Source of the DNA: Phycisphaerales bacterium
GTDB lineage: Bacteria; Planctomycetota; Phycisphaerae; Phycisphaerales; SM1A02
Assembly: GCA_014238125.1 (NCBI GenBank)
Contig: JABABS010000094.1
Coordinates: forward strand, 40,371-104,370
Reading direction: 5' to 3'
Length of the DNA: 64,000 nt
Positions 1 through 64,000 of this stretch are shown here, in pieces. A program made the translations under genes and the position numbers. Within the stretch, counting starts at the first letter, position 1; every line of letters begins with the position of its first letter. Under the pieces are notes generated by a model. That model was not told the DNA's origin. It did not search any database and was given only the letters and a program-made list of their open reading frames with translations.

Positions 1-951
1 CAATATTTCAGTCACTTGAACTGCATTCTCAGGTGCACACACTGCATACGCAAGTTGTTCGCCATATCCATCGTTTGGATCTACATTTGCACCAGCTTCT
101 TCAGCAAGTCCTTTGTCAACAAGTGACCAATACAACCGAGAGCCATCGCCACCACCAAGAATCGATGCAAGTGCTGCAGAAGCGTATCGGAGATCATCTT
201 GCGCTGTCACACCCTGCATCACCATAATGACATAGTGTTGACGCAAATCAGGAATCACAACTTCACGTGTTCCAGAATGTCTAACAACTTCCACGGGGCC
301 TCGCGTTGCACCTGTTCTTTTCCAAGCCCCGCACTTACTTGCAATTGTGTCGACCATTGCATCGAAGTCGACGTTTCCAGCTAATGCAACGATTGTATTA
401 TCCGCGCTATAGCGGTCATCAAAATACTCTTGCATTGAGTCGCGCTGCATGCTGTTGATCGTTTCAGGTGTTCCCAAAACGCGAAAACCCAATGGGTGGT
501 TTCCATAATATTGTTCCATCGCCTGTTCATACAAGACCCAAAACGGCTGATCATCATACATCGCTATTTCTTCAAGAATCACACTTTTTTCTGCATCAAA
601 ATCTACTTGTCGAAGCGCTGGTCTCAAAATATCAGCGAGAATATCATGCACTTCAACAATTGATTCTGGTAAAGACGCTCCCCAAAACGCTGTCATTTCA
701 CTAGATGTAAACGCGTTGTGCTTCGCCCCAAGATCGTCAAACGCCAAGTCAACTTGTTGGGCAGTTCTGGTATCGGTTCCCTTAAACATCATGTGTTCTA
801 AAAAATGACTAACGCCCATCAGTGCTGCTTCTTCGTCACGCGCACCTGTCTTCACAAAGAAACCAATCGCAGCACTTGCTGCATCCGTTGAAGTTTCCGC
901 GACAATACGCAAACCATTCTCTAATGTTGTTTCATTAAATCCAGAAGTCAA
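1..951 (-). CDS. M16 (insulinase-like/processing peptidase) family zinc metallopeptidase, partial at window start
   Basis: Reverse-strand translation ...LENGLRIVAETSTDAASAAIGFFVKTGARDEEAALMGVSHFLEHMMFKGT... with the HxxEH inverted zinc motif (HFLEH). TTG start inferred, overlapping the lpd stop; CDS continues past base 1. Confidence 0.85.
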   Translation of the reverse strand, partial: MTSGFNETTLENGLRIVAETSTDAASAAIGFFVKTGARDEEAALMGVSHFLEHMMFKGTDTRTAQQVDLAFDDLGAKHNAFTSSEMTAFWGASLPESIVEVHDILADILRPALRQVDFDAEKSVILEEIAMYDDQPFWVLYEQAMEQYYGNHPLGFRVLGTPETINSMQRDSMQEYFDDRYSADNTIVALAGNVDFDAMVDTIASKCGAWKRTGATRGPVEVVRHSGTREVVIPDLRQHYVIMVMQGVTAQDDLRYASAALASILGGGDGSRLYWSLVDKGLAEEAGANVDPNDGYGEQLAYAVCAPENAVQVTEIL

Positions 952-2414
952 TTGTGAATCATTCTTCCTTCCGTACCCATAGCAGCTTCGTGAATCGATT
1001 CTGCCATGGTCGGATGTGCGTGCATCGTGGAAATAATATCTTCTACGGTCGCTTCAAGACGAATAGCCAATCCAACCTCGGCTATCAATTCACTTGCATC
1101 TTTCCCAATAATATGTACACCCAAAATTTCGCCGTATTTTTTACTTGCAAGAAATTTAACAAAACCATCTGCTGCGTCTACGGCTATCGCTTTTCCATGT
1201 GCTTTCAAAGAATAAACGCCTTTTGTAAATTCAACACCCTCATCAATTAATTCCGCTTCTGTTTTACCGATCGAAGCAACTTGTGGGTTCGTATACGTAC
1301 AAGCGGGTATAGAAGTGTAATCAACACCAAGTGTGTGATGACCAGCCATTCTCTCGACACAAGTAACTGCTTCTTCGGACGCAACGTGGGCAAGAAGCGG
1401 CGCGCCAATAATGTCACCAACTGCAAACACTCCTGGAACGTTTGTTTCATACGTCGGCTCAGCGACAAGTTTAGCGTCTGTCTTTATAAAACCACGATCC
1501 AATGCAAGTCCCAGCGAATCATCAAACAATCCGTCCGTTCGTGGGCCAACACCAATTGCAACTAACACTATTTGCGCCTGAACCGATGTTTCCTTGTCAT
1601 TCTTTGTAAAGGTAACAGTTGCACCGTTTTCATTTCGTTCAACGGATTTCACTGCCGAAGAGGTGTGGATATTCATTCCCTGCTTTTTAAATGCACGATG
1701 CGCATGTTTACTAACTTCTTCATCTTCAACAGGAAGAATTCGATCTAGCATTTCAACTATAGTCACCTCCGCGCCAAATGCATTGTACACATATGCAAAC
1801 TCCATACCGATCGCGCCTGATCCGATCACAACAACAGAGTCTGGCTTTTCATCAAGCGTCATCGCTTTGGAAGAGTTCACAATTACTTTGTGATCACATG
1901 GTGCAAATGGAAGTTCACGGGGCTTCGCGCCAGTTGCAACCATCACGCGGTCTGAAGTAATCGTTTCAACAACTTCGCTCCCAATACCACTGTAATAATC
2001 ACCGCAGGGTGAAAGAATTTCAACTTTGCAAGGTGAACTATTTGTTGCTCCTGAAACAATATGTGCATGTCCTTGCACGTGCTCAATGCCATTCTTTTTG
2101 AATAAGTAGCCAACGCCATTGTTAAGTTGCTCGGTAATTTTCCGAGATCGTCCAATGTATTTTCCCCAATCAACTACCACTTCTTTTGCGGTAATTCCCC
2201 ACGATTCTCCATGATTTACAAACTCACTGTACATCTCGGCGCCGTGCAACAAGGCTTTTGATGGAATACAACCCCAATTCAAGCACACCCCGCCGAGTTT
2301 GTCTCGGTCGATGCACGCAACTTTCATACCAAGTTGTGCCCCGCGGATCGCTCCAACATACCCGCCGGGCCCTGCACCAATCACAATTAAATCAAAATGT
2401 CGTTGATCGCTCAC
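948..2414 (-). CDS. lpdA: Dihydrolipoyl dehydrogenase (E3)
   Basis: FAD motif GAGPGGYVGAIRGAQLG, redox-active GGVCLNWGCIPSKALL, C-terminal HAHPTMAESIHEA. Confidence 0.97.
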   Translation of the reverse strand: MSDQRHFDLIVIGAGPGGYVGAIRGAQLGMKVACIDRDKLGGVCLNWGCIPSKALLHGAEMYSEFVNHGESWGITAKEVVVDWGKYIGRSRKITEQLNNGVGYLFKKNGIEHVQGHAHIVSGATNSSPCKVEILSPCGDYYSGIGSEVVETITSDRVMVATGAKPRELPFAPCDHKVIVNSSKAMTLDEKPDSVVVIGSGAIGMEFAYVYNAFGAEVTIVEMLDRILPVEDEEVSKHAHRAFKKQGMNIHTSSAVKSVERNENGATVTFTKNDKETSVQAQIVLVAIGVGPRTDGLFDDSLGLALDRGFIKTDAKLVAEPTYETNVPGVFAVGDIIGAPLLAHVASEEAVTCVERMAGHHTLGVDYTSIPACTYTNPQVASIGKTEAELIDEGVEFTKGVYSLKAHGKAIAVDAADGFVKFLASKKYGEILGVHIIGKDASELIAEVGLAIRLEATVEDIISTMHAHPTMAESIHEAAMGTEGRMIHN

Positions 2415-2539
2415 AAAAGCGTCCTTTCTATTGCTAGTGTTAAGTACGAGAAGTAGTTATTCTATCAAACCAAGATACGGCAAGGTTGCTCCGCTACGCG
2501 TATCATGTCCAAATTAGACTCTAGCGACAGGAAGATTTA

Positions 2540-3304
2540 GTGCGAACTGCAATTATTAGTGACATCCATGGAAACCTCGAAGCACTCACGACAGTGCTCG
2601 ATGATATTGATCAGCGTTCGATAGATCAAATTATATCTTTGGGTGACATTCTGGGATATGGTCCTGATCCAAAACAGTGTGTTGACCTAGTAGCAAAACG
2701 GTGCGAGTGGTCTCTTCTTGGAAATCACGATTACGGTGCCCTATATGAACCAACCAACTTTAATAAAGCTGCTGAAGATGCTGCGTATTGGACTCGAGCA
2801 CAGTTTGATGCTGAAGAGGATAAGGAAATCGCAGCAAAACGTTGGGAATTTCTTGGTGGACTTCGCGTTCGCACAAACTTGGGCGATTTTCTTTGCGTGC
2901 ATGGAACGCCTCGCAGACCAATTAACGAATATCTTTTTCCTGATGACGCGATTAATTCACCCGTCAAAATGAAACTAATTTTCGATCGAATTCCAAAACA
3001 CGCGATGTCTGGGCACACACACGTGCCGGGCATCTTTACGGACGAGCCAGATTTTTACCCACCAGATGATCTTAATGATTCTTCATTTAATTACAATCAA
3101 GATGACCACTTCATCATTAATCCAGGCTCGGTTGGGCAGCCTCGTGACCTCGATCCGCGAAGCAGTTATGCAATTCTTGACGACGAAGCCTCCATGGTCG
3201 AGTTTTTTAGGCTTGACTACGATATCGAAGCCGTCCGCGAAAAAATTCATGCAATACCAGAACTTAGCAACTGGCTCGGGGATCGGCTCCTTGAAGGACG
3301 GTAA
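2540..3304 (+). CDS. Metallophosphoesterase (calcineurin-like, YfcE/diadenosine tetraphosphatase-like)
   Basis: SDIHGNLEAL, GDILGYGPDPKQCVD, GNHD, SGHTHVPG, NPGSVGQPRD motifs; GTG start. Confidence 0.9.
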   Translation: MRTAIISDIHGNLEALTTVLDDIDQRSIDQIISLGDILGYGPDPKQCVDLVAKRCEWSLLGNHDYGALYEPTNFNKAAEDAAYWTRAQFDAEEDKEIAAKRWEFLGGLRVRTNLGDFLCVHGTPRRPINEYLFPDDAINSPVKMKLIFDRIPKHAMSGHTHVPGIFTDEPDFYPPDDLNDSSFNYNQDDHFIINPGSVGQPRDLDPRSSYAILDDEASMVEFFRLDYDIEAVREKIHAIPELSNWLGDRLLEGR

Positions 3305-3334
3305 ACAAATCTCCCTTTATAGAAGAAACGCACT

Positions 3335-5533
3335 ATGACGAAGCAAGCAAAACGTCGTTTGATTCCACTCATTGTATTGGTCGCCTCAGCAGGAGTCCTT
3401 GCTGCTATTATTTTTGGGCCAGAGAAGCCCAAACCCGCAATTGAGAAAGTCCCTTCTCCAACTGTAGAGGTGACTCCTGAGGCTAAAAAGCCTGCTCAGG
3501 ACGCCAAAACGCCTGTTTCATCGGAATTAACACCCGTTGCTGAGCCCAAAACTGAGACAGAGGTAAAAAACAAGCCAATTGCAGGAAAACTATCACTCCT
3601 TCTATATAAAGATGATGCAACTCCTGCATCGCTTGGAACTTTGAACGATCCCTCAACCTCAAAAATGGAAATCGAGTTTACTCGAGCTGGCGCGGGCATT
3701 AGTTCAATCCGGTTTTCGGATATTTTTGAAACAGTTGACGGAAAACTTGCGTGGAATAAATATCGATCTGGTATTGGTGAGCAACCATCAATAGAAGAAA
3801 TGTACCTGCTTTCGACAACGCACGAGCTTGCCTATAACACAGAGCAAGGTATGCAAACTGCAGATATCTCCGTTCTTGGGGCGAGTCAAATTACAATCAA
3901 CGGCGAACTCCTTCACCTCACCTCGCCAACTGTTTGGAACATCACAGACACAGGTAGTTTTGAAGCAACCATTGTTGATGATAACCGCGAGGTGGTTGCA
4001 AAGATCACTCGTGTTTGGACACTTAACTCAGCGTATGGATTACAACTCGAACAACAAGTTCATAACCTTTCATCTTCAAAACTTGACGTTGAATGGTTGC
4101 AGTACGGACCGCCAAGTTTGCGTGTTGACCGATCGCGTTACATGGATCGTCGGCGATTTCGTTTTGGCTGGGAACTTAGTGATGAATATGATCCAAACCA
4201 AGCAGCTCCTATTCAGTCAAGTGATTTTTTGTATGAGTATGCAGATGCGACAAAAGTTGGAGACGAACCACTCTGGCCAACAACTGAAACTACAGAAGAT
4301 GGTTTAAAACTTTCGTGGTTTGCCTCTACTAATAGATATTTCGCATTAGCTGTATTTCCTAATATTAACGATGATGGAGATGGCCCAAGACTTATCAAGA
4401 ACACTGTTCAGGTTATTACTGCGCAAACAGTTGGTGTTGATGATCAAGAATTTATCTTGACTGCACTTTGGGCGCCAAAAACCTCCATTGCAGCAAACGC
4501 AGTGTTTGATTTAACGATGGGTGTGTATGCTGGTCCGCTTAAGCGATCTATTCTTGACAACGAACAGCCTTATGTTTCCCTGTCTATGCGCGGCATGGTG
4601 CTTTACCAGATGTCAAGCATGTGCGCAATTTGCACATTCCAATGGTTGGCTGACTTTTTAGCGGTGGTGCTCACAAGCCTTGACCAATACGTAGTGTTTG
4701 ACTGGGGACTTGCAATTGTTTTATTGGTGTTGATCGTAAGAACTATATTGCATCCGATTACCAAGAAATCGCAAATCAACATGCAGCGCTTTGGGAAAGT
4801 GATGCAAAAACTGAAGCCAGAGATTGACAAACTAAAATCAAAGTATCCAAACGATCCTAAAAAAGTGCAAAGCGAACAAATGGGGTTAATGCAAAAGCAC
4901 GGCGTGAACCCCTTTCAAATGCTTGGGTGTCTACCAATGTTTTTGCAAATGCCGATTTGGGTTGCGCTTTATGCTTTGTTGTATTTCATGTTTGACATCC
5001 GTCATGAACCCGCGTTTTTCGGTGTCTTTCAATTGTTTGGCGATTGGCCGTTTCTTGCAGATTTAAGTGCTTCCGACCACTTCTTCGGTGCATTTAAAGA
5101 ACCAAAACAATTTCTCTTGTGGAACATGACTGGCATTAACCTGTTACCAATTCTCATGGGTGGTATTTTCTTTATTCAACAAAAATATATGTCTCCGCAA
5201 ACTGGTTCAGCAATGACACCGGAGCAACAATCACAACAAAAAATCATGCGAATTATGATGGTCGTGTTATTCCCTGTGATGTTGTATAGTGCTCCTTCTG
5301 GTTTAACCTTGTACATTTTGACTTCAAGCACAGTCGGCATTCTTGAAAGCCGACACATTCGTAAACATGTCGATCAAATGGATGTGTCTCCCAGCGAAAA
5401 ACCAGTAGATGCAACCGGAAAACGCAGCAAGCCCAAAGACAAACAAGGCCGCGCCTGGGCAGATGCAATGGAAGCACGACGAAAGAAAGTGAAAAACAAA
5501 ACAAACAAGCGCTCGTTTAAGAAAAAGGATTAG
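3335..5533 (+). CDS. yidC: Membrane protein insertase YidC
   Basis: N-terminal TM and periplasmic beta domain; conserved core DWGLAIVLLVLIVRTILHPITKKSQINMQ and GCLPMFLQMPIWVALYALL; basic C-terminus. Confidence 0.95.
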   Translation: MTKQAKRRLIPLIVLVASAGVLAAIIFGPEKPKPAIEKVPSPTVEVTPEAKKPAQDAKTPVSSELTPVAEPKTETEVKNKPIAGKLSLLLYKDDATPASLGTLNDPSTSKMEIEFTRAGAGISSIRFSDIFETVDGKLAWNKYRSGIGEQPSIEEMYLLSTTHELAYNTEQGMQTADISVLGASQITINGELLHLTSPTVWNITDTGSFEATIVDDNREVVAKITRVWTLNSAYGLQLEQQVHNLSSSKLDVEWLQYGPPSLRVDRSRYMDRRRFRFGWELSDEYDPNQAAPIQSSDFLYEYADATKVGDEPLWPTTETTEDGLKLSWFASTNRYFALAVFPNINDDGDGPRLIKNTVQVITAQTVGVDDQEFILTALWAPKTSIAANAVFDLTMGVYAGPLKRSILDNEQPYVSLSMRGMVLYQMSSMCAICTFQWLADFLAVVLTSLDQYVVFDWGLAIVLLVLIVRTILHPITKKSQINMQRFGKVMQKLKPEIDKLKSKYPNDPKKVQSEQMGLMQKHGVNPFQMLGCLPMFLQMPIWVALYALLYFMFDIRHEPAFFGVFQLFGDWPFLADLSASDHFFGAFKEPKQFLLWNMTGINLLPILMGGIFFIQQKYMSPQTGSAMTPEQQSQQKIMRIMMVVLFPVMLYSAPSGLTLYILTSSTVGILESRHIRKHVDQMDVSPSEKPVDATGKRSKPKDKQGRAWADAMEARRKKVKNKTNKRSFKKKD

Positions 5534-5545
5534 GCTTACGGTCCG

Positions 5546-6826
5546 ATGGATCTTGAATCAACAATTGTTGCAATAAGTTCTGCTCAAGGCTATGCAAAAC
5601 GAGCGATGGTTCGTATTAGTGGATCAAAGGCGTTTAGTGGAATAGAAAAACTTGGAGTCAAACCAAAATTTGGTTCTGTTTTATCGAGCAAGCTTGACAT
5701 TGGAGAAAATAAGTTGCCTGTTCTTGTTGGTGCCTTTCCAAAAAACTCATCGTACACAGGTGATCAACTTATTGAAATACAACTTGTAGGGAACCCGATA
5801 CTTGCAAGAAGATTGGTTTCATTGTGTATTGAAGCAACAGGTGGACGCGAAGCAACTGCGGGAGAATTTACGGCGAGAGCTTTTTTCTCGGGACGCATTT
5901 CACTTGCACAAGCGGAAGGTGTTTCTGCAACTATCTCAGCATCAAACAACGCTGAACTTTCCGGAGCAGCACTACTTCGGGAAGGCGCTCTTTCAAAGCT
6001 TACCAAACCAGTGGTATCGGTACTGACCCGTACGCTCGCACTTATCGAAGCGGGAATTGATTTTACAGATGAAGAAGATGTAGAAGCAATTTCGAACTCC
6101 AATCTCAACTGTGAACTTAATTCTGCAAAGGAATCTCTTTCCTCAATCATACACCACTCGGTTCCAATGGCTTCACTTCGGTATTTACCAAAAGTTGTTC
6201 TTGCGGGGAAGCCAAATGCGGGGAAATCTACTTTATTTAATTACTTGATTGGAAAGCAAAGAGTTGTTGTGAACAAAATATCTGGTACAACACGAGACGC
6301 TATCGAAGAAGGGGTTATATTTGGTTCTGTTAAAGCGTTGCTTGTTGATATTGCTGGGTTAGAAAATAAACATGATAATATTTCTTATTCATCACAAATA
6401 ACTGCTCAAAACGCTATTGCCAACGCAGATCTTGTATTGTGGTGTGTTGGACCAAATGACACTGCACCGTCAGCCAATGAGCAAACAATCGTCGTTAAAA
6501 CAAAAGCTGATCTTCGAGACCAAAAAGAAGGCGCCATCTGTGCAACAACTGGTGTTGGCATTGAAAAACTAAAAATACAAATTGCAGAATTATTACAACT
6601 AAAAACAATCGTGAATCTAAATGCCATCGCCACCCTGCCAAGACACGAGGAACTGTTGAGCGTTGCATTTGGGGGTATTGAAGGTGCTGAAACAAATTCA
6701 CAAACACCAGAATTGTGCGCTGCATGTATTCGTGATTCTTTACACGCGCTTGGAAAAATCACAGGTCGTATATCACCTGACGATGTACTCGAACATGTTT
6801 TTTCTTCTTTTTGCGTCGGAAAATAA
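5546..6826 (+). CDS. mnmE: tRNA modification GTPase MnmE/TrmE
   Basis: N-terminal TIVAISSAQGYAKRAMVRISG, P-loop GKPNAGKST, DIAGLE, TKAD and C-terminal FCVGK. Confidence 0.93.
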   Translation: MDLESTIVAISSAQGYAKRAMVRISGSKAFSGIEKLGVKPKFGSVLSSKLDIGENKLPVLVGAFPKNSSYTGDQLIEIQLVGNPILARRLVSLCIEATGGREATAGEFTARAFFSGRISLAQAEGVSATISASNNAELSGAALLREGALSKLTKPVVSVLTRTLALIEAGIDFTDEEDVEAISNSNLNCELNSAKESLSSIIHHSVPMASLRYLPKVVLAGKPNAGKSTLFNYLIGKQRVVVNKISGTTRDAIEEGVIFGSVKALLVDIAGLENKHDNISYSSQITAQNAIANADLVLWCVGPNDTAPSANEQTIVVKTKADLRDQKEGAICATTGVGIEKLKIQIAELLQLKTIVNLNAIATLPRHEELLSVAFGGIEGAETNSQTPELCAACIRDSLHALGKITGRISPDDVLEHVFSSFCVGK

Positions 6827-6833
6827 AAAACTA

Positions 6834-6861
6834 GTTAGGCAGTTCTAACTTTTATTTTTTT
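6834..6861 (+). terminator. Probable rho-independent terminator of mnmE
   Basis: GTTAG-gcagtt-CTAAC hairpin followed by TTTTATTTTTTT; it overlaps the 3' end of the convergent DUF721 gene. Confidence 0.55.
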
Positions 6862-7176
6862 CAGCGTCCCTTTGCTTACCCGTTGTAAATCACGAAGTAA
6901 ACTTACTCGTATCAATCTGTTTAATTGATATGCAACTGCGGATCCATCTGTTGCGACTTCTAATATGCCCTTTCGCAAAGACACAATTGTCGCCTGTTTC
7001 GCAATATGTGACGGAACAAGTTCATCCCACGCTTCAACCAAAGAAGATGATTGACGGTTCCCTTTTCGTAGGCCTTTTCGCATAGCCTCAACAGTATCGC
7101 TAATACTAGTGTCTCGCAGTGGGCGTGCACGCCAGTTACGCAAGCGATCAAGTTGTGATTTTGGGTTTAACATCAC
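6835..7176 (-). CDS. DUF721/DciA-like protein
   Basis: VEAWDELVPSHIAKQATIVSLRKGILEVATDGSAVAYQLNRL resembles the DUF721 core. Confidence 0.7.
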   Translation of the reverse strand: MMLNPKSQLDRLRNWRARPLRDTSISDTVEAMRKGLRKGNRQSSSLVEAWDELVPSHIAKQATIVSLRKGILEVATDGSAVAYQLNRLIRVSLLRDLQRVSKGTLKKIKVRTA

Positions 7177-7267
7177 TCACATCGTACACTGCAAACTGAT
7201 TTGAATCACATAATTTATTCTAAGATAAAAAGCCACGCGGTTCGGTGGTCTGTTATTGTCCGCAACT

Positions 7268-8305
7268 ATGACGGCGATTTCACTGACCTGCTTAACCAAA
7301 AATTATGGCAAAACTCTTGCCGTAGACTCAATAGATTTAACCATCGGTTCTGGTGAGTTATTTTTTTTACTCGGGCCATCGGGCTGTGGAAAAACCACCC
7401 TGCTTCGAATGCTTGCTGGATTTATTGATCCTACTGCAGGCAAGATTCTTTTTGGTGATAAAGAAGTAACACACACTCCCCCAAACAAGCGAAATACTGG
7501 CATGGTTTTTCAAAGCTATGCCCTTTGGCCACATATGACAGTAGTTGAAAATGTCGCGTATGGCCTCAAAATACGTAAGAATTCCCCCACGGAACAGCGA
7601 AAAAAAGCTCTTGCGGCCTTAGAAACAGTTCATATGGGACATTTAGCAAATCGTAAGCCAAATGAACTCTCAGGTGGTCAGCAGCAGAGAGTTGCCCTAG
7701 CTCGAGCTATTGTCGTAGAACCAGATGTCCTCCTTTTGGATGAACCATTAAGCAATCTTGATGCAAAACTACGTCTTGAAATGAGAAGTGAAATACGTAG
7801 AATTTGCACTACTATCGGTATGACAACTGTTTACGTCACTCATGATCAAAAAGAAGCACTCTCTATTGCGGATCGCCTCGCTATTCTCAAAGATGGCAAA
7901 GTAATACAAGTTGGTAGCCCAAGAGAGGTATATCAAGCACCAAATTCACAGTTTGTTGCAGAGTTCATAGGTGAAACTAATTTTGTCCCTGCTACTCCTA
8001 GTCCGGGGGGCTTAAAAACTGCCTTTGGTCAACTCCGGACAAATATTTCATGCGAAGGAACAAGTGTTGTCTGTTCTCTGAGACCTGAAGCGATCAGGGT
8101 TATAGACTCCCCTGCAGCTCAAAATGGATTTTCTGGAAAAAGAGTAGAAACAATTTATCTTGGTGAAGTTGCGCAGCACAAAATCAAAGTAACTGACGAT
8201 TTAGTTTTACGAGTTACCGAGGTCAACCCCAGACACTTAGGCGAAGTAGGGGATACCCTTCACATGACAATTGATCCTTGCGATGTTGTTCCCCTGTCCG
8301 TGTAA
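7268..8305 (+). CDS. ABC transporter ATP-binding protein (Fe3+/spermidine/putrescine type, FbpC-like)
   Basis: Walker A GPSGCGKTT, signature LSGGQQQRVALARAIV, Walker B VLLLDEPLSNLDAKLR, C-terminal TOBE-like domain. Confidence 0.93.
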   Translation: MTAISLTCLTKNYGKTLAVDSIDLTIGSGELFFLLGPSGCGKTTLLRMLAGFIDPTAGKILFGDKEVTHTPPNKRNTGMVFQSYALWPHMTVVENVAYGLKIRKNSPTEQRKKALAALETVHMGHLANRKPNELSGGQQQRVALARAIVVEPDVLLLDEPLSNLDAKLRLEMRSEIRRICTTIGMTTVYVTHDQKEALSIADRLAILKDGKVIQVGSPREVYQAPNSQFVAEFIGETNFVPATPSPGGLKTAFGQLRTNISCEGTSVVCSLRPEAIRVIDSPAAQNGFSGKRVETIYLGEVAQHKIKVTDDLVLRVTEVNPRHLGEVGDTLHMTIDPCDVVPLSV

Positions 8306-8505
8306 ACTCTTGCTTTATGCAAATTAACAACATTTGCACACACTTTCGTGCTATTTAGCAACAGTTAGATCTTTTTCGGCAATTCAAAATTCTAGTGCAG
8401 AGACTACTGGCTGGTTATCGGACTTAATAAACCGAGTAATTCGCCCTCTTATTGGGGTTGACGGGCACCGAAATTCCTGAGATAAATTACACTGTAAGAA
8501 ACAGG

Positions 8506-8521
8506 TGTTCCACGTGGAACA
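8506..8521. promoter_or_regulatory. parS centromere site
   Basis: Perfect 16-bp palindrome TGTTCCACGTGGAACA, matching the universal parS class (TGTTnCACGTGnAACA), about 37 bp upstream of the parB start. Confidence 0.9.
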
Positions 8522-8557
8522 TGTTGCGAAGCTAATTTGGTTGAAGGAGTAACCGTT

Positions 8558-9517
8558 GTGGCTAAAAATATTAAAAAGAAAAACGAACGGCGGTTGGGGA
8601 GGGGGCTTGGTGGCTTGCTGCACAAACCTGTCGAGGTCTTAAAGCCGGTAAGTAAAACATCCACGTCTTCTATATCCGGATCGGGGGTCACTGATGTTGT
8701 TCCTTTGGAGACCGGTGGTGGTCTCGTGCAATTACTGGTTGAAAAGGTGGTCCCGAATCCTAGGCAGCCTCGCCAAGTCTTTGACGATGACTCCCTGGGA
8801 TCACTTGCTGATTCGATTAAAACTGCTGGATTGATGCAGCCGATTGTGGTTAGGGCCGCTGGCGAAGGATACGAAATTATTGCGGGGGAACGCAGGTGGA
8901 GAGCTGCCTCTATTGCTGGACTTACACATGTGCCAGCAATAATTAAAGATCTTGACGATCGCACTTCGGCAGAATGGGCTCTTATTGAAAATTTACAAAG
9001 AGAAGACCTAAACCCTATAGACCGAGCAGAAGCATTTGACCGCCTTGTTGTTGACTACAACGCAACCCAGCAAGATATTGCTTCTCAGCTTGGAATTGAC
9101 CGCTCAAGTGTATCTAACTTTCTGCGATTAAACGACTTAGAGTTAACTGCTAAAGATGCCGTCCGAGATGGGCGCCTCTCTATGGGTCATGCAAAGGTGC
9201 TCTTGGGGATTCCAGAGATCACAAAATGCAAAGCAATCGCTCGAAAGTGCGCGGCCGAACAATGGTCGGTTCGAGAACTCGAGCGACAACTTAAAAAAGT
9301 AAATGCAAGTGCTAAAAGTTCGGGAGAAAAAGTCCAGCCATCAGCTCTAGAAATGTTTGCAGAAAATATGTCTACGCAACTTGGTGACCATTTAGGCACA
9401 AAGGTAAAGGTAATACTTGGACCCAAAAAGGGGGGCGGTAAGCTTATGATCGAATTTTTCGATAATGATCAACTCGAAGGTATTTTTGATCAACTTGGAT
9501 TTAAGCCTAAAACCTGA
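8558..9517 (+). CDS. parB: Chromosome partitioning protein ParB
   Basis: LGRGLGGLL N-terminus, NPRQPRQVFDDDSLGSLADSIKTAGLMQPIVVR, IAGERRWRA, ALIENLQREDLNPIDRAEA; GTG start behind GAAGGAG. Confidence 0.95.
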   Translation: MAKNIKKKNERRLGRGLGGLLHKPVEVLKPVSKTSTSSISGSGVTDVVPLETGGGLVQLLVEKVVPNPRQPRQVFDDDSLGSLADSIKTAGLMQPIVVRAAGEGYEIIAGERRWRAASIAGLTHVPAIIKDLDDRTSAEWALIENLQREDLNPIDRAEAFDRLVVDYNATQQDIASQLGIDRSSVSNFLRLNDLELTAKDAVRDGRLSMGHAKVLLGIPEITKCKAIARKCAAEQWSVRELERQLKKVNASAKSSGEKVQPSALEMFAENMSTQLGDHLGTKVKVILGPKKGGGKLMIEFFDNDQLEGIFDQLGFKPKT

Positions 9518-9560
9518 GAGTTGACAATATTTGATAAGTAAAAGTGTCGATGAAAGTCGA

Positions 9561-9740
9561 ATGTCCGCTTCGCCTATAAAAACCAAGGTTTCCCTACAAC
9601 TTTCAACAGATCTAGAAGTAATGGAAGCAGAAGCAATTGCACGTTCAAAATTTATAAAAGTTTTGCAATCTTGGGCCAGCGATCGCCTCCTTGTAAAGGA
9701 ACCGAGTTTTCAAACAATACAAACTAGAAAAGCGGCGTAA
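9561..9740 (+). CDS. Small hypothetical protein downstream of parB
   Basis: Short ORF MSASPIKTKVSLQLSTDLEVMEAEAIARSKFIKVLQ..., co-directional, with no recognised domain. Confidence 0.35.
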   Translation: MSASPIKTKVSLQLSTDLEVMEAEAIARSKFIKVLQSWASDRLLVKEPSFQTIQTRKAA

Positions 9741-9773
9741 GGTGACTGGGGCAGTGTTATCGGACGTTCAGAC

Positions 9774-10964
9774 TTAATCCAAAACAGACCAGTCTGTGCC
9801 ATTCCTTTGAACTTTTCGATATAAAGTATCTCGTTCCACGGGAGTAAAACCTGCATCAATAATAGCTCGTTCCAAATCTTTCACTGTGCACTCTTGATGA
9901 GTTGAACTGGATGAAACTTTTGTAATGTCGTACCAAACAACAGTCCCGTCAATATCGTCGGCGCCACACTGCAACATGTGCTGTGCCATTTGTATAGTTT
10001 GCATAATCCAAAACGCCTTAACATGGGGGACGTTATCTAGCATAAGTCTTACGATTGCAATGGTACGCAAGTTTTCTAATCCACCTGGCCCAGGGAGATG
10101 CGAGAGTTCACTAACACCTGGTATAAACGGAAGGGGAATGATCGCTTGAAATTTCCCTTCAATACTGTCTTCGTTGGCGCGGTCTTGCTCTTCTCGCAAT
10201 AAGGACATATGCCGTAACCGCTCTACCCTAGATTCAATGTGTCCGTACAGCATGGTTGCATTTGAATTAAGTCCAAGTTCGTGCGCAGCACGGTGGACAT
10301 CCATCCATTGTTGTCCACGTATTTTTCCTCGAAATGCTTCGTCATGTACGCGGTCATCAAAAACTTCCGCACCACCACCAGGAAGAGAACCCAAGCCAGC
10401 ATCAATTAAATCGTGTATTACTGAGGAAATTCCTGCATTTCCATCACGTCCACGTTTTGAGATTTTAGCAAGATGAACAATTTCTACCGCAGTAAATGCT
10501 TTGATATGAATGTCGGGTGCTATTTCCCTGATCGCACGAATTAGATCTGTGTAATATGAAAATGGAAGCCATGGATGCAAACCACCGACAATATGTATTT
10601 CAGTTGCGCCTGATTCTTTTGCACCCTGCGCTTCTTTTTTAATATCTTCAATTGAATATTCATACGCACCCTCTTGATCTTTCTTCCGATAGAAATCGCA
10701 AAACTTGCAACTTAGTGCGCATACATTTGAATAATTTATGTGACGGTTTATGTTGTAGTAGGCAATGTCGCCGTGCCATTTTCTTCGAACTTCATCTGCC
10801 AACGAGCAAAGTGTCCAGATGTCGTTCGTTTCATAGAGTTGCAAGCCTTCAGTTTCGGTGATACGCACACCAGCTCGAACTTTTTCTACGATTGGTTCAA
10901 GCAGTGGGTCTTTAATTCTAATCTCTGGATTTTGTAGGGGCGCAATTGGGGGTGTCATGAGCAC
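9774..10964 (-). CDS. mqnE: Aminofutalosine synthase MqnE (radical SAM, menaquinone via futalosine)
   Basis: CALSCKFCDFYRKK radical SAM CxxxCxxC; EIHIVGGLHPWLPFSYY; HIKAFTAVEI; SLPGGGAEVF. Confidence 0.92.
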   Translation of the reverse strand: MLMTPPIAPLQNPEIRIKDPLLEPIVEKVRAGVRITETEGLQLYETNDIWTLCSLADEVRRKWHGDIAYYNINRHINYSNVCALSCKFCDFYRKKDQEGAYEYSIEDIKKEAQGAKESGATEIHIVGGLHPWLPFSYYTDLIRAIREIAPDIHIKAFTAVEIVHLAKISKRGRDGNAGISSVIHDLIDAGLGSLPGGGAEVFDDRVHDEAFRGKIRGQQWMDVHRAAHELGLNSNATMLYGHIESRVERLRHMSLLREEQDRANEDSIEGKFQAIIPLPFIPGVSELSHLPGPGGLENLRTIAIVRLMLDNVPHVKAFWIMQTIQMAQHMLQCGADDIDGTVVWYDITKVSSSSTHQECTVKDLERAIIDAGFTPVERDTLYRKVQRNGTDWSVLD

Positions 10965-11029
10965 CGTATCGTACCTTTACTTTTACCAATCAGAGCCTCG
11001 GGTTTCAGTATGTTCACACTTTGTTGTTA

Positions 11030-11106
11030 GACATTGGACCCTGTTAAACATTGGACCCGGTCCCGTACCCAGTGTTGTACCCGATCCTGTACCAGGTCCC
11101 GCGCTA
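11030..11106. repeat. Degenerate short tandem repeats: ACATTGGACCC twice, then a 12-bp periodic GTACC array
   Basis: GGTCCCGTACCC/AGTGTTGTACCC/GATCCTGTACCA/GGTCCCG: GTACC recurs at 11065, 11077 and 11089, exactly 12 bp apart. Confidence 0.6.
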
Positions 11107-11240
11107 ATTGGTTGGGTCAACTGATTCATATGACAAAATGGGTAGTTTGGAGAATGTGTACTTGCAATATTAAAAATAGAGCATTTGCAAAATGAAGAAT
11201 CACAAAACTCGGTGTATTTTTCCGCCGATTAACCAGAATC

Positions 11241-11504
11241 ATGGAAAATCCAACACAATATCCAAATCCACATACAGGTCACGGTTTTCCAAATCCATCT
11301 GTACCAATCGACCCAATTATTCGCTCAAACCGCCTATCTCTTCCGTTTCCACGTGAAGCGGCAGAAATACTTGGCAATGAACGTGGTTTACATTGCAAAT
11401 ATGATGATGATGCAATCGCAGCAGCTCAAAAGCAAATTTATTTGACCGCATCAATAATGGGTATTTGGGATCATCGTAACGATGAACCTCCAACAGCTGC
11501 CTAG
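11241..11504 (+). CDS. Small hypothetical protein (87 aa)
   Basis: Open frame with ATG start and globular composition (LSLPFPREAAEILGNERGLHCKYDDDAIAAAQKQIYLTASIMGIWD); no recognised family. Confidence 0.55.
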   Translation: MENPTQYPNPHTGHGFPNPSVPIDPIIRSNRLSLPFPREAAEILGNERGLHCKYDDDAIAAAQKQIYLTASIMGIWDHRNDEPPTAA

Positions 11505-11508
11505 ATCG

Positions 11509-12030
11509 TCACTGTTGAATATATATTTCTAAAACAAAAGAAGCGAGCCTTTGCCTTCTATATTGAGAGTCATCGAGAAATCTAATAGTGTGTAACGGCG
11601 CATGTGAAATTGTCGGCGGCGTAGGATTCCTAGCTGCAACTTGTTCATTCGAAACCTGTTCATTTTTAAGGGTTAATTCTCCACGGGCGATAACGCCGAG
11701 TTGATGCAACACATCCTGTGTGACTTCCCCGATGCAATAGATTGTACCCGCTGGGACTAGTGGAATTGACCCACCAATTGTTTCAAGATAATGCGGGTCA
11801 CGAAACACTGCATGCAAAGAACCAGCTCGCCTTACATAAATTTCTGGGCTGCCTTTAACTCGAAACAGTTGTTCGAACGATTGATTGTCGCGCATATCAA
11901 ATGGTTCTAATATCAGTGATTCACTCAAACCATTTACATCCTCAACTCCAGCATCAACTGGTGTAAGTTCAACAGACGTTGGTTGGATCAACAAGCAAAA
12001 AAGAGGTATTAATAGCGATACGAAATTCAT
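11509..12030 (-). CDS. Secreted hypothetical protein (173 aa)
   Basis: N-terminal signal peptide MNFVSLLIPLFCLLIQPTSV; no recognised domain. Confidence 0.6.
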   Translation of the reverse strand: MNFVSLLIPLFCLLIQPTSVELTPVDAGVEDVNGLSESLILEPFDMRDNQSFEQLFRVKGSPEIYVRRAGSLHAVFRDPHYLETIGGSIPLVPAGTIYCIGEVTQDVLHQLGVIARGELTLKNEQVSNEQVAARNPTPPTISHAPLHTIRFLDDSQYRRQRLASFVLEIYIQQ

Positions 12031-12053
12031 GTTATGTAGAGTATAATTCGTTC

Positions 12054-12500
12054 ATGCCAACTCTAGTATCTGTAAACGTTTCTACTGGTGGAATTCCTAA
12101 ACTTCCTGTAAAAATTTGCTCAGTAACCCTAGATGGCCTACAAGGAGATGGGCGAGATCATGATAAGCATGTCAAAAAAGACAGGGCGATTAGCTTAATA
12201 GATATTGAAATCCTCAATCAGCTCATAAAAGAGGGGTACAAAGTTTATCCCGGCGCTGTAGGTGAAAATTTCACTGTTGAAAAACTCAATGTGCAATCCC
12301 TTGAGCCGGGTGATCAACTCTCGTTTTCAGGGGGCTTAGTGATCGAACTTGTTGAATCTAGAAGACCGTGCTTTGTACTTGATACCCTTGGCGAGCAACT
12401 TAAAACAGATATTGTTGGGCGATGTGGATTCCTTGCAAAGGTACTCGTAGAGAATAATGTGACTCCCGGCGAAGCAATTACAGTTCTCAACAATAACTAA
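12054..12500 (+). CDS. MOSC domain protein
   Basis: VNVSTGGIPKLPVK...GLQGDGRDHDKHVKKDRAISLIDIEIL...YPGAVGENFTVEKLNVQSLEPGDQL. Confidence 0.85.
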   Translation: MPTLVSVNVSTGGIPKLPVKICSVTLDGLQGDGRDHDKHVKKDRAISLIDIEILNQLIKEGYKVYPGAVGENFTVEKLNVQSLEPGDQLSFSGGLVIELVESRRPCFVLDTLGEQLKTDIVGRCGFLAKVLVENNVTPGEAITVLNNN

Positions 12501-12504
12501 TCAA

Positions 12505-13059
12505 ATGTGGCCACACACCATTGCAATTTTAGTGGGTGGAAAAAGCAAACGGATGGGGGCACCTAAACACAAAATACCGACATCAACTGGCAAAACAATG
12601 ATGGAGGCAATGCTTGAATTTGCAACTTCCACTGCAGTTAACACGGTCATTGTTGGGGGTTCAATTAGTGGACAACGTTGTATAGATGACCGCCAACCTG
12701 GACTTGGACCAGTTGCTGGGCTTGAAGCGTTGCTCATATCAAACATCGATAAACGTTACTTAGTTGTTGGTTGCGACATGCCCTTGCTTAAAACAGAAAC
12801 CGTGCAACCGCTCCTTATTACTGGAGATGCTGTAATTTTTTCTGGTAAAGAAGAGGATGACTTTCCAACACCGCTCCCTCTTGTCATCAGTTCAAATTGC
12901 AGAGCTAAATGCTCTGCATATTTAGAAAGCGGGGGGAGATCACTCCATGGTTTTCTTCGAGAACTTCGCACAACTCATATCAAAAGACCAAAAGGTATTG
13001 ACCAACAACTAACAAGCATCAACACACCCGAACAACTCAACAATTGCGCCTTTGAATAA
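12505..13059 (+). CDS. mobA: Molybdenum cofactor guanylyltransferase (MobA-like NTP transferase)
   Basis: AILVGGKSKRMGAPKHKIP, GPVAGLEALL, VVGCDMPLL. Confidence 0.85.
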   Translation: MWPHTIAILVGGKSKRMGAPKHKIPTSTGKTMMEAMLEFATSTAVNTVIVGGSISGQRCIDDRQPGLGPVAGLEALLISNIDKRYLVVGCDMPLLKTETVQPLLITGDAVIFSGKEEDDFPTPLPLVISSNCRAKCSAYLESGGRSLHGFLRELRTTHIKRPKGIDQQLTSINTPEQLNNCAFE

Positions 13060-15168
13060 TGGCGTTTTAGATTCGTGGTCAATTTTAGTCGAAAGAAGAA
13101 CGTTTGCTTCTGGAAAATACATTGCACAATTTCCACGTTTAATATCAAACTCCCGAACAATTACTTTTAACTCTCCCGCATCTCCTCGTACGCAAACTAA
13201 TTTGTTTTCTACAAATTCAAACTCAGCGATATCATCTGGATGCATTAAAACAATATCTCGCCTTGTTTGGTTTCGATAGACATCTTCTTCTTCATACACA
13301 ACGGTGTTAAATTGCCCCTCACTACGAATTGTCATCAAACGTAACTGTTGTTTGGACAAAACATGGTGGGGCTTAGGGAGTACATCGTGCGCAATAACTT
13401 TGCCCGAGTTTGTAGCGAAAGTTGGCTTGTGGAAAGTTCTGCCTTCTATTTGGTGCTCTTCAACAGGGTCAAAGCCATCAACACACCTCGAAATCAATGT
13501 GCGGATTGAATCGTAGTTTTGAAATTGTTCCCATTGAATCCCGCCAATTGCCGTGTGTGCAAGTTCGGCTATCACCGAAACTTCGCTCCTTGGTCCAGAA
13601 TGTCTCGGAACACCACCAGAACTTCGCCTAACAAAATTAAACATTGACTCTTGTGTGGTAATTTGTTCCTCTTCATCACGAGCTAACACAGGAAGCACAA
13701 CCGTCTCCATCCCCTTTCCCAAAAAGTGGCCACTGTTAAGCGTTGTTGACATGTACGAAATAAACTTTATTTTTGACATGGCATCAATTGCAAAACGTGT
13801 GTCTGGGTTTGAACCAAGTAGATTACCTCCTAGACACATCGCATAATCAATTTCTCCTCGGTGCGACGCCTGCATGCAAGCCATTGTGTCGCCCCGAAAA
13901 CCAGCCTTTTCCTTTGGAAGCGTTATTTTTAGTTCACTTTCAATTGCTTCGGCCATTTTTCCTTTAAGAATTGGAACAACACCAACTGTTCCCATACCCT
14001 GAACGTTTGAATGACCTCGAAGGGGTAACAAACCAGCACCTTCGCGACCAATCATGCCCCGGGCAATAGCGGTATTGGCAATCATTCTTACACTGTCAGC
14101 ACCCCCCTCGACGTGTGTAATACCCATCGCCCAACAAAAAATTGTTCCTGAAGATTTCGAATAAATACCACTTGTTTTTTCGATTGTGTCTTGATCAACT
14201 CCACATTGTTCTACGATCGAAGACCACGATGTAACAGAAGCACGGCTAGCAACTGCATCAAAACCCTCTGTGTGCTCTTCTAAGAATTGGTCGTCAAACG
14301 TATCAGTTTCACCTAGGGATTTTATTATTCCTAAAAGAAATGCACTGTCGCCGCCAATATTTGGTTGCACGTACATATCAGAAATTGTTGATCCAAAAAG
14401 CAAACTGCGAAAATCACTTGGCACTTTAAATTTGCAAAGACCTTGCTCTTTCATTGGGTTAACGACGATGACTTTTCCACCTCGGCGACGTATATCAACG
14501 AGCGTTTTAAGCAATCTTGGATGATTTGACGCAGGGTTACATCCAATCAAAAACACAAGGTCGCATTTCTGTAAATCTTCTAAAACTACTGTCGCGGTTC
14601 CTGAACCAGTCACACTTGTTAGCCCAACACCACTAGCTTGGTGGCAGTAAAACGAACAATTATTGACTTTGTTTGTTCCACGAACACGCGCTGCAAGTTG
14701 CAATAAGAAACCTGCTTCAATACTAGACCGGCCACTTAAATAATAAAACGACCTGTTGGGTTCAATCTTTTTGATTGAATTAGAAGTTCGACCAAGTGCA
14801 TCATCCCACGACATTGGTTTATAATGTGTATCGAGCGGTCCTGCAAAAATTGGGAAGACGAGTCTACCGCACGATTCAAGTTCACGAGGTGAAAATGCAG
14901 AAAGTTCTGCAATTGAATATCGTTCAAAAAATTCAGGCGTTATTGCTCCCTGCATATCCGCAGCCATAGCTTGCACGGATTTTTTACAAAACTCTGGAAA
15001 TTTTCCCGTCTCATTCACCATGCCACCACGCTGGCCACCCATTCCAAGTCCGCATGTTTTACATGCATTTGGTGATCGCATCGCTTTCCACATTGCGAAT
15101 AAACCGCCTGCGTTTAGAGACTTTCTTAGTACATACAAGATTGAACGAAAGCCACCTTGAGCTTTCAT
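13009..15168 (-). CDS. FdhF/YdeP family molybdopterin oxidoreductase
   Basis: KTCGLGMGGQRGGMVNETGKFPEFCKKSVQ, YYLSGRSSIEAGFLLQLAAR, GCNPASNHPRLLKTL, LLPLRGHSNVQGMGTVGVVP. Confidence 0.88.
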   Translation of the reverse strand: MKAQGGFRSILYVLRKSLNAGGLFAMWKAMRSPNACKTCGLGMGGQRGGMVNETGKFPEFCKKSVQAMAADMQGAITPEFFERYSIAELSAFSPRELESCGRLVFPIFAGPLDTHYKPMSWDDALGRTSNSIKKIEPNRSFYYLSGRSSIEAGFLLQLAARVRGTNKVNNCSFYCHQASGVGLTSVTGSGTATVVLEDLQKCDLVFLIGCNPASNHPRLLKTLVDIRRRGGKVIVVNPMKEQGLCKFKVPSDFRSLLFGSTISDMYVQPNIGGDSAFLLGIIKSLGETDTFDDQFLEEHTEGFDAVASRASVTSWSSIVEQCGVDQDTIEKTSGIYSKSSGTIFCWAMGITHVEGGADSVRMIANTAIARGMIGREGAGLLPLRGHSNVQGMGTVGVVPILKGKMAEAIESELKITLPKEKAGFRGDTMACMQASHRGEIDYAMCLGGNLLGSNPDTRFAIDAMSKIKFISYMSTTLNSGHFLGKGMETVVLPVLARDEEEQITTQESMFNFVRRSSGGVPRHSGPRSEVSVIAELAHTAIGGIQWEQFQNYDSIRTLISRCVDGFDPVEEHQIEGRTFHKPTFATNSGKVIAHDVLPKPHHVLSKQQLRLMTIRSEGQFNTVVYEEEDVYRNQTRRDIVLMHPDDIAEFEFVENKLVCVRGDAGELKVIVREFDIKRGNCAMYFPEANVLLSTKIDHESKTPLFKGAIVELFGCVDAC

Positions 15169-16871
15169 TCTGCGTGTTGATCCAATGCTACTTCTACTGC
15201 TTTCATCAAAGTACCCACCATCTGTGCAGTAAAATCAAACTGCAATCCAGTTGTTTCAAAAAGTTCAGGAAGCGGTTTACTTGCACCAAGTTTTAAACCT
15301 TCTTTGTATAAAGCGAGTGCTTCTTTTGGATTATTGCAATAGTTCAACCACAGTTGCAATGCGCCAAGTTGCGCAATGCCATATTCAATGTAATAAAAAG
15401 GAACTTCAAATGGGTGGAGTTGCCGATGCCACACCGCCTCTTGTTCTTCTTCAAGCCCAGACCAATCAATATTACCTCCGAATCGTTTGTCAATTTCTAG
15501 CCACTGAGCAGTTCGCTCTTCTCGTGTATGTTCTGGGTTTAAGTAAATCCAATGCTGAAATGCATCAATAGTTGCAACCCATGCAAGTGTTGAAACAATA
15601 CCTTCTAGGTGTTTTCGTATAGCTCGTTTCGTTTCTTCTTTAGAATAAAACTCACCCAAGAATGGATATGCAAGCGATTCCATACTCATTGATGCAACTT
15701 CGGCAAATTCAAGTGGCGCACCACGATACCAAACTAGGTCGTCATGCCGACACAACATGTAATGAAATGCGTGACCTGCTTCATGCACCATCGTATCGAG
15801 ATCACGCGGAAGACTCGCAGCATTCATAAATATAAATGGTTTTCGTTGTCTATCTCGGCTCGCCTGATATCCACCGGGCGCCTTCCCCTTACGAGAATCA
15901 AGGTCGAGGGAATAACCTCCATCTCGCATGGAATCAAACATAACACCGAGTTCACCATCCATTTTATAAAACAACTTTGAAGTTTTTTCAATGAGATCAT
16001 CAGCGTTTTCAAATGGTTTAAGTGCAGAGTGACCATGCGGATCAACCGCTAAATCCCAGGGCCGAATCGAATCAACACCAAGCGCTACTTTGCGTTCTTC
16101 TGCAAGTTTTCGAACAATAGGCATGCATGTTTTTTCTATCGCATCGTGAAAAGCAATGCAATCTTCTGGTGTGTAATCAAAACGATGCTTCACTGCAAAC
16201 ATATATCCTCTGTAATCCTCAAAATCCGCGTTAGTTGCAGATGCGTGACGAATTTTTACCATCTTGTCAAATATGCCATCAATGTTTTCTCTATCTTGCA
16301 ATCTTCTTTCAGCAACTGCACGCCAAGATGCTTCTCGAGTGGAACGATCTTGTTCTTGTTGGTACACACCCATTTGTGGCATGGTTTTTTCTTCGCCGTC
16401 GAATTCAACCATCATTGCCCCGCAAAGTTCTGCGTATTCCTGACCAAGTTTTGTGTCTTCGGTTTGAAGTGGAACATTTTTTTCTCGGAAAATTTCAACA
16501 TCTGCAAACCAGTCTCGCAGTAATACGGCATACCGTTGTTTATCTAGGTCTTTGACGTGGGGGCACGAAACCACTTTTTTATTTAATTCAAACCCAACCT
16601 TTGTCAATTCAGGCTCTACGGTTTCAACAAAATGGAGGAAACTTGCTTTGGCTTCTTCGTCTTCTGTATTACATGTCATTGCAATGTAGAGATTTGACCC
16701 AGCCTCAGCGGCGGCTGCATCTAGTTCACTGCGATCAAGTAAGAACTGTTTTAAGCAGCCCGAACATTTAAACTCGCGATCAATGAGTTGTTGGTAATAA
16801 GGTTGCAAATTTTCCCATATTGATGCATCAATATCAGCAGGTACAAATTCGGTCATCATCATTGTTGTCAT
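15165..16871 (-). CDS. M3 family oligoendopeptidase
   Basis: HEAGHAFHY zinc motif within MVHEAGHAFHYMLCRHDDL; ATGA overlap with the downstream gene. Confidence 0.9.
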   Translation of the reverse strand: MTTMMMTEFVPADIDASIWENLQPYYQQLIDREFKCSGCLKQFLLDRSELDAAAAEAGSNLYIAMTCNTEDEEAKASFLHFVETVEPELTKVGFELNKKVVSCPHVKDLDKQRYAVLLRDWFADVEIFREKNVPLQTEDTKLGQEYAELCGAMMVEFDGEEKTMPQMGVYQQEQDRSTREASWRAVAERRLQDRENIDGIFDKMVKIRHASATNADFEDYRGYMFAVKHRFDYTPEDCIAFHDAIEKTCMPIVRKLAEERKVALGVDSIRPWDLAVDPHGHSALKPFENADDLIEKTSKLFYKMDGELGVMFDSMRDGGYSLDLDSRKGKAPGGYQASRDRQRKPFIFMNAASLPRDLDTMVHEAGHAFHYMLCRHDDLVWYRGAPLEFAEVASMSMESLAYPFLGEFYSKEETKRAIRKHLEGIVSTLAWVATIDAFQHWIYLNPEHTREERTAQWLEIDKRFGGNIDWSGLEEEQEAVWHRQLHPFEVPFYYIEYGIAQLGALQLWLNYCNNPKEALALYKEGLKLGASKPLPELFETTGLQFDFTAQMVGTLMKAVEVALDQHAE

Positions 16872-17743
16872 TCTGTTTTCTCCAGTTCCTTAGTTGGAAC
16901 AAATGTTTGGGTCGTAATTGCGACAAGCCCAGTTTTTTCTTCAATTGCAAGAGCGAGTACTTTTGCATGCGTTGGATTATCGCAGATCACGAACATGCTT
17001 GAACCACTCCCTGATAAATGCACTTCGGTCTCTGCAATCTTATGCACTTGTTCCATATCAATGGCTAATTGTTCTGTGCTTGCTTTCGCAGCAGAGGTTA
17101 AATCATTAAAAATATCGCCATTACGGGCACGCTCAATATCAAGATATCCCTCTGAAAGATCATCAAACGCGTCGTAAACTTCGCCCGTTGCACAGCCGTA
17201 GGGGGGCAGAATCATAACAATTGCCAGATCAACATCTTCTAAGAGTTCAAGTTTCTCCCCAAAACCAGATACAAGCTGGGTTCCACCATCTAATAGAAAT
17301 GGAACATCAGAACCGATGTCTGGGGCAATGGTCTGTAAATCAACATCAAGATCAAATAGTGCAACGGTTGCTCGAAGCATGGCTGCTGCATCAGAAGAAC
17401 CGCCACCGAGCCCAGCACCAACGGGGATTCGTTTGTCTAGTTTTAATTGCACCGGCAGCGTTTTTCCAACCTTTGCTTCAAGGTGCCGATGCGCCCTAAC
17501 CGCCAAATCACTCGTTATTGGCCAATCAATGGGGGTTTTGCGAGGTGCATCCTCATGCCAAAGGATGGCGTACCTTGACATATCGCCTTCGTCGAGCCGT
17601 GTTACGCTCAAATCGTCACAAAAATCAACTGTTGTCATCACCGATGCGATAGGGTGCATCATTGAAAAAGACGCATCAGGGGAACCCACTGATAAAGACA
17701 TATTAATTTTTGCAGCTGCCTTTATTTCAATTTTCTTGCGCAT
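16868..17743 (-). CDS. ispE: 4-diphosphocytidyl-2-C-methyl-D-erythritol kinase
   Basis: AAAKINMSLSVG, KRIPVGAGLGGGSSDAAAMLRA (GHMP motif), SGSGSSMFVI. Confidence 0.93.
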   Translation of the reverse strand: MRKKIEIKAAAKINMSLSVGSPDASFSMMHPIASVMTTVDFCDDLSVTRLDEGDMSRYAILWHEDAPRKTPIDWPITSDLAVRAHRHLEAKVGKTLPVQLKLDKRIPVGAGLGGGSSDAAAMLRATVALFDLDVDLQTIAPDIGSDVPFLLDGGTQLVSGFGEKLELLEDVDLAIVMILPPYGCATGEVYDAFDDLSEGYLDIERARNGDIFNDLTSAAKASTEQLAIDMEQVHKIAETEVHLSGSGSSMFVICDNPTHAKVLALAIEEKTGLVAITTQTFVPTKELEKTE

Positions 17744-17884
17744 AATTCGTTAAGGATACCAATCCCTCAAGTGTCAGGTGCTTAATTCAGGCCAAATGCA
17801 ATGAATCAAACTTGACCTGGCCACAGGGGTCAGATCCAACGGCGGGTCCCCTGAGAACACGCAAACCGTTACGATTCACACTTC

Positions 17885-20578
17885 ATGTCGAAGAAGAGAA
17901 AATTTCTGGTTTTCTGTGTTCTGGCGCTAGTAACAATCGGTATCGGTGCCTCTATTACCATTCCCATCTTTGCACAAAAAATGATCCGGCAAGCAGTTGA
18001 AGTTGATGGCACAACTGTGGAAAATATTTCTGTGGGGTGGACTGGTCCACAGGTGTTAACCGGAGTACATTTTGTTCATGATGACTCAACTGCCGATCTC
18101 AACATCGAAGTAGAAAACGGGCTTATTTCTTTACTGCTGAATTCAAAACCAATCAAAGCTGCGATCACCGGCGATGGGGTCGTTGTGATTCCAGTTGCAA
18201 CAGAAAAAATCAAAATTGTCACTACAACACCTTCACCCAACTCGGCTTCACAAAAAAAAGAACCGTTTGTTTTTCCAAAAATTAATCTCACTTTGTCTCT
18301 TGATACATTGACTGTTGAATATGAAGAACCGCTCTTCTATAACAATGTCACCGCATCACTTGATATCGATCCGGGACATCACTTTGCAGCCGAAGTAAAC
18401 GCTGAGACATTACTTGGTGGATTTATAGAAGCATCTTGTACATCGCCTTCCCTCATCAATGCAGCAGGTTTGATTGATCTCCAAGGAGGCGGTGCACTAA
18501 CAATAGGAATTAGCAACGCACAACTTCCGACAATTAACGGTATACGCGGCTGGACCATCAAAAAGTTTATCGGTGCAATTTCCTCGCCCAACATGACTGA
18601 ATCATTTAATGTTGGTATGAACGGCTCTCTTACAGAATACGATCAAGAGCGTGGAACTATGTTTTGCAAAACCCAATTTGTAAAATCAAACACAAAAGAT
18701 GCGTTTACTTTTGGGGAGTGGGCAATCATAGGCACAGCAAACGTGTCAGATGTTCCAACATCAATCCTTGCCGCTTTCCTTGATTCGGTGCAAGTTAATA
18801 CTTTTCGGGACCTTGGCCCTACCATGAGTGCAAAACTTAGTCGAAATGGTAAAGATGAACCAACGAGCGCAACATTTAGTGCTCGAGACCTACGCATCGC
18901 TGCCTCACTAAATGCAACCGACGGAACAATGACTGACGTTGACGTTAATGCAAACATCCACAGTGAATTTCTTGAAACACTCACGGAAGGAAGCGTGTCG
19001 GGCAATCCAACAATTACAATCCGCCTCGATACATTCAGTCCAACGGGCTTAACAAACGACGCATTAGTTGGCAACGTCGAAGTCAACGGTGAACTTTTAC
19101 ACCTTCCATCTAATACAACTGTGAATTTCATCAAGGCCACTTTACAAGCCGATGTTCTTGATCGCACACTTTCAACAAGTGGCACGGCAAAATTAAATGC
19201 AACCAATTCTGCATTTACGGCGAAACTATATTCTCCAAACAAAAACAAACTCGATGGAATTGATGACCTTTGGAAAACAATTATTGATCAGCTTCCCCGT
19301 GGTAAGGGCGAGATAACGCTGGCGAACATTCCCTCAACAATATTTGAATCCTACATCACAGATGATAGAATTGTTATAAAAAGGGATATTGGAAAAACGA
19401 TACACACAACCGCAATACTGGATTGGAGTAGCATTGATCTATCAATGCATAGTTCAAAAATAAACGGTTCGTGCAATGTGGTTTTAGAAGGCGACCAAAT
19501 CCACTCCTTAAAAAATATAGAATTAACCGCAGCAATCGATAAACAACTTGCAACATCATTTACAAAAACAAACATTGGATCAATTACAACCCTCCGTTTC
19601 AAAGCCCCAACAGTAGACATTGAAGGTAATGCAACTTTCGATCTAGTGTTTGATATTGGAAATCAACACACCGTTGTACGTGGAAAAACGAATAAAACAA
19701 GTGATGGATTAAATTTACATGTGGCAGCAACAGGTATTGACACCCACTTACTCGAAGCGTTCTGTAATACTGATGGTATTTTGTTTGATACGCTTGGATC
19801 ACCAATTTCGGTAGAGGTTATTGGAGAGAATATCTTTGAAAAACCGCGATTTAAAGCAGGGGGAACTTCACCAAACGCTGCATTTGAAACGAATCTGACT
19901 TTTTTAAATGGAAAAATTGAAACGGTTGAAAAAACATATACAGACGCTGAATTACAACTTTCTAGAAATTTAACACAACATTTACTCAAAGACCTCGGCC
20001 CCGTGCTCTCGGACATTCGTTCTGTCAACAAGCCCATTCGGTTTCGGGTTGCAAACGCAAGTGTTCCATTAGACGGAAATCTTAGGGAACTCAACGCCGA
20101 TATTACAATTGATATTGGTGAAGTTGCCCTCGATAGTGGCTCACTCACAATGCAACTTCTTCCACTGTTCAAATCCAGTCACGTTGATGTCATTCGGGGT
20201 TACTTTGAACCTATCGAAATGCGGATTCGAAATGGCGTCATTTCTTACAAAGAATTCAAACTTAAACTCGATAATAAATACAACATTCCATATTCTGGAA
20301 CAATTAATTTAGTAAACAGAAAACTACATTTAAAATCTGCAATCCCTCTCACTGGTCTCGGTTATTCCATAAAAGAACTGCGAGGCCTTGCAACTGACAT
20401 TGATGTACCCATTCTTATTACTGGGACGATTGAAAACCCAGTTGCAAAAGTGGATCCCGACTTTGACCTTGTACAAATATTACTTTCAAGCGGGGTAGGA
20501 AATCTTTTAGACAATGCACTTGGCGGGGATAGAGAAGTACCAAATCCTCTGGATTTGATTGAAGAGTTGTTTAAGTAA
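17885..20578 (+). CDS. Large membrane-anchored AsmA/TamB-like protein (897 aa)
   Basis: One N-terminal TM followed by about 850 aa of beta-rich repetitive sequence; C-terminus IPLTGLGYSIKELRGLATDIDVPILITGTIENPVAKVD resembles AsmA-like C-termini. Confidence 0.65.
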   Translation: MSKKRKFLVFCVLALVTIGIGASITIPIFAQKMIRQAVEVDGTTVENISVGWTGPQVLTGVHFVHDDSTADLNIEVENGLISLLLNSKPIKAAITGDGVVVIPVATEKIKIVTTTPSPNSASQKKEPFVFPKINLTLSLDTLTVEYEEPLFYNNVTASLDIDPGHHFAAEVNAETLLGGFIEASCTSPSLINAAGLIDLQGGGALTIGISNAQLPTINGIRGWTIKKFIGAISSPNMTESFNVGMNGSLTEYDQERGTMFCKTQFVKSNTKDAFTFGEWAIIGTANVSDVPTSILAAFLDSVQVNTFRDLGPTMSAKLSRNGKDEPTSATFSARDLRIAASLNATDGTMTDVDVNANIHSEFLETLTEGSVSGNPTITIRLDTFSPTGLTNDALVGNVEVNGELLHLPSNTTVNFIKATLQADVLDRTLSTSGTAKLNATNSAFTAKLYSPNKNKLDGIDDLWKTIIDQLPRGKGEITLANIPSTIFESYITDDRIVIKRDIGKTIHTTAILDWSSIDLSMHSSKINGSCNVVLEGDQIHSLKNIELTAAIDKQLATSFTKTNIGSITTLRFKAPTVDIEGNATFDLVFDIGNQHTVVRGKTNKTSDGLNLHVAATGIDTHLLEAFCNTDGILFDTLGSPISVEVIGENIFEKPRFKAGGTSPNAAFETNLTFLNGKIETVEKTYTDAELQLSRNLTQHLLKDLGPVLSDIRSVNKPIRFRVANASVPLDGNLRELNADITIDIGEVALDSGSLTMQLLPLFKSSHVDVIRGYFEPIEMRIRNGVISYKEFKLKLDNKYNIPYSGTINLVNRKLHLKSAIPLTGLGYSIKELRGLATDIDVPILITGTIENPVAKVDPDFDLVQILLSSGVGNLLDNALGGDREVPNPLDLIEELFK

Positions 20579-20590
20579 TCATTGGTTGAC

Positions 20591-21751
20591 TTATCTAAAC
20601 ATTCGTTCAAACATGCTATAAACCAACAGCACAAAGTACATTACAAGTGGATAAAAACCTGCAATCAGCAAAAACAATAGTGGCTTCTCCCAGCCAGACA
20701 TGTTTGTGAGTGCCACTACCTCATCAGCCCGCCAGAGGTGATACAAGGCAATGCTTCCCTGAAGAACGCCTATCGCACTACAACTTGCTAGAACAAATGG
20801 GCTTAGGAGTAATCCCGCTTTGGCAACAAGGGCAACAAGTCCAAACGCTTCCTCTGTTGAAGTAACTGTTTCTATTTCAACATTTGTAATTGATGGGCTC
20901 AACACAAGCCCCGCAGCAAGAACAGTTGCAAGGAGCGCTAACACACCGTAAATAATTGTCCAAATAACACTTTCTGTTCCACCGGTGAGTAAAAATGCTG
21001 AGAGTATCGATCCAACCAACATCGCCAAACCAGCAGTTAAAATCATCAAACCAAGCATATCTAATGGTTGGTGACCTCGGACAGATGTGGGGGTACTTGC
21101 AACTAAACGTTGACCTGCATGCCGGCACTTTCCTGCTGCAATACTCCCAATAATAATCGCTGCTGCAAAGGAAGCCGCTGTTAGAAGCGGGTCTGGCGAT
21201 TGAGGGTTTTTATATACGAGATAGGTAAAGACAGCCAAAATAACAACGGCGATGTATTGAAGGATGACTCCGTATTTTTGAATAGAGTCAGCGTTATTAA
21301 TAAAAATACTACGACGCAAGTAATTTTGAGTAGCAAAAATTGTTGCCCGTTTAAGATCTGACCTTGCTTGATCTGGTTCTATCGAACTTAGATCTTCGTC
21401 CATGGAATCATCAACAGAATCAATATCGTCATCAAGCGTGTCGCTTTCGAGATCAACACTTGTATCATCGGGATTTTGTGCAACCGCGTTAAAACCTGTT
21501 TGATCAGCTGAATCCGGACTGATCACAAAAGAGACTTCTGTTGGTTCTTTTGTTCTTTTGGGTGTTGTGGCTGTCTCTTTTAGGTCTTCCGACAATTTAG
21601 AAACAGATCCAACAGGGTGCCATTCTCTTGTACCTGTTTGTCGCATTTCATCAGAAGGTTTCACTTCACCCGAACGGATTCCTTGCTTCAACTGGCGCTT
21701 TGTAAATACGCCAATTTCGTCACCTTCGCGCTGAATAACATATGTTTTCAT
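20591..21751 (-). CDS. GYF_2 domain membrane protein
   Basis: N-terminal YVIQREGDEIGVFTKRQLKQGIRSGEVKPSDEMRQTGTREWHPVG followed by several hydrophobic TM segments. Confidence 0.7.
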   Translation of the reverse strand: MKTYVIQREGDEIGVFTKRQLKQGIRSGEVKPSDEMRQTGTREWHPVGSVSKLSEDLKETATTPKRTKEPTEVSFVISPDSADQTGFNAVAQNPDDTSVDLESDTLDDDIDSVDDSMDEDLSSIEPDQARSDLKRATIFATQNYLRRSIFINNADSIQKYGVILQYIAVVILAVFTYLVYKNPQSPDPLLTAASFAAAIIIGSIAAGKCRHAGQRLVASTPTSVRGHQPLDMLGLMILTAGLAMLVGSILSAFLLTGGTESVIWTIIYGVLALLATVLAAGLVLSPSITNVEIETVTSTEEAFGLVALVAKAGLLLSPFVLASCSAIGVLQGSIALYHLWRADEVVALTNMSGWEKPLLFLLIAGFYPLVMYFVLLVYSMFERMFR

Positions 21752-21821
21752 ATTTGATATTCCACCTAACTACTCCACCAGAGATTCACTTTATCTAAGA
21801 AGTGTATACTAGCAAATACTT

Positions 21822-22388
21822 ATGACACGATGTACTTGGTGTGGAACTGATCCAATTTACGTGAATTACCATGACCAAGAGTGGGGAGTCCCTGAACACG
21901 ATGACAAAGCGTTGTATGAAAAACTGTGCCTTGATGGATTTCAGGCTGGGCTGTCTTGGATTATTGTCTTGAAAAAACGAGATAATTTCAGGAACGCATT
22001 TGATGATTTTGATCCCGAAAAAATTGCAAAGTATGGAAAGCGAAAAGTAAACCGACTTCTAAAAGATGCTGGAATTATTCGTAGCCAATCAAAAATTAAT
22101 GGGGCAATTGCCAATGCCAAAGCGTGGCTTAAAATTATGGAAAAAGGCAAAGGGTCATTTGATGATTTTTTATGGAAACATGTCGACTACAAACCGATTA
22201 TCAATAGATGGAAAACGAGTGTGCAGATTCCTGTATCTACATCAATCAGTGAAATAATGACAAAAGATCTCAAAAAACAAAACTTTAAATTTGTTGGTCC
22301 GACAATCTGCTACGCCTTTATGCAAGCCGTAGGTATGGTGAATGATCATGTTGTGAGTTGTCCGCGGTATAAAGAAGTAATGCAGTAA
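21822..22388 (+). CDS. tag: DNA-3-methyladenine glycosylase I
   Basis: RCTWCGTDPIYVNYHDQEWGVPEHDDKALYEKLCLDGFQAGLSW; VGPTICYAFMQAVGMVNDHVVSCPRY. Confidence 0.96.
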   Translation: MTRCTWCGTDPIYVNYHDQEWGVPEHDDKALYEKLCLDGFQAGLSWIIVLKKRDNFRNAFDDFDPEKIAKYGKRKVNRLLKDAGIIRSQSKINGAIANAKAWLKIMEKGKGSFDDFLWKHVDYKPIINRWKTSVQIPVSTSISEIMTKDLKKQNFKFVGPTICYAFMQAVGMVNDHVVSCPRYKEVMQ

Positions 22389-22835
22389 TTACCTATATAC
22401 AACCAAACACTTTGCAGCCATGTCATGCAAGCCCTGTTTTTTTGATGAAAGTGCAACTACGAACAAGGTGATCGGCAAAAGAACGATGGATATGTACATA
22501 CCAACATATCGAAGGCTTGCTCTCCAAAAACCAATTTTGTTTCCAGAGTAATCTACTACTTTCAAACCAAAAATTTGTTTACCGAGGGTTGCTTGGTTAT
22601 GCGAACTGTCTAGCGCGGAGAAATAAATCCACCATACAACAAAAGTTATTATTGATTCATATACCGATAAATAAATAAATGTATCCGTAACTGTTTCTGT
22701 TGTATTTGGAATGATTGGCATTAGAAGTCCAAACAAGAATGAAAGGAATAACACTGCGATTAACTGAAGAATTAGGATCATAACGCAATCAACAAAAAAT
22801 GCTAAACACCGAGTTATCAATCCTGCATATTTCAT
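22389..22835 (-). CDS. RDD family membrane protein
   Basis: AGLITRCLAFFVDCVMILIL...SSHNQATLGKQIFGLKVVD...FWRASLRYVGMYIS...KKQGLHDMAAKCLVV. Confidence 0.85.
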   Translation of the reverse strand: MKYAGLITRCLAFFVDCVMILILQLIAVLFLSFLFGLLMPIIPNTTETVTDTFIYLSVYESIITFVVWWIYFSALDSSHNQATLGKQIFGLKVVDYSGNKIGFWRASLRYVGMYISIVLLPITLFVVALSSKKQGLHDMAAKCLVVYR

Positions 22836-22847
22836 GTTGTGTATTCC

Positions 22848-23972
22848 TTAAAAATATGTCCAGAGTGGAGCGTCTGCTTTGCTCACCGAAATAACAACTT
22901 CGGGAAGTAGGGTGGTAAGTTGTTCTTTGAGTTTTGGCAAGAACCCTCGTTCGCTGTTGGTATGTCCAGTCAACACAACAGTACAGCCGCGCGCCGTTGC
23001 TGCAACAACATCATGATGTGTCATCTCGCCAGTAATGAATACTTCACATCCGTCATCTACTGCAAGGTCGCAAACTGAACCGCCAGCGCCTGCACATAAT
23101 CCAATGGTTTGGACTTTAATCCGATCACCTTTGCCCGCCGCAGGGGCTACACGTACGTATCCAATTCCCAGGTGTTTTTTAAGTTTCCTAGCGAGTTCAT
23201 CTAGTTGCATCGGTTTATCTAAATGTATACGTCGGCCTACACCTATTTCCCTTCGGGGGCGTTCGCCAAGTTCGTGCACTTCAAGGGCGGGTTCCTCATA
23301 GGGATGAAATTGTCGTAGTGCCTGAATTGCTAAGGATAGCGAAGCTTTTGAAACAACCATTTCGAATTTACACTCGATTACCTTTTGCAACACGCCAGAT
23401 TCACCGTGCGTTGGATTTGTCCCCTCTTTGCCTATAAATGTTCCAACACCCTGTGTTGTAAACGAACACTGTTCGTACATCCCAATACGACCACACCCGA
23501 CGCTTGAAAGCGCGGAACGTAATTCCTCTGCTTTTTCTTGGGGACAAAATGTAATCAGTTTGCATTCTTCGTCAGGAGGCAAATTCCCAAACGGACGCAG
23601 GGCACGTACATCACCTTTACCCAAACACTCCGCTATCCAATCATTCACGCCGCCAGTTGCAACATCAAGTGCGGTGTGTGGTGAATAAATAGCGATATGA
23701 TTTGAGATCGCCTCAAGCACAACACGCTCTTTAAATGAATTGTCCGTAACTGATGTAAGTGGCTTAAATATCGGTGGATGATAAGAAACAATGATGTCAA
23801 CGTTCATGTTGATAGCTTCTTTCATCACCGCTTCAGTTAAATCGATGGTTAGCAATATCGAATCTGCCGACCACGAACTTGACCCAACGAGCAGGCCAAC
23901 ATTGTCCCATTCGTTGGCGAGGTATGTTGGTGCAAATGATTCAAATGCTAAGATGAGGTCTTTTGTCTGCAT
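22848..23972 (-). CDS. Nif3-like dinuclear metal center protein
   Basis: ANEWDNVGLLVGS, VSYHPPIFKPL, YSPHTALDVATGGVNDW, TGEMTHHDVVAATARGCTVVLTGHTNSERGFLP. Confidence 0.92.
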   Translation of the reverse strand: MQTKDLILAFESFAPTYLANEWDNVGLLVGSSSWSADSILLTIDLTEAVMKEAINMNVDIIVSYHPPIFKPLTSVTDNSFKERVVLEAISNHIAIYSPHTALDVATGGVNDWIAECLGKGDVRALRPFGNLPPDEECKLITFCPQEKAEELRSALSSVGCGRIGMYEQCSFTTQGVGTFIGKEGTNPTHGESGVLQKVIECKFEMVVSKASLSLAIQALRQFHPYEEPALEVHELGERPRREIGVGRRIHLDKPMQLDELARKLKKHLGIGYVRVAPAAGKGDRIKVQTIGLCAGAGGSVCDLAVDDGCEVFITGEMTHHDVVAATARGCTVVLTGHTNSERGFLPKLKEQLTTLLPEVVISVSKADAPLWTYF

Positions 23973-24019
23973 AGGTGTATGCGGGTACAATACACCAGAC
24001 CACAACGGAGGTTATCACA

Positions 24020-24841
24020 ATGCGAATGAAACGAAACATGTTAGATACATCCAACCCTGTATTGAAAAATCCAGAAATTTGGGATGCCGGACTTTCTGCA
24101 GAAGGGGCTGAAACCGCCTCAATACAAGGCGTTGTCAATAAAACTGGCATGTTGACTGTCATTTGCCTCATCGGAGGAATGCTTGGCATTTGGATCACGC
24201 AAAATCAACCCGCACTTGCTTGGCCACTTGGAATCGCTGGGTTAATTGCGACAATTGTTGTGTATTTCATGATCTATCGAAATCCAATGCGAGCGAAACA
24301 AACGGCTTGGATTTATGCAATTGTGCAGGGTGCTTTTTTAGGTGTGCTTACCAATGCTCTCGATAGCACACTGGCAAACATGGGTTACGCTGCTGTTGGC
24401 GGGCTTGCACTCCAAGCGTTTGTGATCACAATGAGTGTTCTCGTTTCAATGCTCGCGTTGTATTATTTTAGAATTTTACAACCAACAAAAAAGTTTACTG
24501 CCGCGGTGCAAGTCCTCACTCTTGGTATTTTTGTAACCTATATGATCTCATTCGTCATGTCGATGTTCGGGACTCAAATGCCATTTTTGTCACTTGGGTC
24601 CGCAATGGAGGGTGGAACCTCGGCGCTCATTGGCATAGGACTCAATGTCCTTATTCTTGGAGTTGCTTCACTTTGGTTGATCATCGACTTTGGCATGGTT
24701 GAACAACAGGTGAAATCAGGCGCTCCAAAACAAATGGAGTGGTTCTGCGGTTTTATTCTCATGGTGACGCTCGTTTGGATTTACCTTGAAGCGGTCAAAC
24801 TTTGCTTCCGCTTGGCAATTATGTTTGGAAATCGAGATTAG
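24020..24841 (+). CDS. Bax inhibitor-1/YccA-like membrane protein
   Basis: Multiple TM segments; QGAFLGVLT, WLIIDFGMVEQQVKSGAPKQMEWFCGFILMVTLVWIYLEAVKL. Confidence 0.88.
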   Translation: MRMKRNMLDTSNPVLKNPEIWDAGLSAEGAETASIQGVVNKTGMLTVICLIGGMLGIWITQNQPALAWPLGIAGLIATIVVYFMIYRNPMRAKQTAWIYAIVQGAFLGVLTNALDSTLANMGYAAVGGLALQAFVITMSVLVSMLALYYFRILQPTKKFTAAVQVLTLGIFVTYMISFVMSMFGTQMPFLSLGSAMEGGTSALIGIGLNVLILGVASLWLIIDFGMVEQQVKSGAPKQMEWFCGFILMVTLVWIYLEAVKLCFRLAIMFGNRD

Positions 24842-24845
24842 ATAA

Positions 24846-25080
24846 TTAAAACACTGGGCTACAGTTTATTTTTGGTATTTTAGAAGCCTCCACTTCGTTC
24901 CAAATTGTCCAAATGTCATTTAGTTCATATTTTTCATAGTAAATTTCTTTCAAAAAGTAATTCTGGCTATTGCTTCGTCAAATTTATCTGCATCCAGAAA
25001 GAGTGCACCTTCATTATTTAATATTGCAATATACAAATGGAATGGGATGATTTTCACGAAAGTCACCCCTTAAATTTCCT
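24846..25080 (-). pseudogene. Frameshifted coding remnant, unknown family
   Basis: Three partial reading frames join into one protein-like stretch: GNLRGDFRENHPIPFVYCNI / NNEGALFLDADKFDEAIARI / FLKEIYYEKYELNDIWTIWNEVEASKI; no intact ORF in the gap. Confidence 0.5.
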
Positions 25081-25101
25081 TGTTATTGTTGAGTGATCTT
25101 T

Positions 25102-26286
25102 TTAACGAACTGAATCCAATTCGATTGGAATCTGCTCCTCAATATCAATGCCAAAACCATGCAAAGCGGTGAGGCGCTTAGGATGATTCGTTAAAAGTTT
25201 GAGTTTTCTTAACCCAAGGTCGCGGATGATTTGAATGCCTGTTCCGTAATCCCTGCGATCCATTGGTTTTTCTGAAACTGTAAGGTCTCGTACATTGACG
25301 TCAGTTTCTGGTCGTTGAATTTTTTGTAGACGGTCGATAAATTCATCACCGTATTGCTCTGGGCGTAAATAGATGATTGCACCCCTGCCAGCATCAGTAA
25401 TCATTTTCATCGAAGCGCGAAGTTCCTTGCCAGAAGGATGGTCAGCCACATCAAAAATATCACCAAGTAAATTGCGACGGTGAACACGTACAAGGATTGG
25501 TTCTTCAATTGGTTTAGCACTTCCGTATTCGTCAAGTTCTCCGACATCTCCAACAGTGAGCGCAAGATGTGGAACCGCGTCAATTGCACTGTGATATGCA
25601 ATCAAATTAAATATCCCGTAAGGAGTCTCGATTGGCGTTCCGCACTTCGGATCTATTCGGTGGATAAGGCTTTCTCGTGCAAGGCGATACTCAATAATTT
25701 GCTCAACAGAACACATCTTAAAATTTTGTTCTTCGCAAATTTTTTCTAAATCTGGAACTCTCGCCATTTCGCCATCTTCTTTGACGATTTCAATAATAAC
25801 TGCTGATGGTTTAAGCCCTGCAAGTTTACACAAATCAACTGAGCCTTCGGTTTGCCCAGTCCTAGCAAGTACACCACCAACGCGTGCGCGAAGAGGGTTG
25901 ATATGACCTGGGCGAACAAAGTCGTCTGGTCTTGAATCTGTATCTACGAGAAGCTTTAGGGTTTTTACACGGTCTGCTGCTGAGATTCCAGTACTTACAT
26001 TATGGCGAGGATGACCATCAACACTAATCGTAAAAGGTGTTCCTCGAACGCTAGTGTTCTCTGCAACTTGTGGACCAAGTTCTAGGCGATCACAGTCCTC
26101 ACCGGACATCGCTACGCAGAGGTAACCTCCACCAACGCGTGTAAGAAAGTTGATCAACTCCACGTTGATGTGCTCCGTTGCGACAACAAAATCCCCTTCG
26201 TTTTCACGATTTTCGTCATCGATAAGCACGATGACTTTCCCGTCACGCAAATCTTCCAAAATCTCTTCTATCGTAGCAAGTGCCAT
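25102..26286 (-). CDS. ribBA: RibBA-like: 3,4-dihydroxy-2-butanone-4-phosphate synthase with a degenerate GTP cyclohydrolase II domain
   Basis: DDENRENEGDFVVAT, RVGGVLARTGQTEGSVDLCKLAGL, C-terminal DRRDYGTGIQIIRDLGLRKLKLLTNHP; GCH II zinc cysteines not present (see findings). Confidence 0.88.
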   Translation of the reverse strand: MALATIEEILEDLRDGKVIVLIDDENRENEGDFVVATEHINVELINFLTRVGGGYLCVAMSGEDCDRLELGPQVAENTSVRGTPFTISVDGHPRHNVSTGISAADRVKTLKLLVDTDSRPDDFVRPGHINPLRARVGGVLARTGQTEGSVDLCKLAGLKPSAVIIEIVKEDGEMARVPDLEKICEEQNFKMCSVEQIIEYRLARESLIHRIDPKCGTPIETPYGIFNLIAYHSAIDAVPHLALTVGDVGELDEYGSAKPIEEPILVRVHRRNLLGDIFDVADHPSGKELRASMKMITDAGRGAIIYLRPEQYGDEFIDRLQKIQRPETDVNVRDLTVSEKPMDRRDYGTGIQIIRDLGLRKLKLLTNHPKRLTALHGFGIDIEEQIPIELDSVR

Positions 26287-26331
26287 CTCCGCATTGTATG
26301 GTGCCTTGATGCGAGGCACTATGATGCACAC

Positions 26332-27435
26332 ATGAAAAAACACTTGAAATGGTTGATGGAAATTACAGCAATCCCAACAGCGGCTGGGCAAGAGTGGCGA
26401 GTCATAGACTGGATTGAGAAATGGGTAATAAAGCAATCTGGCATCACTTTGAACAATGACCAGTTTGGCAATCTCCTTCTCACCCAAACTCGCAAATCCT
26501 CAAAGAAGCCCATTTATATCACAGCTCACCTCGATCACCCAGCGTTTGTGGTTCGAGAACAAATTGACGAAAAACATATTGAATTGGATTTTAGAGGTGG
26601 CGTAAATGACGCTTATTTTGTCGGAGCAAAAATTGAAGTCTTCGACAACAACGACAATAGTTATTTTGGAATAATCGAATCGCTCGATGCTAAAGCAAAA
26701 CCATTTAAACGAGTTGTTGCCAAACTACAAAAAAGCGTTGCGGGTTTTTTGCTCAAGGGCGATGTTGCAAGGTGGCGTTTTAATCCACCCATTGTAAAAG
26801 GCGATTTGCTTCATGCACCCGCATGCGATGATCTCGCAGGCGTTGCCGCTGCGATTTCAGCGTTAGATAATATCAAATCCCTACGGGGTCTGGGTCATGT
26901 TGGTGTTTTGCTTACTCGCGCAGAAGAGATTGGATTTATCGGAGCAGTTGCTGCTGCAAAAAATAAAACCGTATCAAAATCATCAAGATTACTTTGCCTT
27001 GAAACATCACGGAGTTTTCCAGAATCTCCAATTGGGGCTGGTCCAATTCTTCGAGTTGGTGACAAAACAAGTGTCTTTGGTCCAGAGCTAACAAACGCAA
27101 TAGCTGAAATCATGAACACGCAAAAGAATTTTCCGTGGCAACGCAAACTTATGCCCGGTGGCACGTGCGAATCTACTGCATTTTGTAACTACGGATACCT
27201 CTCAACATGTTTGTGTCTTGCGCTTGGTAATTATCATAATATGCTTGACATGGATGGAGTTTTGCAAAAAAATAAGCCCGCGAAAGTCGCGCCTGAAATT
27301 ATTTCAGTGAACGACTATCACGGGCTTGTCAAAATGCTAACTGTTGTGTGCCGAGATCTCGATAAACCAAGACCAGCAACACTGCGACGCGGTTTAGAAA
27401 AACGACTCAACGCATACAGAAATATCCTTAATTAG
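26332..27435 (+). CDS. M42/M20-type metallopeptidase (aminopeptidase-like)
   Basis: ITAHLDHPAFVV, APACDDLAGVAAAISALD, LLTRAEEIGFIGAVAAA, CLETSRSFP; ends PGGTCESTAFCNYGYLSTCLCLALGNYHNM. Confidence 0.85.
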   Translation: MKKHLKWLMEITAIPTAAGQEWRVIDWIEKWVIKQSGITLNNDQFGNLLLTQTRKSSKKPIYITAHLDHPAFVVREQIDEKHIELDFRGGVNDAYFVGAKIEVFDNNDNSYFGIIESLDAKAKPFKRVVAKLQKSVAGFLLKGDVARWRFNPPIVKGDLLHAPACDDLAGVAAAISALDNIKSLRGLGHVGVLLTRAEEIGFIGAVAAAKNKTVSKSSRLLCLETSRSFPESPIGAGPILRVGDKTSVFGPELTNAIAEIMNTQKNFPWQRKLMPGGTCESTAFCNYGYLSTCLCLALGNYHNMLDMDGVLQKNKPAKVAPEIISVNDYHGLVKMLTVVCRDLDKPRPATLRRGLEKRLNAYRNILN

Positions 27436-28336
27436 AAACAACAAGTTCTATCATTAAATCTACGGCTTCTTCTTGCCTGTCAAGTTCTTGCAGTGTCTCG
27501 ATTGAAACGATGAGTGCAGCATTTCTGGAAGGTGAACCTTCGTCAGTTTGACTGATAATTCTTTCTAACGCCTTAATTCTATCTTCTGGTTCAAGTTCAT
27601 CTCTGATCATGCGAATACCAAACATTGACATTGAATGTGGTGTCATATAACTAGACACTTCATCAAGCATTGAAAGCTCTTCCATAAATTGATGTTCTTC
27701 AGAAATGTCGCGATCTTCTTTGTGTTCACGCCACTCACCACTCCATTCACCGTGTTCACCACCATCGTGCATCATGTGTTCACGCATGCCTTCAGGAGGA
27801 CCATCGCCACCATGCATCATTACCATCTTCGGATGACCGCCGCCTTCGCCGCGATCGCCCATCATTTTCATCATGTGCTCGCGCGTACCTGCAGGTGGAC
27901 CATCACCACCATGCATCATTACCATCTTCGGATGACCACCGCCTTCGCCGCGATCACCCATCATTTTCATCATGTGTTCACGCATACCTTCTGGTGGTCC
28001 CTCGCCGTCCATCATTTCCATCATGTACACGTGCGTGCCTTCGGGAAGACTACCTTCATCACCCATCATTTTCTCAATGTGTACTTCAATGGAATCGTCA
28101 CCATCACCAAAATCTATATTGTGCATCAACTCGGAAAGATCACCGATTGATCGTTCTTCCCCGTTGACCACCACAACAATTTCGCCATTATCTACTTTTA
28201 CACTTACGTCCATTTCAATTGGTTCGGATTGAGAGACTAAGGTTGCAGTTGTTTCAGTTGCTACTGTTTTGGTTTTTTTACATCCTCCAACAACAATAAT
28301 GGAGCCAACGGCAAGCGTGGTTAATATCATTTTCAT
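27428..28336 (-). CDS. Lipoprotein with Met/His/Gly-rich tandem repeats
   Basis: Signal and lipobox MKMILTTLAVGSIIVVGGC; repeats GPPEGMREHMMKMMGDRGEGGGHPKMVMMHGGD. Confidence 0.75.
   Translation of the reverse strand: MKMILTTLAVGSIIVVGGCKKTKTVATETTATLVSQSEPIEMDVSVKVDNGEIVVVVNGEERSIGDLSELMHNIDFGDGDDSIEVHIEKMMGDEGSLPEGTHVYMMEMMDGEGPPEGMREHMMKMMGDRGEGGGHPKMVMMHGGDGPPAGTREHMMKMMGDRGEGGGHPKMVMMHGGDGPPEGMREHMMHDGGEHGEWSGEWREHKEDRDISEEHQFMEELSMLDEVSSYMTPHSMSMFGIRMIRDELEPEDRIKALERIISQTDEGSPSRNAALIVSIETLQELDRQEEAVDLMIELVVSN
27767..28048 (-). repeat. In-frame 99-bp tandem repeat (2 full plus partial copies) inside the lipoprotein gene
   Basis: Units of 33 codons at about 27902-28000 and 27803-27901, plus partial flanking copies. 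Confidence 0.85.
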
Positions 28337-28407
28337 TTCATTTTTCCTTAATTTGGGTTAATAGAAGACAGAGCAATATAACAACAAAATGAAAAAATTA
28401 TTTCGAT

Positions 28408-29679
28408 TTATTCTTCGCGAAGTGAATACGCAATAGAAATGCGGTTTATCTGAGTTGCAGAAGCCTCAAGTGTCGTAAAACGCTTCGCGAATGCTTCAAG
28501 AACTTCACCCACTTCTGGAACATGACCGAGGTGAGCAAGGACAAAACCTGCGAGCGTGTCATACTCTTCGTCTTCAGGAAGTTCCCAAGAAAGTTCGTCA
28601 TTCAAATCGTCTATGTTATACCGTCCATCAACTTCAACGAGACCGTCATTTACTCTCACGAGTTTCGGTTCATCCGGCTCAGCGTCATCGTGTTCATCTC
28701 GAATTTCACCGACAATTTCCTCAATGACATCTTCAATTGTCACAATGCCAGCAGTTCCGCCGTACTCGTCGATCACCACTGCCATGTGAACTTCGCTTCG
28801 TTGAAAGTCACCCAACAGTTCTTGCACAGGTTTTGTATCTGGAACAACAATTGGTTGACGTAAAATAGAAAGCAAGTTAAAACTTTCATCTTCCTCGCCA
28901 AAAAACGCAACCAAATCTTTCACGTATAAAATCCCAAGAATATGATCAATGTTTTCTTCATACACAGGAATTCGAGATCTACCTGACTCCAAAACAATTT
29001 TTCGGATCTCATGCAAATCATCTGTGTGTTCGATGCCTTCGACATCAGTTCTAGGAGTCATAATTTCACCAACATCAGTCGTGCGAAACTCGACTACATT
29101 TTCTAACATTTCTGCCGCTTTAGCTGGAATGCCACCTTCTCGCTGCGAGTGTTCAATCGATTTTAATAATTGTTCTTCAACATCTGTCGAACCATTTTGC
29201 TGTGCCAAATTTGCACCAGTTAAACGCCTTACGATTTCACCAATCACTGCAATTGGAACTCTCGCAAGTCCACCAAGAACCATTGACAATCGCACCAACC
29301 ACCAACTCCTGCAAACTGTTCCAGCTGGGACAGCTGCAGCAATCGCACCGCCAATAACAGATGCACAAACCCATAAAATTACTCCAGAAATTGCCAACGC
29401 TCCAACAACCAACCAGTAATCAACCAACTCAAAACCACCGAGCAAGCCTGTTACTGATGCAATCACCATGAGAAAACAAAAACCTCTTGCAAATGCGACA
29501 GATTGTGTCACAGCTTCATATTGAGACGAAAGCCACAGTGCACGGTTTGGCATTCCGCGAACTTCCATTTCGTGCCGAAGGCCAACTTGTGATGACATCA
29601 GCAACGATCGTTCTATCGCAGCAAGCCACGAAGCAAGTAATACAAACAAAACTAAAAGTATCCAAAGTGTTAAGGTCAT
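28408..29679 (-). CDS. CNNM/HlyC-CorC family membrane protein with CBS pair
   Basis: TTDVGEIMTPRTDVEGIEHTDDLHEIRKIVLESGRSRIPVYEENIDHILGILYVKDL; VHMAVVIDEYGGTAGIVTIEDVIEEIVGEI. Confidence 0.93.
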   Translation of the reverse strand: MTLTLWILLVLFVLLASWLAAIERSLLMSSQVGLRHEMEVRGMPNRALWLSSQYEAVTQSVAFARGFCFLMVIASVTGLLGGFELVDYWLVVGALAISGVILWVCASVIGGAIAAAVPAGTVCRSWWLVRLSMVLGGLARVPIAVIGEIVRRLTGANLAQQNGSTDVEEQLLKSIEHSQREGGIPAKAAEMLENVVEFRTTDVGEIMTPRTDVEGIEHTDDLHEIRKIVLESGRSRIPVYEENIDHILGILYVKDLVAFFGEEDESFNLLSILRQPIVVPDTKPVQELLGDFQRSEVHMAVVIDEYGGTAGIVTIEDVIEEIVGEIRDEHDDAEPDEPKLVRVNDGLVEVDGRYNIDDLNDELSWELPEDEEYDTLAGFVLAHLGHVPEVGEVLEAFAKRFTTLEASATQINRISIAYSLREE

Positions 29680-30149
29680 GTGCTATGACTCCAAACCACT
29701 CCTACACCAATTGCTTTTAATATTCGATCTTCTTCTTGATGCATTAGTTTGTGATCTTCTTCGTTGTGGTCATCAAACCCAGTGCAATGCAAAATGCCAT
29801 GCACGATGTACAACAACAGTTCGTTTTGCACAGAATGGTTTCTGTTTTTCGATTCACGCATCGCAACATCGAAACAAACTGCTAAATCAGCACGCACTGA
29901 TTGCTCGTCACTGCCATGATCAAAAGTTAACACATCAGTTGTACCTTCAACGCCAGAATGTTTAATATGCAATGTAGACATTTCTTCATCACAAACAACT
30001 CGCACTGACACTTCAGAATTTTGCCGATGTAAAAAATGCAAAACCTCCACCGTTTGCTCTTCAAGCCATTTGTATTCAATGTCAATATCACCGCCGACGG
30101 TGACAGTTGTCGGTGGAGGTTGGTCTATTTGTTCGTTTGACTCTTCCAT
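29676..30149 (-). CDS. ybeY: Endoribonuclease YbeY
   Basis: HGILHCTGFDDHNEEDHKLM (HxxxHxxGxDH motif). Confidence 0.9.
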   Translation of the reverse strand: MEESNEQIDQPPPTTVTVGGDIDIEYKWLEEQTVEVLHFLHRQNSEVSVRVVCDEEMSTLHIKHSGVEGTTDVLTFDHGSDEQSVRADLAVCFDVAMRESKNRNHSVQNELLLYIVHGILHCTGFDDHNEEDHKLMHQEEDRILKAIGVGVVWSHST

Positions 30150-30187
30150 TACGCTCCCAATATACCTTCAAAACATACAAAAACAAA

Positions 30188-31516
30188 CTAAGAAGCAGTA
30201 AGTGGCGTTACCGGAACAATATACGGCTTACAACGCTCTTCAAACTCACTTCTGTACTTATTAATAATCGTGCGAACTGCCCAGTTATTCCCATCTGCGA
30301 GGCCGCAGATCGTCGTGCCGGGAATAATTCCCATCGAACCAGCAACCTCTAATACTTGATCAAGGTCCTTCATCGAACCATCGCCAGATTCAATTCGGCA
30401 AAGCAATTTATAAATCCAATCAGCGCCTTCGCGGCATGGTGTACATTGACCACATGATTCATTTTTGAAAAACCGTGCAACATTGCGGGCCACAGCAACC
30501 ATGTCGGTACCTTCGTCAAAAATAGTTGGACAAGCAGTTCCAAGCCCCATGACGTCGTATTTCTTGCCAATGTCAAAATCCATTTCCGCATCAAACTGAT
30601 CTGGTCCAAGAATCCCCATGCTTACACCCCCAGCAATCGCACCTTTAAAACGGCGACCATCTTTCATGCCACCTGCATACTGTTCGACAAGTGTTCGAAG
30701 CGTTGTTCCAAGTTCGATTTCAAAAACATCTGGGTTGTTAACATGACCAGAAACTCCCATAAGTTTTAGGCCAAAACTTGCCGGCCCACCAATAGAAGAT
30801 GTACAACCAAACGACTTCCACCACTCCACTCCGTGTTCAATAATAAGGGGAATTGCTGCAAGTGTTTCAACATTGTTAATAATTGTTGGGCGCCCAAACA
30901 ATCCTTTGACAGCGGGAAATGGTGGTTTAATTCTTGGCCAACCACGTTTACCTTCGACTGCTTCTAGGAGTGCAGTTTCCTCACCGCAGATATATGCACC
31001 AGCGCTGCGGTGCAGCGTGCACTCAACAGCAAAGTCGCTTGCCCCTCCCATTAGTCCTTGAGAACCAAAAATTCCGTTTGCATATGCTTCATCAATTGCG
31101 TTCTGCATAATCACAGCTTGTTCTGACCACTCGCCCCTTATAAAGAAATACACGGAGTCAAGTCTGCATGCGTAAGAAGCTATTGCCATTCCTTCTATGA
31201 CTGAATGTGGATCGAAATCTACAAGTAATCTGTCTTTAAATGTGCCCGGTTCTGCTTCATCACAGTTCACACAAAGGTACCGCGTTTTTCCGTCTGGTTC
31301 GGGCAGGAACGTCCACTTTACACCGCATGGAAAGCCTGCGCCACCCCGACCGCGAAGTTCAGCATCTTTGACGATCGTCACGACTTCTTCTGGCGGCATC
31401 ATCAATGCTTTCTTTAAAGCAGCGTATCCACCTCGTTCAACATACGTCTCATAGGAAACCGTTTGACGGTCTTCTCGTTTTGCAGGAATGTTTCTAGTTA
31501 AAAAACGTTCAGGCAT
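30188..31516 (-). CDS. nuoF: NADH-quinone oxidoreductase subunit F
   Basis: LRGRGGAGFPCGVKWTFLP, NCDEAEPGTFKDR, GAYICGEETALLEAVEGKRG, ESCGQCTPCREG. Confidence 0.96.
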   Translation of the reverse strand: MPERFLTRNIPAKREDRQTVSYETYVERGGYAALKKALMMPPEEVVTIVKDAELRGRGGAGFPCGVKWTFLPEPDGKTRYLCVNCDEAEPGTFKDRLLVDFDPHSVIEGMAIASYACRLDSVYFFIRGEWSEQAVIMQNAIDEAYANGIFGSQGLMGGASDFAVECTLHRSAGAYICGEETALLEAVEGKRGWPRIKPPFPAVKGLFGRPTIINNVETLAAIPLIIEHGVEWWKSFGCTSSIGGPASFGLKLMGVSGHVNNPDVFEIELGTTLRTLVEQYAGGMKDGRRFKGAIAGGVSMGILGPDQFDAEMDFDIGKKYDVMGLGTACPTIFDEGTDMVAVARNVARFFKNESCGQCTPCREGADWIYKLLCRIESGDGSMKDLDQVLEVAGSMGIIPGTTICGLADGNNWAVRTIINKYRSEFEERCKPYIVPVTPLTAS

Positions 31517-31709
31517 GTGTATCCCCTGATTGAATTTCAACTTCATCAATCGTAGTTCGACGCAACGTGATTTGGTTGTTAGACTTTTCTTCCACCGAAC
31601 GGTTAAGTTCGCGGGTATTTTTTTTGGGAGTTTGTTTCACAGCATTCACAATGTGGCCAACAAATTCGCCTAAACATCGCATCAATGGTTTGTCTGGAGT
31701 TGTTGCCAT
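31509..31709 (-). CDS. Small protein encoded between nuoE and nuoF (66 aa)
   Basis: Start overlaps the nuoE stop (TAATG) and the stop overlaps the nuoF start, suggesting translational coupling. Confidence 0.6.
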   Translation of the reverse strand: MATTPDKPLMRCLGEFVGHIVNAVKQTPKKNTRELNRSVEEKSNNQITLRRTTIDEVEIQSGDTHA

Positions 31710-32239
31710 TATTCTTTGCTCAACTTATCAACTAGGTCATCCACCATAGAAACAGAAATGTTGTTGTATTGTTTGCCGTTAATAAGAGCACAAGGTGCCA
31801 TGTCACACGCGCCAATACACTCCATGCCAAGCAAGGTAAACTTACCGTCCGCTGAAGTTTCATGCACTTCTACACCAAGTCGATCCTTGAGATGGTCAAT
31901 CAATGCTTGGTGACCACACACTTCACAAGCGATGGATTGACAAATGCCAACTATGTTTTTTCCCATAGGTTCGCTGTGATAATCTTCATAGAACGAAACT
32001 ACATCTGCGACTTCTGCCGCAGAAATAACTAACACTTTAGATATTTCGACCATCGCTTGCCATGGGATATATCCATATACGTGTTGCACTTCATGCAACG
32101 TGGTCATCAGGGCACCCTTATTCGTTGCATACCGAGGCATGATGTCTTTCGTGATCTTCTCGATAAGTGCTGGAGTCAAATATGGCTCATCTCGAATTTC
32201 AAGCTTTGTGTTTGCAGTTTGTTTTGTTTTCCAAGACAT
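31709..32239 (-). CDS. nuoE: NADH-quinone oxidoreductase subunit E
   Basis: LMTTLHEVQHVYGYIPWQAMVEISKVL, GICQSIACEVCGHQALIDHLKDRLGV, MECIGACDMAPCALING. Confidence 0.95.
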   Translation of the reverse strand: MSWKTKQTANTKLEIRDEPYLTPALIEKITKDIMPRYATNKGALMTTLHEVQHVYGYIPWQAMVEISKVLVISAAEVADVVSFYEDYHSEPMGKNIVGICQSIACEVCGHQALIDHLKDRLGVEVHETSADGKFTLLGMECIGACDMAPCALINGKQYNNISVSMVDDLVDKLSKE

Positions 32240-33532
32240 TTATCGATCAAGTTCCGCTGCAATAATGTTAAGTGAACCAAGAATTGCTACAAGGTCTGCA
32301 AGTTGATGACCTTCAAACATTTTTGCAAATACTTGGAAATTAATAAACGAACACGGGCGCGGTGCAACTCGCCAAGGATACACGCCACCGGCTGAAACTA
32401 TAAAGAAACCCATCTCGCCATTTGCGCCTTCAATTGCACTGTAACTTTCACCAATTGGCGAATCAAACCCACAGTTTGGCATTACCATTTCAAATTGTTG
32501 AATGGTGCCTTCAATAGAATTATAAACAGCCTTTTTATCAGGCATACTGACATTTCCGCTCGGCGAAGTATTCACGGGACCTTCAGGAATATTATCAATC
32601 AACTGAGAAATGATATGGCATGATTGGCGAATTTCTTCGAGTCGCACGTGATATCTCGCAAGACAGTCACCAGTTGTTGCAATTGGCACTTTGAAATCAA
32701 CAGCCCTTGCACCTTGTCCATCCCAGTTATCTGCAAAGCAAAGATATGGATCGTCTTTTCGAATGTCACGCTTGACACCAGAAGCGCGAGCCAAAGGACC
32801 CGTCAGTGACCATGCGGTAACTTCTTCTTTTGTAAGTGTTCCTACGCCTTCAACTCTATCTATAAAAATTCTATTTGTGTTGAGAAGCGTTTCAACATCA
32901 CCAATTGCTTTTGGAATACGCACATCAATAAAATTATGCACCATTTTTTGAAACGTTTCTTCGCAAGGAAGATCGTTTTGCAAACCCCCAACCCGAGTGT
33001 AATCTGGATGGAACCGTTGACCGGCTACAAAATCCATAATGTCGTATATATGTTCTCGTTCGTTAAATCCATACAAAAATCCTGTGAACGCACCAAGGTC
33101 TAACGCCGCAGCTCCAACACAAAGCAAATGGTTTTGGATGCGACCAAGTTCCCCAAGAATAGTGCGAATAACTTTGCAGCGAGGCGTCAGATCAATGTCA
33201 AGCAATTTTTCAACTGCATGGTGCCATGCAATATTATTCATAATTGGGCTGACATAATCCATGCGACTCGTAGTACAAACCCATTGGTTGTAATCTTGAT
33301 GTTCAGCAAGTTTTTCAAAACCACTGTGCAAGTAGCCAATATGTGGAGTTGCACGAACAATTCTTTCGCCATCAAGTTCCAACACCAAACGAAGTGTGGT
33401 GTGGGTTGCTGGGTGCTGCGGGCCGAAATTCAAAATCCAACGATCGGGAACATCGGCGCGGCCCTTGAGTTCATCGAGGGTTTCGATCTCAAGGTCGTAC
33501 GTTTTTTCTAATGGAGTCAGTGTATATGGCAT
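32240..33532 (-). CDS. nuoD: NADH-quinone oxidoreductase subunit D
   Basis: LNFGPQHPATHTTLRLVLELDGE, HIGYLHSGFEKLAEHQDYNQ, ILGELGRIQNHLL, INFQVFAKMFEGHQLADLVAILGSLNIIAAELDR. Confidence 0.96.
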   Translation of the reverse strand: MPYTLTPLEKTYDLEIETLDELKGRADVPDRWILNFGPQHPATHTTLRLVLELDGERIVRATPHIGYLHSGFEKLAEHQDYNQWVCTTSRMDYVSPIMNNIAWHHAVEKLLDIDLTPRCKVIRTILGELGRIQNHLLCVGAAALDLGAFTGFLYGFNEREHIYDIMDFVAGQRFHPDYTRVGGLQNDLPCEETFQKMVHNFIDVRIPKAIGDVETLLNTNRIFIDRVEGVGTLTKEEVTAWSLTGPLARASGVKRDIRKDDPYLCFADNWDGQGARAVDFKVPIATTGDCLARYHVRLEEIRQSCHIISQLIDNIPEGPVNTSPSGNVSMPDKKAVYNSIEGTIQQFEMVMPNCGFDSPIGESYSAIEGANGEMGFFIVSAGGVYPWRVAPRPCSFINFQVFAKMFEGHQLADLVAILGSLNIIAAELDR

Positions 33533-33577
33533 TGCGAACCGAACATTATAGTGATGCATTGGGGCTGAATTAGAGGG

Positions 33578-35305
33578 CTAAACACGGAAAATTGCACCCA
33601 TTTTCTTGCCCATTAAAACACTTGCACCAATCAGGGTGACAGCTAAAAGTGCCATGCCCCAGACGCCCATCGCACTCGCCACATAGGGACCATCGCCGAG
33701 CCGCTCAAAGAGCGTGTAGATTGCCTTTGTGATTGGATAATGAGACTCTCTTTGAGCCAAAATAAGCGAGTCGGAGACCTCCAACATCGCAAAACTAAAC
33801 GCCAACAGACCCCCAGCAATCAAATTAGCCATAATCAAAGGAATAATAATAGTTCGCACTGCCTTCACGCGTGTTGCCCCAAGATTCATCGCAGCCTCTT
33901 CAAGTTCACCAGATGTTTGCTCAAGACCAGCGACTGTTGAACGTACAACATATGGCAATCGCCGAACACCATAAGCAATGACGAGTAGCAACATTGGATT
34001 TGGATTTGCACCAAGCACATCGATCCATCCTTCAAGCGGGTCGCCTTCACCAAATGGCCAGCGCAACGACATCGCAACGTAACCAAACGCCATTACTAAA
34101 CCTGGTACAGCGAGAGGTAACATAGATAGCGCATCAAGCAAACTGCGGCCGCGGAATTTTGTTCGTACAACAATGTAACCAATCAAAATTCCAATAAACA
34201 AATCAAGTATTACTGCAAGAGTTGAATATAACAAACTGTTCCCAATTGAACCAACGGCAAGTGTGTGGCTAAGCGCACCTTCATAATGTTCGCCTGTCCA
34301 AGCGGTTGGCAACACTGTTTTATACCACGAACCCTCAACTGCAAAACTAGTAAAAATTACAGAAATATGTGGCAAAACGGCGAGACCAATCACAATGGTA
34401 AATGCCAAGGTTGCAAGCAATCCCTTAAATCGACTGAGTGTTTGCACAGTCGATTGCACCGATGCTTTAGAATACATCGCATACGCCTTGCCGCCAAACA
34501 CAAGTTTACCTAAAACATAAAACGAAATTGCCGCAAACAACATCACAGCGGTCAACGCGTAAGGTTGCTGTGATGTGTTCATTTCCTTGATGCCGTTAAA
34601 AATTTGCACTGGGGTTACGGTTTGATAATCAAACATAAGTGGAGTGCCAAGTTCGGTGAACGACCAAATGAAAACAATGGTTGCGCCCGCAAAAAGTCCC
34701 GGGCGAATCAGCGGCAAAACAATTTGTCTGAAACGTCTCCAAGGCGAAGCACCTAGGTTTTCAGCGGCTTCTTCAAGTGCGGGATCAAGGTTCGCAAGTG
34801 CAGCCGTCGCATTCAAATATAAAATTGGATATAAGTGCAACGCTTCGATAAACACGATCGCCCAAAATCCACCATTACCTATATAGTCATACCCCTCAGT
34901 GATCCAACCCATATCCATGAACAATGTATTAATCGCACCGTATTTTCCAAGAAGGTGATGCAAGCCAATTGCACCAACAAAAGGTGGGAGGATCAAGGGC
35001 ACCAACACCAAAGCTGAAAAAACTGTCTTGCCTGGAAAATTACATCTCGCCGAAAGTGTTGCAAGGGGTAGTGAAATCACCAAGCAGGCAAGTGTGGTGC
35101 AAACAGCAATTCCTATGGCATTAAAAAACCCAGATCGGAGCACTGGATCGTCAAAAACTGACCAAATATGGTGGAGGGTAAACCCGCCCCCGCGACCTTC
35201 AAAACCGCCCTGTACGGTTAGCCAAATTGGATAAATCAAGAATGCGGCAAAAAACGCAAACAGCCCAAACATGATCAATTTTCCAATTTTATTACCTCGT
35301 TGCAC
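33578..35305 (-). CDS. ABC transporter permease with two fused permease domains (iron/FbpB type)
   Basis: Two BPD_transp_1-type EAA loops: EEAAENLGASPWRRFRQIVLPLIRPGL and EEAAMNLGATRVKAVRTIIIPLIMANL. Confidence 0.9.
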   Translation of the reverse strand: MQRGNKIGKLIMFGLFAFFAAFLIYPIWLTVQGGFEGRGGGFTLHHIWSVFDDPVLRSGFFNAIGIAVCTTLACLVISLPLATLSARCNFPGKTVFSALVLVPLILPPFVGAIGLHHLLGKYGAINTLFMDMGWITEGYDYIGNGGFWAIVFIEALHLYPILYLNATAALANLDPALEEAAENLGASPWRRFRQIVLPLIRPGLFAGATIVFIWSFTELGTPLMFDYQTVTPVQIFNGIKEMNTSQQPYALTAVMLFAAISFYVLGKLVFGGKAYAMYSKASVQSTVQTLSRFKGLLATLAFTIVIGLAVLPHISVIFTSFAVEGSWYKTVLPTAWTGEHYEGALSHTLAVGSIGNSLLYSTLAVILDLFIGILIGYIVVRTKFRGRSLLDALSMLPLAVPGLVMAFGYVAMSLRWPFGEGDPLEGWIDVLGANPNPMLLLVIAYGVRRLPYVVRSTVAGLEQTSGELEEAAMNLGATRVKAVRTIIIPLIMANLIAGGLLAFSFAMLEVSDSLILAQRESHYPITKAIYTLFERLGDGPYVASAMGVWGMALLAVTLIGASVLMGKKMGAIFRV

Positions 35306-35323
35306 CTAAGCAGTGTACACGCA

Positions 35324-36883
35324 CTACCAATAGGAGAGGAGTTGTAATAAATCGCTAATATCTACCACGCCATCGCCAGTGATGTCTTCAGGACAATCGA
35401 AACTACATGGTCCCCAACCAGAAAGTAGCATCAGCAAATCTTCAACATTAACTAAGCCATCGCCATTTACATCGCCTAGCACAGCGTCGGATTCTGGCAA
35501 TATCCAACCTACACTAAAAACCTTGGAACTGCCTGAAGAGGCACTGCGATTAACTTCAAGAACGTATTGTCCTATCGCAAGATTCTTTACATATAGATGC
35601 TCAACATTATCCACAGCACTCTCGCTTACAACGTTACCGTCAGAAAAAACGCTTAACCCTGAATTACCTGTAATGTCCACGAGTGAACTACCGTCAAATT
35701 TCCAGAGTAGTAAATCTAAATCAACTATTGAGTAACTTCCAAACCCACTATTCACGGTTTGATTCCAAGTAAGTACAACTGATACTTCATCTGCAGGAGA
35801 TATGACATCAAACAAAATATATTTGCTTTGGTTATTAGCAATAATCCCTGTATCCCAACCAGCGTGCGGTGCTGAAATCAAGTCGCTTAACGAAGTGCTT
35901 GAAGCATGTTGCCCGCTACTCATCACTTGCCAAGAGTTGTCTATATTTACCGTTCCCACACCAAGCATAGAATCTATAGGTTGACTTGTTCGACCACGGT
36001 TTGGGCCGGTTATTTCTGCATTATTTGTCCAAGCTGCTTCGTGTTTTCCACCCGTTAGCAATACAGCCTTGATTGTTTCCGAAAGTGTTGCAAAGTAATT
36101 TCCCGCAGTATTTGGGTGCGTGTCCGCTGTTTCAATAATCATGGATGTTACACCAGAAACAATACCAGTTGCGTCACTTGTTGTGCCTTGTACAGCAACG
36201 ATTAGTGGAATTTGGCAGCCCGACGTATCGTACCCGCTTGGAATTACTCCACCAATGTGACCTCCATCTGCTGTGCCAACACTCACACAATTAAAACCAA
36301 ACGACATCAACGGCGAGTGTTCACCGCTGTTGGCAACACCGTTCAACATCATCGCATTGCTAGAATCGATTGACCAATCAGCGCGTCTTAAAGCTTGGCT
36401 GTCAAGCGAAACACTGCCAAAGGAACCTATCCAACTGTTATTAAAGAGTGCAACATTTCCGGGAGGGCTTGCTGGATTAGCGCTTGAGCCAACATTCAAA
36501 AAAGTATTTTGCGCCCAACCTGCAGCAGAATAAACAAAAATCGTATCGGTTCCGGGTGCAATCCCATAACTCCCTGTTCCATAGATACGTTTTGCTACGT
36601 TTGTTGCATGATATGAAACACCCGAACTCCCATTCATGAGTGTAAATGATTTACCTGTAAACTCTGGTTGGGTTGGATCGGGTGCATATCCACCCGCTTC
36701 ATCTGCTTCAACTTGCGCGACTTCAACACCGGCACCCGTTGGTTCATTTCCAGCACCAAGCCTATCGATTAAATCAGTCAATCCGTGATTATCTTGTACA
36801 GGTCCAGCAAGTGCAGTAGTACAGACAAAACTGCTTACGACGATTGCACATATTTTTACGTGTGTTTTGAGCATACTTCTCAA
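35324..36883 (-). CDS. Secreted subtilisin-like (S8) protein with C-terminal dockerin-like repeat
   Basis: Signal peptide; VEVAQVEAD, HATNVAKRIYG and TSDATGIVSGVTSMI as candidate Asp/His/Ser boxes; C-terminal GDVNGDGLVNVEDLLMLLSGWGPC...DITGDGVVDISDLLQLLSYW. Confidence 0.75.
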   Translation of the reverse strand: MRSMLKTHVKICAIVVSSFVCTTALAGPVQDNHGLTDLIDRLGAGNEPTGAGVEVAQVEADEAGGYAPDPTQPEFTGKSFTLMNGSSGVSYHATNVAKRIYGTGSYGIAPGTDTIFVYSAAGWAQNTFLNVGSSANPASPPGNVALFNNSWIGSFGSVSLDSQALRRADWSIDSSNAMMLNGVANSGEHSPLMSFGFNCVSVGTADGGHIGGVIPSGYDTSGCQIPLIVAVQGTTSDATGIVSGVTSMIIETADTHPNTAGNYFATLSETIKAVLLTGGKHEAAWTNNAEITGPNRGRTSQPIDSMLGVGTVNIDNSWQVMSSGQHASSTSLSDLISAPHAGWDTGIIANNQSKYILFDVISPADEVSVVLTWNQTVNSGFGSYSIVDLDLLLWKFDGSSLVDITGNSGLSVFSDGNVVSESAVDNVEHLYVKNLAIGQYVLEVNRSASSGSSKVFSVGWILPESDAVLGDVNGDGLVNVEDLLMLLSGWGPCSFDCPEDITGDGVVDISDLLQLLSYW

Positions 36884-36959
36884 ACAAGAGAGTACTTATA
36901 TTTACACAAATTGCAACGTTAAATTGTTCGGTTTTTTAAGGGTTGCCCGCACTACCCCA

Positions 36960-37589
36960 TTATTGAGCCGATAACTGTGATAACACGCTTGCGAGAAGTG
37001 CTCGTTCGCGTGCAACATCGCGGGTCATGGGAACCCAAAACGTAGATGGGGTTTGTTCCCAGAGAGAATCCGCTGGCAATTCTTTCGTCACTGTCTCTGC
37101 ACTCAGCGACCACGTGCCCCTGCGAATACCACGCTTGTATTGACGATCAACATACACCCATGCGCGAACTTCGATTGGACCTTCATAGGTAGTAAGATCA
37201 ACGTCTAAACCAGTCAGAAGGGCGGGACCAGCAAGTTTACCCACATCGGTGTTTGGTAATTCTTCAACTCCAACTGGTCTAAATTCAAACCGGGCGGTGC
37301 GACGTTGTAGCGTCATTGTATTTTCAAGTGCTTGTCTTGGAGATGAAGCCCTTGGCTTCCATGGTTCAACGAGACTTCCAGCAGCGGCGGGATCGGTATG
37401 AATATATCCACCACGTCGATCCATCACTGCTGGTTTCATTCCATCGGCGCGGACAACGCTTGCCGCCGCATCAAATGCTGCAGCATAATTTGATGATTCA
37501 ATTACAAGTACACCAGGGCCAGTGCTTGTTGAGGCGCAGCCTGTACATGCAGCAAAAGTGAAAACAAAAATGAAAAGCAAAAACTTCAT
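36960..37589 (-). CDS. Hypothetical lipoprotein (209 aa)
   Basis: MKFLLFIFVFTFAACTGCAS signal with a lipobox-like cysteine. Confidence 0.65.
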   Translation of the reverse strand: MKFLLFIFVFTFAACTGCASTSTGPGVLVIESSNYAAAFDAAASVVRADGMKPAVMDRRGGYIHTDPAAAGSLVEPWKPRASSPRQALENTMTLQRRTARFEFRPVGVEELPNTDVGKLAGPALLTGLDVDLTTYEGPIEVRAWVYVDRQYKRGIRRGTWSLSAETVTKELPADSLWEQTPSTFWVPMTRDVARERALLASVLSQLSAQ

Positions 37590-37611
37590 GTGAGCATTCT
37601 ACATAAATAAA

Positions 37612-37643
37612 CACCCCGACTGAATAGGTCGGGGTGCCTTGTT
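37612..37643 (-). terminator. Rho-independent terminator downstream of the 1068-aa metalloprotease gene
   Basis: Perfect 9-bp stem CACCCCGAC-tgaatag-GTCGGGGTG; T-rich tract (TTTATTTATG) on the minus strand. Confidence 0.75.
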
Positions 37644-37667
37644 TATAATTAATAACACGTCCTTCTA

Positions 37668-40600
37668 TCAAGGACAATCGCCAAACATATCGATCAAGAT
37701 AAGTAGGTCACCAACATCAACAGTACCGCTCTGGTCAAGATCTGATTTACTTGCGGAAGTGCCCCAATCAGAAATCAGTGCAAGAATATCGTCAATTCCA
37801 ACAGAGCCATCGCCATCAATATCTCCAAGGCAAGATGCTTCGATAATAATCCCAAGAACACCGTCGCCTGCAACGCAACCGCCGAGTTCACTTGTTGATG
37901 AACCAACTTGAATTAAGTACGAGTTGCCCTCGACAACCGGTAACATTGCAATGGACGATCCATCACTGCACGCCGACTCGTTACACGCGAGCAAATATTC
38001 CATTGTGCACCCATCATATACATTGACAATAGAATCAAAATTTGTTGCTCCGCCAATATCTTCGCACGTCCCAATTGAGGCAGTGCCAGTATCGGTGGCA
38101 ACCCACTTGAACCAAACATCACAGCCAATTGGATTCCCAGAGCAATCGTGCGTACCACTTGTCGATGCGCCACGAGTTGTAAATGGAACAGTTGATACTT
38201 CAACCGACATCGATGAATCGCAACTGTTGTTGGTTTGGTTTGCAGTCTGCAACGAAACAGTGAGATCAAACTCTGGTTGATCAAATGGGTTAGCCAATAC
38301 TTGGATGAGAAAGGTCATTCCTGCTTCGGTATCCCAATACACTGTGGATGTTTGCGTGTTACCACTTACACAAGACTCAACACTGTCATCATTACAGGTC
38401 ACTGGAACAAGGCCTGGCGTAAACACGCCAATAATCGTATCGATGTCTCCACTGCCACACGTTGTTGCTTCCACTGTTCCACCGTACTTTGCGGTGTACA
38501 CAAACCAACGGTCAATTAAATCGTCATTACCACCAACACACGGTCCTCCATCACCAAAGAACGATGTAGAGTTTGGAGGATACTTTGCAAAGGTAACGCC
38601 CTCGTCTACAGGTATTGCAATAGTTGGAGTATCTCCAACAAGGTCTGTTGGAAGAATCTTAAGCTGCGCCCAACCAGTAATTCTATTGTGATTAACGCCT
38701 CCTATACGAATATAATATCGCTCTCCTTTTGTAATATCTGCTACTGCTGGGCCTTCGTACGCCGTAGCACAAGCCGTTGCAACTGGTTGGTTACCGTTAT
38801 CTGGGAACCCTCTATATATTTCAACAAAGTCAATATCTTTTGCTTGTAACCCTTGGCCATCGCCTGCTGGTTCTACGTTTGGAATTCCAATGGCAACTTC
38901 GCCGTCTATATCTGCATCAAAAAACCACCATAGATCACGTCCATACGTTCCGCAGATGCCTCCGCCGCCGTTGTCTTCATCGTCGTTGGCGCCAGAATTA
39001 TCTACCCACCAGTTGGTATTAAGCCAGCCGTAAGGAACCAATTGAGCATTCATTATTACGTCATTAAATTCCCACACGCCGTCGTTTTCAACGTGAATTT
39101 GCTCAGGCATCCATGTTGCGTTATTCCCTGAATAATCGTCCCACCAATAATCGTCGCCATCGAGCGTAGCAATTAGTCCAACGTAGTAGTCACCAGTTGG
39201 TACTGTTTGTGGAATGGTCATCGATAAGTCGCCAGTCCAAAAAGAATCCTCAGACATTGAACTAAATGAGAAAGTAGATATTTTCTTGTCATTCTCACTA
39301 ATAGTATTGTTTGTTGATAGATAGACTCGCAAACGAATATCTGACTGTGAATTACTCGAAACGTTTTCGACTGTCACGTTGTACAGTTCAAGAGTGTCGA
39401 GGTCGTTTAACCAGGTACTATTTGTAGATGCGTTTACCATGCCAGCATTGCCATAATAGGACTCCACACCAACATCTTCCAAGACAAGAATATCTGAATC
39501 GTAGATACCCCTAACTCCTACTGCATCTAAAGCGTGCAATCCCTTCCCATTCTCAACGATGTTTCGATACGCCGCAGTCATTGTTGTTGGTTGGTCATAT
39601 AGATACGACTCATCACCACAACCAGTCTCATCTCCTGAGTCGTCTGTGTGCCCTCGTTCCAGCCCGACAGCGTGTCCTAGTTCGTGCGCTACAACTGGTC
39701 TGTAGAGAAAGGTGTCTGTGCCAAATGTATCATCCAAATCATATCCCCAAGACAAGGTACGATTAAAGATAATATCCGCTTCGGTTATTTGCCCACACCA
39801 ACCAATCGAATTCGTAAAACATATTGCAACGGCTGACCCCCAGCCATCGAAACTTGAATACTCATCCGTTATTTCTGCATCCGTTGGCCATCCACAAAAT
39901 TCATCATCACCGTTGTTTGCCCATGAGCCATCTGAGTCGATATAACGAAACAAATCTACGATTATGTTGTAGTTCGCCATCGCCCAGTTGTTGTGGTCAA
40001 AACTAGTCCAATCTTCGTGAACTTGTTGTATAACGACGTTAGTTGATTGGTAGCCACACCAACAAATAACGCCGCGAGATGGGTCGTACATTCTTTTTAT
40101 TGCACCAAGGGGTGAGCGGGATTTAGGGGATTGCATTTTTGACAAAGCCTGTTTACTACCAAACGTTTGTGTAATGTATGAAGGAATAGATGTCTGCCTT
40201 GCAAGTTCAAGGTTTGTAACAAAATCCTCAAGAGAAATTATAGATTCTGGCGTTTCGATTCTTCTCGTATTTGAAGTTGCGCCCTCTGTCATTGCTCGGG
40301 GCGGTTCAACCGTACTTGCAAATTCTGGAGTCTCCCAATAAATTGGACTACCTTGCCATACCTGATTCACTGTGGGGGTTGGCGTAAAATCAAATGCTGA
40401 TATTTTTTGAATACCGCGACCCTTGTACGTTACTGGGTACATCTCACCGCGATCATCTTGCAGAATTCGAAAGAGCCCTTGCGTACCGCCCGAGAACGGT
40501 GAGAGGTATGTGTTTCCGTCGAGCAGGGTACACACAAGATAATCTTCACCTACATCAAAGATAGGTTGGCAACAGGCAGATATATCGACTCCACCATACG

Positions 40601-40874
40601 ATCCTCCAGCAAACCGAAGAGATACTTCCTCAGAGATAAACGCTCTCGCTGAAGGTCTAGTTGAAAGTGCGTCGATTTCAGCAAACACGACTTCGGTTCC
40701 GACCATTCCGCCTCCACCATCAAAACTGCGAATTTCAGAAACACGACCAATAAAAATCGCGTCTGACATGTGCACGACTTCGTTCAGTTGCATGTCTGGG
40801 CTGTGAGCTTGCGAGTGTTGGGCTACCACACATACGATGAGGCTTGTAAATACAGTAAGTAGTGTCTTTTTCAT
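37668..40874 (-). CDS. Secreted zinc metalloprotease with CARDB-like region and C-terminal dockerin-like repeat (1068 aa)
   Basis: VVAHELGHAVGLERGHTDDSG zinc motif; VESYYGNAGMVNAS... CARDB-like; C-terminal GDIDGDGSVGIDDILALISDWGTSASKSDLDQSGTVDVGDLLILIDMFGDCP. Confidence 0.82.
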   Translation of the reverse strand: MKKTLLTVFTSLIVCVVAQHSQAHSPDMQLNEVVHMSDAIFIGRVSEIRSFDGGGGMVGTEVVFAEIDALSTRPSARAFISEEVSLRFAGGSYGGVDISACCQPIFDVGEDYLVCTLLDGNTYLSPFSGGTQGLFRILQDDRGEMYPVTYKGRGIQKISAFDFTPTPTVNQVWQGSPIYWETPEFASTVEPPRAMTEGATSNTRRIETPESIISLEDFVTNLELARQTSIPSYITQTFGSKQALSKMQSPKSRSPLGAIKRMYDPSRGVICWCGYQSTNVVIQQVHEDWTSFDHNNWAMANYNIIVDLFRYIDSDGSWANNGDDEFCGWPTDAEITDEYSSFDGWGSAVAICFTNSIGWCGQITEADIIFNRTLSWGYDLDDTFGTDTFLYRPVVAHELGHAVGLERGHTDDSGDETGCGDESYLYDQPTTMTAAYRNIVENGKGLHALDAVGVRGIYDSDILVLEDVGVESYYGNAGMVNASTNSTWLNDLDTLELYNVTVENVSSNSQSDIRLRVYLSTNNTISENDKKISTFSFSSMSEDSFWTGDLSMTIPQTVPTGDYYVGLIATLDGDDYWWDDYSGNNATWMPEQIHVENDGVWEFNDVIMNAQLVPYGWLNTNWWVDNSGANDDEDNGGGGICGTYGRDLWWFFDADIDGEVAIGIPNVEPAGDGQGLQAKDIDFVEIYRGFPDNGNQPVATACATAYEGPAVADITKGERYYIRIGGVNHNRITGWAQLKILPTDLVGDTPTIAIPVDEGVTFAKYPPNSTSFFGDGGPCVGGNDDLIDRWFVYTAKYGGTVEATTCGSGDIDTIIGVFTPGLVPVTCNDDSVESCVSGNTQTSTVYWDTEAGMTFLIQVLANPFDQPEFDLTVSLQTANQTNNSCDSSMSVEVSTVPFTTRGASTSGTHDCSGNPIGCDVWFKWVATDTGTASIGTCEDIGGATNFDSIVNVYDGCTMEYLLACNESACSDGSSIAMLPVVEGNSYLIQVGSSTSELGGCVAGDGVLGIIIEASCLGDIDGDGSVGIDDILALISDWGTSASKSDLDQSGTVDVGDLLILIDMFGDCP

Positions 40875-40946
40875 ACAAACTATTGTAAAGAGTAAATCCC
40901 CCTAATCCTAATTGCCTATTTTTACTTTTGGTACAATCTGCATTCT

Positions 40947-41846
40947 ATGGCGTGGAACGGAAGACATTTTTTAAGTTTGGCGGATTTGAACCATGAGGAC
41001 ATGGTGGGCTTGATGCAACGGGCGTCGCACTTTCTCGATGCTGGCGATCGGTTTGAACCAAGCGCACCCCTTGCTGAAAAAATTATTGCCAACCTCTTTA
41101 TGGAAAACTCAACAAGGACTCGTTGCAGCTTCACGATTGCAACCAAACGCCTTGGCGGTGGTTGCTTCGACCTGCTTGGTGAAACATCGAGCGCATCCAA
41201 AGGTGAAACACTTGTGGATACTGCATTGAATCTTGAAGCAATGGGTGTTGCGGGAATTGTGGTCAGGTGTTCTCAAAATGATGGACCGAGTGAAATTAGC
41301 GCGTGTGTCGGTATTCCCGTCATCAACGCTGGCTCTGGGACTTGTGCCCATCCAACCCAAGCACTACTCGACGCTGTGACACTTACTCGTTATTTCGGAA
41401 CGGATGATCTTTCGGGGCAACACATCGCAATCGTCGGCGACATTGCACACAGCATGGTTGCGAGATCAAATGTCATTGGTTTAACTAAACTTGGTGCAAA
41501 AGTAACGCTAGTTGGTCCCGCTGATTTATTACCAGACGATTTGAACTGTGACACTTCTTCTGATTTTGATGCTGTACTATCCAAAGTTTCTGGGGTCATG
41601 ATGTTACGCGTGCAGTTTGAACGCAACGCACAAGTCGGCGAAAATTACCGCGAGAAGTTTGGCCTTACAGAAGGAAGGTTCGCTAACTTCCAAGGAGCTG
41701 TTATGCACCCCGGCCCTATGAACCGCGGTTTAGAAATTGACGACAACGTGGCGAACATTGAAAGTTCTTCGCACAACCTCATACTCTCACAAGTAACAAG
41801 TGGTGTTGCAACTCGCATGGCGATTCTTGAACACTTGATTGGATAA
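40947..41846 (+). CDS. pyrB: Aspartate carbamoyltransferase catalytic subunit
   Basis: FMENSTRTRCSFTIATKRLG, SSASKGETLVDTALNLEAMG, CAHPTQALLDAVTLTR, VMHPGPMNRGLEID. Confidence 0.95.
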   Translation: MAWNGRHFLSLADLNHEDMVGLMQRASHFLDAGDRFEPSAPLAEKIIANLFMENSTRTRCSFTIATKRLGGGCFDLLGETSSASKGETLVDTALNLEAMGVAGIVVRCSQNDGPSEISACVGIPVINAGSGTCAHPTQALLDAVTLTRYFGTDDLSGQHIAIVGDIAHSMVARSNVIGLTKLGAKVTLVGPADLLPDDLNCDTSSDFDAVLSKVSGVMMLRVQFERNAQVGENYREKFGLTEGRFANFQGAVMHPGPMNRGLEIDDNVANIESSSHNLILSQVTSGVATRMAILEHLIG

Positions 41847-41851
41847 AAAGC

Positions 41852-43225
41852 ATGGAATTCAAAACGATTATTGAACCCTTTCGTATTCGACAGGTACAAC
41901 CAATTCACTCAACAACGAGAGAGGAACGTGTTACTGCACTTGAAAAAGCTGGCAACAACGTCTTCTTGTTAAAAGCAAAAGATGTCTTGATTGATTTACT
42001 TACTGATTCTGGCACTGGCGCCATGTCCAACGAACAATGGGCGGGCATGATGCGAAGCGATGAAAGTTATGCTGGTGCTGAGTCTTACTACCGTTTTGAG
42101 AAAGCAGTAAAAGATATCACCGGTTTTAAACACATTATTCCAACACATCAAGGTCGCGCAGCTGAGCGAATTTTATTCGGTGCTGCGGTTGAAGAAGGGC
42201 AAATTGTTCCAAACAACACGCACTTTGATACAACCCGCGCAAACATTGAAGTTCGTGGTGCAACAGCTGTGGACATCCCAAACAAAGATGCGTCTGACAC
42301 GCAAACCTTTTTGCCATTCAAGGGCAATATGAATATTGATGAGTTAAAATCAATCCTTGATCAGTGGCCAGACAAAGTACCAATGGTCATGATGACCATT
42401 ACAAATAACTCGAACGGTGGGCAACCCGTTAGCTTAGATAACATACGAGCTGCAAGTAAACTTTGTAAAGAACGCGGCGTGCCTTTCTTTATCGACGCGT
42501 GCCGTTTTGCGGAAAACTCTTGGTTTATTAAATTGCGAGAAGAGGGTAATAAAGATAGAACGCCAATTGACATCGCGCAAGAAATTTTCTCGCTCGCAGA
42601 TGGTGCAACTATGAGTGCAAAAAAAGACGGCATGGCAAACATGGGTGGTTTTCTAGCGCTGAACGATGATGCACTTGCTGAACAGTGTCGCACGATGTTA
42701 ATTTTGACAGAAGGGTTTCCCACGTACGGCGGGCTAGCTGGGTATGACCTAGAGACTATTGCAGTTGGTTTGTACGAAGCATTGCGAGAAGATTATTTAG
42801 CATATCGAATTCGAACCATTGCCTATGTAGGTGAGCGATTAACAAAAATGGGAATTCCAATTCTGCAACCACCTGGCGGTCACGCCATTTATCTTGATGC
42901 GAAAGCGTGGTTGCCACATATTCCACAAAAAGAATATCCAGGTTGGGCGCTTGCAAATGTGTTGTACAGAGAAGGTGGTATTCGAACGAGTGAAATTGGC
43001 AGTGTCATGTTCGGGCAACAGCCAGATGGAAGTGAGAAATTTGCAGACAAAGAGTTGGTGCGGCTTGCGTTTCCAAGGCGTGTCTACACACAAAGCCACA
43101 TTGATTATGTTGTAGAGGTTTTGGAATACATCAACACCATGAAAGATTCCATCAAGGGTGTTCGCATTACAAAACAACAATCTAGACTTCGACACTTCAC
43201 AGCAAAATTTGAAATTGCTGACTAA
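41852..43225 (+). CDS. tnaA: Tryptophanase
   Basis: PEPFRIR-like N-terminus, LIDLLTDSGTGAMSNEQWAGMMRSDESY, IPTHQGRAAE, MSAKKDGMANMGG (PLP Lys), EGFPTYGGLAGYD, LRHFTAKFE; side chains favour tryptophanase over tyrosine phenol-lyase. Confidence 0.88.
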   Translation: MEFKTIIEPFRIRQVQPIHSTTREERVTALEKAGNNVFLLKAKDVLIDLLTDSGTGAMSNEQWAGMMRSDESYAGAESYYRFEKAVKDITGFKHIIPTHQGRAAERILFGAAVEEGQIVPNNTHFDTTRANIEVRGATAVDIPNKDASDTQTFLPFKGNMNIDELKSILDQWPDKVPMVMMTITNNSNGGQPVSLDNIRAASKLCKERGVPFFIDACRFAENSWFIKLREEGNKDRTPIDIAQEIFSLADGATMSAKKDGMANMGGFLALNDDALAEQCRTMLILTEGFPTYGGLAGYDLETIAVGLYEALREDYLAYRIRTIAYVGERLTKMGIPILQPPGGHAIYLDAKAWLPHIPQKEYPGWALANVLYREGGIRTSEIGSVMFGQQPDGSEKFADKELVRLAFPRRVYTQSHIDYVVEVLEYINTMKDSIKGVRITKQQSRLRHFTAKFEIAD

Positions 43226-44785
43226 CTATACTTCAGATAACGGCATGTCTGTTTCAACACGGTTAGTATTTTTTGGCAACTCAACTTCGTGCATACCCGC
43301 AACACCTGCCTCAGCCATTCTTCTTCTCACAGTTGCCGCGTTAAACACAGTTGTTTCCATATCATTAACTATTGCTTGCAAGTTCATTGCAATTTGACCC
43401 TCCGCCTGCGAATCACCAATTGGTTGAATTGCACGTTCAAATATTTGCAACACGTTGTTGCAGTTTTCAAATGTGCCTGCTTTTTCTGCCCAGGTTGCAC
43501 CCGGCAAAAACACATCGCATCGGTCTGTTAGATCGTTTAAAAGTGTGTCGATAAGAATCAATGTCTGCGAATCGGAAATTTCTGGAGTTTGCCATTGTTC
43601 TGGATAATTTCCGGTTACAACAACAGTGTCTGCGTTTGACATTTGGTTTTTCCAATCGTCGTACGCAAGCGAATCGCCAAGTGCTCTGCGAATGCCTCTG
43701 ACATTGGGTGCTTTCTCTGCTCGAACCGTAAACCCACTTGGAAAAGTTTTATCTTTTCCATTAATTTCAACGGGACCAATACCAATGATAGCATTTGCAT
43801 CTATCGATAGAACAAGTTGGCCAAGAAGCCACGCGTCTTCACAGCTGATCATTGGACTGACAAGCAGTGCAATTTTTGTTGCTTGTTGAAGTTTGTCAGC
43901 TGCAATTAATTCTGCATCTTCATTCATTTCTATCGCTCGATTATCGCTGTGAACAAACTTCCACCCGTATCGCACTTCATCGGTTATCCAATATTGATTT
44001 AACAGGTGATTTTCACGGGGTTTTACTCTGTAAATTTTACCGTCGGTGTGTTCGATGTTAATGTTGTCACCGCTTGCAGTAAGCGGATCTATTGAGGGAA
44101 CTTTATCTAAAAACCAAACACGCTGTTGGAACATAAAGTCTTTGTCAAGAAACGCGCCAACTGGGCAAATATCAACAACATTTCCACTCAATTCGTTATT
44201 CAGCCCTTCACCGGGAAATACATCTATCTCTTCAACTGCGCCGCGTCCATTAATATAAAGTTCCGAAGTGCCTGTAATTTCTTGGGTAAAACGCACGCAA
44301 CGAGTGCACATAATGCAGCGGTCCCCATACAGCATGATGTTGTTGCCAACATCTTTCTTAGACTGTGTAATTTTTTCAGTATCACATCGCCGCTCTCCAC
44401 GACCGTACTCGTATGCGTAATCTTGCAAATCACATTCGCCCGCTTGATCGCACACAGGGCAATCGATCGGGTGGTTTGTAAGTAAAAATTCCATCACGGC
44501 TTTTTGATTTGCCGTTGCTTTTGGGGAAGATGTATAGACAACTTGCCCATCACCTGCGGGTGTCTGGCACGTTGGCAATAGTTTAGGCATTGGTTCTAGT
44601 TTGTTATCGTTACGTGGGTTTGGAGCCCAGACTTCTGCCAAGCAAATACGGCAATTTGCAACTACGCTCAATGAGGGGTGGTAGCAGTAGTGTGGGATTT
44701 CAATACCGTTGTCGTGTGCAACATCAAGAATTGATTGACCCTGCTCAAAGGCAAGGGGTTTTCCGTCTATCGTAATCGTAGGCAT
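43226..44785 (-). CDS. nuoG: NADH-quinone oxidoreductase subunit G
   Basis: IPHYCYHPSLSVVANCRICLAEV, HPIDCPVCDQAGECDLQDYAYEYG, RCIMCTRCVRFTQEITG, VDICPVGAF. Confidence 0.94.
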   Translation of the reverse strand: MPTITIDGKPLAFEQGQSILDVAHDNGIEIPHYCYHPSLSVVANCRICLAEVWAPNPRNDNKLEPMPKLLPTCQTPAGDGQVVYTSSPKATANQKAVMEFLLTNHPIDCPVCDQAGECDLQDYAYEYGRGERRCDTEKITQSKKDVGNNIMLYGDRCIMCTRCVRFTQEITGTSELYINGRGAVEEIDVFPGEGLNNELSGNVVDICPVGAFLDKDFMFQQRVWFLDKVPSIDPLTASGDNINIEHTDGKIYRVKPRENHLLNQYWITDEVRYGWKFVHSDNRAIEMNEDAELIAADKLQQATKIALLVSPMISCEDAWLLGQLVLSIDANAIIGIGPVEINGKDKTFPSGFTVRAEKAPNVRGIRRALGDSLAYDDWKNQMSNADTVVVTGNYPEQWQTPEISDSQTLILIDTLLNDLTDRCDVFLPGATWAEKAGTFENCNNVLQIFERAIQPIGDSQAEGQIAMNLQAIVNDMETTVFNAATVRRRMAEAGVAGMHEVELPKNTNRVETDMPLSEV

Positions 44786-44802
44786 AGGTCGCGTATTGTA
44801 AC

Positions 44803-44837
44803 AATTGACCGCGGGTCAACCTGACCCGCGGTCAATT
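44803..44837. repeat. Perfect 16-bp inverted repeat with 3-nt loop
   Basis: AATTGACCGCGGGTCA-acc-TGACCCGCGGTCAATT between nuoG and the upstream 209-aa gene. Confidence 0.9.
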
Positions 44838-45461
44838 AGGGAGTTTGGTCGTACAAGTTAGGATGATGGCCCCGTTTTCGAGTGCGATATGTTGCACAAC
44901 AACAATTCGATCATCTAACAGTGGAATTTCGGCGTTAGCATCCGAGAATTGCACGTGAAATTTTGCTATTTGTTTATCAAACAGCGCGATTGGAAGCGGA
45001 AGTTTTCCAAGGCGAACCGCGATTGGTTCAATAAACAACCTCTCCGCATCAACCCAAATCCACCATTTGATGCCAAGTGGTCTTGGCGATTTTTGAATAA
45101 TCTCAACGTTCGCATACGTCCAAACTCCACCATCAGTTACATGAATCTGCGGGTCGTGAATTTCTGGAGGTAGTTCGATATTCTGATCATGTGACAGCCA
45201 TCCCTCAAGCCTTCCCGCAAGCCACGCGTTCATCGCATTATCACCAAGACGAATTCTCCACACTTCATCTTTGGGTCGAATTTTATGAAGTTCCTCATTG
45301 AAACGATACTCTGCTCGATCTGCAAGTACAGCGACTTCGGGATTAGTAAAATCTAGCGGGGAATACCAGTGTGGAGATTGGAAACTAAACCACACAAGCA
45401 CGGCTACAGTGATGGCAATAATTCCAATTGCAACAATAAGACTAATAAATAAACGCTTCAC
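44832..45461 (-). CDS. Membrane-anchored hypothetical protein (209 aa)
   Basis: One N-terminal TM (LFISLIVAIGIIAITVAVLVWF); no recognised domain. Confidence 0.65.
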   Translation of the reverse strand: MKRLFISLIVAIGIIAITVAVLVWFSFQSPHWYSPLDFTNPEVAVLADRAEYRFNEELHKIRPKDEVWRIRLGDNAMNAWLAGRLEGWLSHDQNIELPPEIHDPQIHVTDGGVWTYANVEIIQKSPRPLGIKWWIWVDAERLFIEPIAVRLGKLPLPIALFDKQIAKFHVQFSDANAEIPLLDDRIVVVQHIALENGAIILTCTTKLPN

Positions 45462-45467
45462 GGGTGG

Positions 45468-46676
45468 TCAGCGTACCGAAATTGGGATCTTCCGAAGGAC
45501 ACCAAGCAAAACAAAATTCACAATGATGAATAAAACACCCGCAATGGGAAACATTATTGATAGGAGTGTTCCCGCCGGCAATGCAACAGCACTCACAATC
45601 CAGGCGCCGCCAAGGACGCCAACTGCAAATCCCGCTTGGCCAGCAGTTTGAAGCGAACTAAAAACAAGGTTTGACGCATCTGAGCGGACAGCAACAGAAA
45701 ATGCGGATGGCATGAGCCCCGCCGCACCGGCACCATAGACCAGTAAACATGGTGGTAATACAACAATTGGTGGCAACCACGCCATGAGACCCAAACCAGC
45801 CAATGCGAATCCGCAAAGCAGCGAGGAAATCAACCTGATTTTTTCACCACCGTGGCGATCGGCGAGAATGCCAACAGGTGCAGAAAATGAAGCTAGCGCA
45901 AGAAACATTCCACCAAGTGCAAGCCCAAGGGTCATTTTTCCAATATTAAACCCTGAAGCCAGTAAAAGTGGAAGAGATGTTGCAACAAGGGCTGCAAGTC
46001 CCCTATCAATTGCTAGAAAACCAGCACCTAGCCATTCTCTTGGAATAAGAGGACAACTATGAGGCTTAGGAAACGGAGAAGCCGGCATGTTATCAACAGT
46101 ATGACGCACAATCACAACAATTGGCGTAAGTACAGCCATTATCACCACGCCGGTCCAAAGCACTGCTACTGGGGACTCGCGTCCGATGAAACCACCTAAT
46201 CCAACGCCAAGGGCCAAGGCGACCATCATGACCGTAAAACCACCGCCCATTCTACCGCCGTAACGCTCCCTTTTTCCTGCTCCTGCAATCAGTCGAAACG
46301 AGACGGAAAGAAGTACCAAATCAGCACCACCTTCAAGACAACGAAACGCCAACATCGCCCACCACGTAGTCGAAATGGCCATTCCTGCCAGAAATAATGC
46401 CGACAGGACTGCTGAAGCGAGAAGCAGGACCGAAGAAGGAAACCGCCTTTTAAAAATATACAGCAGCCCTACAGCAAGAATTGCTCCAAGTAAATTCACC
46501 GCCATCAATAAATGAGCCGCGCTCTGAGAAACTCCAAACCGTACCACTGTTAGGTCGTGCAAGACTGGCACGATCAGAGCATCTGGAATTGCGGCAAGTC
46601 CAAGCAACAGGCACCCGACAGCAAGCGGGTGTTTGCTTCGAATTTGCGTGGTTTTATCGCTAACTTCTAGGATCAT
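45468..46676 (-). CDS. MFS transporter
   Basis: About 12 hydrophobic segments; GFNIGKMTLGLALGGMFLALASFSAPVGILADRHGGEK loop motif. Confidence 0.85.
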   Translation of the reverse strand: MILEVSDKTTQIRSKHPLAVGCLLLGLAAIPDALIVPVLHDLTVVRFGVSQSAAHLLMAVNLLGAILAVGLLYIFKRRFPSSVLLLASAVLSALFLAGMAISTTWWAMLAFRCLEGGADLVLLSVSFRLIAGAGKRERYGGRMGGGFTVMMVALALGVGLGGFIGRESPVAVLWTGVVIMAVLTPIVVIVRHTVDNMPASPFPKPHSCPLIPREWLGAGFLAIDRGLAALVATSLPLLLASGFNIGKMTLGLALGGMFLALASFSAPVGILADRHGGEKIRLISSLLCGFALAGLGLMAWLPPIVVLPPCLLVYGAGAAGLMPSAFSVAVRSDASNLVFSSLQTAGQAGFAVGVLGGAWIVSAVALPAGTLLSIMFPIAGVLFIIVNFVLLGVLRKIPISVR

Positions 46677-46681
46677 GTTTA

Positions 46682-46696
46682 TTGACCCGAGGTCAA
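46682..46696. repeat. TTGACC-CGA-GGTCAA palindrome
   Basis: Perfect 6-bp arms, 3-nt spacer, in the 24-bp gap before the MFS start codon. Confidence 0.8.
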
Positions 46697-46700
46697 ATTT

Positions 46701-49487
46701 TTAGTCGGTAACGCTGATGAGCTCGACGTCGAAAACGAGGGTTGCTCCGCCTGGAATCACAGGAGGCATACCATTTGGTCCATAACCGAGAGTTGATGGA
46801 ATGATCAATTTACGTTTTCCGCCAACCTTCATTGAACCAACACCCTCCGTCCAACCAGCGATCACGCCGTTGAGTGGAAATGAGATCGTCTGACCACGGT
46901 CAACACTACTGTCAAATTTAGTGCCGTCAGTCAACCAACCCGTGTAATGCACTTCAACAGTACTTGAAGCACCCGCAGGTTGTGGGCCATTGCCCTCTGT
47001 CATGTCGTACCAAGAAAGACCACTATCGCTGGTCGCCGCTTCGCCTGTTACAGGATTACCTGGTAATTGTTCCATAGAAGGTACCTTTCCATAATCAATG
47101 ATGTCTAACAATTCGACATCGAAAATAAGAGTTGAGTCCGGTGGAATACTAGGCCGTCCACGCGAACCATACGCCAAGTTTGCCGGAATTCTAAATTTAC
47201 GTTTTTCGCCAACCTGCATGTCAGCAACGCCCTCTGTCCATCCCCGAATGACTCGATTAAGTGGAAATGTCGCGGGCGCACCACGCTTTACGCTGCTATC
47301 AAACATTGTGCCCTCTTCAAGCCACCCAGAATAATGCACCTTGACCGTGTCGGTGACACACGGTGTCGTGTCACCCTTTCCCTCTTGAATCACCCACCAC
47401 TCCAAGCCAGAAACAGATGTCGATGGTTCACCGAAAACTTCGTCACCCGGGACATCTACAGCAACTCTGGCTTCAACTTCCAAGCCAAGTGATTCTAAGA
47501 ATGCATCCATGCTTGGCTCGCGACCAAGATACTCACGAACAAGATCCAAACTGTCCTCTGTTCCACCCATCGACAAAATCTTCTCTCGATAATACGCGCC
47601 CGCTTCAGGATTTAGCATGCCCAGTTCCCTAAACCGCTGGAACATGTCTTGTGCATACACAAGTGACCACATATATCCGTAATAGCCCGCTTGGTAACCA
47701 GTGAGGTGCCCAAAACTGCTTTGAAAATGAGAGCCCGGGGTGTGCGGATACATTCGCGTCATATCATGAACGTCATACGCAACTTGCGTCGTATCAACAA
47801 CGCCATCTTCATCGGTATGGTACGCCTGATCAACCATGCCCAAGAAAATTTGGCCTTCGGCTTTTACTCCACTTTGCAAATTCTTTGCAGCAATCATACC
47901 TTCAATAAGTTCGTCTGGCATTGGTTCATTGGTTTCATAGTGTCGAGCAAAAAGTTTCAATGTCTCGGGTGTCCATACCCACTCTTCAAACATTTGTGAG
48001 GGTGCTTCGACAAAATCACGCTCAACACTGGTGCCAGCAAAGCCCGCCATTTCTGCTTCACTTAACAATGTATGTAAACAGTGACCAAATTCGTGGAAAA
48101 AAGTTTCTGTTTCGTCATGTGTCATTAACGATGGTTTGTTTGCGGTTGGTTTTGTAAAGTTACACACAAGCGCAGCGACTGGAAGTTGTACCGTTCCATC
48201 TGCCCACACTTTATGTTGTACCAAGCCCCACTGCGCGGCGTGTGAATATTTATTGTCACGCGGATGCAAGTCAATATAAAACTCACCAAGCTGCTTGCCA
48301 GAGTTCTTATCCCACACTTCAAACAATCTAACGTCACCGTGCCACAGCGGCGTTCCTCGTTCAGTGGCCAAATCTGTAACTTCGCGATACTCAATGCTGT
48401 ATAAATTTTGTGTGATTTCAAACAATCCGTCCATCACGTTTTGCAGTGGTAAATACTCCTGGACTTTTTGTGAATCAACTGCGAACTTGTCGTTTTTAAT
48501 TTTTTCGTAGTAATAACTAAAGTCGTAAGGATAAAACTCAGCAGTAGGATTGCCCGTATCTTCACGTTTTGCTTCAACGAGCTCAGCCCAGTCTTTTTCT
48601 GCTTTTTTGCGGACAACTGGGCGTAGTTTTTCGTAAAATGCAGCAACTGTAGCGGCGCTTTTTGACATTTTTAATTCGGTTTCATAATCTGCTGTTGTTG
48701 CGTACCCGAGTAAATCAGATGCTTCGTCTCGCAACTTAATAATGCGTTCGAGCAATTCAACGTTCTGTAATCCAGCACGTTTTGAATATGCAAACCGAAC
48801 TTTCTTTCGTGTTTCTGATACCGAACAATAGTCCAAAATTGGACCGAAGGTTGGATAGTCAAGTGTGACCTGATAATTACCATCCACTACATCAAGACCA
48901 TCAACAACATCTTGAGGAACACCGGTCAGCCCATCGGGCGGGATCGGAACGATCGTTTTATCTTCGCGAATGTTTGTGTCGAAATCAAGTGTCAATGTGC
49001 CTAGCTCTTTTTGGATTGTTTTTAATTTTTCGCGATCTTCTACAGTAAGAGACATGCCACTTCTTCGATAATCACGCATCGTGTGTTCAAGCATGCGTTC
49101 TTGTTCACCTGATAGTTCTGGGTTTGTATCTGCGTAAGTTTTAATCGCGTTGTACAAATCAACATTAGTTGCAAAGTCAATTGACCAATCTGACCAAAGT
49201 TGTGCTGCACCTTGTGCGGCTTCTCGTATGTCAGGGTTCGTGTGCACATACGCCATGAACGCTGGAATATTTGATGCCCCATCAAGACGAACCATCATGT
49301 CGTCAAGCGCACCAACCGTATTTTCAAATGTTCTTTCATCATCTGAAACAGCAATGATTGCTGCAATTTCAATGTCCGCGTTTGCAAATGCCGTTTCAAC
49401 GGTTGTTGTTAATTCTTCAGGAGTCTGTGGAATTGGGCGGTCAGCGATAAAGTTAGATGTGATCAATAGTACTGTTGTTAAAAACAT
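46701..49487 (-). CDS. M3 family oligopeptidase (Dcp/OpdA-like) fused to two C-terminal FKBP-type peptidyl-prolyl isomerase domains
   Basis: Zinc motif [17 protein letters not shown]; then two FKBP domains: [24 protein letters not shown]...[34 protein letters not shown] and [24 protein letters not shown]...[35 protein letters not shown]. Confidence 0.93.
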
Positions 49488-49525
49488 AAGTGTTCCTTTA
49501 TTTGAGCAACGTAGTGTATAAGGAA

Positions 49526-49557
49526 ACAGGGCTCACAACGTATGTTGTGAGCCCTGT
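49526..49557 (-). terminator. Rho-independent terminator of atpD
   Basis: 14-bp perfect stem ACAGGGCTCACAAC-gtat-GTTGTGAGCCCTGT; followed on the minus strand by TTTCCTT. Confidence 0.8.
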
Positions 49558-49576
49558 GATTTGAGGGTTTACTGAG

Positions 49577-51151
<1,575 letters not shown>

Positions 51152-51183
51152 TCATCGCAGAGGTGCGGTATACTTCGCCGCCT

Positions 51184-51579
51184 ATGAAGTTTGATCTTAT
51201 AGATCAGGTGCTCGAACAAGAAGAAGGGCGAATTGTGGCCATCAAGCAAGTCACGCTTGCTGAGGAATATCTCGCCGACCATTTTCCGAGTTTTCCAATT
51301 CTACCGGGTGTTCTTATGCTTGAAGCAATGGTGCAAGCGGCCTCAAAATTGCTCCCACCAAAAGGCCGCCGGCTCGTCCTTGGCGAGGTAAAGGCCGTAA
51401 AATACGGAGCCATGGTTCGCCCCGGAGATACGCTCAGGGTGGAAGTTATTGCAGGTGCCACAAACGAGGATGGCGCCACCCCTTGTAAAGGGACGGGGAC
51501 TGTTCTTCGAAGAGACAGTAGCGAAACGACGATAGCAGTGGCAGGACGTTTTACGATGCGGCCTGCTCGAATTGAATAA
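51184..51579 (+). CDS. FabZ-like hotdog 3-hydroxyacyl-ACP dehydratase
   Basis: ADHFPSFPILPGVLMLEAMVQAASKLL (FabZ His/Glu region). Confidence 0.85.
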   Translation: MKFDLIDQVLEQEEGRIVAIKQVTLAEEYLADHFPSFPILPGVLMLEAMVQAASKLLPPKGRRLVLGEVKAVKYGAMVRPGDTLRVEVIAGATNEDGATPCKGTGTVLRRDSSETTIAVAGRFTMRPARIE

Positions 51580-51598
51580 CACGAAATAGGAGACGGTT

Positions 51599-51985
51599 AT
51601 GAACCGCGATGATATTTTCTCAAAAATCCAAGGAGTTCTCGATGATGCCCTCGGCGTAGACGAAGACGAGGTAACTCCAGAAGCAAGCCTAACAGCCGAT
51701 CTCGGAGCTGAATCCATCGACTTCCTCGACATTGTTTTTCGAATTGAAAAAACGTTTGGTCTCAAAATTTCACAAGGTGAACTTTTTCCAGAAAACCTTG
51801 CAGATAACGCTGATTGGGTTGCTGATGGCAAACTCACAGACATGGGTCTTGAAATGCTCAAGGGACGCATGGCACACGTTGATTTTGCGGTATTTGAGGG
51901 CGGAGATCGCTCCGTCTCGAAACTAGGTGATGCCATTACTGTCGATTCCCTCGTCAATTTTGTTGAAATCAAACTCGCCGGATAA
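51599..51985 (+). CDS. Acyl carrier protein-like protein with C-terminal extension (128 aa)
   Basis: LTADLGAESIDFLDIVFRIEKTFGLKI: ESID phosphopantetheine attachment site. Confidence 0.82.
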   Translation: MNRDDIFSKIQGVLDDALGVDEDEVTPEASLTADLGAESIDFLDIVFRIEKTFGLKISQGELFPENLADNADWVADGKLTDMGLEMLKGRMAHVDFAVFEGGDRSVSKLGDAITVDSLVNFVEIKLAG

Positions 51986-51991
51986 CACCTT

Positions 51992-52504
51992 ATGCGTTGG
52001 TTGTGGATAGATCGAATCATAAATCACGAACCGAACAAGCGGCTCGTTGCAATCAAAAATGTCTCGCTTGCCGAGGAACACCTTCACGATTGCATCGTGG
52101 ATGGTCAAGTTGTAATGCCTGCATCCCTTCTTATTGAGGGTATGGCTCAAACCGCTGGCATTCTTGTGGGGACCACTTCAAACTTCAAAGAGAAGGTAAT
52201 ACTCGCAAAAATAACAAAGGCCTCGTTCGATAGCGATGTGACGGCGGGGGATACCGTCCGTTATGACGCAACGATTGATCGAATCGACGATGCGGGAGCT
52301 GCAACAAGTGGCACAGTGGACAAACGCGTTGCCGGCGGTGATGCTTGGGAACGTATCGGTAGAATTGAGTTAATGTTCAGTCATATTGATAACAACATGG
52401 CCGGAACAGAATTTCCCGAGCACAATTTTGTCTTTTCCGACAACTTCAAGATGATCTTAGATGCCGCTGGTCTTGGAAATTATGTTTGCAACCAAGACGC
52501 TTAA
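51992..52504 (+). CDS. Second FabZ-like hotdog protein
   Basis: WIDRIINHEPNKRLVAIKNVSLAEEHLHD...VVMPASLLIEGMAQTAGILVG; E retained in the IEGMAQ motif. Confidence 0.8.
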   Translation: MRWLWIDRIINHEPNKRLVAIKNVSLAEEHLHDCIVDGQVVMPASLLIEGMAQTAGILVGTTSNFKEKVILAKITKASFDSDVTAGDTVRYDATIDRIDDAGAATSGTVDKRVAGGDAWERIGRIELMFSHIDNNMAGTEFPEHNFVFSDNFKMILDAAGLGNYVCNQDA

Positions 52505-52556
52505 TGTTACAATGATATATCGAGTTATTTCTATACTTTACTAAGGAGGCACTTCC

Positions 52557-53087
52557 ATGCCAAGATTAAAAAACATTGACCCAGCAACCGATACTGGTGC
52601 GGGCGCTGACCTTCTCAACGGTCCACTCAAGGAAAAACAAATTAACATTTTCAAGGGACTCGCCGCACATCCGTCTGTCCTAGAAGGGTATATGGGCTGG
52701 GCTGGTGCTTCAAAAGGGGGCGCTTTGACAGCCGCCGAATGTGAAGTTGTTCAATTGCTTGCTGCAGAAAAATTCCACTGTGCGTATTGCACTGCCGCGC
52801 ACACAATGATTGCTGCTGGTACAGGATTCAACGAGGAAGATTGTGCAAATATCCGCCGCCGCATTTCAAGTGATCCAAAAACCCAAGCACTCATCAATTT
52901 CACCGCTGAAGCACTAGACACAATTGGAAATGTCAGCGATGAAACCCTCGCCGCGTTTATGGATGCTGGATATAACACTGAAGCGGCTATTGAGGTAACG
53001 GCAGGTATTTCGGTCATGACTTTCACGAGTTATTACAACCATATCAATAACACTGTTGTTGATCTCCCAGAGCCAGCCACCGTGTAA
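52557..53087 (+). CDS. Carboxymuconolactone decarboxylase/AhpD-like protein
   Basis: AEKFHCAYCTAAHTMIAAGTGF: CxxC...H AhpD core. Confidence 0.85.
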   Translation: MPRLKNIDPATDTGAGADLLNGPLKEKQINIFKGLAAHPSVLEGYMGWAGASKGGALTAAECEVVQLLAAEKFHCAYCTAAHTMIAAGTGFNEEDCANIRRRISSDPKTQALINFTAEALDTIGNVSDETLAAFMDAGYNTEAAIEVTAGISVMTFTSYYNHINNTVVDLPEPATV

Positions 53088-53107
53088 TTCAGACTATCCC
53101 AAAAAAT

Positions 53108-53140
53108 AGGCTCCTCGCCGTAAAGCGAGGAGCCTGTTTT
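53108..53140 (+). terminator. Rho-independent terminator
   Basis: AGGCTCCTCGC-cgtaaa-GCGAGGAGCCT followed by GTTTT. Confidence 0.85.
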
Positions 53141-53353
53141 CATATGATCGACTGGAGGATCGATCAAGGAGAGGAGTGTCCCGCCAAGGCGGGCTCTAAG
53201 TAGGAGGAGAGAAAAGAGAGCAATTTATTGTTCACCTGAACAGTCGAATATCTCTACGGTGAATGCAAGTCGTTGTGGAAATATAAACATCGATTTCTGA
53301 TTCCGTGGGTTGCTTTGTAACGGTTATGTCAATTACGCCGTACAATCGCGGGT

Positions 53354-53911
53354 ATGAAGGAACACGTAGCCATGTACGCAGGGTCATTTGATCCAATTAC
53401 ATCTGGACATTTAGATGTTGTTGCACGATCACGGCACCTTTTTGATCGAATAGTGGTTGGCATTGGTTTCAATCCAGACAAGGAAGCGCTTTTTCCCGTC
53501 GAGGAAAGAGTCGAGATGGCAACCACTCTCATCGATGCGCTTGTTGCGAATGACCCAAATGCAGCAAGTGTTTCCGTTGAGCGATATTCTGGTCTCACTG
53601 TTGATTTTGCCAAAAAAGCTGGTGCATCAGCACTTGTTCGTGGCATTCGCAACGTCACAGATCTTGCTACCGAAACACAACTCGCAATTACAAACAGGCA
53701 AGTTGCAGACATCGAAACTGTTTTTATAATTACTGGCGAAGCGTATGCTTTCACATCTTCAAGTTTGATTCGACAAATTGCCGCACTCGGTGGCAATTTA
53801 GATCGACTTGATAGCATCATCCCACCCCTCGTCATTGAACGGCTCAAAATATTGCAAGCAGACCCAAGTGGTTTGCTTAAGGCGATGGCAAATGATGCGA
53901 ATATGGAATAA
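53354..53911 (+). CDS. coaD: Phosphopantetheine adenylyltransferase
   Basis: AMYAGSFDPITSGHLDVVARS, ALVRGIRNVTDLATETQLAITNR, FTSSSLIRQIA. Confidence 0.95.
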   Translation: MKEHVAMYAGSFDPITSGHLDVVARSRHLFDRIVVGIGFNPDKEALFPVEERVEMATTLIDALVANDPNAASVSVERYSGLTVDFAKKAGASALVRGIRNVTDLATETQLAITNRQVADIETVFIITGEAYAFTSSSLIRQIAALGGNLDRLDSIIPPLVIERLKILQADPSGLLKAMANDANME

Positions 53912-53914
53912 CTG

Positions 53915-54586
53915 ATGTATCCCAGAGTTGTATCCATCGGAACGCTTGCAAATAACCCGCTTTGGAATGAACGTGGAAACTCTAGAATTAGTCATTCAAC
54001 GACGACTGTTATCAAAACGGGAGATGCAATTATTCTCGTTGATCCATCGCTCCCCCCAACGCTAATGGATGCGAGATTAGACGAAAGGTGGGGATTAAAA
54101 CTTTCAAACATTACGCATGTTTTTCTCACGAGTTTCGATCCAGATAGACGCCGCACACTTCCTGGGATTGAACATGCAAACTGGCTCATGCACGAACCAG
54201 AAATACAATCTGCTTCTGCAGCAATTCAAGATGAAATACTCAGAGCTGAAAACGATCCTGCGGTAGTCAATATCCTAGAAGAACATTTGGGATTACTTGC
54301 AAGTTTCACATCACCAGAAGACAATCCTTTTCCTTCTGTGGATTTGTTTCCCATTCCCGGATTCACGCCCGGAAGTTGTGGTCTCTTGCTACCTCTTCCA
54401 AAACAAACTGTTTTAATTACAGGCGACACTGTCGCAACACTGGAACATCTTCAAAACGGATCCGTTCTTCAAAATTGTGCAAACATTGAATTAGCTAAAG
54501 AGTCATTCGTTGAGTGTGTAGAAATCGCAGATATTATTATTCCCGGAAGAGACAATATTATTCTTAATCCAGCGCGATCACAATGA
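53915..54586 (+). CDS. Metallo-beta-lactamase-fold protein, likely lacking metal ligands
   Basis: STTTVIKTGDAIILVDPSLPP, HVFLTSFDPDRRR at the HxHxDH position, FPIPGFTPGSCGLLLP, VLITGDTVATLEHL. Confidence 0.72.
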   Translation: MYPRVVSIGTLANNPLWNERGNSRISHSTTTVIKTGDAIILVDPSLPPTLMDARLDERWGLKLSNITHVFLTSFDPDRRRTLPGIEHANWLMHEPEIQSASAAIQDEILRAENDPAVVNILEEHLGLLASFTSPEDNPFPSVDLFPIPGFTPGSCGLLLPLPKQTVLITGDTVATLEHLQNGSVLQNCANIELAKESFVECVEIADIIIPGRDNIILNPARSQ

Positions 54587-56430
54587 TTGTTATTCACAAC
54601 ATACTACTTGCCCTCATTTTGCAAACACCAACACCTGCGGACGTAGAGTTCCAAACCGCTGCAACCGCTGGTCAACAAGCGGTGCAATTGCAACATTCTT
54701 TACCGCTAATAAACCAAGTTGTACTTGTTCCTGATGAAGCAACATATCTTGACGAACTTTCAAAGTGGTCGCCAGATGCACGGTGGCCAATTCTGTTTGA
54801 TGACAACCAACTTGCACCTATGTTTATACGAAAATTTCGTCCGCAAAAAGTTTGGAGAAGATTGTCTGTTGGCAAACGCATTGAAGATTTTGAAACAACA
54901 TCACAGAACGTCATCGCAAGGGCGTGGGGCGGTACAGCTTCGCCAAACATCGCGTTCGCCAACAACAACATCGATCCCATCGGTCTTGTAATTACAAACA
55001 AGGACGACCATGCAAGAGTTGCCGCTGTTGCCCTTGCGGCAGGAAGAGGGCAACGGCTCCGCTTTGTTGAAAAATGGGGAGGAGAAGATGTCTTGTGGAG
55101 CGTTGATGAAACGTTACAACGCATGCAAAAAGTGCAAACGCTAGTTCAAGAAACGAACGACAACGTTGTGGCCATTACGCTCTGCATGTCCATGTCACCA
55201 CGAGCACAGTACGCGAATGCAAAAGAAAACCCTGTTGCAACGACAGACCTAATTGGTCGTGATAAAAACGGAAACCGATTTGCGTGGTGTGGCTGGATTT
55301 TTGGCTCAAAAAAACATTCTGCATATGTCGCCGCGTGCAGTCTATTCTTGCCGCGAGATCATTATTGGTTTTGCAACACATATCCAGATTCTGGAATTTG
55401 GAGTAACTATGGTATTGGAAACGTAGATGAAGTGTTACCAAAACTTGGAATTACACTGGGAATATCAGATGGGACACTTGCGTCGCTGTATGAAATTAAT
55501 CATGGCGGAGTCAGTGCAGATGTTATTTTTTTCACATCAAAGGGTAACCAAGATTTTTTTGATCTTGCTGATACTCGAATCGCTCCAACGTGGGTACCAA
55601 TTCTAAATACACCAGCGGCACTTTATTTTCTGCACAGTTGGTCGCTTAAAAAACCTGCAAACAGAATGACTGTTGGCGGGACGTGGCTGGAGCGAGGTGT
55701 ATATGCCTACGTTGGCTCATCGCATGAACCAATGTTGCAAGCGTTCGTTCCACCCATGGAAACAATGCGGAGAACGATGAGTCATGTCCCTTTCCTAATC
55801 GCATCAAGGTGGTTTGAAGGTCAGGGGGAGCAATCTAAACCCTGGAGAATCAATACAATTGGTGACCCACTTATGGTGTGTGGTCCAAGCCCAGTTACCA
55901 ACAGAAAAAGAGTTGATGCAAGCGAACGTACTGGTTGTACAGATGTTGTTGCAGAAGCAAGATTGTTTTTACAACAAGCAAGCGAAAATCCAAGCGATTC
56001 TTCGTTTGCAAAAGCAATTGAAACAGTATCGCTTCTAGGAAGAGACCGCGTCGTTATACAACTTTGGCATGCGGCAAATGAACAGGGGGTTGCGAAAAAA
56101 CGTACCGCCAAAAGCGCGTTACCATCGCTTTTTAGGGCAAAAGCGGTTGACGCTTTTTTATGGGCATATCGTTTATTAGAAACCCCCCATCGGAATGAAC
56201 GTGACATGCTGTGGCAACTCGCGACACTGTTTCCAAACTCTGCGTCCCCGCTTCTTGTAGATAACATTCGGAGTGTTTATGCTTGTGATGACATTCGTCT
56301 TATCGCACCAACAGTTATGAAAAATCGAGGCAAACATGCCGTTTTGTCTATCATAAACACACACCTTCCAAAAGCGAGGGGTAGAAACGAACGCGAACTT
56401 AAGCGGTTGCTCAAACAATATGGAAAATAA
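54583..56430 (+). CDS. Hypothetical protein (615 aa), possible C25/caspase-fold relative
   Basis: SADVIFFTSKGNQDFF...PAALYFLHSWSLKKPANRMTVGGTWLERGVYAYVGSSHEPMLQAFVPP...WRINTIGDPLMVCG. Confidence 0.5.
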   Translation: MIVIHNILLALILQTPTPADVEFQTAATAGQQAVQLQHSLPLINQVVLVPDEATYLDELSKWSPDARWPILFDDNQLAPMFIRKFRPQKVWRRLSVGKRIEDFETTSQNVIARAWGGTASPNIAFANNNIDPIGLVITNKDDHARVAAVALAAGRGQRLRFVEKWGGEDVLWSVDETLQRMQKVQTLVQETNDNVVAITLCMSMSPRAQYANAKENPVATTDLIGRDKNGNRFAWCGWIFGSKKHSAYVAACSLFLPRDHYWFCNTYPDSGIWSNYGIGNVDEVLPKLGITLGISDGTLASLYEINHGGVSADVIFFTSKGNQDFFDLADTRIAPTWVPILNTPAALYFLHSWSLKKPANRMTVGGTWLERGVYAYVGSSHEPMLQAFVPPMETMRRTMSHVPFLIASRWFEGQGEQSKPWRINTIGDPLMVCGPSPVTNRKRVDASERTGCTDVVAEARLFLQQASENPSDSSFAKAIETVSLLGRDRVVIQLWHAANEQGVAKKRTAKSALPSLFRAKAVDAFLWAYRLLETPHRNERDMLWQLATLFPNSASPLLVDNIRSVYACDDIRLIAPTVMKNRGKHAVLSIINTHLPKARGRNERELKRLLKQYGK

Positions 56431-58006
56431 ACAAAAACCAGCTGTACTTATTATCCGTGACGGCTGGGGTCAAAACCCAGACACGAAAATGGATGAGTAC
56501 AACGCAATTTTGCAAGCCAACACGCCATTTGCCGATTCTTTACACAGGGATTGGCCAACGACACTTGTTGGAACATCGGGTTTACAAGTTGGTCTTCCGG
56601 ATCAAATAATGGGGAATAGTGAAGTTGGTCACCAAAACATTGGTGCGGGAAGAATTGTTCCGCAAGAACTTGTGCGACTTAACAAAGCAGTTGAATCGGG
56701 CTTGTTTAAAACCAACCCTGTGTTTGCAAAGGCGTTTGACCGAGGCTGCAACGGACATTTATTACATATCATTGGGCTTGTCAGCGAAGGTAGGGTGCAT
56801 AGTGACATTAAACATTTATTTGCATTGCTTGATGCAGCACCAAGCGATTGCAACATTTGTATTCACGTGATTACAGATGGTCGCGACTGCTCCCCAACAA
56901 TCGGCCTTGGGTTTGTTGAATCAGTTGAGAAAAAAATCAAGGGAACAAATGCAAAAATTGCATCCGTCATGGGTAGATATTATGCAATGGATAGAGACAA
57001 CCGGTGGGATCGCATTGCGCTTGCATGGAGCGTTTTAACAAGTAAAGCACGTAGTGCTAAGTCGGCTGTTGAAGTTGTCAGAAACTATTACAACTCCCCA
57101 ACAAAAGCCAACATGGCGGGTGATGAATTTGTTTTTCCAACACAAATCGTAGATGCAGCAAACAAACCAGTTGGTATTGTAAATGAGGGCGATGCAATAA
57201 TTTTCTTCAATTATCGGGGTGACCGACCTCGCGAATTATCCCGGGCTTTCGTTCTTGACGAAGACGCGTGGAGCAATGTCGATCGTGGTGGTTTTAATCG
57301 AGGAAAACAATACAAAGATTTGTTTTATGTCACCATGACCAACTACGAATCCGACCTTCCGGTTTCTGCTGTTGCGTTTGAAAAACCAAAACCTATGCAA
57401 AATATTCTAGGCGCGGTAATTGCAGAAAAAGGTCTCGCTCAATTTAGGTGTGCAGAAACAGAAAAATTTCCGCACGTCACATTCTTTTTTAACGACTATC
57501 GCGAAGAACCTTTCGCCCGCGAAACAAGATTGCTGATTCCAAGCCCAACAGACGTTGCAACATATGATTTAAAACCAGAAATGTCCGCCGAAGGTGTTTG
57601 CTGTGGTGTTCTTGAACAATTGGCAAGCGAAAACTGCCCCGCTCTACTTATTGTAAACTTTGCAAACGGAGACATGGTTGGTCACACAGGAAATTTGCCG
57701 GCTATTATTAAAGCGGTAGAAGTTGTTGATGATTGCACCAAGAGAATTACCGAAGCAACGCTTGCAGTTGGTGGTTCTCTTGTAATCACCGCTGATCACG
57801 GGAACGCAGAACGCACGTGGGATGTTGAGACGAATGGTCCAGACACCTCGCACACCACTTACGATGTTCCGCTTCATGTTGTCGGGGAACGGTGGAAAAA
57901 TAAACAACTACGTGGCGGGGGAATTCTTGCAGACATTGCGCCAACGCTTCTTGCTTTTTTAGATATAAAAAAACCGAAAGAGATGCGAGGAAACAGTTTG
58001 GTGTAA
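56420..58006 (+). CDS. gpmI: 2,3-bisphosphoglycerate-independent phosphoglycerate mutase
   Basis: VLIIRDGWG, PDQIMGNSEVGHQNIGAGRIVPQ, VITDGRDCSP, ITADHGNAE. Confidence 0.96.
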   Translation: MENKQKPAVLIIRDGWGQNPDTKMDEYNAILQANTPFADSLHRDWPTTLVGTSGLQVGLPDQIMGNSEVGHQNIGAGRIVPQELVRLNKAVESGLFKTNPVFAKAFDRGCNGHLLHIIGLVSEGRVHSDIKHLFALLDAAPSDCNICIHVITDGRDCSPTIGLGFVESVEKKIKGTNAKIASVMGRYYAMDRDNRWDRIALAWSVLTSKARSAKSAVEVVRNYYNSPTKANMAGDEFVFPTQIVDAANKPVGIVNEGDAIIFFNYRGDRPRELSRAFVLDEDAWSNVDRGGFNRGKQYKDLFYVTMTNYESDLPVSAVAFEKPKPMQNILGAVIAEKGLAQFRCAETEKFPHVTFFFNDYREEPFARETRLLIPSPTDVATYDLKPEMSAEGVCCGVLEQLASENCPALLIVNFANGDMVGHTGNLPAIIKAVEVVDDCTKRITEATLAVGGSLVITADHGNAERTWDVETNGPDTSHTTYDVPLHVVGERWKNKQLRGGGILADIAPTLLAFLDIKKPKEMRGNSLV

Positions 58007-58007
58007 T

Positions 58008-59012
58008 TCAAGCAACTGTTTTGCAAACTTGCAGAGCTAATAACTCGACACCCCTGCGAGGGTTGAGTTTTCCGGAACGCATTTTGGCATCCATCGCAAC
58101 GGCGTGGGTAAATAAATCGGCTAATTCTTTTGGTTTACGCCGCTTGGCTACTGCAATAACTCGGTCACCACTGTTTCCAAAAAGTTTAAGCGACCTGCGA
58201 ATATCCCCGGAAGTTGAACCTGTTGCGTGCATTGCTGATGCTGCGGCAAGCCTGCGCGACAAATCAACAACAGACCACACCACTAGCTCCCTTGGTTGTC
58301 TTGAAATATCAATGAGCTCGCCAATTTTTGTCATAACCTCGCCAGAATTTCCAGATAACAAAACAGATTGGATTTCCCACGCCTGTTCTTCGCGGCTAAG
58401 CCCAACCATTTCAACTACATCTTCGTACCCAATGGATGTTTCAGGTGCCACTTTTGCAGCAAGTTTTGCTAGCTCGGTGTCAAGCCTTGTAAGTATTGTG
58501 CCAATTCTTTTGACGAGCAGTTGAGCTGCTCGTGAATCAAGCTCACAACCATGCTCTTTTGCACAACGACCGGTGCACCACCGAACAGAATCGTGTTCGT
58601 TCAGTTCTTGAAGTTTAAACACCAGGCCTTTTTTGTTTACAATTTTGTCAAGGTTTCCTTTTCGCCACGACGTTGCGCGAAGCAACAATGTTGCTGAATC
58701 AACTGGTGACTCTGCATACCGTTCCAGCACTTTTCGAGTTGACGTTGCCGCGGAATCTTTTGCAGCAATAAATGCATCTGCATGGTCGACGACTACGAGT
58801 TTGTGCCGCATGAGCATGTCATACGTTCTGAGTTCATCAAGAACGGTAGCTAGGCCCACTGTATCACCATCAAAAACTACTCGATCAACTTCGCCGTGCT
58901 CGGCCTTCAAAGTGTCTTCAAGATCCGAAGTGTACCTTTTCATCAAAAAAGAGTCCTTACCGTGCAGGATGATTACGCCCATTTTCGAATCAAATTTCGG
59001 TTGACCTGCCAT
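58008..59012 (-). CDS. holA: DNA polymerase III delta subunit
   Basis: GVIILHGKDSFLMKRYTSDLEDTL...LRTYDMLMRHKLVVVDHAD...AAQLLVKRIGTILTRLDTELAKLA. Confidence 0.85.
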   Translation of the reverse strand: MAGQPKFDSKMGVIILHGKDSFLMKRYTSDLEDTLKAEHGEVDRVVFDGDTVGLATVLDELRTYDMLMRHKLVVVDHADAFIAAKDSAATSTRKVLERYAESPVDSATLLLRATSWRKGNLDKIVNKKGLVFKLQELNEHDSVRWCTGRCAKEHGCELDSRAAQLLVKRIGTILTRLDTELAKLAAKVAPETSIGYEDVVEMVGLSREEQAWEIQSVLLSGNSGEVMTKIGELIDISRQPRELVVWSVVDLSRRLAAASAMHATGSTSGDIRRSLKLFGNSGDRVIAVAKRRKPKELADLFTHAVAMDAKMRSGKLNPRRGVELLALQVCKTVA

Positions 59013-59115
59013 CAACACATCATAGTGAACATTCCCAAGATCATTCAATCTGTTTGTGTACGATTTTTGATGCTGATGGGGGACCGACCCAACTGTCTGG
59101 TACAGTGATGTTGGT

Positions 59116-60735
59116 ATGTTGGTATTAGAAGTCATTGATGGACCAGATTTAGGAAGTACGTTTCCATTGCCACAGGGTGAACCGCAGCTAATTGGACGTT
59201 CTTCAGAAGCGTTGCCTCTAACAGATCCAACCGTAAGCCGAAGGCACGCAGAATTAACGCCCGATGGAGATAAATGGTTTCTCAGAGATCTTGACTCTTC
59301 AAACGGAACTTTTTTAAACGGCAGGAGACTTGTTGATCGCGTGGCACTTCGCCCAAGTGATGAGGTTGGGTGTGGTTCAACTTTATTTTTTATCTCCGAA
59401 CGTACCTCACTTCCAACCGAAACTGTTCTCTCTTCAACGAACCTTGATACCAGTGCCGAGTCCATCATCGTCACTTCTCCACACTCTTTCCAAGCAGCAA
59501 AAAATCATTTGAGAATGGTGTACCGACTCACCGCTGCTACTGCTGGCACAATCGATTCAACAGCAATTTTACAGAGACTCGTTGCGGTCGTTGCAGATGA
59601 ATTCAAACCCGATCGTGCCATCGGCGTACTGTTTAATGACGAGGGTCACATCGCAACATCTATCGAAGCAATTGACGGCCACTTGCTCGACAAAGCACAA
59701 CCTTTCTGCGAATCCCTCGTGTTACATGTTTGCCAAGAAAGACGTGGATTACTTATTGCTGACATCACCGACGATATACGTTTTTCTGGAGACACTTCTG
59801 TCAAAACATTGAGTGTCCGTGGTTGTATTTGCGTACCACTGATTGCCCACGATCAAGTGCTCGGCGCGATATTGCTCGAATCACATTCAGTTTCAAGACA
59901 TTGGACGGATGAAGAATTTCAACTTCTCACCGCCGCGACTGAACACACTGGGCTTGCAATTTTAACCGCGAACCTCGTTCGTACGCGTCTTCACCATGAA
60001 CGCCTCGCCGCGATGGGCGAAACTGTTGCATCAATCAGTCACAGTGTAAAAAATATTCTCCAAGGGCTGCGTAGCGGAGCTGGGGCAATTGAACTCGCCC
60101 TTCGCCGAGGTGATCTCGAACTTGCACGTGAAGGTTGGCCAATTCTCGCACGAAATCTAGATCGCGTGTACGCGCTCACCTTCAACATGCTTGCGTGGTC
60201 AAGAGCTGGGCATCCTGAAATTTCGCTCGTCAATTTGTCCATGGTTATCGAGGATGCAATTTCACTTGTTCGGGGCGCGGCTGAACGGAAAAAGGTTTCC
60301 ATACGCGTCGATGTTGAACAGGATATGCCGCCAATTCCAGTAGACCAAACAGCAATTTTGCAAGTACTGCTCAACATTCTCAACAACGCGGTTGAGGCCG
60401 CCCCATCCAAAACCGGCATCGTTGCAATTCTCGCTTCAATTCCCCGATCTGGAGATTTGATAAAAATTGCGATCGAAGACAATGGACCGGGAATCGAAGC
60501 GTCACAGCGAGAAGCCGTTTTCCGTGCATTTCACTCAACGAAGGGACAACGAGGTACTGGTCTTGGGCTCGCGGTTTCACGAAAAATTATCATCGAACAC
60601 CAGGGCACAATTAGTATTCTTGATGCACCGCACGGCGGAACACTTTTCAACATTTATCTACCATTAGGTCGAGAAGATGACCCTGGAGATACGAGAGGTC
60701 CAGCAACCATTGATGATCCAAATAGTTTTCTGTAG
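59116..60735 (+). CDS. FHA-GAF-histidine kinase
   Basis: FHA: LIGRSSEALPLTDPTVSRRHAELTPDGDKWFLRDLDSSNGTFLNGRRL; GAF region; kinase: ETVASISHSVKNILQ, LLNILNNAVEAAP, IEDNGPGI, GTGLGLAVSRKII. Confidence 0.92.
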   Translation: MLVLEVIDGPDLGSTFPLPQGEPQLIGRSSEALPLTDPTVSRRHAELTPDGDKWFLRDLDSSNGTFLNGRRLVDRVALRPSDEVGCGSTLFFISERTSLPTETVLSSTNLDTSAESIIVTSPHSFQAAKNHLRMVYRLTAATAGTIDSTAILQRLVAVVADEFKPDRAIGVLFNDEGHIATSIEAIDGHLLDKAQPFCESLVLHVCQERRGLLIADITDDIRFSGDTSVKTLSVRGCICVPLIAHDQVLGAILLESHSVSRHWTDEEFQLLTAATEHTGLAILTANLVRTRLHHERLAAMGETVASISHSVKNILQGLRSGAGAIELALRRGDLELAREGWPILARNLDRVYALTFNMLAWSRAGHPEISLVNLSMVIEDAISLVRGAAERKKVSIRVDVEQDMPPIPVDQTAILQVLLNILNNAVEAAPSKTGIVAILASIPRSGDLIKIAIEDNGPGIEASQREAVFRAFHSTKGQRGTGLGLAVSRKIIIEHQGTISILDAPHGGTLFNIYLPLGREDDPGDTRGPATIDDPNSFL

Positions 60736-60792
60736 TACAGGCTTTGCGGAGAAGGTTACAATAGGGTGACTTCGGAAGAAACGATAATAAAT

Positions 60793-61452
60793 ATGACACA
60801 AAATGAACAAGAACAATTTAACGGCATCGACCTAGCAAGAGTAGCGGGATCAAACGTAACTCCACAGCCTATGGCGATGAGTAACTACCAACGAACAAGA
60901 GAGATGTCTCTCGATGAGTTGATGCTCGAAAACCGAGTGATCTTCCTCATTGGTGAAATTAATCAGGCATCTGCTGCACGAATCATGATGCAAATGTTGT
61001 ATCTCGAAGACCAAAAGAAAGGTCAACAGGTCAACCTCTACATCAACAGTCCAGGTGGCGCGGTCGATGACACCCTTGCGATGTATGACACCATGCAATT
61101 CATCAGTTCCGACGTTGCAACGTACTGCGTTGGTAAGGCATATAGTGGCGCGGCCGTCCTGCTTTGTGCGGGTGAAAAAGGTAAACGGCATATTCTTCCA
61201 CACGCCAAGGTCATGATTCACCAACCTTACGGTGGCATCACTGGTCAAACTACTGATGTACAAATTCAAGCAGAACAAATCGTTGGCGCAAAGAAAACGT
61301 TGAATGAAATTATCTCAGCCCATACCGGTCAATCGTTTGAAACCGTTGCTGCAGATGGTGAACGTGATAAATATTTCTCGGCTGATGAAGCCAAAGCGTA
61401 TGGACTTGTTGATGAAGTCTTTAAACTCCAAGACGACAAGAAGAAGGGCTAA
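60793..61452 (+). CDS. clpP: ClpP-family serine protease (copy 1)
   Basis: YINSPGGAVDDTLAMYDTMQFI, VGKAYSGAAVLLCAGEKGKRH, KVMIHQPYGG, DGERDKYFSADEAKAYGLVDEVF. Confidence 0.93.
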   Translation: MTQNEQEQFNGIDLARVAGSNVTPQPMAMSNYQRTREMSLDELMLENRVIFLIGEINQASAARIMMQMLYLEDQKKGQQVNLYINSPGGAVDDTLAMYDTMQFISSDVATYCVGKAYSGAAVLLCAGEKGKRHILPHAKVMIHQPYGGITGQTTDVQIQAEQIVGAKKTLNEIISAHTGQSFETVAADGERDKYFSADEAKAYGLVDEVFKLQDDKKKG

Positions 61453-61455
61453 CGC

Positions 61456-62058
61456 ATGTCAACACTTGTACCTATCGTGATTGAAAAAACTGGTCGTGGC
61501 GAACGAGCATACGACATTTTTTCCCGCCTCCTCAATGACCGAATTATTTTTCTCGGCGGCCCTGTAATGGACGAATCAGCAAATTTGATCGTCGCACAAT
61601 TGCTCTACCTTGCAAACGACGATCCAAAGAGTGATATCAATTTGTATGTCAATTCCCCAGGCGGTTCAGTGACCGCCGGTTTGGGCGTTGTCGACACAAT
61701 GAACTTCATTCCGTGCAATGTTTCAACATATATCATTGGTCAAGCTGCATCGATGGGTTCAGTCATTGCTTCAAGTGGTGCAAGGGGACAGCGGTTCGCT
61801 TTACCACACGCAAAAAACCTTATGCACCAACCACTCTTGAGTGGAGTTCTAGAAGGCCAAGCAACTGACCTTGAAATCGAAGCCCGTGAAATGCTTCGAT
61901 TACGCGACATACTGTTTGCAATTTACGCAAACGCAACCGGAAAAGACCAGAAGATTATTCACGAAGATTGCGAACGAAATAAGTGGCTCGATCCAGAAGA
62001 AATGAAGGAATATGGTCTTATTGACGAAGTTCTTTCACACCTTCAAGCGAGCGAGTAG
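61456..62058 (+). CDS. clpP: ClpP-family serine protease (copy 2)
   Basis: [77 protein letters not shown]. Confidence 0.93.
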
Positions 62059-62071
62059 GTATTATCAAACC

Positions 62072-62287
62072 ATGTCTCGACGATTGCTACTCGCAATTCT
62101 GCTTCTTGCTCTCTTCACAACCATGTGTGGGTGCAACCGAACATTATTTTCGGAAAGCAACAAGGATAAAACTCAGTTTGATTCCTATGACATGATTCGA
62201 CACGGCCCAAAGATTAACGAACAGCCAAACGAGTATGGATTACCAGAACCTGCAATTCGTAATCGTTTGGGTCGGCACCGCCGGTAG
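62072..62287 (+). CDS. Small lipoprotein
   Basis: MSRRLLLAILLLALFTTMCGC signal with lipobox-like Cys. Confidence 0.6.
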   Translation: MSRRLLLAILLLALFTTMCGCNRTLFSESNKDKTQFDSYDMIRHGPKINEQPNEYGLPEPAIRNRLGRHRR

Positions 62288-62294
62288 CAAAAAA

Positions 62295-62315
62295 CTACCT
62301 ACGGGGTAGGTTTTT
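62295..62315 (+). terminator. Probable rho-independent terminator after the clpP/lipoprotein genes
   Basis: CTACC-tacgg-GGTAG followed by GTTTTT. Confidence 0.6.
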
Positions 62316-62438
62316 CTCCACACAGAATTTAAGGTCTTTTTTCGTCCGATATCCCGCATTGTAAAGTCCACAGGGGGGTTTTGCCCGATAGACTACTAAC
62401 GAGCGCGTTTGTAGCTCGACAAGGATATACCGACACCA

Positions 62439-63098
62439 ATGACCAATGATTTTGCATGGATGCACTCAAAACGAACCCAAATAGTTTGGGGGTCGTTTTT
62501 TGTTGTCATGTCGGCAATGCTTGTTCTATTACAAGCTGGTGGGGGTGATATCCAAGGTGGCGTTCTCTTCACAAACATCTCGTCCATGAATGAGCTCCCT
62601 GAAGTTGATCCTATTTTTAACGAAGACATGCCTGTCAATACAACAAAATGGTCAAGCATTGTCATCCAACACCTAGGCGAACCCGCGGGTTCCATTAAAT
62701 CAATTCAGCGATCGCACCTCTCTGGTGGATTAAATGGTATTGGCTTCCACTTCATTATTGGAAATGGCAATGGTCTTGGCGACGGTGTCGTTCACGGTAG
62801 TGAACGTTGGGTGCATCAAACTAGAGCAGCTCGTCCAATCTCCGTTGATCCTGAAAGCTGGGACGAAAACGTCATCACAATCTGCTTAATTGGAAATGGA
62901 AACCGTCGGTCATTCACGGAAAAACAAATCCTACACCTTTCAAGACTGGTGCAACGGCTTCAGAATAAACTCTCAATCGAATCGAGCGATGTTTACTTGG
63001 CATCTGACCTTGATAATTCCTCGAATGTGGCGCCATCACCAGGTAAATTCTTCGCCGAAGCAATGTTTCGGAGCCAATTGCTTGATATCGCTCACTGA
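62439..63098 (+). CDS. Membrane-anchored PGRP/amidase_2-type protein, probably degenerate
   Basis: WSSIVIQHLGEPAGS...GIGFHFIIGNGNGLGDGVVHGSERWVHQ...ITICLIGNGNRRSFTEKQILHLSRLV...SPGKFF. Confidence 0.72.
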   Translation: MTNDFAWMHSKRTQIVWGSFFVVMSAMLVLLQAGGGDIQGGVLFTNISSMNELPEVDPIFNEDMPVNTTKWSSIVIQHLGEPAGSIKSIQRSHLSGGLNGIGFHFIIGNGNGLGDGVVHGSERWVHQTRAARPISVDPESWDENVITICLIGNGNRRSFTEKQILHLSRLVQRLQNKLSIESSDVYLASDLDNSSNVAPSPGKFFAEAMFRSQLLDIAH

Positions 63099-63196
63099 TT
63101 CTAGTTGAATCAAACCCTTAAAAAGAGTACTCTTAGCGTTCATTTCTACCGCGCTGCATGAGAAACAGCACAGGCTAACACCCACACATCGATTCT

Positions 63197-64000
63197 ATGA
63201 GTACAAAACCGGCACAACCTCGAAAAATAGGTACATACAACGTTCTTGCTAAATTAGGCGAGGGTGCTGCATCCATGTTGTACGCCGTGCAAAACCCGAA
63301 AACCAAACAAGTATCTGCACTTAAACACGTTAATAAAACGGATGAAAAATCCCAACGATTTCTCGATCAAGTTGAACAAGAATATGCCATTGGTTCAAAA
63401 CTAGAACACGAATCTATTAGAAAACTAACAAAAATTATCCGTCACCTGAAAATGTTCAAAATTACTGCCGTCTCAATGATTATGGAACTCGTTGACGCAA
63501 TGACTCTCGATCAACAGTTACCAAAAAATCACGCACAAGCAGTTGAAATATTTAGCCAAATCGCCCGCGGACTCGCGCACATGCACGAACGTGGGTTTGT
63601 GCACGCTGATATCAAACCAAACAATGTATTGATTGGTGAAAACAACGCTGTAAAAATTATCGATCTTGGTCAAGCATGTGCAATTGGCACTGTGAAAAAA
63701 AGAATTCAGGGCACGCCCGGTTATATGGCTCCCGAACAAGCACACCGTGGTGAAATCACACCCAAGACAGACATCTACAATTTTGGTGCAATGATGTACT
63801 GGGTTCTTGTTGGTGAAGTCATTCCCACAGCAATGCCTCCCAAAAATTCTCAAGAGGGACTGCTCACCGGCGCTGTTGAAACCGAAAACATTGCATTGCC
63901 AGATCCTCCACATGACCGCAATCCACGTATCCACCCTCTCTTGTCCAAACAAATTATGGATTGCATACAACCACTCGAAAAAAATCGGCCAGAATCTATG
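63197..64000 (+). CDS. Serine/threonine protein kinase, partial at window end
   Basis: IGTYNVLAKLGEGAASMLYAV, ALKHV, GFVHADIKPNNVLI (HAD in place of HRD), KIIDLGQA, GTPGYMAPEQA, KTDIYNFGAMMYWVLVGE. Confidence 0.9.
   Translation, partial: MSTKPAQPRKIGTYNVLAKLGEGAASMLYAVQNPKTKQVSALKHVNKTDEKSQRFLDQVEQEYAIGSKLEHESIRKLTKIIRHLKMFKITAVSMIMELVDAMTLDQQLPKNHAQAVEIFSQIARGLAHMHERGFVHADIKPNNVLIGENNAVKIIDLGQACAIGTVKKRIQGTPGYMAPEQAHRGEITPKTDIYNFGAMMYWVLVGEVIPTAMPPKNSQEGLLTGAVETENIALPDPPHDRNPRIHPLLSKQIMDCIQPLEKNRPESM

Follow-up and report, generated by a model that had tools for sequence, protein, structure and literature searches.

The minus-strand open reading frame at positions 27428-28336 of a Phycisphaerales contig encodes a protein with Met/His-rich tandem repeats, which raises the question of whether this protein binds metal and, if so, which one. 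The original prediction proposed a lipoprotein whose repeats form a copper/silver-binding module. We analysed the gene in the window, the whole stretch of 64,000 nucleotides under study, and in related genomes. The features of the locus were as follows.

27428..28336, minus strand: lipoprotein gene, an ORF of 302 aa with orthologs at the same locus in 12 of 12 other genomes of the genus
28280..28336, minus strand: signal peptide and lipobox ending at Cys19 (VVGG-C-KK), read from the sequence
28151..28207, minus strand: conserved N-terminal beta-hairpin around VSVKVDNGEIVVVVNGEERS, from the genus alignment and AlphaFold2 strands
28001..28048, minus strand: degenerate upstream copy of the repeat core, LPEGTHVYMMEMMDGE, from sequence comparison
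27902..28000, minus strand: repeat copy 1, 33 aa, GPPEGMREHMMKMMGDRGEGGGHPKMVMMHGGD, from Tandem Repeats Finder and copy comparison
27803..27901, minus strand: repeat copy 2, 33 aa, GPPAGTREHMMKMMGDRGEGGGHPKMVMMHGGD, from Tandem Repeats Finder and copy comparison
27767..27802, minus strand: partial repeat copy 3, 12 aa, GPPEGMREHMMH, from copy comparison
27431..27709, minus strand: conserved C-terminal domain of five helices, TPR-like, from alignments, AlphaFold2 and Foldseek
28408..29679, minus strand: corC/hlyC (CNNM-CBS-CorC; Pfam PF01595, PF00571, PF03471)
29676..30149, minus strand: ybeY, upstream of corC (Pfam PF02130)

Domain structure of the lipoprotein

The 302-aa protein consists, in order, of a signal peptide, a beta-hairpin, the Met/His-rich repeats and a C-terminal helical domain. 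The lipobox VVGGC occupies residues 15-19, and Cys19 was invariant in a nine-member alignment of the genus. Judged from its sequence, the product holds as a bacterial lipoprotein and is presumably lipidated; the members from genera g5 and g8 have an ordinary-looking signal peptide and no lipobox. The conserved hairpin segment reads MDVSVKVDNGEIVVVVNGEE, and its strands were modelled by AlphaFold2 with low to moderate confidence. The Met/His/Gly-rich middle covers aa 88-209. AlphaFold2 gave a pLDDT below 50 over residues 72-179, which is most of the middle, and placed one short helix there, over the core GMREHMMKMM; the middle is thus predicted to be disordered. A plus-strand ORF across the repeat (27689-28150) shows no sign of being a gene and merely shadows the repeat in another reading frame.

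The C-terminal domain (aa 210-302) was modelled as five helices with a pLDDT of 92.2. Foldseek returned many TPR-like matches for it, including kinesin light chain (4y6w), Fis1 and BamD, with probabilities of 0.9-1.0, yet their E-values were 0.1 or worse and none was significant. The domain shares helix-turn-helix pairs with these TPR/alpha-solenoid proteins, but differs from them in its Foldseek E-values (>0.1) and in having no above-threshold Pfam TPR match; PF07721 appeared in 1 of 14 members, at E=0.014, below threshold. The domain could be a remote TPR or a solenoid of independent origin. Weak matches to influenza haemagglutinin helices were taken as noise from helical periodicity. Searches of Pfam, NCBIfam, PHROGs and PDB sequences assigned no family to the lipoprotein or to its C-terminal domain, and a literature search on Met-rich planctomycete lipoproteins found none. 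The gene belongs to an undescribed family.

The repeat copies are conserved at the protein level

The repeat region (27767-28048) corresponds to codons 97-190 of the gene. Its tandem unit is 99 bp or 33 aa, exactly in frame, and is present in 2.36 copies plus one degraded copy. Tandem Repeats Finder reported an array at 27770-27997 (period 99, 2.3 copies, 89% matches) with a score of 386, by far the highest of the three arrays in the window. The ORF, this array and the composition relative to the window background confirm the predicted Met/His-rich 33-aa tandem repeats, and the repeat sequence quoted in the original prediction is copy 1.

The same prediction described the repeats as nearly identical at the DNA level, which proved too strong, as copies 1 and 2 are about 91% alike. 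Nine of 99 bases differ, with 7 synonymous changes in 19.2 silent sites and 2 non-synonymous changes in 79.8 replacement sites; the latter turn E into A and M into T in copy 2. When nine changes were placed at random in a simulated neutral model, a mean of 6.6 codons were replaced, and two or fewer were replaced with P=0.0005. The G009 ortholog has four 21-aa copies before its contig ends; they show silent variation at six codons and replacement at a single one (E/G/D), and no Met or His is altered. The repeats of the window are therefore conserved at the protein level, in a comparison that rests on few pairs and in which gene conversion can even out copies.

These results bear on the view that the middle has no ligand role. 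It would then be a flexible polar spacer from the lipid anchor to the helical domain, expanding freely by slippage, its composition reflecting weakly constrained ATG-rich repeats and the function residing in the TPR-like domain. We consider this view improbable. The copies keep their amino acids while silent sites change, and this mostly silent variation speaks against DNA slippage alone, unchecked by the protein.

Met and His are enriched in the middle region

We compared the Met/His content of the protein with that of window ORFs and of syntenic neighbours. Of the 122 residues of the middle, 24 are Met (20%) and 11 are His (9%), compared with 2.8% Met and 2.2% His in the 33 window ORFs that reach 250 aa. 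The richest 60-aa stretch of the lipoprotein holds 21 Met+His, and the maximum elsewhere among the window ORFs was 10. At the same loci in related genomes, the median richest stretch was 16 for the lipoprotein gene and 5-8 for nine neighbouring genes.

Composition-preserving shuffles were used to assess spacing within the middle. MM doublets occurred 10 times against 4.6 expected (P=0.003), and MxxM was also above expectation (P=0.046). MxM showed no excess, and HxxM/MxxH was not enriched (5 against 4.3 expected). Much of the Met thus comes from ATGATG doublets, as the spacer view would have it. The pattern CAY-ATG-ATG-NNN-ATG has 2 of its 5 matches in the genome at the lipoprotein gene; in the genus it occurs beyond this gene, and among the matches listed it was in tandem at the lipoprotein locus only.

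Such a Met-dense region could also act as an oxidant sink, absorbing reactive oxygen or chlorine species at the cell surface and being recycled by methionine sulfoxide reductase. The density of Met and its predicted exposure to solvent fit this idea, as does an MsrB-MsrA fusion in the genome, whose N-terminus is possibly a signal peptide; however, Msr is near-universal, being found in 12 of 14 control genomes. The idea is further weakened by the many orthologs, such as those of g47, in which His takes the place of Met, a swap that a Met sink leaves unexplained. We regard it as very unlikely. The fusion frame lies at L129:913-1977 (G000 contig C97).

The middle region is remade in each lineage

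One genome per species was compared. Repeat units differ in length between species of the genus: the window has one of 33 aa, G009 and G001 have units of 21 aa, and those of G006 and G002 are about 25 and about 23 aa long. Most of these units share the core MREHMM. This core resembles a non-repeated motif of several orthologs, NGEEVDGLPEDMxxHVMQMI, which may be its source. The G012 ortholog has little of the repeat. The G010 ortholog keeps the fold, has no repeat and carries a His/Asp-rich C-terminal tail instead, and the G007 ortholog has both the Met/His-rich stretch and such a tail. These tails (L032:5527-6696 in G007 and L031:113-781 in G010, e.g. DHGHGPWEDDGHEHDDDDWDEHDHPHPHDHHDH) are absent in the rest of the genus.

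Across genera, the richest 60-aa stretch holds 12-23 Met+His in g1 orthologs (contig fragments left out), and 15-27 in g5, g8, g47, g59 and g60. It reaches 10 in g53 and no more than 6-7 in g15 and g45, which keep the C-terminal domain. The balance is Met-led in most of g1 and His-led in g47, where there are 13-27 His per 60 aa and Met falls to 4-5 in two of three members. Conservation across genera is confined to the C-terminal domain. Met/His richness nevertheless recurs in most family-bearing genera, over a GC span of 42-65%, although the stretch cannot be aligned between them, indicating that composition is kept rather than sequence.

The hypervariable length, the separate repeat units per species, the missing repeat of G010, the low Met/His of g15 and g45 and the conservation of the C-terminal domain alone all favour a spacer, and because some orthologs have no Met/His stretch, a spacer with no ligand role is possible. 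Against it stands the recurrence of Met/His richness in most genera over this GC span, since neutral drift in a spacer would be expected to lead to the usual linker residues, such as Gly, Ser, Pro and Glu. The original prediction had named, as evidence against metal binding, homologs that retain the fold but lack the Met/His positions. Such homologs were found in part, namely in g15, in g45 and in G010, whose tail is itself His-rich.

Within the genus, tblastn identity to the window was 31-50% for the lipoprotein, 56-89% for CorC and 82-92% for NuoF, indicating that the lipoprotein evolves much faster than its surroundings. The assemblies of G003/G001, G008 and G009 break off inside or at the array, and that of G006 is interrupted there by an N gap, as would be expected if the arrays exceed the length of short reads. 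L037 (G001 contig C26) and L033 (G003 contig C101) share an identical lipoprotein stretch, FRDLGYEKFDEDRGMREHMMHLMESGMDFCPMMNGEHEGMREHMMH, at their broken ends; they probably represent a single locus broken in two, C26 having been placed in the G001 bin by mistake. At L028:5898-6894 (G006), the lipoprotein ORF lies in two frames around the N gap inside the repeat, which is likely an assembly or scaffolding error and not a broken gene.

The gene lies next to corC in most genomes

The corC gene lies directly upstream of the lipoprotein gene on the same strand, with a 71-bp gap. The lipoprotein gene was present in all 12 other genomes of the genus, always adjoined by corC and ybeY where the contig was readable, and it lay immediately downstream of ybeY-corC in 29 of the 31 genomes read, from 8 genera. 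The exceptions were G169 and G165 (genus g59), in which no corC was matched beside the gene. In genera lacking the lipoprotein gene, the position after corC holds unrelated genes, often one for an LptB-like ABC ATPase (names read from sequence); in Salmonella, this position after ybeY-corC is occupied by lnt (PMC12421838).

A profile of the C-terminal domain detected the family in 37 of 181 genomes and 9 of 45 genera of the taxonomic family, and in only three of 392 genomes in a sample of the phylum. The public records bearing it are metagenome-assembled genomes of Phycisphaerales/Planctomycetota, several with marine sample names. One of the three phylum-sample genomes, G057, belongs to another taxonomic family, and its relative has no Met/His-rich stretch, suggesting that the C-terminal domain may have a general envelope role. 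The gene for the G057 relative (L128:790-1755) directly follows that of a sigma factor and a frame that probably encodes an anti-sigma factor.

Within the genus, the gap (28337-28407) has in common a ribosome site of the AAGGA type and letters resembling GTTAT, which are suggestive but not decisive; a promoter of its own is possible for the lipoprotein gene. A promoter scan of the gap found one site against 0.5 expected. No metal-regulator site was recognised by eye upstream of the gene.

The constant CNNM-CBS-CorC neighbour makes a CorC-linked role a serious rival. The lipoprotein would be a divalent-cation accessory of CorC in the export or sensing of Mg, Co or related ions, and its flexible part, rich in acidic residues, His and Met, would trap ions beyond the membrane that are exported or in excess. 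The same-strand adjacency in 29 of 31 genomes, the replacement by unrelated genes after corC where the lipoprotein gene is missing and the His/Asp/Glu-richness of many orthologs all agree with such a role, and CorC-domain proteins have been tied to Mg2+ efflux and cobalt resistance (PMC12421838). However, the two g59 genomes have the gene without a matched corC, and the weakly conserved promoter-like letters in the gap mean that corC and the lipoprotein gene need not be co-transcribed. The ybeY-corC pair is an old general locus, so adjacency may reflect chromosomal position only. In addition, Met is a poor Mg ligand. We judge the accessory role unlikely.

A low-specificity metal sponge as the preferred reading

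The recurrence of Met/His richness in most family-bearing genera makes metal binding the most economical reading. Composition, recurrence and protein-level conservation make metal binding plausible, and the original interpretation is partly supported. Its copper/silver specificity was not borne out. No copper or silver efflux or sensor gene adjoins the lipoprotein gene (its neighbours are ybeY, corC, an M42 peptidase, ribBA and nuoDEF), the constant partner is corC, which is Mg/Co-linked, HxxM/MxxH stays at composition level, and other genera are His/Asp-rich instead of Met-rich. On other contigs, the genome encodes RND pumps and an HMA-domain P1B-ATPase of the CPC type, indicating that soft-metal handling probably exists, with no link to the lipoprotein gene.

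The best-supported explanation, to which we give an even chance of being right, is a low-specificity sponge for soft or borderline metals on a TPR-like envelope lipoprotein. The folded TPR-like domain would most likely dock on a partner or on the membrane surface, and the flexible middle would take up the ions, with MM and MxxM clusters taking Cu(I)/Ag(I) and His residues taking Cu(II), Ni, Zn or Co. In this way the middle would buffer the periplasm or present metal to a partner. Computation gives the anatomy, the repeats and their conservation as protein, the predicted disorder and folded domain, the family and the locus; what we infer is lipidation, the uptake of metal and which metal it is, docking, and any tie to CorC in function. 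The G010 ortholog without a repeat, the little repeat in G012, the low Met+His of g15 and g45, the G057 relative beside a sigma factor and without a Met/His stretch, the HxxM/MxxH frequency at composition level, and the adjacency of corC rather than a copper gene count against a sponge.

Known Met/His-rich proteins offer partial parallels. SilE is a disordered protein that folds upon Ag+ binding and also takes Cu2+, Zn2+ and Ni2+ (PMC5008109). Like SilE and PcoE, the Ag+/Cu+ sponges of the sil/pco operons, the lipoprotein is periplasmic, disordered by prediction and Met/His-rich with repeated motifs, and could form a helix, its predicted middle helix being MREHMMKMM. Unlike them, it has a lipobox, a folded TPR-like domain and Gly-rich spacers, lacks adjoining silver/copper genes, and has HxxM/MxxH spacing at composition level. 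CopM, a periplasmic Met/His-rich protein with 23 Met and 8 His in 196 aa, binds Cu(I) (PMC4335983). The lipoprotein resembles CopM/DUF305 proteins in being secreted and Met/His-rich, but has no DUF305 match, HH-motif domain or adjoining copper genes; Pfam, NCBIfam and PDB sequence searches gave no match to SilE/PcoE or DUF305. Like the inserts of CueO and CopI, its Met/His-dense segment is joined to a folded domain; here that domain is helical and matches neither cupredoxins nor oxidases.

Of greater interest is the family itself: its locus is fixed, its helical domain is conserved, and each lineage has remade the Met/His-rich region. A bolder proposal, which we hold to be doubtful, is a new envelope metal-handling family of Phycisphaerales, coupled to cation transport by CorC/CNNM, whose sponge capacity and metal preference (from Met-rich to His-rich) are retuned by lineage-specific repeat turnover. 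Should the protein bind metal, the family would be a metal sponge built on a scaffold not described before, in a marine phylum that has been little studied. It would also provide a natural series at one fixed locus (Met-rich, mixed, His-rich and none), in which capacity and selectivity are directly comparable, and a possible outer partner for CorC proteins.

Elsewhere in the window, positions 35324-36883 encode a secreted protein ending in dockerin-like repeats (GDVNGDGLVNVEDLLMLLSGWG ... DITGDGVVDISDLLQLLSYW).
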